Shown here: positions 1-34,537 of the stretch, one piece after another | Position numbering within the stretch: the first letter of the stretch is position 1 | How the letters are laid out: the number at the start of each line of letters is the position of its first letter | From: Deltaproteobacteria bacterium | Lineage (GTDB): Bacteria > Desulfobacterota > Desulfobulbia > Desulfobulbales > VMSU01 | NCBI GenBank assembly: GCA_024275235.1 | Contig: JAJRZN010000051.1 | Coordinates: forward strand, 1 to 34,537 | Length of the DNA: 34,537 nucleotides | Direction of reading: 5' to 3' | The notes under the pieces: model-generated | The model's database searches: none | Seen by the model: only the letters and a program-made list of their open reading frames with translations | Told to the model about the DNA's origin: nothing | Program-made: the position numbers and the translations under genes

Positions 1-12
1 CCTGAATATTTA

Positions 13-18
13 CTCCTC
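13..18 (-). promoter_or_regulatory. Possible ribosome binding site of a gene (atpD?) just outside the left edge
   Basis: Read on the minus strand these bases are GAGGAG, about 12 bases before the window edge and downstream of atpG in the same direction. In most atp operons atpD (beta subunit) follows atpG, so this may be its Shine-Dalgarno sequence. The start codon itself is not in the window, so the assignment is inference. Confidence 0.3.
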
Positions 19-87
19 AACTGTCTTGTATTCAATCAAGCCGGTTTATATAAAACCACCAGCCACAATCTACAAATTAAACTGATA

Positions 88-978
88 TCACTTCAAGGCC
101 TCGGCACCACCGACAATATCCATCAACTCAGCGGTAATGCTGCCCTGGCGTACTTTATTATAAACCAGCGTTAAATCATGAACTATATCATGACAGGCCT
201 TGGTGGCATTATCCATTGAAGTCATGCGCGCGGCGTGCTCCCCGGCTCCCGTCTCCAACATGGCATGGTAAACCATGACATTTAAATAAAGGGGCTGCAG
301 GATAGTCATAATTTCCTCGGACCCCGGCTCATAGATATAGGCCACGGCCTCGGAATCAGCAGCATCCTTCTTCTCTGCCGCTTCAGCTGCCTCTGCCGCC
401 ACCGGCTGAACCGGCAGAAAGGGCATAAGCTTGGGCTTCTGCACTCCGACACTAATGAACTCCGGGTAGAGAAGTACTACTTCATCCGCCTCACCCTCCA
501 GAAAATTATCCGCCACATCCTGCGCAATAGCCCGAGCGTTATACATCTCAAATTTGGCCATTATATCAACATGATTTTTGCGCACCAAACCGCTGTGCCG
601 CAGTTTCTGGTAGCCCTTTTTGCCGATGCAGACAACACTGACCTTTTTGCCCTCTTTCTGCTTTTCGTCAATCAGTTTCAGCGCCATGTTAATAACATGG
701 GAATTAAAACTGCCGCACAGACCACGATCAGAGGTAACCAGCACCAGCTCTACGGTCTGCACCTCACGGGCCTCCATGAGAGGGAACTGCCCGGACTGCA
801 TACCAGAGGAGAGATTACCCATGGCGGAATTGAACTTCTCGGCATAGTCCCGGAAGCTTTCCATTTTTTCCTGGGCGCCACGCAGCTTGGCAGCCGCCAC
901 CATGTTCATGGCGCTGGTGATCTGCGAGGTTTTTTTAACCCCGCCTATTTTTTGCTTAACGTCTTTAAGACTCGCCAT
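88..978 (-). CDS. atpG: ATP synthase F1 gamma subunit
   Basis: Central-stalk subunit of the F1Fo ATP synthase; it rotates inside the alpha3beta3 head and couples proton flow through Fo to ATP synthesis at the inner membrane. The 296-residue product has the conserved N-terminal helix (MASLKDVKQKIGGVKKTSQI, then TSAMNMVAAAKL), the central VLVTSDRGLCGSFN segment, and the C-terminal helix that ends in the usual region (MDNATKACHDIV... SITAELMDIVGGAEAL). About 20 residues of Ala/Glu-rich sequence near residue 200 (VAAEAAEAAEKKDAADSEA) look like a family-specific insertion loop. It lies 21 bp behind atpA and stops with TGA. The family call is firm. Confidence 0.97.
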   Translation of the reverse strand: MASLKDVKQKIGGVKKTSQITSAMNMVAAAKLRGAQEKMESFRDYAEKFNSAMGNLSSGMQSGQFPLMEAREVQTVELVLVTSDRGLCGSFNSHVINMALKLIDEKQKEGKKVSVVCIGKKGYQKLRHSGLVRKNHVDIMAKFEMYNARAIAQDVADNFLEGEADEVVLLYPEFISVGVQKPKLMPFLPVQPVAAEAAEAAEKKDAADSEAVAYIYEPGSEEIMTILQPLYLNVMVYHAMLETGAGEHAARMTSMDNATKACHDIVHDLTLVYNKVRQGSITAELMDIVGGAEALK

Positions 979-999
979 AATAGATTCCCAACCCGATTA

Positions 1000-2523
1000 T
1001 CAGTTAATGCCCTTAGCGCTCTTGAACTCGGCGGTAAAGGCGGTTATGGCCTTTTTCATACGACCATCGAGGTCATCATCAATGGCCTCTTTCTCACGCA
1101 GATCCTTGAAAATATCCGGGGCGCTGCGGTCAATATAATCATACAGCTCATCCTCGTATGTGGCCAGTACATTAACCGGCAGGGTATCAAGATGACCCCT
1201 GGTGCCGGCATAGAGAATAGTTACCTGCTTCTCCATGGACAAAGGCTTGTACTGGGGCTGCTTGAGAATTTCAACCAGTCTCTCACCTCTGGTTAACTGC
1301 GCCTGGGTAGCGGCATCAAGGTCGGAACCAAACTGGGCAAAGGCGGCCAGCTCACGATACTGAGCCAGGTCGAGGCGCAAAGTACCAGCTACCTGCTTCA
1401 TGGCCTTAACCTGAGCGGCGCCGCCGACCCTGGATACCGACAGGCCGACATTAATGGAGGGCCGAACCCCGGCAAAGAAGAGGTTTGGCTCGAGATAAAC
1501 CTGACCATCGGTAATGGAAATAACATTGGTCGGAATATAGGCCGAAACGTCACCGGCCTGCGTCTCAATAATCGGCAGAGCGGTTAAGGAACCGGCTCCC
1601 AGCTCATCACTGACCTTGGCAGCCCGCTCCAACAGACGGGAATGGTTGAAAAAGATGTCGCCCGGATAGGCCTCACGTCCTGGCGGACGACGGAGAAGAA
1701 GTGATAACTGGCGGTAGGCTACTGCCTGTTTGGATAGATCATCATAGATGATCAGGGCGTGCTGGCCGTTATCACGAAAATACTCACCCATGGCGCAGCC
1801 GGCATAGGCGGCTACGTACTGCAGAGGCGCCGGATCAGAGGCACAGGCCGCCACAACCGTGGTGTATTCCATTGCCCCATGCTTGCGCAGGGCCTCAACG
1901 ATGAGGGCTACGGTGGATTTCTTCTGGCCAATGGCCACATAAATACAATGAACGCCCGTATTCTTCTGGGCGATAATGGCATCAACCCCGACGGCGGTCT
2001 TACCAATCTGCCGATCGCCGATAATCAGCTCACGCTGTCCCTTACCCACCGGAGTCATGGCGTCAATGGCCTTTAAACCCGTATAGCAAGGCTCATGAAC
2101 ACCCTTTCTGGCGATAACGCCAGGGGCTATAACCTCAATCTTTCTTGATTCCTTGGCAGTAATCGGCCCCTGACCATCAATGGGAGCGCCAACTCCGTCT
2201 ACAACCCGGCCTTCCATCTCAGGTCCGACGGGAACCTCGGCAATCTTGCCGGTTCGCTTGACGGTGTCGCCTTCCTTGATACCGCTGACTAAACCAAGAA
2301 CCGCACAACCCACATTATCGGCCTCGAGGTTCAGAGCCAGGCCAAGAACGCCATTACTGAATTCCAAGAGTTCCATAGCCATGCAGTTTTCAACGCCATG
2401 GATACGGGCGATACCATCACCAACGGAGAGGACAGTACCGGTCTCGCTTAAATCGACTTTCTTGTCATAATCCTTGATCTGCCCCTTGATAATTTGACTG
2501 ATCTCTTCAGCTTTAATCTGCAT
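1000..2523 (-). CDS. atpA: ATP synthase F1 alpha subunit
   Basis: Non-catalytic nucleotide-binding subunit of the F1 head. The ATG at 2521-2523 ([16 protein letters not shown]) is chosen because it matches the family N-terminus, gives the usual length of 507 residues and has a GGGAG sequence upstream; a longer in-frame extension would run into atpH. Visible hallmarks are the N-terminal beta-barrel ([15 protein letters not shown]), the Walker A loop GDRQIGKT, the signature [13 protein letters not shown]-like stretch (here [17 protein letters not shown]), and the C-terminal helical domain. ATG follows the atpH stop after a single base, which implies translational coupling. Stop is TGA. Confidence 0.98.
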
Positions 2524-2524
2524 T

Positions 2525-3073
2525 TTAATTATTAACTCCCTTAATAGATTCTTTGAGGCCAAGCAGCTGGCTTTTCAGGCTGCCATCCATTACCAGATCG
2601 CCAACTTTGGCTATAATACCGCCGATAATGGCCGGGTCGACCGCCGTTGACAAAATAACCTTTTTCTTGGTTATCTTTTCCAGGGTTGCCTGCACCTTAT
2701 CTTTCAGATCCGCGCTTAAGGCCATGGCCGAGACCACGGTTCCCTGACATACATTCCTTCTTTCATCCACCAGGCCCTGAAAGGCCTCGGCGATGTCAGG
2801 CAGTACTGCCGCCCGTTTTTTCTGTACCACTAAATTTAAGAAATTCCTGACAACCCCGGAAAGCCCCATCTTTTCGACAAGATAATCCATAACCTTCTCA
2901 CGAACATCAAGGGGATAAACCGGGTTAGTAAGACCGTCACGAACCTCAGCGCTGGCCTTAAAGGTATCGGAAAAATCCTTTAAGGCCTTGCTGTATTCAT
3001 CAAAGGCATCCTCTTCATCAGCTACTGAAAACAGCGCCTTGGCATACCTCTTCGCTAAAATGGTGTTTTTCAT
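2525..3073 (-). CDS. atpH: ATP synthase delta subunit (OSCP)
   Basis: Peripheral-stalk subunit that joins the b/b' dimer to the top of the F1 head. The 182-residue protein starts with the family-typical [12 protein letters not shown] and ends with the conserved C-terminal motif region ([20 protein letters not shown] followed by LKSQL), as expected for delta/OSCP. Its start overlaps the atpF stop by four bases (ATGA) and its own TAA is one base before the atpA start, so expression is almost certainly coupled across the operon. Confidence 0.96.
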
Positions 3074-3666
3074 GCCATCGCCCCCACCTGACCGAGATAT
3101 TCCTCAACCATTTTTGTCTGGTCAGTCTCGGTAAAATTCTTTTTGATAATTTCCTCTGCCATAGCTGCGGCTTGTTCCGCCACCTCATCACGCAGCGTCT
3201 GCCGGGCCTTGCTTAATTCATTCTGTACAGAAACCGCCGCCTTTCGTTTGATGTCCTCGGCCGTGCGCTCGGCATCACTGATTATTCGCGCCTTCTCGTT
3301 CTCGGCCTGGGTTATGGCGATACTTAAGATTGATTCAATCTCTTCGTCAATATGGCTGAGTTTGGTTTCATATTCCTTATAAGTGGTCTCAACCTCACTC
3401 CGCTTTTCCCGTAACTCTCCAAATTGCTCGGTAATCTTTATCCGCCGGTCGGAAAGTGCCTTACCAATGGGGGGGACGACGTATTTGATCAGAATCACCG
3501 CCAGAACAGCAAAGTTCATACAACGCAAGCCAAAGTCGACCAGTTGACTGTGACTGATCAATGGCCGAACATCACCGGTTTCACCGGCCCAAGCCGCTGT
3601 TGCTACTGCCAGGGCGGCAAGAGCTATGGTCATTGTCAGTTTGATTTTACCATTTGCAACCTTCAT
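3070..3666 (-). CDS. atpF: ATP synthase Fo b subunit
   Basis: Membrane-anchored peripheral stalk. The 198-residue product begins with a signal-peptide-like hydrophobic segment (TIALAALAVATAAWAG), then a second membrane helix (FAVLAVILIKYVVPPIGKAL) and a long charged coiled coil that ends with DEVAEQAAAMAEEII. The extra N-terminal hydrophobic segment is seen in b subunits from organisms that also encode b'. It overlaps atpH by four bases and begins two bases after the stop of the upstream b' gene. It belongs to the ATP-synthase B/B' family; assigning this copy to b and its neighbour to b' rests on length and gene order. Confidence 0.94.
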   Translation of the reverse strand: MKVANGKIKLTMTIALAALAVATAAWAGETGDVRPLISHSQLVDFGLRCMNFAVLAVILIKYVVPPIGKALSDRRIKITEQFGELREKRSEVETTYKEYETKLSHIDEEIESILSIAITQAENEKARIISDAERTAEDIKRKAAVSVQNELSKARQTLRDEVAEQAAAMAEEIIKKNFTETDQTKMVEEYLGQVGAMA

Positions 3667-3668
3667 TA

Positions 3669-4094
3669 TTATGCGGCCCTCCCTAAGATCTTATTAGCCA
3701 TTTCCTTGCCAAAACCCTCAATCTGATTCTGCAGTTCTGACTTGGCCTTTTCGAACTGACCGGCCAGATCAGCCAGTCCAGCATTTTTCTCTTGTTCAGC
3801 CTCCTTGCGAATAGCGGCAATCTTTTCAGAACTGACCGCCATGGCCTCGCTCCGTACGACATCATACTTTTCTTTTGCCTTCGCTCTGGCAACGGCCAGT
3901 TTCTGATCAAATTCTTCGAGACGCAGCTCAGCGTTTTTTTCAAAGGTCTCGATATCCGTCTCCAGAGTAGCGACCTCTTTTTTACGCTCCTTTAAGATGG
4001 CCCGTACCGGCCGGTACAAAACGGCATTCATTACGGCAATCATAATCAAAATGTTAACGATGTGAACCCACATCGTCATATCCAGGGTGATCAT
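3669..4094 (-). CDS. atpF': ATP synthase Fo b' subunit (second, shorter b-type stalk)
   Basis: First gene of the operon in the window. The 141-residue protein has one N-terminal membrane helix (VHIVNILIMIAVMNAVLYRP) and then an uninterrupted charged coiled coil, the architecture of b' subunits, which pair with b to form a heterodimeric stalk. Its start has a good Shine-Dalgarno sequence (AAGGAG, about 8 bases upstream). Paired b'/b genes ahead of delta-alpha-gamma, with a and c encoded elsewhere, is an arrangement known from Deltaproteobacteria. Stop is TAA. Confidence 0.92.
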   Translation of the reverse strand: MITLDMTMWVHIVNILIMIAVMNAVLYRPVRAILKERKKEVATLETDIETFEKNAELRLEEFDQKLAVARAKAKEKYDVVRSEAMAVSSEKIAAIRKEAEQEKNAGLADLAGQFEKAKSELQNQIEGFGKEMANKILGRAA

Positions 4095-4183
4095 CTTTTT
4101 TGCTCCTTAAGCTGTCGTCCGGCGGCGTAAGATTTCAGCCTCTGCCGACGAATTAATGAATAGTGATTCAGCTAAATGGAATT

Positions 4184-4212
4184 TCTTTAGCAGATATAAA
4201 TCAGGCTGTCAA
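4184..4212 (-). promoter_or_regulatory. Candidate sigma70-type promoter of the atp operon
   Basis: On the minus strand a perfect -35 box TTGACA (4207-4212) is followed after 17 bp by TAAAGA (4184-4189), preceded by TGC as in extended -10 elements. It lies about 90 bp upstream of the b' start, in the 182-bp gap after alaS. The -10 box is a weak match, so the call rests mainly on the -35 box, spacing and position. Confidence 0.5.
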
Positions 4213-4276
4213 GGCCTATGGGTCATAAAATTGACAATAAATTATGGCGCTATGGGTAATTATACTTGCTGAATAG

Positions 4277-6916
4277 TCAGCTAATTCGGGCCGCCACAAT
4301 GTCATAAACCCGTTCCAGGGCCTCCGGCAGTTTGTCAACCATGCTACCGCCGGCCTGGGCCATATCGGGGCGGCCGCCGCCGCCGCCGCCCACCAGAGCC
4401 GCTGTCTCTTTGACAATTTCACCGGCCTTTAAACGGGGAATCAAGTCCTTGCTGACTATGGCCAGTAAAGCCACCTTGCCCTTCAACTCACCCCCCAATA
4501 CCAGAACACCGCTACCCATTTTGTCGCGCATCCGGTCGCCAATCTCGCGCAGGGTCTTAGCGGAATCCAGAGGTACCTGGGCTGCCGTTACCCGCACTCC
4601 GTTAACCTCACGGCTGTTTTGCAGCAATTCGTCAATATTGCTTAGCGATAATTGAGCGGTCAAGGCCGCCACCTCTTTTTCCAGAGCCTTTTCGTGGCTG
4701 GATAAGGATTTTATCCGCTCCGGCAGCTCGGCGGCATCGGCCGCCTTCAATGTTGCCGACAGTTGGACCGTAAGCTCGGCAAGACGCTGATAATCCAGCA
4801 TGGCGGCCCGGCCGGTAATGGCCGTTATGCGCCGTACTCCAGCGGATATTCCGCCCTCGCTGATAATTTTGAACAGGCCGATTTCACCGCTGGCCGCCAC
4901 ATGGGTGCCGCCGCAGAATTCCATACTTAATTCGCCAAAACGCACCACCCTGACCAGATCGCCATATTTTTCGCCAAAGAGGGCAGTGGCACCGGATTTT
5001 CGAGCCTCATCCAAGGACATTACCCTGGTATCATTAGAGATATTCTTTCTGATCTCGTCGTTAACCATGTTCTCAATCTTGGTTAACTCGGCGGGACTGA
5101 GGGGCGAAAAATGAGTGAAATCAAAGCGCAGACGATCGGCATCCACCAGTGAACCGGACTGTTTGACATGCCCCCCCAACACCTGGCGCAGCACCGCCTG
5201 AAGGAGGTGGGTAGCCGTGTGGTTGGCGGCAATATCATGCCGGCGTCCGGCTTTCACCATGAGTTTTATCTCCTCGCCAACGGCCAGTCTCCCCTCCTGA
5301 ATCGCCAGCCGGTGGAGAAATACCCCGGTGCTGGACTTTATCGTATCCAATACCCGGCCCCGACCAGACTCCCAGGTGATCTCTCCCCGATCCCCCGCTT
5401 GACCGCCGGACTCGGCATAGAAAGGCGTTTGGTCACAGGCCATGAGAACCTCCGCCGGCCCGCTTTCGGCAACGGCCTCGCCATTTTCGGCAATCAGGGC
5501 CTTAACCCGGGCCGCGGCCCGCAGGTCAGTATAACCCAGAAATTCTGTCTTGCCGATTCGGGCCGCCAGATCACGCAGACCGGGGACGGCTTCCGCTCCC
5601 CCGCCCTTCCATGATTCCTGCGAGGCGCGGCGCTGTTTGACCATGGCTCGCTCAAAGCCGGCCACATCCACAGTCAGACCCTCCTCCAAGGCCATGTCGC
5701 GGACAATATCCACCGGAAAACCAAAGGTGTCATAGAGTCTGAAGATAAAATCACCATTAATTCCGCCGCCCGTCCCCTGGAGGCGCTGCATTTCCTCACG
5801 CAGCATGCTTAAACCCCTGTCAATGGTCTCCAGGAAGCGTTTCTCCTCATTAACCACCACCTGGGCCAATAATTCCGCGGCCTCTGTCAGATGGGGGTAA
5901 GGCGCTGCCATGCGGGCTGCCACCTCAGCGGTTATCTCCCGCATAAAGGGCTTGGTAAGCCCCAGACTGCGGCCATAACGAATGGCGCGGCGCATAATCC
6001 GCCGGAGGACATAGCCCCGCCCTTCATTAGAGGGTAATACCCCGTCCGCCACCAGAAACGTCGTGGCCCTGGCATGATCGGCAATGACCTTTAAGGCCGT
6101 GTCCGTTTTGGAGGCACTGCCGTATTTTACCTTGGCAATCCCGGCAATCATGTTAATCAGTCCGGTAAAGATATCAGAATCATAATTGGTCTTTTTATTC
6201 TGCAGTACCGCGGCTATTCTCTCTAATCCCATGCCGGTATCAATACTGGGGCTGGGCAGGGGGTGCAGCTTACCATCCCCGTCACGTTCGTACTGCATAA
6301 AGACCAGGTTCCATAACTCTAAGAAACGGTCACAATCGCAGCCCAGGGCGCATTCGGGACGGCCGCAGCCCGCCTCCGGGCCCTGATCGTAATGAATCTC
6401 TGAACAGGGGCCGCAGGGGCCGGTATCGCCCATGGCCCAGAAATTTTCCTTTTCGCCCATACGGACAATGCGGCCTTCAAGAAGGCCGGGAACCTTCTCC
6501 CAGAGGGCGGCGGCCTCATCATCATCGTCAAATACCGTTATCCACAGTTTATCTTTGGGAAGCCGCAAAACCTCAGTTAAGAACTCCCAGGCCTGTTTAA
6601 TGGCCTCTTCCTTGAAATAATCACCAAAGGAGAAATTACCCAGCATCTCAAAAAAGGTGTGATGACGGGCGGTATAGCCGACATTTTCCAAATCGTTATG
6701 TTTGCCGCCGGCCCGCACACAGCGCTGACAGCTCACCGCCCGTTTATAAGGCCGGTTTTCCTCGCCGGTGAAGACCTTTTTAAACTGTACCATGCCGGCA
6801 TTGACAAAGAGCAGGCTGGGGTCGTCATGGGGCACCAGCGATGAACTTTCCACCAGCTCGTGCCCATGGCCGATAAAATAATCTAAAAATTTCCCGCGTA
6901 TTTCATTGCCTCTCAC
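4277..6916 (-). CDS. alaS: Alanyl-tRNA synthetase
   Basis: Charges tRNA-Ala with alanine and edits mischarged Ser/Gly. The 879-residue length is normal for bacterial AlaRS. The N-terminal class II catalytic core is visible ([53 protein letters not shown]), as is the editing domain with its zinc-binding elements ([11 protein letters not shown] and [14 protein letters not shown]) and the C-terminal C-Ala domain with a glycine run ([18 protein letters not shown]). The start is GTG and overlaps the recA stop (GTGA), so alaS is translationally coupled to recA. No recX lies between them. Stop is TGA. Confidence 0.98.
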
Positions 6917-7956
6917 GACTTTTTACCACCCTCCACCTTTTTTTCCGCCCCGCTGCCGGGAACATCCAGCCCAAAGCCCATTCTTACCTGGCGCTCAATC
7001 TCGTCCATCATCTCTTTATGCTCCTTGAGAAAGGTCTTGGCATTCTCCCGGCCCTGGCCGATGCGCTCACCGTTAAAGGAGTACCAGGCCCCGCTTTTAT
7101 CGACAATATCCTGCTCCACGGCCAGGTCCAGCAGATCACCTTCCCTGGAGATGCCTTCGCCATAGACAATATCAAATTCAACATTCTTGAAGGGCGGGGC
7201 TAATTTGTTTTTAACCACCTTTACCCTGGTACGGTTACCAACGACCTCGGCCCCGTCCTTGATGGCACCAATCCGCCGGATATCAAGACGCAGGGAAGAA
7301 TAAAATTTCAGGGCGTTACCGCCGGTGGTGGTCTCCGGGCTGCCGTACATCACCCCGATCTTCATACGGATCTGATTGATAAAGATGAGGGCGGTACTGG
7401 TGCGATTCAAGATCCCGCACAGCTTCCGCATGGCCTGCGACATAAGCCGGGCCTGCAGCCCCACGTGAGAATCGCCGATATTGCCGTCAATTTCGGCCTT
7501 GGGTACCAGGGCGGCGACGGAATCGACAACAATGAGATCCACACTACCGCTCCGTACCAGGATTTCAGCAATCTCCAGGGCCTGCTCACCAAAATCAGGC
7601 TGGGAGACTAAAAGATCATCAATATTCACCCCAAGACGGGCGGCGTATTGAATATCCAGGGCATGCTCGGCGTCAATGAAGGCCGCTGTGCCGCCCTTTT
7701 TCTGGGCCTCGGCAATGGCGTGCAGGGAGAGGGTGGTCTTGCCGGAAGATTCCGGGCCGTAAATCTCCGTCACCCGGCCGGTGGGGATACCGCCGATACC
7801 GGTGGCAATATCCAGGCTCAGGGCGCTGGTGGATATACAGGGCCAGGGTTCCACCGGCCCCGAACCCATACGCATAATAGAACCCTTGCCAAATTGTTTC
7901 TGAATCTGGAGGACTGCTGAGTCCAGAGTCTTCTTCCGCTCATCGGAAATTGCCAT
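6913..7956 (-). CDS. recA: Recombinase RecA
   Basis: DNA strand-exchange ATPase for homologous recombination and co-protease for LexA self-cleavage. The 347-residue protein has every landmark: N-terminal [12 protein letters not shown], Walker A GPESSGKT, Walker [17 protein letters not shown], the L1/L2 DNA-binding loops ([20 protein letters not shown]) and an acidic/basic C-terminal tail. It begins only 39 bp after glyQ, and no clear LexA box was seen in that gap, so it appears to be read from an upstream promoter together with glyQ; an SOS-responsive internal promoter cannot be excluded. Confidence 0.98.
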
Positions 7957-7995
7957 ATTTATTTCCTCGTTGTTTTAGTTGGTCAGTGATGTCGC

Positions 7996-8895
7996 TTAGA
8001 GTTTCGCGTTAATTTGTTTGTCCGCCTCTTCCCGCAAAAGCGGGTAGCCCATCTCCTCACGTTGGGTGGTATATTGCCGGGCCACCAGCCTGACGAGAGC
8101 CCGAATGCGACCGATATATCTGGTTCTTTCCGCTACGCTGATGGCCTTACGGGCATCAAGGAGGTTAAAGGTATGTGAGCATTTGAGGGCGTAATCATAG
8201 GCGGGGAGAATCAGTTCCTTAGTCAGCAGGCGCTTGGACTCCGCCTCGCAGGTATTGAAAAAATCCACCAGGGCCGGGACATTGGCCTCCTCGTAATTAA
8301 AGGCGGAAAATTCCCGTTCGGCCTGCTGGAAGATGGCCCCGTAAGATACCTCTTTATTCCACATAATATCGAAGACGGAATTAACCCCCTGGAGGTACAT
8401 GGCAATCCGCTCCAGACCGTAGGTAATCTCCGAGGTGACGGGATACAGATCCATGCTGCCGGCCTGCTGAAAATAGGTAAACTGACTGATCTCCATGCCG
8501 TCTAACCATATCTCCCAGCCCAGGCCCGCGGCCCCCAGGGTGGGCGACTCCCAGTCATCCTCCACAAAACGAATATCATGCTCCAGAGGATCGAGCTTAA
8601 AGCGGCGCAGGCTGTTCAGATAGAGCTCCTGAACATCCTTGGGAGAGGGCTTTAACACCACCTGGAATTGATAATAATGCTGCAGGCGGTTGGGATTCTC
8701 CCCATAACGGCCGTCGGTGGGCCGCCGGGAGGGCTGAACATAGGCCGCCCGCCACGGTTCCGGACCCAGGGCCCGCAACAGAGTAGCCGGATGAAAGGTA
8801 CCGGCCCCGACCTCCATGTCATAGGGCTGCTGAATCACACAGCCCATATCCGCCCAATAACGACTCAACTCAAATATAATATCCTGAAAATACAT
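7996..8895 (-). CDS. glyQ: Glycyl-tRNA synthetase alpha subunit
   Basis: Catalytic class II subunit of the tetrameric bacterial GlyRS. The 299-residue protein opens with the family-typical [17 protein letters not shown] and contains [40 protein letters not shown] and the motif 2/3 regions. It needs the beta subunit GlyS to function; glyS normally follows glyQ directly, but here the next gene is recA, so glyS must be elsewhere. The length excludes a fused alpha-beta form. It sits 67 bp after pyrC. Stop is TAA. Confidence 0.97.
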
Positions 8896-8962
8896 TTTTT
8901 ATCCCGTTTATAAAAGACAGCTGAATATTTCCTGTAATCTGTTTCCTGGCCCCTGATCCCTG

Positions 8963-10240
8963 TCATCTGGCATCATAGACAATTTCACCGTCGACAATGG
9001 TCAGAACGGCCCTGCCGGTAAAATGACGGCCGATAAAAGGCGAATTTTTACTTTTGGAGACAATATTCCGGCGTTCATAACAAAAATTTAAAGCGGGATC
9101 AACCACCGTTATATCGGCTCTCTGTCCCACGGCGAGGGAACCGCCCTCAACCCCGATGATGCGGGCCGGGTTAATGGACATCAACTCCACCAGGCGCCTT
9201 GCATCAATAACCCCCTCCCGAATTAGACAAAGGGCCAGGGGCAGAGAGGTCTCCAGGCCGATAATGCCATTGGCGGCCTGGGCGAATTCCACTTCCTTTT
9301 CTAATTCGCTGTGGGGGGCGTGGTCGGTGGCGATGGCATCAAGAGTGCCGTCGCGCAACCCCTCCTTAACGGCCTCCACATCGGCCGCGGTTCTCAGCGG
9401 CGGATTCATCTTGGCATTGGTGTCATAGCTGCCCACCGCCTCTTCGGTGAGCGAAAAATAATGGGGGGTGGTCTCGGCGGTCACCGGGCAGCCCGCGGCC
9501 TTGGCCCGGCGGATCAGGCCCACCGATTCAGCGGTGCTGATATGAGCCAGATGGAGACGCTGACCGGTATAGGCCGCCAGGGCCAGATCACTATAGACCA
9601 TAATCTCTTCGGCGGCCCCCGGAATACCCCGCAGCCCCAGGCGGGTGGCAAAAGCTCCCTCGTTCATGGCCCCGTTCCGGCTTAATGACAACTCCTCGGA
9701 ATGGGAGATAACGGGGCAATTATAATTACTGGCATACTCCAGAGCCCGGCGCATAAGCTGGCTGTCGGCCACCGGATGACCGTCGTCGGAAAAGGCCACC
9801 GCCCCGGCCCGCCGCATTTCACCCATATCCGCCAGTTCCTGCCCCTCACTCCCCCGGCTGATGGCGCCCACCGGATAGACCCTGGCCCCTTTAGCCAATC
9901 GAGCCCGCTCACAGACAAAGGCGATGGCCGATTCTGAGTCTAAGGGCGGATTGGTATTGGGCATACAGGCCACCGCGCTGAAGCCGCCGGCTGCCGCCGC
10001 CGCCATTCCCGAGGCAATGGTTTCCTTGTATTCCTCTCCCGGTTCACGGAGATGAACATGGATATCAATAAGGCCCGGTAACACCCATTTACCGGTCAAA
10101 TCAATCTCCACGGTATCAGCCGGTGGAGATTCCACCAGCGTCTGGCACTTACCCGCCGCCACCAGGAGATCACCTACCCGGTCAATATTACTGGCTGGAT
10201 CTATTATCCGGCCATTTTTTAAAAACAGGGGACGAGACAT
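8963..10240 (-). CDS. pyrC: Dihydroorotase (class I)
   Basis: Zinc amidohydrolase that cyclises carbamoyl-aspartate to dihydroorotate in pyrimidine synthesis. The 425-residue product has the metal-binding GLIDIHVHLREPG motif, further metal/catalytic residues in ISHSEE, LAHISTAES and the ATDHAPH motif, and the N-terminal KNGRIIDP strand. The ATG at 10238-10240 is preferred to an upstream GTG because it lies 7 bases after a GGAGG/T run. That ribosome binding site is formed by the 3' end of pyrB, and only one base separates the two genes. Length and motifs indicate the active long form rather than the catalytically dead PyrC-like partner of ATCase. Confidence 0.96.
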   Translation of the reverse strand: MSRPLFLKNGRIIDPASNIDRVGDLLVAAGKCQTLVESPPADTVEIDLTGKWVLPGLIDIHVHLREPGEEYKETIASGMAAAAAGGFSAVACMPNTNPPLDSESAIAFVCERARLAKGARVYPVGAISRGSEGQELADMGEMRRAGAVAFSDDGHPVADSQLMRRALEYASNYNCPVISHSEELSLSRNGAMNEGAFATRLGLRGIPGAAEEIMVYSDLALAAYTGQRLHLAHISTAESVGLIRRAKAAGCPVTAETTPHYFSLTEEAVGSYDTNAKMNPPLRTAADVEAVKEGLRDGTLDAIATDHAPHSELEKEVEFAQAANGIIGLETSLPLALCLIREGVIDARRLVELMSINPARIIGVEGGSLAVGQRADITVVDPALNFCYERRNIVSKSKNSPFIGRHFTGRAVLTIVDGEIVYDAR

Positions 10241-10241
10241 C

Positions 10242-11174
10242 TTAATCACCTCCTCCGAGTAACAGGTAGAGCAGGGCCATACGTACCGCCACCCCGTTGC
10301 TGACTTGATCCAGAATAACCGAGCGTTTGCCGTCGGCCAGATCAGGGCTTAATTCAACGCCCCGGTTTATCGGCCCCGGATGCATGATAATGGCATCCGG
10401 CCGAGCCAGTTTGATAATTTCATTATTAATCCCGAAAAAATCGGCATATTCCCGCGCCGTGGGCAGAAGCGGCTCCTGGAGACGTTCCCGCTGAATACGC
10501 AGGGTCATTACCACATCGGCATCCCGCACCGCCTCCCGGATATTGAGATGACCCACCGCCCCCAGCTCGCTTAAACCTTCGGGCATCATGGTAGCCGGGC
10601 CGCTGACATGAACCTCGGCCCCCATCTTAGAGAAACCGATAATATCGGAGTGGGCCACCCGGCTATGGGCTATATCACCGATAATGGCAATCTTTAAGCC
10701 GGCGATCCGCCCCTTTTTATCCAGCACTGTCATCATATCGAGCAGGGCCTGACTGGGATGTTCATGGGTACCGTCACCGGCGTTCAGAATTGAGGCAGAG
10801 ACATGACGGCTCAGGAGATAGGGCGCCCCGGATTGGGCGTGCCGGATAATAATGGCATCAGGCTGCATGGCCTGAAGATTACGGGCCGTATCCACCAGAC
10901 TTTCGCCCTTGACAGCGGAGCTGGTTGACATGGAAATATTAAAGGTATCAGCGCTCATTCTCTTGGCGGCGATTTCAAAGGATAATCTGGTTCTGGTGCT
11001 GGGTTCAAAGAAGAGATTAATGATGGTCTTGCCCCGCAGAGTAGGCACCTTTTTGATGGAACGGCTGGAAATCTCCTTCAAGGAGGCGGCAGTCTGGATA
11101 ATATATTCAATATCGGCCGCCGAAAAATCATCCAGGCTCAGGATATGTTTATGCTCAAAATGGTGCTGTTCCAT
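10242..11174 (-). CDS. pyrB: Aspartate carbamoyltransferase catalytic subunit
   Basis: Condenses carbamoyl phosphate with aspartate, the step before PyrC. The 310-residue protein contains the carbamoyl-phosphate loop [13 protein letters not shown], the [11 protein letters not shown] loop, HPSQALLD and the aspartate-binding region near [11 protein letters not shown]. No pyrI regulatory gene is present. It starts 17 bp after lepB with AAGG upstream of ATG, and its final GGA GGA GGT codons also serve as the Shine-Dalgarno sequence of pyrC. Stop is TAA. Confidence 0.97.
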
Positions 11175-11191
11175 AACGCCTTAATAAACTG

Positions 11192-11818
11192 TCAATGCAG
11201 AATTTTAAAGATACGACGCCAGCGAACCGAGAAATCCTGCTTATCCCATGACCAGTATAAAATAAAGGCCTTACCTTTGACCGCCTTCAGTTTGACAAAT
11301 TTCCAGAAGCGGCTGTCATAGCTGTTATCACGGTTGTCACCCATGACAAAGAGGGAGCCCTTCGGTACGGTCACCGGGCCGAAATTATCCCGGGGACTGA
11401 TGTCGCCGGGGATAATATTGGGCTTAAGATGTACCGCCTCCTTGACCTTAAAGGGCTTACCGTTGACAAACACCTCCTTATTCACCACCTTTATCCGGTC
11501 ACCAGCCACCCCGATGACCCGCTTGATAAAATCTTCATTGGGATTTAAGGGAAATTTAAAGACGATAATATCCCGGCGGTGCGGGGTGCTTATATGTATC
11601 CAGGTTGTACCGGTAAAGGGATTTTTGATCCCGTAAATAAATTTATTGACCAGAAGGTGATCACCGATAAGGAGGGTAGGCTCCATGGAACCGGAGGGGA
11701 TCTTAAAGGCCTGGACAACAAATGACCTGATAAACAGCGCCAGAACCAAGGCAATAATAATGGCCTCGGTGTATTCTAGCAGGGTGGATTTTTTGGGGGG
11801 ATTGACTTTCGTTGACAA
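11192..11818 (-). CDS. lepB: Signal peptidase I
   Basis: Membrane-bound serine protease that removes signal peptides of secreted proteins. The catalytic serine is in KIPSGSMEPTL, the lysine in KRVIGVAGDRI, and the C-terminal signature is GDNRDNSYDSRFW. One N-terminal membrane helix (EAIIIALVLALFIRSFVVQA) anchors it. The TTG at 11816-11818 is favoured as start: it has AAGGAA about 7 bases upstream and yields a typical 208-residue protein beginning with STKVNPPKKS. An in-frame start at 11884 would add about 22 residues without a recognisable binding site. It heads the leftward lepB-pyrB-pyrC-glyQ-recA-alaS group and diverges from pilM. Confidence 0.93.
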   Translation of the reverse strand: MSTKVNPPKKSTLLEYTEAIIIALVLALFIRSFVVQAFKIPSGSMEPTLLIGDHLLVNKFIYGIKNPFTGTTWIHISTPHRRDIIVFKFPLNPNEDFIKRVIGVAGDRIKVVNKEVFVNGKPFKVKEAVHLKPNIIPGDISPRDNFGPVTVPKGSLFVMGDNRDNSYDSRFWKFVKLKAVKGKAFILYWSWDKQDFSVRWRRIFKILH

Positions 11819-11938
11819 AATATTTTCCTTTTTTGAATAAATATTGGATTTTAACGACAGAATAAGTATCCCAAAACCTCTCAAAACTCAAGGATATTCG
11901 CCGATTCCCCTGACCGGTTGAAAATTATCAATAAAAAA

Positions 11939-11982
11939 CACTATATTGTGCCGCGTTCAAAGCACTCTATACAATATATTGT
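11939..11982. promoter_or_regulatory. Pair of related palindromes in the lepB-pilM divergent gap
   Basis: The 278-bp gap between the divergent lepB and pilM genes holds the perfect 12-bp palindrome ACAATATATTGT (11971-11982) and, 32 bp earlier, the related near-palindrome CACTATATTGTG (11939-11950). Two similar dyads about three helical turns apart look like binding sites for a dimeric regulator. They are AT-rich, so chance is possible, and no family is implied. Confidence 0.35.
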
Positions 11983-12066
11983 TTTCATGAATAGACGCCT
12001 TGCAGTCAGAGGCTGAAAAAAAAGGAAAATAATTGGAATTTATGATTTTTAATTCACGGCAAACGC

Positions 12067-12096
12067 TTGACAAACATTTTTTTTTATGCATTTAAT
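12067..12096 (+). promoter_or_regulatory. Candidate sigma70-type promoter of the pil operon
   Basis: A perfect TTGACA (12067-12072) is followed after 18 bp, including a run of nine T, by TTTAAT (12091-12096), a five-of-six match to the -10 consensus. It lies about 65 bp upstream of the pilM ATG and nothing better was seen in the gap. Confidence 0.55.
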
Positions 12097-12162
12097 TTAG
12101 GTAGTCGCTTTTGTTTTTTATAACTTATTCAGACAATTAAGGGTCTTCCTGGACACGACATA

Positions 12163-13259
12163 ATGGGTAAATTCAAGCTGCCGGAAAATTTAAAAATTTC
12201 TCTACCTGGCTTTGCCAGACAGCATAAACTGGCCCTGGGCCTTGATATAGGCTCTTACTCCGTTAAGGTCTGTGAAATAATCCCCACCAATGCCAATGGT
12301 CATCAGGTAATAAAGACCGGCAGCGCCAAATTACCTGACGGAGCCGTGGAAGACGGCGTTCTGCAGGATCCGGAGGCCGTGGCCGCCGTTATTGACGCCC
12401 TGTGTAAAAACCTCAGGATAAAGCAGAAAAGGTGGCTATCTCCATGTCAGGCTATTCGGTGATCGTCAAAAAGATAAACCTGGCGGTCATGGAAGATAAG
12501 GAACTGGCAGAACATATTAAGTCCGAGGCTGAGCAGTATATCCCCTTTGATATCAACGATGTTTATCTTGATTATCAGGATTTAAAGACCAATACCGAAA
12601 ATTCCGAATTCACCGATATCATGCTGGTGGCCGCCAAAAAGGACGTAATCAACGCCTATCTTGAGATGCTGACCAGCATCGGCCTCCAGGCAGTGGTGGT
12701 GGATGTGGATGCCTTTGCCCTGGAAAACTCTTTTGAGGATCAGATAAACAGCGGACAGAACTTCATCCTCATTGATATCGGGGCCTCTAAAATCAGTATC
12801 AATATCATTGCCCACGGGGCCTCCATTCTGGCCCGGGATGTGGTTATGGGCAGCCGTCAGATTACGGAACAGATTAAAGAAAAATTAAATATAGAGGCTG
12901 AGGAGGCTGAAAACCTCAAAATAGGCGGACAAAAAACCGGTGAAGAAGAGAAAAAGGCCATTGAGGAAATTATGGTCAACAACTGCAGTCAATGGATACT
13001 TGAAATCAAAAAGGCCATTGATTTTTATGCCTCCAATTACCCGGAAGACAAAATAAGCAGAATTATCCTGAGCGGCGGCGGCTCCAAGATCAAGGGCTTG
13101 GATAAATTCTTAAATAACGAGCTTAACATGGAGACGGAAATTTTTAACCCCTTTGCCAAAGCAGAGGTAAGCGCCAAAATCGACCGGGATTATCTGGCTC
13201 ATATAGCGCCTGAAATGGCAATTGCCGCCGGTTTAGCTCTAAGGCCCGTGATCTTATGA
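12163..13259 (+). pseudogene. pilM: Type IV pilus assembly protein PilM, with a one-base frameshift
   Basis: PilM is the actin-like (FtsA fold) cytoplasmic ATP-binding protein that binds the N-terminus of PilN and links the pilus motor to the periplasmic alignment complex. The first frame (12163 to about 12429) gives the ATP-binding LGLDIGSYSVKVCEI; the rest is in the +2 frame from about 12432, beginning VAISMSGYSVIVKKINL and including the phosphate loop IDIGASKISINI and ILSGGGSKIKGL. Adding one A to the AAAA run at 12427-12430 rejoins both parts into a normal protein of about 365 residues. The remaining sequence is well preserved, so this may be a recent mutation, a slippage site or a homopolymer base-calling error. 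The stop overlaps the pilN start (ATGA). Confidence 0.88.
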
Positions 13260-13801
13260 TAAATATAAATTTACTGCCCGTCAGGCAGATAAAACAAAGG
13301 ATCAGGGCGCGTAACGAATTATTTGCCCTGCTGGGCGCTCTGGCATTAATTCTAATTATAATGGGCCTGACCGCCTACAGCCAGAGCCGTGAAATTACTC
13401 AAATTAACCAGAAAACCGCCGTTCTGCAGGCGGAAAAAAATAAATACCGCGCCATAGTAAGTCAGATAAACCACATAAAAAAAGAGCAGGAACGGCTCAA
13501 CTATAAACTGAAAGCCATTGAAACCCTGAACAACAACGCCCATCTGCCGGTAAGAATCATGGACGCGGTGGCCAGATTAACTCCGTCCAACCGTATGTGG
13601 CTTAACTCCATGCAGCTCAGCTCCAACACCCTTTCACTCCAGGGGACTGCCCTGGATAACGCCACCATCGCGCAATATATGGAACGGCTCAAGGCCTCAC
13701 CATTCTTTCATAAGCCGCAGTTGCAGAATTCATCGCTGGTTAAGATGGCCAATAAAAAGTTAAAGAAATTTTCTCTGTTAATGACCTTAAACAAACCTTA
13801 A
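13256..13801 (+). CDS. pilN: Type IV pilus assembly protein PilN
   Basis: Inner-membrane protein of the pilus alignment subcomplex. The short cytoplasmic N-terminus MININLLPVRQIKQR contains the conserved INLLP motif that docks into PilM. One membrane helix follows (ELFALLGALALILIIMGLTA), then a coiled coil (about residues 45-85) and a periplasmic ferredoxin-like domain that pairs with PilO. The 181-residue length fits the family. It overlaps pilM by four bases and lies 33 bp before pilO. Stop is TAA. Confidence 0.93.
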   Translation: MININLLPVRQIKQRIRARNELFALLGALALILIIMGLTAYSQSREITQINQKTAVLQAEKNKYRAIVSQINHIKKEQERLNYKLKAIETLNNNAHLPVRIMDAVARLTPSNRMWLNSMQLSSNTLSLQGTALDNATIAQYMERLKASPFFHKPQLQNSSLVKMANKKLKKFSLLMTLNKP

Positions 13802-13834
13802 TCAGCCAAGGCATTAAAAAGCTCTGGACGTAAT

Positions 13835-14464
13835 ATGGACAGCAAACAGCTTAAAGCCAACCTCGATAATTTTATAGATACCAAGGTCGCCACCCTGGAT
13901 AACAACCGCAAGCTGCTTATTGCCGCCGCGGTTCTTCTCCTGCCGGCCGTGGCCTTCTATTTTCTTTATTACTCCCCCAAGGCTGATGATATCAGCCGCC
14001 TGGAGAGTAATCTCACCCAGTTGCAGAACGAGCTGACCGTTATCAAGGCCAAGGCCTCCCATCTTAATGAGCAAAAGGCCCTGCAGAAAGAGATTGAGCT
14101 CAAATTCAAGGAGGCCTCCCAGGTAATTCCTGACACCAAGGAGATTCCCTCACTGCTCACCAATATTTCCAGCCTTGGCACCGGTGCCGGCCTGGATATT
14201 CTCTCCTTTAAACCGGGTGGAGAAAAACCCCGTGATTTTTACGCTGAAATTCCGGTTTCCATCTCTGTTACCGGAACCTATCACAATATCGGCCATTTTC
14301 TGGATACCGTGAGTAAGTTGCCGAGAATAGTCAACGTGAACCAGATTAAACTCAGCTCGCCGTCAATGCAGAGCGGCGAAATGCTCTTAAAATCATCCAT
14401 AAATCTTGTAACCTATAAATTTATTGAACCAAAACCAAAGGACAAGAAAAAACGTGGCCATTAA
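13835..14464 (+). CDS. pilO: Type IV pilus assembly protein PilO
   Basis: Partner of PilN in the periplasmic alignment complex between the inner-membrane motor and the secretin. The 209-residue protein has a cytoplasmic N-terminus, one membrane helix (LLIAAAVLLLPAVAFYFLYY), a coiled coil with many E/L/Q residues (about residues 50-95), and the conserved C-terminal core with SFKPGGEKPRDFYAEIPVSI, VTGTYHNIGHFLDTVSKLPR and IVNVNQIKL. Its 3' end overlaps the probable GTG start of pilP by 11 bp. Stop is TAA. Confidence 0.94.
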   Translation: MDSKQLKANLDNFIDTKVATLDNNRKLLIAAAVLLLPAVAFYFLYYSPKADDISRLESNLTQLQNELTVIKAKASHLNEQKALQKEIELKFKEASQVIPDTKEIPSLLTNISSLGTGAGLDILSFKPGGEKPRDFYAEIPVSISVTGTYHNIGHFLDTVSKLPRIVNVNQIKLSSPSMQSGEMLLKSSINLVTYKFIEPKPKDKKKRGH

Positions 14465-14975
14465 AGATAAAATTACAGCCGGCAGGTTGTTGATTTCAAC
14501 GGCCGTCTTTTGCCTTGTTTTTCTGCCGCAATGGGCGGGAGCCGTGAACAAAACCAAGGAGGCCGCCAGGGCAGCCGCCGTGGAAAGCCCCTTGAAAAAA
14601 CTGCTGGATCAACCTTTTACCTACCAACAGGAGAACCGCCCTGATCCCTTTATGCCCTTTATCGCCGCCAGCACTATTAAAGCCGCGGCCGACCAGGAAA
14701 AGACTAAACCGTTAACCGGTATGCAGCTCTTTGAACCGGGGCAGTTAAATCTGGTGGGAATTTTATTTAACGGTTCTAAGGCCCTGGCCATGGTGCAGGA
14801 TTCCACCGGTAAGGGATATATAATAAAAAAGAATACTAAAATAGGCCGCTATGGGGTCGTGACCGCCATCATGCCCAACGAAGTGGTAATTAAAGAGTGG
14901 TTTCGCAAGTCCAACGGCAAAAAAATTTACAGAGATAACATAATGGTATTGAGAAAAGAGGGGGCGACTAAGTGA
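14454..14975 (+). CDS. pilP: Type IV pilus assembly lipoprotein-like protein PilP
   Basis: Periplasmic protein that bridges PilNO and the secretin. The C-terminal beta domain matches PilP (LFEPGQLNLVGILFNGSKAL, then AMVQDSTGKGYIIKKNTKIG), preceded by the linker motif RPDPFMPF. The N-terminus is hydrophobic (LLISTAVFCLVFLPQWAGAV) but has no lipobox cysteine, so it would be a cleaved or uncleaved signal rather than a lipoprotein, unlike classical PilP. The GTG at 14454 gives a sensible 173-residue protein with AAAGGA upstream; a TTG at 14424 would add ten residues inside pilO. The TGA stop overlaps the start of the next gene. Confidence 0.88.
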   Translation: MAIKDKITAGRLLISTAVFCLVFLPQWAGAVNKTKEAARAAAVESPLKKLLDQPFTYQQENRPDPFMPFIAASTIKAAADQEKTKPLTGMQLFEPGQLNLVGILFNGSKALAMVQDSTGKGYIIKKNTKIGRYGVVTAIMPNEVVIKEWFRKSNGKKIYRDNIMVLRKEGATK

Positions 14976-16957
14976 AAACCCTGATAAAGCAAGGTATCAG
15001 TCTGACCATGATGATCTTACTGGGCTGGACTCTATCCTGGGCCGGCAATACGCCCGGCGGCAGCACCTATAAGATATCAGACCTGAGTTTAAAAAAGACG
15101 GATCAGAATTTTACGGTGACTATTAAAGGTGCCGGCACACCAACCTTTACCACCTATCAATTATTTGATCCTCTGCGTGTTGTGCTCGATATAGCCAATG
15201 CCTCTTTCAGTACCGACCTTAAACTGCCCCTGCAGGTTAATGAATCGCCCGTTAAACAGATAACCGGTAAATTATTAAGCGCCAAAAAACCAATAATTGC
15301 CAAGCTGGAAATTCTTCTCGATCAGGACTGGCCTTATAAAATTGAACGGCAGGGTGACAATATAAGCGTCATACTCCAGGCCGTTGCCGCCCCGGCTGCC
15401 AAGCCTTCTCCTGTCGTAGCGGCAGCAGCGGTTTCACAAAAAAACAAATCTGAGGCCGCGGCCAGGGGCCCTGCCGCAGTACAGGAGAACATCCTGCGCG
15501 GTATTAAGGTGGAAAGAGATGGTAAGGCCCTCAAGGTTCTCCTGCTGGCTGATAAACAGATAAAGAGCTTTAAAAAGGTAAAGTTACTCCGGGATAACCG
15601 GCGGCCGGATAGATTCTACCTCGATTTATCCGCTATCAAGAGCCACCACGGGCTGGCCCCGATCAAAAAGGTTAACATCGGCCCCCTGGCCCGGATCAGA
15701 ACCGCACCGAGAGGTAACGGGCTGCGCATAGTCTTTGACTCCGCCCTTGACCGTATGTTTCTCTATAAGGTCTGTAAGACGAATAAGGGGCTGATGATTA
15801 GAATTACGCCTCCCCCCGAACTGGCGGGAAAAACCGTATCTCCGCCCGCCCCGGTTAAGAAAATCAAAACCGCGGGCGCCGCCTCCACGGATGCCATCGG
15901 TCATCTGTTAAATAACCTGACCGCCGGAAAGGTCAGGAAGAAACCCGCTCCCCTTAAACCTCACCATACCGCCCCGGCCGATCACATCAAGGCTCAGCTG
16001 AAAAATGTCGGGATCAGCGGTGATGCCTTTGCCGATGCCGGTTACGATAAACAGAAAATATCGGTTGATTTTTATAAAATTGATCTCCATAACGTTTTTC
16101 GTCTCATTGGTGAGGTAAGCGGCTATAATATCGTGGTCGATGATTCAGTGAAAGGTTCCCTTACCCTGTCACTGAATAATGTTCCCTGGGATTTTGTCCT
16201 TGATGTTATTATGAATCTCAAGGATCTCCAGAAGGAAGAGCGTTACCACACCATTGTTATTTCACCAAAGTCTAAAAACTTTGTCTGGCCGGTGAGTAAG
16301 AGCAAAACCGCTCTGCAGATGGAAGCCCCCTCCAATAAACTCCAGGTTAAGATCGACAAACAACTCTCCCAGCCGCCGGAAGCCATGGCGGCAGACACCT
16401 TCATTCGGCGCGGCGATCAGCTGTTGGCCGCCAATCACAACAAAGAGGCCCTGCGGCAGTATGAGGCGGCCTTTGATAAATGGCCCCATAACGAGGAGCT
16501 GGCCCGCCGCATCTCTCATCTCTGTCTGACCAAGCTGGGGTACAACCAAAAGGCGGTGGATTACGCCCTCCAGGCCCTGAAACTTAACCCGGTGGATCAA
16601 GAGGCCGCCCTCCAGGCCGCCATTGGCATGGCCAACATGAAAAAGGCCGCGGCCCGGCAGTATTTTGAGCAGGCGGCAAGCGGCAGACGGCCGTCCCGAA
16701 CAGCACTGGTCAGCTATGCCTCCTATCTCGAAAATAAGAACGATCTGCCCCGGGCTCTGCATATTTTAGCCCGTTATGAAAATTTATACGGCTCTGATCT
16801 CAATACCATGATCGCCCAGGCCAGAATCTATGATAAAGAAAAGCATCCACAAAAGGCGGTGGAGGTCTATAAGTCAATTCTTTATTCCGGTTACGCACTT
16901 AATCCGGATTTGATTCGCTATATCAAGGGCCGCCTGGCCATGAACGCCAAAAGATAA
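14972..16957 (+). CDS. PilQ-like periplasmic protein: two AMIN domains, secretin STN domain and TPR tail, no secretin barrel
   Basis: The 661-residue protein starts at GTG overlapping the pilP stop and has a signal peptide (ISLTMMILLGWTLSWAG). Residues about 30-135 and 170-275 each resemble an AMIN peptidoglycan-binding domain, as found at the N-terminus of PilQ. Residues about 365-440 match the secretin/TonB short N-terminal (STN) domain (VDFYKIDLHNVFRLIGEVSG; GSLTLSLNNVPWDFVLDVI). Where PilQ would continue into its secretin barrel there is instead a TPR region (about 475-660: RRGDQLLAANHNKEALRQYE and further repeats), reminiscent of MshN of MSHA pilus systems. The secretin is supplied by the next gene, 20 bp downstream. 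It probably anchors or assembles that secretin at the cell wall; this role is inference. Confidence 0.85.
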   Translation: MKTLIKQGISLTMMILLGWTLSWAGNTPGGSTYKISDLSLKKTDQNFTVTIKGAGTPTFTTYQLFDPLRVVLDIANASFSTDLKLPLQVNESPVKQITGKLLSAKKPIIAKLEILLDQDWPYKIERQGDNISVILQAVAAPAAKPSPVVAAAAVSQKNKSEAAARGPAAVQENILRGIKVERDGKALKVLLLADKQIKSFKKVKLLRDNRRPDRFYLDLSAIKSHHGLAPIKKVNIGPLARIRTAPRGNGLRIVFDSALDRMFLYKVCKTNKGLMIRITPPPELAGKTVSPPAPVKKIKTAGAASTDAIGHLLNNLTAGKVRKKPAPLKPHHTAPADHIKAQLKNVGISGDAFADAGYDKQKISVDFYKIDLHNVFRLIGEVSGYNIVVDDSVKGSLTLSLNNVPWDFVLDVIMNLKDLQKEERYHTIVISPKSKNFVWPVSKSKTALQMEAPSNKLQVKIDKQLSQPPEAMAADTFIRRGDQLLAANHNKEALRQYEAAFDKWPHNEELARRISHLCLTKLGYNQKAVDYALQALKLNPVDQEAALQAAIGMANMKKAAARQYFEQAASGRRPSRTALVSYASYLENKNDLPRALHILARYENLYGSDLNTMIAQARIYDKEKHPQKAVEVYKSILYSGYALNPDLIRYIKGRLAMNAKR

Positions 16958-16977
16958 CAACATCTGGAGCTATTACC

Positions 16978-18660
16978 ATGCGCTATTACCCCATCAGGGA
17001 CAATAAGAAATCACTCTCTTTTTTATTAAGCATTTTAGGTCTCGCCGTTCTCTTTTTTATGACCGCCTGTGTTGCCACCCCGCCGCCCGAGCAAATAGCG
17101 GCGAAATTTATAGCGGAACAAACCAAAGGGGCCGTTAAAACCAAAGTCGGGGCAAAAAAATCAGCCGCTGTTTACCAATTACCGGCCCGTTATCAAAAAC
17201 CTTCCTATGTCCTTGATACTACTGATACTATATCTAACAAGACTCACAGGATAGTGATTCCGGTGGGGGCCAGAATAACCCCCGCCACCCCCAAACCGCT
17301 GCGTCTCGTCATGCAGGAGTTGGCCAAACTTAAATCCATGAATGTGAGCTGGGCCAGTGATGTGGATAAGGGGGCTCTGGTTAATGTCACCATTATGCCG
17401 GAAGAGGATTTTTTTGAGGCCATCAATAACCTCCTGCGCCAGCTCGATTACTTTTCGGTGATCCAGGGCAACACCATTATAATTAAGCATAAAGAGACTA
17501 AAAGATTTCATATCGCCATGCCCTTTATGAGTACCACCTATTCCACCGGAATAGGCGGCGATGTCCTGGGCAGTACCGAGGGCTCTAATATGAGCGGCAC
17601 CCTGAATATGGCCAGTAAAGAAAATACGTTTGATATCTGGAAAAATATCCGCACCAATCTCGATAAAATATTAGAGATCTGGTCGGCACCGCCGCCGACC
17701 TCGCAGACCCCGGTAACAACTTCAGCTACTCCGGCCTCAGGCAGTACGGCAGCTTCGACCACTCAGCCGCCTGTCCCGGCGGCCACTGCCCCCGCTCCTG
17801 ATGCCGGCAAGGGTTATTACACCATCGACCAGCCCATCGGCCTGATTACGGTTACCGCCCCGCCCTCGCTTTTAAAGAAGGTCTCCAGTTATCTGAACAA
17901 TCTGCGCCATGAATTATACCGCCAGATCTCCATTGAGGCCAAGATTGTCGAGGTTACTTTAACTAAAGATGACACCACCGGTATTAACTGGAATGATCTG
18001 TTGAGCAGCAGCTTCGGCTTTAACGTTGATTTTCAGAAATTGTCTTCCACCGCGACCTCTCATTATTTTACCAACAACCATAACGAATTCCTTACCCTTG
18101 ATAACAAGAGCTTCTCATTGATTTTAGATGCCATGAAGCAGCAGGGCCATGTTGAAGTGCTCTCCAGTCCCAAGATAAGCGTGATGAACGGCCAGCCGGC
18201 CATGCTCAGTGTCGGCCAGAATGTCAAATATGTCGATTCGGTAAGTTCCACCACCGATGGTACCACCGGCAGTGTTACTTATACGGTAAACACCGCCTCG
18301 GTTATGTCCGGCCTCGGGATGGGGGTGGTAGCCACCATTGGGGATAACAATGAGATTATCCTTTCTTTGACCCCGGTCACCTCGCAACTGAGCGAGCCCA
18401 TTGAATACAAAGTTTTTGGCTCAAATCAGGTGGGACTACCCAAGGTAAGTTTAAGAGAAATGAATACCATCGTCCGGGTAAAAAGTGGTGACATGCTGGT
18501 GGTTGGCGGCCTCATTGACAACAGCTCCACCTATTCAGATAATCACATCTCCGGCCTTGGCAAGATTCCCGGTATCGGTAAACTTTTCAGAAACAACGGG
18601 ACGGTATCCACTAAAAAGGAACTGGTTATCCTGCTCCGGCCCCGGATTATCTCCATGTAA
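16978..18660 (+). CDS. MshL/PilQ-type outer-membrane secretin (lipoprotein)
   Basis: Forms the outer-membrane gate through which the pilus emerges. The 560-residue protein has an N-terminal hydrophobic segment ending in a lipobox-like FFMTAC (lipid-attachment Cys31), N-domains (about 95-170: SWASDVDKGALVNVTIMPEE), a Pro/Thr/Ala-rich linker (about 240-275), a second ring domain (ISIEAKIVEVTLTKDDTTGI) and the C-terminal secretin domain with the signature LPKVSLREMNTIVRVKSGDM followed by LVVGGLI. Domain order and lipoprotein N-terminus resemble MshL or type IVb secretins more than PilQ. GGAG lies 8 bases before ATG. As the secretin of the adjoining PilMNOP complex it completes the cluster, though no pilin, PilB or PilC is in the window. 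Confidence 0.92.
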   Translation: MRYYPIRDNKKSLSFLLSILGLAVLFFMTACVATPPPEQIAAKFIAEQTKGAVKTKVGAKKSAAVYQLPARYQKPSYVLDTTDTISNKTHRIVIPVGARITPATPKPLRLVMQELAKLKSMNVSWASDVDKGALVNVTIMPEEDFFEAINNLLRQLDYFSVIQGNTIIIKHKETKRFHIAMPFMSTTYSTGIGGDVLGSTEGSNMSGTLNMASKENTFDIWKNIRTNLDKILEIWSAPPPTSQTPVTTSATPASGSTAASTTQPPVPAATAPAPDAGKGYYTIDQPIGLITVTAPPSLLKKVSSYLNNLRHELYRQISIEAKIVEVTLTKDDTTGINWNDLLSSSFGFNVDFQKLSSTATSHYFTNNHNEFLTLDNKSFSLILDAMKQQGHVEVLSSPKISVMNGQPAMLSVGQNVKYVDSVSSTTDGTTGSVTYTVNTASVMSGLGMGVVATIGDNNEIILSLTPVTSQLSEPIEYKVFGSNQVGLPKVSLREMNTIVRVKSGDMLVVGGLIDNSSTYSDNHISGLGKIPGIGKLFRNNGTVSTKKELVILLRPRIISM

Positions 18661-18768
18661 CGCATTCATGTACTTAAATTTTTGCCCGGCCTTGAACTTC
18701 ATTCCATGGCGAGGTTCATAAAAGAACGCCTTCCCCGGCAGAGGCTTTGAGCGGGTTTGGAGAGAAGC

Positions 18769-20877
18769 ATGGCAGAAAGCCTTTATATCGCCAGTCTGGA
18801 GCCCAACAGCGGCAAACTGGTTATTACTCTGGGCCTGATGGAGATGCTCTCCCGCCGGGTTGATCATCTTGGCTTTTTCCGGGCCATTTCGTCCGTACCG
18901 CCGGATGAAGACACCCATATTCAATTAATCTCAAGTCGTTTTAATATCGCTCTGCAAGCGGAGCAGATGGTTGGTGTTACTTATAATCAGGCCAGGGCCT
19001 GGATTGCCGCCGGTGCGGAGAATCGTCTCTTCCGCGAGATTATCAGTAAGTTCAAGCAGGCGGAGGAACAATGTGATTTTCTCCTCTGTGAGGGGCCGGA
19101 TATCAGCCGCCTCTCTGATATCTTTGACTACGATATTTCCATCCGTATTGCCAGGGAACTTGGTTCTCCCGCCCTCTATGTATCTTCCGGATATGGACTG
19201 ACGGTTCCGGAGCTGCTGGAAAATGTCCGCGTGGCGCGAGAATCTTTCCGGCAGCTGAGATGCCCGCTGCTGGCGGTTATGGTCAACCGGGTCAATGAAA
19301 CCATTTTGCCGCAGGCGAAAGATGAATTGCGTCAGCAGTGCGAGGCTGATATTGTAATTGATCTGCTGCCCGAGGTGAAAAATCTTGGCAATCCTACTAT
19401 GGAGGAAATTGTCGAGGCCCTGGGCGCTGAGTGGTTCAGCGGCCCCAGAACCGGATTGCAGCGCGATGTACGTGATCTGAAAGTGGCGGCCATGGGCCCG
19501 GCTAATTTCCTGAATTTTATCCGGAAAGACGATCTGATTATCACCCCTGGCGACCGCTCTGATATTATTTTTACAACCCTGGGGGCCATCGCCTCCCGGA
19601 ATTATCCTTCACCGGTTGGCCTGCTGCTCTCCGGCGATCTGACACCGGCCCCTTCCGTCATGCGCCTGCTGGAAGGCCTTGATGATCTGGATATGCCCAT
19701 CTACCGCGTTCCCACCGACACTTACCGCACCGCTATTCATGCCGCTGCCGTCCGGGGTCGGCTGCGCCCCAACTATGAGCGTAAAATCGCCCTGGCCCTT
19801 GGCATGTTTGAAGCCAATGCCGATATCCAGGCCCTGGAAGAAAAAATCCGGGTTCCCGCCTCTCCCACCATGTCACCGTTGATGTTTGAATATACCCTGT
19901 TTCAGCGGGCCAGGGAAAACCGCAAGCATATCGTTCTGCCTGAGGGAGAGGATGACCGCATTCTCCAGGCCGCTGAAATACTGCGGCTGCGCGATGTGGT
20001 AAATCTGACTATCCTCGGGGATGAAAAGAAACTGCGCTCCAGGGCCGCGACTCTTGGCCTGAAGCTGGCGGGAGTGACAGTTCTCAATCCCAGAAAATGC
20101 GGCTTTTACGAGGAGTTTGTCGAAACCTTTTACACCCTGCGTAAACACAAGGGTGTCACCATGGATATGGCCTTTGACAGCATGAGTGATGTCAATTACT
20201 TCGGCGCCATGATGGTCTATAAGGATATGGTTGACGGCATGGTCTCCGGGGCGGCTAATACCACGGCCCATACCATCAGGCCGGCCTTTCAGCTTATCGG
20301 TACCCCGCCCGACGTCCTGCTGGTCTCCTCGGTTTTTTTGATGTGTCTGGAGACCAGAGTACTGGTCTATGGCGACTGCGCGGTTAATCCTGATCCCAAC
20401 TCCGAACAGCTGGCCGAAATCGCCATCAGCTCCGCCAGAACGGCTGAAATATTCGGCATTGAGCCCCTGGTGGCCATGCTCTCTTATTCCAGCGGCACTT
20501 CCGGGGCCGGCACGGATGTGGATCTGGTACGCCGGGCAGTGGCCATTGCCCGGCAGCGGCGGCCTGATTTGCGAATTGACGGGCCGATGCAGTACGATAC
20601 CGCCATTGATCCCGCGGTGGCCGGAAAAAAGATGCCGGCCAGTGCCGTGGCCGGACGGGCCACGGTCTTTATTTTTCCGGATCTTAACACCGGTAACAAC
20701 ACCTATAAGGCCGTGCAGCGCTCTTCCGGGGCGGTGGCCATTGGTCCCGTTCTCCAGGGCTTGAAAAAGCCGGTCAATGATCTCAGCCGCGGCTGTTTAG
20801 TCCCGGATATTGTCAACACAGTGGCCATCACGGCGATTCAGGCCCAGGTGGCGGAAAAAATAATGCCGCGCACCTGA
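18769..20877 (+). CDS. pta: Phosphate acetyltransferase, long three-domain form
   Basis: Interconverts acetyl-CoA and acetyl phosphate; with acetate kinase it serves acetate formation or activation. At 702 residues it is the long form: an N-terminal BioD/CobQ-like P-loop domain (EPNSGKLVITLGLMEML), a central DRTGG-type domain (about 215-335), and the C-terminal catalytic PTA_PTB domain from about residue 375 (HIVLPEGEDDRILQAAEILR; MVSGAANTTAHTIRPAFQ; SYSSGTSGAGTDVDLVRRA; FPDLNTGNNTYKAVQRSSGA). ATG at 18769 is preferred to an upstream TTG because GGAG lies six bases before it. No ackA is adjacent. It converges on pyk with no clear terminator in the 56-bp gap. Stop is TGA. Confidence 0.96.
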   Translation: MAESLYIASLEPNSGKLVITLGLMEMLSRRVDHLGFFRAISSVPPDEDTHIQLISSRFNIALQAEQMVGVTYNQARAWIAAGAENRLFREIISKFKQAEEQCDFLLCEGPDISRLSDIFDYDISIRIARELGSPALYVSSGYGLTVPELLENVRVARESFRQLRCPLLAVMVNRVNETILPQAKDELRQQCEADIVIDLLPEVKNLGNPTMEEIVEALGAEWFSGPRTGLQRDVRDLKVAAMGPANFLNFIRKDDLIITPGDRSDIIFTTLGAIASRNYPSPVGLLLSGDLTPAPSVMRLLEGLDDLDMPIYRVPTDTYRTAIHAAAVRGRLRPNYERKIALALGMFEANADIQALEEKIRVPASPTMSPLMFEYTLFQRARENRKHIVLPEGEDDRILQAAEILRLRDVVNLTILGDEKKLRSRAATLGLKLAGVTVLNPRKCGFYEEFVETFYTLRKHKGVTMDMAFDSMSDVNYFGAMMVYKDMVDGMVSGAANTTAHTIRPAFQLIGTPPDVLLVSSVFLMCLETRVLVYGDCAVNPDPNSEQLAEIAISSARTAEIFGIEPLVAMLSYSSGTSGAGTDVDLVRRAVAIARQRRPDLRIDGPMQYDTAIDPAVAGKKMPASAVAGRATVFIFPDLNTGNNTYKAVQRSSGAVAIGPVLQGLKKPVNDLSRGCLVPDIVNTVAITAIQAQVAEKIMPRT

Positions 20878-20933
20878 GTGCTATAATCAGATGTAGCCGT
20901 AATGTGAATATGCCGGAAAAAGGGAAGCCTGAC

Positions 20934-22367
20934 TTACTCCTCTGGCAGGGTGATAATTTCCATCTTATGATTTATTTCAGGATGTCTCGGTGAGGGCCCC
21001 TCGGTCTGGATGATAAAACTGCCTGTCAAGGCGTGCTCTTTGGCATAGTTGCGGCCATAGGCCGTCCAGTCATGAGGATGCTCCTCTTCCAAAACCGGAT
21101 ATACACCGTAGGAAAACATAAGTTCACGACAGGTCTTTTCGAAAGGACTCACGGCCAGTATCCACTTTGGCAACCTGAATCTGGTCAGGCTTCTCGCTGT
21201 GGCGCCGCTGGCGGTCGGCGCGAGAACGGCGGCTGATGAATTAATTTTGGCCAGGATATTTTCAATACTCTCCGCAATAAGATCAACACCATTGGGGAAA
21301 TCATCTCCCGCCTGTGGTTTCAAGCTGGAGTCAAAGTTATACCGCTCCCTGTGCGGTTCCGTGGCCGCGGCAATCCGGGCCAGCATTTCCACGGATTCCA
21401 GAGGATAATCACCCATGGCCGACTCTTCCGACAGCATGACACAGTCTGTGCCGTCAAGAATGGCATTGGCTACATCGGTGGCCTCAGCCCTGGTTGGCCG
21501 GCGATTGTGAGTCATAGACTCGATCATCTGGGTGGCGGTGATTACCGGCCGGCCGAAAAAGTTGGCCCGGGCGGTAAGAAATTTCTGCTCCACGGCAATC
21601 CGCTCAATGGGAATCTCCACCCCGAGATCACCTCTCGCCACCATTATACCATCGGTGACGGCCAGGATTTCATCTATCTTTTCACTGACCCCCGCCCGCT
21701 CAATCTTGGCGATAATAAAGGGGGTAAAGCCCATTTCAGCCGCCGCGGCCCGAACATCTTCAATATCCTGAGCCTTGCCGACAAAGGACTGGCCGACAGC
21801 GTCCACCCCGTTTTCCAGGGCAAAGCGCAGGCAGTCACGGTCACGGGCGGTAAAGGCGCTGATTCCCAGGTCGATTCCGGGAATGTTTACCCCCTTTCTC
21901 GATTGCAGATGGCCGCCGACCATAACGGTACAGCGAATATCCCGGCCCTCAACCCCGTCGACCCGCAGCTGAATAAGGCCGTCATTTAAAAAGATGGTAT
22001 CACCTTTTTTTACCACTCCGGGCAGCTCCTTCATACTTACGGATACCCGGTCTCTGCCACCGATGATCTCTTCCGTGGTCAGGGTAAACGCTGCGCCCTT
22101 ATCAATGGTTATGGGTTCAGCCAGGGTGCCTATCCGCATTTTAGGCCCCGGCAGGTCGGCCATAATGGCGGCCCGCCTGCCGGTTTTCTCTGAGGCGGCC
22201 CGAATCTTTTTAATCACCTCGCCATGAGAGGCGAAATCACCATGGGAAAAATTCAGCCGGGCAACATTCATCCCCGCTGTAAGCATCCGCTCAATCATCT
22301 CATAGGAATCCGAGGCCGGGCCAATGGTGCAGATAAGTTTTGTCTTGTTAGCGGGTAATCTTTTCAT
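20934..22367 (-). CDS. pyk: Pyruvate kinase
   Basis: Transfers phosphate from phosphoenolpyruvate to ADP, the last step of glycolysis and of the lower Entner-Doudoroff route. The 477-residue protein shows TKLICTIGPAS, NFSHG, DLPGPKMRIG, the catalytic lysine in IIAKIERAG, MVARGDLGVEIP and the ATQMIESM signature, then the C-terminal regulatory domain. ATG at 22365-22367 has GAGGG seven bases upstream and begins MKRLPANKTKLICTIG as expected; an in-frame extension upstream is not needed. It is the last gene of the zwf-glgP-edd-eda-pyk series and, like eda, has an intact frame. Stop is TAA. Confidence 0.96.
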   Translation of the reverse strand: MKRLPANKTKLICTIGPASDSYEMIERMLTAGMNVARLNFSHGDFASHGEVIKKIRAASEKTGRRAAIMADLPGPKMRIGTLAEPITIDKGAAFTLTTEEIIGGRDRVSVSMKELPGVVKKGDTIFLNDGLIQLRVDGVEGRDIRCTVMVGGHLQSRKGVNIPGIDLGISAFTARDRDCLRFALENGVDAVGQSFVGKAQDIEDVRAAAAEMGFTPFIIAKIERAGVSEKIDEILAVTDGIMVARGDLGVEIPIERIAVEQKFLTARANFFGRPVITATQMIESMTHNRRPTRAEATDVANAILDGTDCVMLSEESAMGDYPLESVEMLARIAAATEPHRERYNFDSSLKPQAGDDFPNGVDLIAESIENILAKINSSAAVLAPTASGATARSLTRFRLPKWILAVSPFEKTCRELMFSYGVYPVLEEEHPHDWTAYGRNYAKEHALTGSFIIQTEGPSPRHPEINHKMEIITLPEE

Positions 22368-22394
22368 GCCACGCCCTCTGTTATATTTTTTTAA

Positions 22395-22426
22395 CGGTAG
22401 ATACAACTATGTGTCTCGTTTCTACC
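22395..22426 (-). promoter_or_regulatory. Hairpin in the eda-pyk gap (pyk leader)
   Basis: CGGTAGATAC and GTTTCTACCG pair as a 10-bp stem with one T-T mismatch around a 13-base loop. On the minus strand it is followed by an A-rich stretch, not a U-tract, so it is not a rho-independent terminator in the pyk direction. It may be an mRNA-stabilising or regulatory element in the pyk leader. No riboswitch class was recognised. Confidence 0.35.
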
Positions 22427-22460
22427 GCCTTTATCCATTTTATTTTAATGGGGTCTGACT

Positions 22461-22479
22461 AAAAAAATCCCGGCGGATT
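22461..22479 (-). terminator. Weak candidate terminator after eda
   Basis: Immediately after the eda stop the minus strand reads AATCC-GCCG-GGATT and then a run of T. The five-base stem is short, so termination would be partial at best and pyk may still be cotranscribed. Confidence 0.3.
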
Positions 22480-22481
22480 AA

Positions 22482-23126
22482 TTAGATACCGTTTACAGCT
22501 TCACGAGTAAGATCAGTAACTTTCCGCCAGTCGCGCTCTTCCAGGACTGCCGCCGGCACCAGCCATGAACCGCCCACGCAGGCAACATTCCCAAGCGCTA
22601 AATATTTTTGATAATTGGCCGCTGAAATACCGCCGGTGGGACAGAAGGTGATATGTGGAAAGGGGCCGGCTATAGCCTGCAGCATCCGGATGCCGCCCGC
22701 CGCCTCGGCCGGGAAAAATTTAAAGGCCGTATATCCCATTTCCATACCAAGCATTAATTCGGAAGCGGTGGAGATACCTGGCAGCAGAGCAATAGAACCC
22801 CGGACTCCAGCCGTAAGCAGGGCCGGGGTCAGACCAGGGCTCACCGCGAAGACCGCCCCGGCCTCTCTGACCGCTTCCAGGTCGGCAGCGGAGGTGACCG
22901 TACCGGCACCAACCACGGTCTCGGGAACTTCCCGGCTGATCCGGTGGATAGCCTCAATCGCGGCCTTGCTGCGCAGGGTAATCTCCATAACCTTTATGCC
23001 GCCTTGCAGCAGGGCATGAGCCAGTGGTACCGCCTGTTCAACGTCCTTGATAACTATTACCGGTATCACCGGCCCGGTCTGAAGGATTTGCCGGGGTGTT
23101 TTCTGCCAGTTAATTATATCAGCCAT
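22482..23126 (-). CDS. eda: 2-keto-3-deoxy-6-phosphogluconate aldolase
   Basis: Cleaves KDPG to pyruvate and glyceraldehyde 3-phosphate, the second step of the Entner-Doudoroff pathway. The 214-residue length equals the usual family size. Visible are the active-site PVIPVIVI strand, [15 protein letters not shown], the Schiff-base lysine in [14 protein letters not shown], and [10 protein letters not shown] at 23124-23126 has GAGGTG six bases upstream. It follows edd by 179 bp, an unusually long gap for edd-eda pairs, containing a short direct repeat. The frame is intact although edd upstream is interrupted. Stop is TAA. Confidence 0.96.
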
Positions 23127-23234
23127 TTTTTCACCTCTTTTATAGTAAAGCACTCAATAAACCACACTCTTGACTTTATAACCTCTCGAAATGTAGCGAC
23201 CACGCCCGGTTCCTCAGGTACAACGAAATTTGCA

Positions 23235-23266
23235 AGTCCCGGCTGGATAATAATAGTCCCGGCTGG
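23235..23266. repeat. Short direct repeat in the edd-eda gap
   Basis: The 12-mer AGTCCCGGCTGG occurs at 23235-23246 and again at 23255-23266, a 20-bp period. It could be a duplicated regulatory site for eda or a small slippage duplication; no function is evident. Confidence 0.5.
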
Positions 23267-23305
23267 TGACTTTCATATAAATTCCCCAGGAAGAGCGGAT
23301 TATTT

Positions 23306-25177
23306 TCATTTCTCCGCGGCCCCTGCCGCCTGTGATAAAACCGGGTTGGAGCTCTCATCAACATAGTCGAAGAGGGAGCTGGCCCCTTCTTCGGCACCGG
23401 ACATATTTGTCCGCAACGGCGTGAATATCTGGCGTCCCAGACCGTAGCGGTGAACCGTAAGGTCTGGAATCACGGCCTCACGAGCGCTTAATTCCTCCTC
23501 ACTTACCTGTAATTCCAGGCGGCCGTTACGGGCATCCATCCGGATAATATCCCCGTCCCTGACCTTGGCCAGCAGGCCGCCGCAAAAGGCCTCGGGGGTA
23601 CAGTGAATAGCGAAGGGAACCTTGCCTGAGGCCCCGGACAGGCGGCCGTCCGTGACCAGACCGACGCTGTAGCCCCGATCCATGATAATGGAGAGGTAGG
23701 TGATCAGCTTGTGCAGTTCCGGCATACCGTTGGCTTCCGGGCCCTGGAATCTGACCACTACCACGAGGTGCCGGTTTAATTTATCGGCCTCAAAGGCCTC
23801 TCCCACCTCATGCTGGCTGTTAAAGACCATGGCCGGGGCCTCCACCAGGGTGTCTATGCCGTCGATCAGGGCCGATATCTTCATAATCGCCCGGCCCAGA
23901 TTGCCGGACAGTACTTTTATACCGCTCATGGTGGAAAAAGGTTTGTTAATTGAGGTAATAACCTCATCGTCCCCGCTGCGCGCCGGGCCGTCCCGCCAGA
24001 CCAGTGTATCCCCTTCAAGCACCGGCTGTTGGAGATAGCGTTTCAGCCCCGGCCCGGCAGCAGTCTCCACATCCTGGTGTACCAGCCCCCCCTGAAGCAG
24101 TTCCCGGATGAGCAGGGGCATGCCGCCGGCCCGTTGAAAGGCGTTTATATCTTCGGGGCCGTTGGGATACATCCGCACCAGCAGAGGCACCATCTCCGAG
24201 AGTTCAGAGAAGTCATCCCAGTTAATCAGGATACCGGCCGCCCGGGCAATGGCGACGAGATGCAGGGTCTCGTTGGTGGAACCACCGGTTGCCAGTAGGG
24301 CCACCATGGCGTTGACCACGGATTATTCGCTGATAATATGAGCGAGGGGGGTGTATTGAGTGCCAAGATGGGTTATGGCTGTAATCCGGGACGCGGCAGC
24401 GCGGGTCAGGGCGTCACGTAATTTTGTCCCGGCATTGACAAAGGAGGCGCCGGGCAGGTGCAGGCCCAGCATCTCCGCCATCAACTGGTTGGAGTTGGCG
24501 GTGCCGTAAAAGGTACAGGTACCGGGACTGTGGTAGGCGCTGACCTCGGAGGCCAGCATCTGGCGGCGGTCAATTTCTCCCTTGACAAAGCGTTCACGGG
24601 CCCGCGCCTTTTCCTTGTTGGCCAGGCCGGAGGTCATGGGCCCCGCCGGGACAAGGATCATGGGCAGGTGGCCGAACTGGAGGGCGCCCATGAGCATTCC
24701 GGGCATAACCTTGTCACAGACCGCCAGCAGCAGGGCGCCGTCAAAGACGTTATGGGACAGGCCGATAACCGTGGACATGGCAATCACATCCCGGCTGACC
24801 AGGCTCAGTTCCATACCCGGCTCACCCTGGGTAACCCCGTCACACATGGCCGGTACCCCGCCGGCAAACTGAGCTGTACCGGCAGTCTCGGCAATGGCCT
24901 CTTTGATAATCCCGGGATATCTTTCATAGGGCTGATGAGCGGAAAGCAGATCATTATATGATGAGATAATGGCAATACCGGGGGCGTTGTCCTTGAGAAG
25001 GACAGTGCGGCAGCCGGCCGGGCAGCCGGCAAGATCATGGGCAAAGTTACTGCAGGGGATTCTTTGACGGCAAGGCCCTGTGCCGCGCGCCTCATCAACA
25101 TGACGCAGATAGTTTTCCCGGCTCTTTTGGCTGCGCCTGATAATCCGCCTGGTGACGGTCTTAACGGTATTGTGCAT
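23306..25177 (-). pseudogene. edd: 6-phosphogluconate dehydratase, interrupted by an in-frame TAA
   Basis: Edd is the iron-sulfur dehydratase that makes KDPG from 6-phosphogluconate. Both halves align with the family in one frame of 622 sense codons: residues 1-284 carry IISSYNDLLSAHQPYERYP, the cluster cysteines in VPAMCDGVTQGEPG, LLAVCDK and [13 protein letters not shown]; after the stop come ALLATGGSTNETLHLVAIAR, KVLSGNLGRAIMKISA and LVTDGRLSGASGKVPFAIH. The only defect is TAA at 24323-24325 (codon 285), in the loop just before the substrate-binding TGGSTN motif, where E. coli Edd has a lysine codon region (DEKVVVNG). No frameshift is present. The start has GGAG ten bases upstream. It may be recently inactivated or a single-base error. 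Confidence 0.9.
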
Positions 25178-25253
25178 GACTGTTCTCCATGAAAATTTTA
25201 AATTCTTAATTTCGGTATGACAACCTCAACGGCAACGCTCAACCATCAGACCG

Positions 25254-27716
25254 TTAACCTGATAACACCTCAACCGGCTTAATCTGCCATATCCTGCCGC
25301 AATATTCCCTGATAGAGCGGTCGGAGGAAAATCTGGCCATCCGGGCCACGGTTTTGATTGATTTTTTAAGCCATTTTTCTTTATCGGCATAGGCTGCGTT
25401 TACCTTCTGTTGACAGTCAATATAGGATTGAAAGTCGGCAAAAAGCATATACTCATCGTTAAATTTCAGGGAATCAAGCAGGGGTTTGAATAAATTCCTG
25501 TCTCCATGGGAGAAATGGCCGAATTCTATCAGGTCGATAACGGCGTGGAGCCGGTCGTTGCTGTGGTATATATCCAGGGGATGATAGCCGGACTGCTTGA
25601 GCTCAAACACCTGAGGCGCGGTGAGGCCGAAGAGGAAGAAATTTTCCGCCCCCACCTCTTCACGAATTTCAATATTGGCCCCGTCCAGGGTACCGATGGT
25701 CAGGGCACCGTTCATGGCGAATTTCATGTTGCCGGTACCTGAGGCCTCTTTACCGGCCAGAGAAATCTGTTCCGATAAATCGGCCATGGGATAGACGATC
25801 TGGCCGATTGTGACATTATAATTAGGCCTGAATATAACCTTCAGCTTATCCCTCGTTACGGGATCACTATTGAGCACCTCGGCAACGGAGGTAATCAGCT
25901 TGATAATCAATTTAGCCATAAAATAGCCGGGCGCGGCCTTGCCGCCGAAGATAAAGGTTCGCGGTACCATGTCAAAATCCGGCTCATTCTTCAGCCGCCA
26001 GTAAAGACTGATGAGATGAAGAATATTGAGATGCTGGCGTTTATACTCATGGATGCGTTTGACCTGAACGTCAAACATGGAATCAGGATCGACGACAAAG
26101 CCGAAACGCTTCAGTATCAGACTGGCCACCTGTTCCTTATGCCCCCTTTTTATCTGGTACCACTTCTCCCGGAAGGAGGCATCATCGGCAAAGGGCTCAA
26201 GATCCGACAATTTCTCCATATTATTCAGCCAGTCCTCACCCACGGCCTCGGTTATCAGGGCCGTCAGTTTTGGATTGCTGACTCCCATCCAACGCCGCGG
26301 GGTAACGCCGTTGGTGATATTGATGATTTTATCCGGCCAGAGGCAATGGTAATCTTTTAAGACCTGATCCTTGAGCAGCTGGGTATGGAGACGTGCCACA
26401 CCGTTGATATGACTGCTGCCCACACAGGCCAGACCGGCCATGCGGACATATCTTTCCCCGGTCTCATCAATAAGTGACATATCGGCAACCCTTTGGTTAT
26501 CCATGGGAAAACGCAGCCGCACCTCGTCGAGAAAACGGCGGTTTATTTCACAGATTATCTAATAATGACGCGGAAGCAGGGATTGGAAGAGAGGAACGGG
26601 CCATTTTTCCAGGGCCTCGGGCAGCAGGGTGTGATTGGTGTAGGCAAAGGTCTTCCGAGTGATCTCCCAGGCCTTGTCCCAGGGGAAAAGATGTTCATCG
26701 ACCAGCAGGCGCATAAGCTCAGGAATAGCGAGGGATGGATGGGTGTCGTTCAGTTGAGCCGCCACGGAGCGGTGATGACTGCTCAGATCAAGCCCTTTCA
26801 TGACTGTATGCATATGGATTAAATCCTGCAGGGAACAGGAGACCAGGAAATACTGCTGTTCAAGGCGCAGCCGCTTACCGGCCTGGCTGGCATCGTTGGG
26901 GTAGAGAACCTTGGTAATATTTTCCGCCACCACCTTGTTTTCCACGGCGCCATAATAATCGCCCCGGTTAAAATCGGAGAAATCAAAATCCTTGGCCGCT
27001 TCCGCCTGCCATAATCGGAGTAAAACACAGTTATTTACCCGGTAACCGAGGATTGGGGTATCATAGGCAATACCTCTGACCACCATGCCGGGATTCCAGC
27101 GTACCCGGTAACCGTGCTCCGGGTCATTATAGGATTCCGTATAGCCGCCGAATTGAACCCTGTAGGTTCTTTCCGGGCGATACAGCTCCCAGGGGTTACC
27201 GTAATGCAGCCAGTTGTCGGAATATTCCACCTGCCAGCCGTCTTCAAGGCGCTGTTCAAACATGCCGTGTTCATAGCGAAGTCCATAGCCGATGGCGGGG
27301 ATTTTCAGGCTTGCCAGCGAATCGAGGTAACAGGCGGCCAGCCGCCCAAGGCCGCCGTTACCGAGGCCGGGCTCGGTCTCTAAGGAGATGAGTTTGTCTA
27401 TATCAAGCCCCAGTTCCCCCATGGCCTTACGTACCTGATCAATCACCCCGAGGTTGAGCATGTTATTGACCAGATGCGGCCCTTCGAGAAACTCGGCGGA
27501 AAAATAGGCCACTATCCTGGTTTCCTTTTTCAGATAGGTTGCCATGGAATGAATATATTTATCAAGCAGCATACTGCGCACGGTACAGGCCAGAGCGGTA
27601 TAAAAATCCTGCGGCGTGGCGGCCAGGGCGGGCTTGCCTATATTATGATAGAGGTTATTGGCAAAGGCCTTCTTGATGGCGGCAATAGAGGTTGGTTGAT
27701 TTTTGTTGTCTGTCAT
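25254..27716 (-). pseudogene. glgP: Glycogen/starch phosphorylase, interrupted by an in-frame TAG
   Basis: GlgP releases glucose 1-phosphate from glycogen using pyridoxal phosphate. The frame is 820 sense codons with one TAG at 26559-26561 (codon 386). Upstream parts show VAYFSAEFLEGPHLVNNMLN, PGLGNGGLGRLAACYLDSLA and LNDTHPSLAIPELMR; downstream parts show ITNGVTPRRWM, VKRIHEYKRQHLN and the cofactor lysine in EASGTGNMKFAMNGA. The TAG follows LLPRHY and precedes IICEINRRFL; E. coli GlgP reads LLPRHMQIIFEIN, so TAG occupies a glutamine position (CAG to TAG is one transition). Everything else is preserved. GGGAG lies six bases before the ATG. It is 52 bp after zwf. Confidence 0.92.
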
Positions 27717-27768
27717 CGTCAGCTCCCGGTTTAAACATCATAATTATTCGGCGGAAAATCAGGCTTAT

Positions 27769-29232
<1,464 letters not shown>

Positions 29233-29268
29233 TTATGCCTCCTTGGTTTGGCGGGAAGATAATTTGTT

Positions 29269-29324
29269 TGTAAGCGCTCCGCCCCCCTGCTGGTGTGGTT
29301 TGTTGAGCGCTTACATTTATTTTA
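29269..29324 (-). promoter_or_regulatory. Two LacI/GalR-like operator sites ahead of zwf, with a candidate -10 box
   Basis: TGTAAGCGCTC (29269-29279) and its exact inverse GAGCGCTTACA (29305-29315) lie in the zwf upstream region. Each resembles one strong half plus centre of the LacI/GalR-family operator TGTAAGCGCTTACA, and the AGCGCT centres are 33 bp (three turns) apart. On the minus strand TAAAAT (29319-29324) lies just upstream of them and could be the -10 box, so a bound repressor would block zwf transcription. The regulator is not in the window. Confidence 0.6.
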
Positions 29325-29366
29325 TCAAGTTCCCTGTTTTTTTTATGAAGGTTCACCTCTTCTGGT

Positions 29367-29968
29367 TCACGGTGTCTGGCGGACGGGATACAGGGCCGGT
29401 TCCTGCCCCAGGGCAAAGCGGATACTGTCACCGGCTCTCCATAGATCCGTCAAGGCAGACGCCTTACCCGATTCAGCCCTGGACAGCACCGCTTCGGCAT
29501 CCACGAGATCAGCAGCTGAAATTTGCCCTTCTTCAAATCGGTTTCCCTGAATTCTGGCCGTTTCTGCGGCGGCCTTAGCCGATTCCAGAGCCGCCTGGTA
29601 TCTCACGGCCGCGGCATCCCTGGCGGCCAGGGCCGAGATGAGTTCAGCTCTGGCCCGGTAACGAAGAGCCGCTAATTCCTGTCGCAGCATCCTTGTATCA
29701 GCGCTGATTTTTTCCACCTCCGCCCTTCTGCCGCCGCCAACATGAACAGGGAAGAGGAAAAGATAAGCGCCGGCAACGAACCGCGCAATGGTACCTGAAA
29801 AAGAAAAACCGCCATGATAACGGAAAGCAGCATACCACCCATGCCAAGGAAAAAATAAGGGATTATTTTACTCAGGATGATCTCTTTTCCATCCACCCGG
29901 CGAATATCCACATTGCCATAAAGTCGCAGCAGTCTTGCCGGCTGGCGTTTATTTTTACTCACGATCAT
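29367..29968 (-). pseudogene. Collapsed remnant of an HlyD - ABC-2 permease - TolC efflux operon
   Basis: Three gene pieces are fused head to tail. From 29968 the frame reads RLYGNVDIRRVD, the N-terminal motif of HlyD/YhiI-type membrane fusion proteins (about 27 residues). It then continues in frame as EIILSKIIPYFFLGMGG and QVPLRGSLPALIFSS, characteristic of the middle of ABC-2 permeases (YhhJ/YbhR type). Near 29735 homology switches, with a frame change, to the C-terminus of a TolC-family outer-membrane factor (QISAADLVDAEAVLSRAESG; ALGQEPALYP), ending in TGA at 29367. Complete genes would total several kilobases, so large internal deletions have removed most of fusion protein, ATPase and permease(s). 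No function is expected. Confidence 0.75.
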
Positions 29969-30291
29969 ACCTATGGTTGGCAGTATTCATACATTCTGGT
30001 AAAATCCGGGTGTTGTTAAGAAAGATAATTTTTTACAGCCTGTTCAGGCTCTGCCGCCTCCACTTTAAGCTCGAACAGTATGCTGATGTCATAAATCATA
30101 CGCTGTATTTGTGCTGTAAATAACTTGGTAACTTCTCACTTTGACGCCCCTGAGTTTCATCTGCCCGCCAGAGAGAGTACCGTCACAGCTTTGTTCTGTA
30201 TCAAAGATGAAACCCTCAGATATGGAACAGAGCTCATTCCAACAGGTATCTGGTAGAAATAGCGTCAAATGCTCAGAATTCAGAAAACCGA
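29969..30291. other. 323 bp without a recognisable gene
   Basis: Between the efflux remnant and the AIPR promoter no recognisable protein, RNA gene or terminator was seen. Two short minus-strand open frames (30089-30301 and 30016-30099) lack ribosome binding sites and known motifs. The hairpin AGCCTGTTCAGGCT at 30037-30050 has no properly placed U-tract. The stretch may mark the junction of an inserted segment. Confidence 0.5.
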
Positions 30292-30320
30292 TTGACAGCA
30301 CCTGTCCCTAACCGTATAAA
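30292..30320 (+). promoter_or_regulatory. Near-consensus sigma70 promoter of the AIPR gene
   Basis: TTGACA (30292-30297), exactly 17 bp spacer, TATAAA (30315-30320): eleven of twelve consensus bases. It predicts a transcript start near 30327 and a leader of about 57 bases before the ATG at 30384, suggesting constitutive expression of a stand-alone gene. Confidence 0.75.
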
Positions 30321-30383
30321 AGTTGCTTGTTGAATGATTCCTGAATACTCAAGGATAAAACACAAATATTGGAGGAATGCGTT

Positions 30384-32066
30384 ATGAACATAAACGCAAG
30401 TATCATTGATCAGAGAATAACAGGAATCATGGAAGATCACGCTGATTTATTGCCTGATGGTGATGAAAACAAAAAAAAATCATCCGCGTTTGTTCTGCTC
30501 TGTATGTCTGCCGCCTTAGAGCTTACACTGGAAGAGGCTTCTGAATTGCTCACCGAAGGAGGAAACGACGCAGGGGTAGACGGCATTCATATCAGTGAAG
30601 TTGATGATGGAGAATTTGCAGTAACAATTTTTCAGGGGAAATATAAGGTCAAAAACCTGAGAGGAGATGCTAATTTCCCGGAAAATGGCGTTCAAAAGGC
30701 CGTTAACACTGTGGCAACTCTTTTTGATCCGGCAAAAAAAGTTGCGCTGAATGACAGAATAGCTCCCAAGGTAGAAGAAATTCGTTCTCTTGTCCGTGAC
30801 GGTTATATTCCCACTGTACGCGTTGTTCTTTGCAATAATGGCGCAAAATGGAACGATCAGGCGCAAAACTGGATTGATCAGTCAGGCTTTACTGATGATC
30901 AGGTAATTTGGATTCATTACAATCATGACAGTATTGTGGCTGTTCTGCAACGCAAAAAAACTGTAGATGATTCTGTCCGTTTGCGGGGTAAAGCTATTAT
31001 TGAAGACTTCAATTTCCGTCGGGTCCTGGTTGGGAAAGTAGCGGTGACTGAGATTGCTGAACTTTTTAACCGACACAGCGATTTGTTATTGGAACGGAAT
31101 ATTCGACGTTATCTTGGTTTACATTCTAACCGCGTCAACTCGGCTATTCATGAAACTCTTATGGATAAAGAAAAAAGGGATAATTTTTACTTTTTTAATA
31201 ATGGAATTACGATGATATGCAAAAAATTCCGTCATAATGCGCTGCAAGGAGAAAACTATCAACTGAAACTGGAAAGCATGCAGATTATCAATGGTGGACA
31301 AACATGCAAAACTATCCAACAAACGCTCTATCCTTCTCAGAAACAGTTGTTTGATGAATCGTTTGAAAATGTATATGTATTGCTTCGTATTTATGAATTA
31401 TCAGAGGATGATCAAGACTTTGTTCGTGATATTACCTACGCGACCAACAGTCAAAATCCTGTTGATTTGCGGGATCTACGCTCTAATGATGAAATCCAGA
31501 AACAACTTGAAACAGGCATCAAAGATCTTGGATTCACTTACAAACGCAAACGCGAAGAGGGTGGCGGCGGTTCGTCTGTTATCACCAGTTCCATTGTTGC
31601 CGAGTCGGTGCTTGCCATCTGGCGAAAAAGGCCGCAGCAGGCAAAATTTCGCCGAAAAGAACACTTTGGCAAGCTCTATAACGTTATTTTCCACAAACTA
31701 AACGCTGCTCAGGCACTTTTGGCAACCATAATATTCAGACATGTTGAAAACGAACGAAAGCGCCCAAGTATGGCCAATTCACCGATTTTTATTCCATACG
31801 CATCCCACTATATTTCCATGCTGGTTGGACGAAAATTATTGGCGGATAACAATGTACGGCGTTCTGATATTAACCATCGTAATTTCAAAAATATCCGTGC
31901 TCATTTTGAGAGTAAAAAAAATGAATATTATCAGAATGCCATCAATGATGTTACAAAAGCATTAACGAATTTATATGGCGAACGAGAAATTTCTCTCCAA
32001 CAGCTATCGGCTACTTTCAGACGTGGAGACCTTATTGAGACGTTGGCAGAACAGGGATCGGTTTAA
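30384..32066 (+). CDS. AIPR-family (abortive infection phage resistance) protein with a nuclease-like N-terminus
   Basis: The 560-residue protein matches the AIPR family, named for abortive-infection phage resistance. Characteristic blocks are NFYFFNNGITMICKKF (about residues 266-281), IINGGQTCKTIQQTL (about 301-315) and YATNSQNPVDLRDLRSND (about 352-369). The N-terminal third has GGNDAGVDGIHI followed by TIFQGKYK, the spacing and residues of a PD-(D/E)XK nuclease core of the D...QxK type (D66, Q84, K86), as in Mrr-like enzymes. The ATG at 30384 has GGAGGA seven to eight bases upstream. The gene is visibly more AT-rich than its neighbours, stands alone between gene remnants and an inverted-repeat element, and has its own strong promoter, all consistent with horizontal acquisition. 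Mechanism and trigger are unknown. Stop is TAA. Confidence 0.88.
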   Translation: MNINASIIDQRITGIMEDHADLLPDGDENKKKSSAFVLLCMSAALELTLEEASELLTEGGNDAGVDGIHISEVDDGEFAVTIFQGKYKVKNLRGDANFPENGVQKAVNTVATLFDPAKKVALNDRIAPKVEEIRSLVRDGYIPTVRVVLCNNGAKWNDQAQNWIDQSGFTDDQVIWIHYNHDSIVAVLQRKKTVDDSVRLRGKAIIEDFNFRRVLVGKVAVTEIAELFNRHSDLLLERNIRRYLGLHSNRVNSAIHETLMDKEKRDNFYFFNNGITMICKKFRHNALQGENYQLKLESMQIINGGQTCKTIQQTLYPSQKQLFDESFENVYVLLRIYELSEDDQDFVRDITYATNSQNPVDLRDLRSNDEIQKQLETGIKDLGFTYKRKREEGGGGSSVITSSIVAESVLAIWRKRPQQAKFRRKEHFGKLYNVIFHKLNAAQALLATIIFRHVENERKRPSMANSPIFIPYASHYISMLVGRKLLADNNVRRSDINHRNFKNIRAHFESKKNEYYQNAINDVTKALTNLYGEREISLQQLSATFRRGDLIETLAEQGSV

Positions 32067-32076
32067 TTCTTAATGA

Positions 32077-32203
32077 CGTAACTGTTTAGCTGCACTCCAT
32101 ATCGGAGTCTTCGCCTACCTCGTCCATTTATGACTTCTTGAGCAGCACAAGTACGCTGCGAAACCATAAACGAACGAATCTGAAGCACATCTAAACAGTT
32201 ACG
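32077..32203. repeat. 127-bp element with terminal inverted repeats (MITE-like or structured RNA)
   Basis: CGTAACTGTTTAG (32077-32089) is exactly inverted at 32191-32203; pairing continues imperfectly inward to about 27 bp per arm (about 21 matches). The interior holds smaller inverted repeats: ACTCC/GGAGT around ATATC and GCAGC/GCTGC around ACAAGTAC. It fills the gap between the convergent AIPR and chemoreceptor genes. No coding frame or clear target-site duplication was seen. It may be a miniature inverted-repeat element or a folded transcript end. Confidence 0.6.
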
Positions 32204-32219
32204 AAAAATCCGGCCCTGT

Positions 32220-34256
32220 TTATCCATCTTCGGCTGTCCGAAAGATGTCTACCGCGATAACGAGCCTGTCGGCGTCGGAGGCGGTATTCTGGACGACCGC
32301 ATTGATATTGGAGACGGCTTCATCGACCTGGTTTATGCTGGCTGCCTGTTCATTTGCCGACCGGCTTATTTCATGAATCAAGGTACCCAGCTTGCTCACC
32401 TTATCGTTTACGGAGTTGAATTTCTGGCCGGCTGAATTGGTTAACTCATCACCGACTTCGATCTGTTTGACCGTGGTCTCAAGCTGATTTGTTGTTGTTT
32501 GCGCCGCCTCTGCCGCCCGCATGGCCAGATTCCTGACCTCATCGGCCACCACGCCGAATCCGGCTCCGGCCTCACCGGCTCGCGCCGCCTCTACTGCCGC
32601 GTTTAAAGCAAGGAGATTGGTCTGAAAGGCTATCTCGTCAATGGTTTTAATAATCTGTTGAGTTTCCCGGCTGGATTTAGCGATTTCGTGCATAAAAGAC
32701 TGCAGTTTTTCCATGGCCTTGTTCGCCTGAATTACCGTTGCTCCGGTCTCGTTAATCAGCTGTTCACCCGACTGAGCGTTTTCCTGGCCGCATTTGGTCA
32801 TGGCCGTTATTTCTTCCAATGAAGAAGCTGTTTTCTTTATTGACTCTGCCTGGGAAACGGCTCCAGCGGAAAGATGTCGCGCGATTTCCCGGATATTACC
32901 GATGGAATTTTTCAATTTTTCACCCATGGCCCGCATGGAGGAGGCCAGCTCTCCAACCTCATCGGTGCTGTCTATATCCACACTGGCATTGAGGTCGCCT
33001 TCCCCAAGCCGGGCGGCAAAGGCGGTACATTTTAACAGGGGGGTACTGATGAGACTGGCAATAAACCAGAGACCGATCAGGGCTAACAGGGTAACAACGG
33101 CCATAATGAGACCAATTTTTATCAACATGGATTTGATCTGGACGTTGACACTGTCGGTTTTTTGTTTCACCATGGCGTCGATGGTGTCAATATAGGCCCC
33201 GGTACCGACAATCCAGTGTAAGGGTTTGTATTCCCGGACGTATGAGAGTTTGGGCTGTTTTTTCGTGAGGCCGTTCCTGGTCGGCTTGGGCCAGAGATAT
33301 TCCACATAGGCCTCTCCGTTATTGCGTTTGCATAACTCGACAATGGCGGTAAAGAGATTTTCTTTTTTGCCAAGAGCGCAGTTGAACTTGGGGCTGTCCA
33401 TAACCTTGCCGTCAAGGGCCGGGGCGATGGGATGCATGATCATTCTGGGATACGGCATAGTAGTGTCGTTAATCCAGAAATAACCAATCCCGTTGTTATA
33501 GCGCATCTTTTTAATATCGTTTTTGGTTTTCTCAATAATCTCAGGCAGGACTTCATCCACATAAATACCGGTACCAATAATCCAGTTCCAGCCTTTTACT
33601 TCCCGGACATAAGAGAGTTTGGGCTGTTTTTTCGTGAGACCATTTTTTGTCGGTTTGGGCCAGAGATAATCTACATAGGCTTCACCGTTGTTGCTTTTGC
33701 ATGATTTGACAAAGGCGGTAAAGAGGTTTTCCTTTTTGCCAAGAGCGCAGTTGAATTTGGGGCTGTTCAAAACCTTGCCGTCAAGAGCGGGAACCGTAGG
33801 GTGCATGATCATTTTGGGATATGGCAGGGTTGTGTCGTTGATCCAGACATAGCCGCGCCCCTGATCGTAACGAATGTTTTTGATATTGTCGGCGGCCATT
33901 TTCTGAGCTGCCGCCAGACTCATTTTACCCTCTGCCACCTCTTTTTTGGCCTGATTAACAAAATTAAAGGCAATATCAACGATATTTTTCAGCCGCGGGC
34001 CGTAGAGAGCAATAATATGTTTTTTATTATGGGCCTCTTTGATATTGGCACTGATGGTTTCATAAGCGATATCCACATAATTTTTAAGCTGCACCTTAAC
34101 CTTGGCCATCTCGTCCCGCCGGATGGTTTTAACTTCCCGGGCCACATTCTGTTTCATGCTGAAGACGAGGAAGGAGGTCATTAAAATTACGGCGGTGAGT
34201 ATGCCCAGGTACTAACTCAGAAGAATTTTCCAGCGTATTTTCAGGTTGTTAAACAT
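32220..34256 (-). pseudogene. Methyl-accepting chemotaxis protein with tandem Cache units, in-frame TAG in the first membrane helix
   Basis: A transmembrane chemoreceptor that would pass ligand signals to CheA/CheW. From the ATG at 34254-34256 the frame reads MFNNLKIRWKILLS, then TAG at 34212-34214 (codon 15), then [20 protein letters not shown], so the stop lies inside membrane helix 1. Two nearly identical sCache-type sensor units follow (about residues 129-235 and 252-358), each with a WINDTT...PYP...MIMHP core, then helix 2 ([20 protein letters not shown]), a HAMP domain and the signalling domain with the conserved hairpin tip ([20 protein letters not shown], then [20 protein letters not shown]). 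There is no C-terminal CheR-binding pentapeptide. A start after the TAG (ATG 34181) would leave only a truncated helix. Everything but the TAG looks functional. Stop is TAA. Confidence 0.9.
33183..33872 (-). repeat. Tandem duplication (369-bp period) of the Cache sensor unit
   Basis: Segments 33552-33872 and 33183-33503 encode nearly the same 107 residues, offset by exactly 123 codons. Long identical protein blocks ([32 protein letters not shown]) and near-identical DNA, for example GAGAGTTTGGGCTGTTTTTT at 33244 and 33613 on the plus strand, point to a recent in-frame duplication or gene conversion between the units. Confidence 0.88.
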
Positions 34257-34317
34257 AAAAAGAGCCCTGTTTTTATATTGGATAATCAGGCAGATTTATA
34301 GTAATCTGTTATTTTTT

Positions 34318-34347
34318 ATTATCTAAACAAGGATGAAATAATGTCAA
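34318..34347 (-). promoter_or_regulatory. Candidate sigma70 promoter of the chemoreceptor gene
   Basis: On the minus strand TTGACA (34342-34347) is followed after 18 bp by GATAAT (34318-34323), five of six -10 bases. It would give a leader of about 55 bases before the ATG at 34256. The leader contains the perfect hairpin CAGATT/AATCTG around six bases (34291-34308). Confidence 0.6.
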
Positions 34348-34434
34348 GCTAAAATCTGATAAATTATTATAATGAATTGGCCAGTGGTATAAGGTGCGTA
34401 TTATAAGGAAAAGCCGCTTCTTTAAGAAGTTGTA

Positions 34435-34537
34435 ATGAATAAGAATAAACACTATATCGCCGAGCAGAAGTTCAGGCCCTTGAAGCGGCAATTGCAAAAG
34501 CTGTTCAAGGATATGCGCTTCAGCCTGCAGGATAATA
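34435..34537 (+). CDS. Start of an unidentified protein, cut by the right edge
   Basis: An open frame begins at ATG 34435 and runs to the window end without a stop: 34 codons beginning MNKNKHYIAEQKFRPLKRQL and rich in Lys, Gln and Arg. The family is not recognised. The composition looks like real coding sequence, but the Shine-Dalgarno match is poor (AAGAAG), and that AAGAAG sits in a perfect CTTCTT-T-AAGAAG hairpin (about 34417-34429) right before the start. A divergent relation with the chemoreceptor gene is plausible. Confidence 0.4.
   Translation, partial: MNKNKHYIAEQKFRPLKRQLQKLFKDMRFSLQDN

Follow-up and report, generated by a model that had tools for sequence, protein, structure and literature searches.

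AbiU/AIPR proteins, Mrr-like nucleases and BREX

AbiU/AIPR (PADLOC PDLC02357, Pfam PF10592) has its place in the catalogues of defence families and has long carried an abortive-infection name; in the literature we found no biochemical activity for it. Makarova et al. 2012 (PMC3506569) ascribed an N-terminal HEPN domain to AIPR proteins, and AbiU2, which is a different protein, was listed as a HEPN family in the 2013 HEPN survey (PMC3710099). Among restriction enzymes, the MspJI family has a PD-QxK Mrr-like catalytic site (PMC12707154). That BREX loci can carry auxiliary PD-(D/E)XK nucleases has been published before, and a 2026 survey finds these to be the commonest extra effectors of such loci (PMC12839542). 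BrxU, a type IV enzyme found in a BREX island (PMC8565348), is a working precedent for an enzyme of this type that lies in such an island and acts independently of it (PMC12707154). The literature consulted on AIPR together with BREX does not describe a link between the two, and AIPR goes unnamed in the survey's main text.

The AIPR gene

The window is the whole stretch of DNA analysed, 34,537 nucleotides of contig JAJRZN010000051.1 (assembly GCA_024275235.1), from a deltaproteobacterium of the Desulfobulbales. The gene under study and its immediate signals are:

30292..30320, forward strand: sigma-70-like promoter, predicted, TTGACA-17-TATAAA, outside the block common to relatives
30371..30375, forward strand: Shine-Dalgarno GGAGG, 8 nt 5' of the ATG at 30384, kept in the relatives L002 and L003
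30384..32066, forward strand: AbiU/AIPR-family gene, 560 aa
31089..31937, forward strand: AIPR core domain with the motifs INGGQT and NSQNPVD (Pfam PF10592)

The reading frame is intact from the ATG at 30384 to the stop at 32066. The start listed by the ORF tool was a TTG at 30369, just upstream of the ribosome binding site, and the ATG was used here for the residue numbers. Counted in this way the D66 and K86 of the preliminary description are correctly numbered, and the motifs that it quoted are present (GVDGIHI at residues 64-70 and FQGKYK at 83-88). The match to Pfam AIPR spans residues 236-518 (E 3e-52, 178 bits, cut-off 25). The PADLOC AbiU profile aligns with residues 29-554 over its positions 21-530 of 537 (E 7e-49), and it was matched by all 43 aligned homologs. 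At the profile level, the full-length AbiU match and the AIPR core motifs make this protein a member of AbiU/AIPR, and its Mrr-like catalytic motif lies outside the curated descriptions of the family that were consulted. A cousin, MzaE of the MZA system, matches it only at residues 227-377. The published idea of a kinship between the AIPR core and DndB/DGQHR was discarded (hhalign score 18.5 against shuffles of up to 22.6); the NGGQT loop does line up with the DGQHR loop despite the non-significant score. A search of the window with Rfam gave no match.

A near-perfect promoter had been reported upstream, and the predicted site (TTGACA at 30292-30297, spacer of 17 nt, TATAAA at 30315-30320) matches 11 of 12 consensus bases. 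When the 266 bp upstream were shuffled by dinucleotides, 3 of 1000 trials gave an equally good site; across the window there are 4 of this quality versus 0.67 expected. The gene is also AT-richer than its surroundings, as described before (GC 0.41 vs 0.51): its GC is 0.406 and its GC3 0.36, with values of 0.49-0.59 and 0.58-0.70 in the neighbouring genes. Since 32 of 39 homologs are likewise AT-richer than their own flanks (mean GC 0.443 vs 0.506), this composition is partly a family trait and by itself no proof of recent arrival.

A predicted Mrr-like nuclease core

We have examined the N-terminal part of the protein, where the following elements were located:

30384..31010, forward strand: predicted Mrr-like PD-(D/E)XK nuclease domain, residues 1-209
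30567..30581, forward strand: motif D62-A-G-V-D66, first catalytic block
30633..30641, forward strand: motif Q84-G-K86, second catalytic block

D62, G64, D66, K86 and Y87 are invariant in the close family (43 homologs). A broader alignment took in 33 N-domains from across the AIPR superfamily, with 13-86% identity to the window protein. In this set, which is weighted to motif-bearing members (five with an altered second block are in, the long AIPR class is out), only D62 and D66 are invariant besides M1, and Q84 and K86 are kept in at least 90%. The profile of the 33 domains was compared by hhalign with Mrr_cat (PF04471), the latter built from domains of the same bacterial class, giving a probability of 84%, an E value of 8e-6 and a score of 37.3. 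Controls stayed well below, at 18.5 at most for column-shuffled Mrr profiles (n=200), 13.2 for the reversed one and 11-16 for unrelated profiles. The register of the alignment is correct, DAGVD pairing with DEGID and FQGK with IQAK, i.e., the same DxGxD...QxK order with a D-Q spacing of about 15 vs 17 residues.

The diverse alignment was needed. With the narrow family alignment the match to Mrr_cat was weak (E 0.03), and the single window sequence stayed below the Pfam cut-off, without a Mrr_cat match. When the 33 members were scanned with Pfam, Mrr_cat was the leading nuclease family (4/33, best E 0.002), and HamA was matched by one. No meaningful relative turned up in the PDB by sequence, whether the query was the protein itself, its narrow profile or the profile of the N-domain. 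Taken at the level of profiles and conserved residues, the D...QxK nuclease-type core predicted in the preliminary description is well supported for the AIPR N-domain. Compared with MspJI and the Mrr_cat enzymes, the window protein is without an SRA domain and has the AIPR core instead.

The fold is less clear-cut. The AF2 model of the whole protein (pLDDT 83, pTM 0.67) has a helix at 28-45, a strand at 67-70 just past D66, a strand at 77-86 that carries Q84 and K86, helices at 100-113 and 127-138 and a strand at 142-151. This order of elements in the model is compatible with a restriction-endonuclease fold and is not proof of it. Foldseek of the model against the PDB found nothing at E<0.001; its weak, non-significant matches include EcoT38I, HamA of Hachiman and RPB5. 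The jaw of RPB5 has a fold related to the restriction-endonuclease type. Against viral predictions, Foldseek returned an AIPR protein and a Mrr-domain protein with a probability of 0.98; the viral Mrr-domain matches, too, are weak. The N-domain folded alone, without an alignment, gave a poor model (pLDDT 45). The restriction-endonuclease fold that the earlier prediction calls for is compatible with the model, without decisive confirmation. As for HamA, the PD-(D/E)XK effector of Hachiman, its similarity to the N-domain is weak and non-significant in fold and Pfam comparisons, and the HamB helicase is not beside the window gene.

The published alternative would make this N-terminal part a HEPN RNase domain, following what PMC3506569 says of AIPR; AbiU2, a protein apart, might lead one to the same expectation (PMC3710099). 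We found no Pfam HEPN match in the window protein or in the 33 N-domains, and no consistent R-x4-6-H pair in the N-domain of this clade; what is conserved is D, D, Q and K on a mixed alpha/beta model. The HEPN assignment does not fit this AIPR clade and we consider it very improbable here. The Mrr-like core would replace it, and the conserved D-QxK residues amount to a direct, testable catalytic prediction (D66, K86).

The motif does not extend to every AIPR protein. It is lost in L108, L135 and L139, and there is a long class (L113-L116, L118, L119; mostly 675-715 aa) without the D...QxK motif that has the top Pfam AIPR scores. Because of these cases, the predicted nuclease activity is not universal among AIPR proteins, and the family may be split into nuclease and non-nuclease branches.

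Relatives in BREX operons

AIPR relatives are scattered over many bacterial phyla, archaea, plasmids and P2-like prophages, with only one relative in the viral collection. Most of those found here have no recognisable BREX context, in part owing to short contigs. In at least 13 genomes, PglXI and/or BrxH was found beside or near the AIPR gene in type-3-like BREX operons (L002, L004, L006, L007, L009, L010, L018, L024, L031, L041, L042/L056, L050/L052 and L057). That of L010, from Desulfatibacillum alkenivorans, is a complete PglXI-AIPR-BrxH operon. The closest relative, L002, is 93% identical to the window protein, and its order is BrxF, a PglXI-type methyltransferase represented by its final ~30 residues, AIPR, and the beginnings of brxH and pglZ. 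The tree pairs the window gene with L002 (support 100/98) in a clade completed by L050, which is BREX-linked, and L003, which is not; the next nearest is L004, again BREX-linked. A 'mad3' neighbour in L003 that would have pointed to a MADS system is read instead as a UvrA-like ABC fragment. Other arrangements were BrxC-AIPR-PglX in L013 and, in L021, L023 and L029, AIPR beside a type IIG enzyme and a HKD-Snf2 helicase. The linkage suggests a role for the family in many genomes as an auxiliary nuclease beside a DNA-modification system.

The genome studied here has neither partner of the type 3 arrangement (BREX type 3 as in PMC12839542), in which relatives of the window gene lie between PglXI and BrxH. 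PglXI was not found in it by a search that was positive in control genomes, and BrxH queries gave only generic helicase matches of 25-33% identity. The gene had been called stand-alone, a description to be corrected, with its nearest relatives inside BREX operons and a brxH junction kept at its 3' end:

32073..32077, forward strand: ATGAC, start of the lost downstream brxH, colinear with L002, whose brxH starts there

Colinearity between the window and L002 runs from 30370, immediately 5' of the ribosome binding site, to 32077. The last bases that they have in common are TTCTTAATGAC, and this ATG is the brxH start in L002 (MTKIDANIW...). At 32077 an inverted-repeat element begins in the window, cutting the colinearity at the brxH start. 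Since the two align through the brxH start codon, the window copy must once have preceded brxH. Together, the BREX-embedded closest relatives and the retained junction are the reasons to see the window copy as a BREX orphan.

The reading that we therefore favour, with a probability of about 0.62, is that the gene is left over from a BREX operon that was lost, an orphan AbiU of BREX-linked descent whose nuclease domain is predicted to be Mrr-like. As judged from its sequence and context, the gene is BREX-derived and not a BREX system. The protein would combine an N-terminal Mrr-like PD-(D/E)XK domain (D62/D66...Q84xK86) with the AIPR core. Ancestrally it would have served as an auxiliary restriction effector, its gene flanked by those of the PglXI methyltransferase and the BrxH helicase in an operon of type-3-like BREX. 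The other genes of that operon would have been lost, the AIPR gene, its ribosome binding site and the first brxH bases remaining in a segment that now appears to lie between efflux-operon deletion remnants and a MITE-like repeat, behind a promoter-like sequence not common to relatives. What the AIPR core senses may be DNA that is foreign or carries the wrong modification, or some other sign of infection. Cleavage of DNA may fall to the N-terminal domain, through metal-dependent D/D/QxK chemistry, in the manner of a type IV/Mrr enzyme or as an abortive effector kept in reserve. The window gene would then be a natural example of an effector that outlasted its operon.

The preliminary description had proposed a candidate single-gene anti-phage system, which in that form finds no support in view of the BREX placement of the closest relatives and the brxH junction. 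A version of it deserves weighing, namely that this is a genuine one-gene AbiU system, mobile and working alone, whose BREX placement is hitch-hiking in a permissive defence-island slot. Relatives do occur on plasmids and P2-like prophages without BREX partners, AbiU is a defence protein of its own in PADLOC, and the window gene has an intact frame under purifying selection and its own promoter-like site. The BREX context of L002, L050 and L004 speaks against this reading, and the kept brxH start codon shows an operon origin of the window copy itself, so that we regard it as unlikely, if the most serious of the alternatives.

Flanks of the AIPR gene

The gene was said to sit between remnants on the left and an inverted-repeat element on the right, and both are there:

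29378..29965, reverse strand: ABC-type efflux operon remnants (outer-membrane factor, ABC-2 permease, HlyD-like start), intact in the sister species (G001:C113)
32077..32203, no strand: MITE-like inverted-repeat element, 127 bp, ends CGTAACTG...CAGTTACG, fold z -4.3
32220..34181, reverse strand: methyl-accepting chemotaxis protein, not linked to the left flank in G001

The remnant pieces are at 29378-29739, 29739-29887 and about 29893-29965. The intact operon of G001 consists of an outer-membrane factor, two ABC-2 permeases, an ABC ATPase, a HlyD-like protein and a regulator, and multi-kb deletions have reduced it to these short remnants in the window. The arms of the element (32077-32102 and 32178-32203) form an imperfect inverted repeat with 81% identity. 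This genome has a further copy with both ends (77%, G000:C9:22089-22213) and single ends at G000:C240:1312 and G000:C1:13125, and the element is also found in the sister species (G001:C113:511-547). No transposase was identified for it and no clear target duplication was seen. In the chemotaxis receptor the Cache segment is tandemly duplicated (33199-33351 and 33568-33851, ~83% DNA identity).

The AIPR gene is absent from all three congeners. A search of 37 other relatives gave a single match, distant and partial (30% identity, residues 222-376), in a member of another family. The segment is non-syntenic. These results support the horizontal origin suggested earlier. The flanks are about 83-95% identical to those of congeners, and the contig therefore belongs to this organism. 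From 32214 the right flank is syntenic with a G001 contig other than that of the left flank; with the flanks mapping to different places in G001, a small residual chance of an assembly chimera or misjoin at the locus has to be allowed. Further upstream (23306-29232), a dehydratase (EDD/IlvD), a glycogen phosphorylase and G6PD are each split into two ORFs, and the two match different halves of the same Pfam family. G001 has an uninterrupted G6PD frame of 499 aa, for which reason these splits are read as frameshifts or assembly errors.

Selection on the window copy

The dN/dS between the window gene and L002 is about 0.11. When L003 is used to polarise the changes, 14 nonsynonymous and 37 synonymous ones fall on the window branch and 2 and 23, respectively, on that of L002. 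In the tree the window lineage (0.073) has evolved about three times faster than L002 (0.022), which allows early decay. A non-functional leftover heading for loss, like the adjoining efflux remnants, would account for this speed, for the change of the L002 stop TAG to CAG in the window, which extends the protein by 4 residues, and for the split ORFs and remnants nearby. Broken copies also exist elsewhere (see below). The frame is full-length with all invariant residues kept, and the 14:37 ratio is far below neutrality, about 133 nonsynonymous changes being expected from the site counts. Decay of this kind is improbable in our judgement. Most of the window branch has been under purifying selection, if perhaps a little relaxed, and part of it may predate the loss of the operon. 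Returning to the orphaned BREX effector, a generalisation can be put forward tentatively, at a little under even odds: AbiU/AIPR proteins of ~560 aa would form a nuclease class of the Mrr-like D-QxK type, and one of its clades would serve type-3 BREX as a dedicated auxiliary effector, encoded between PglXI and BrxH, that can outlive its operon and work alone.

Some other copies of the family have had a different fate. Those of L026, L027 and L055 are broken by stops or frameshifts, which suggests that the gene may be costly or dispensable at times. Prophage copies (L064 5926-7590, L108 3689-5434) occupy a comparable position in P2-like prophages, after a DinI-like/SOS gene and before the portal gene, and the note left by the depositors of RE2010 reads 'prevents superinfection'. 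The copy of a Klebsiella prophage has lost the QxK block (QCYFS) and may be a catalytically dead variant.
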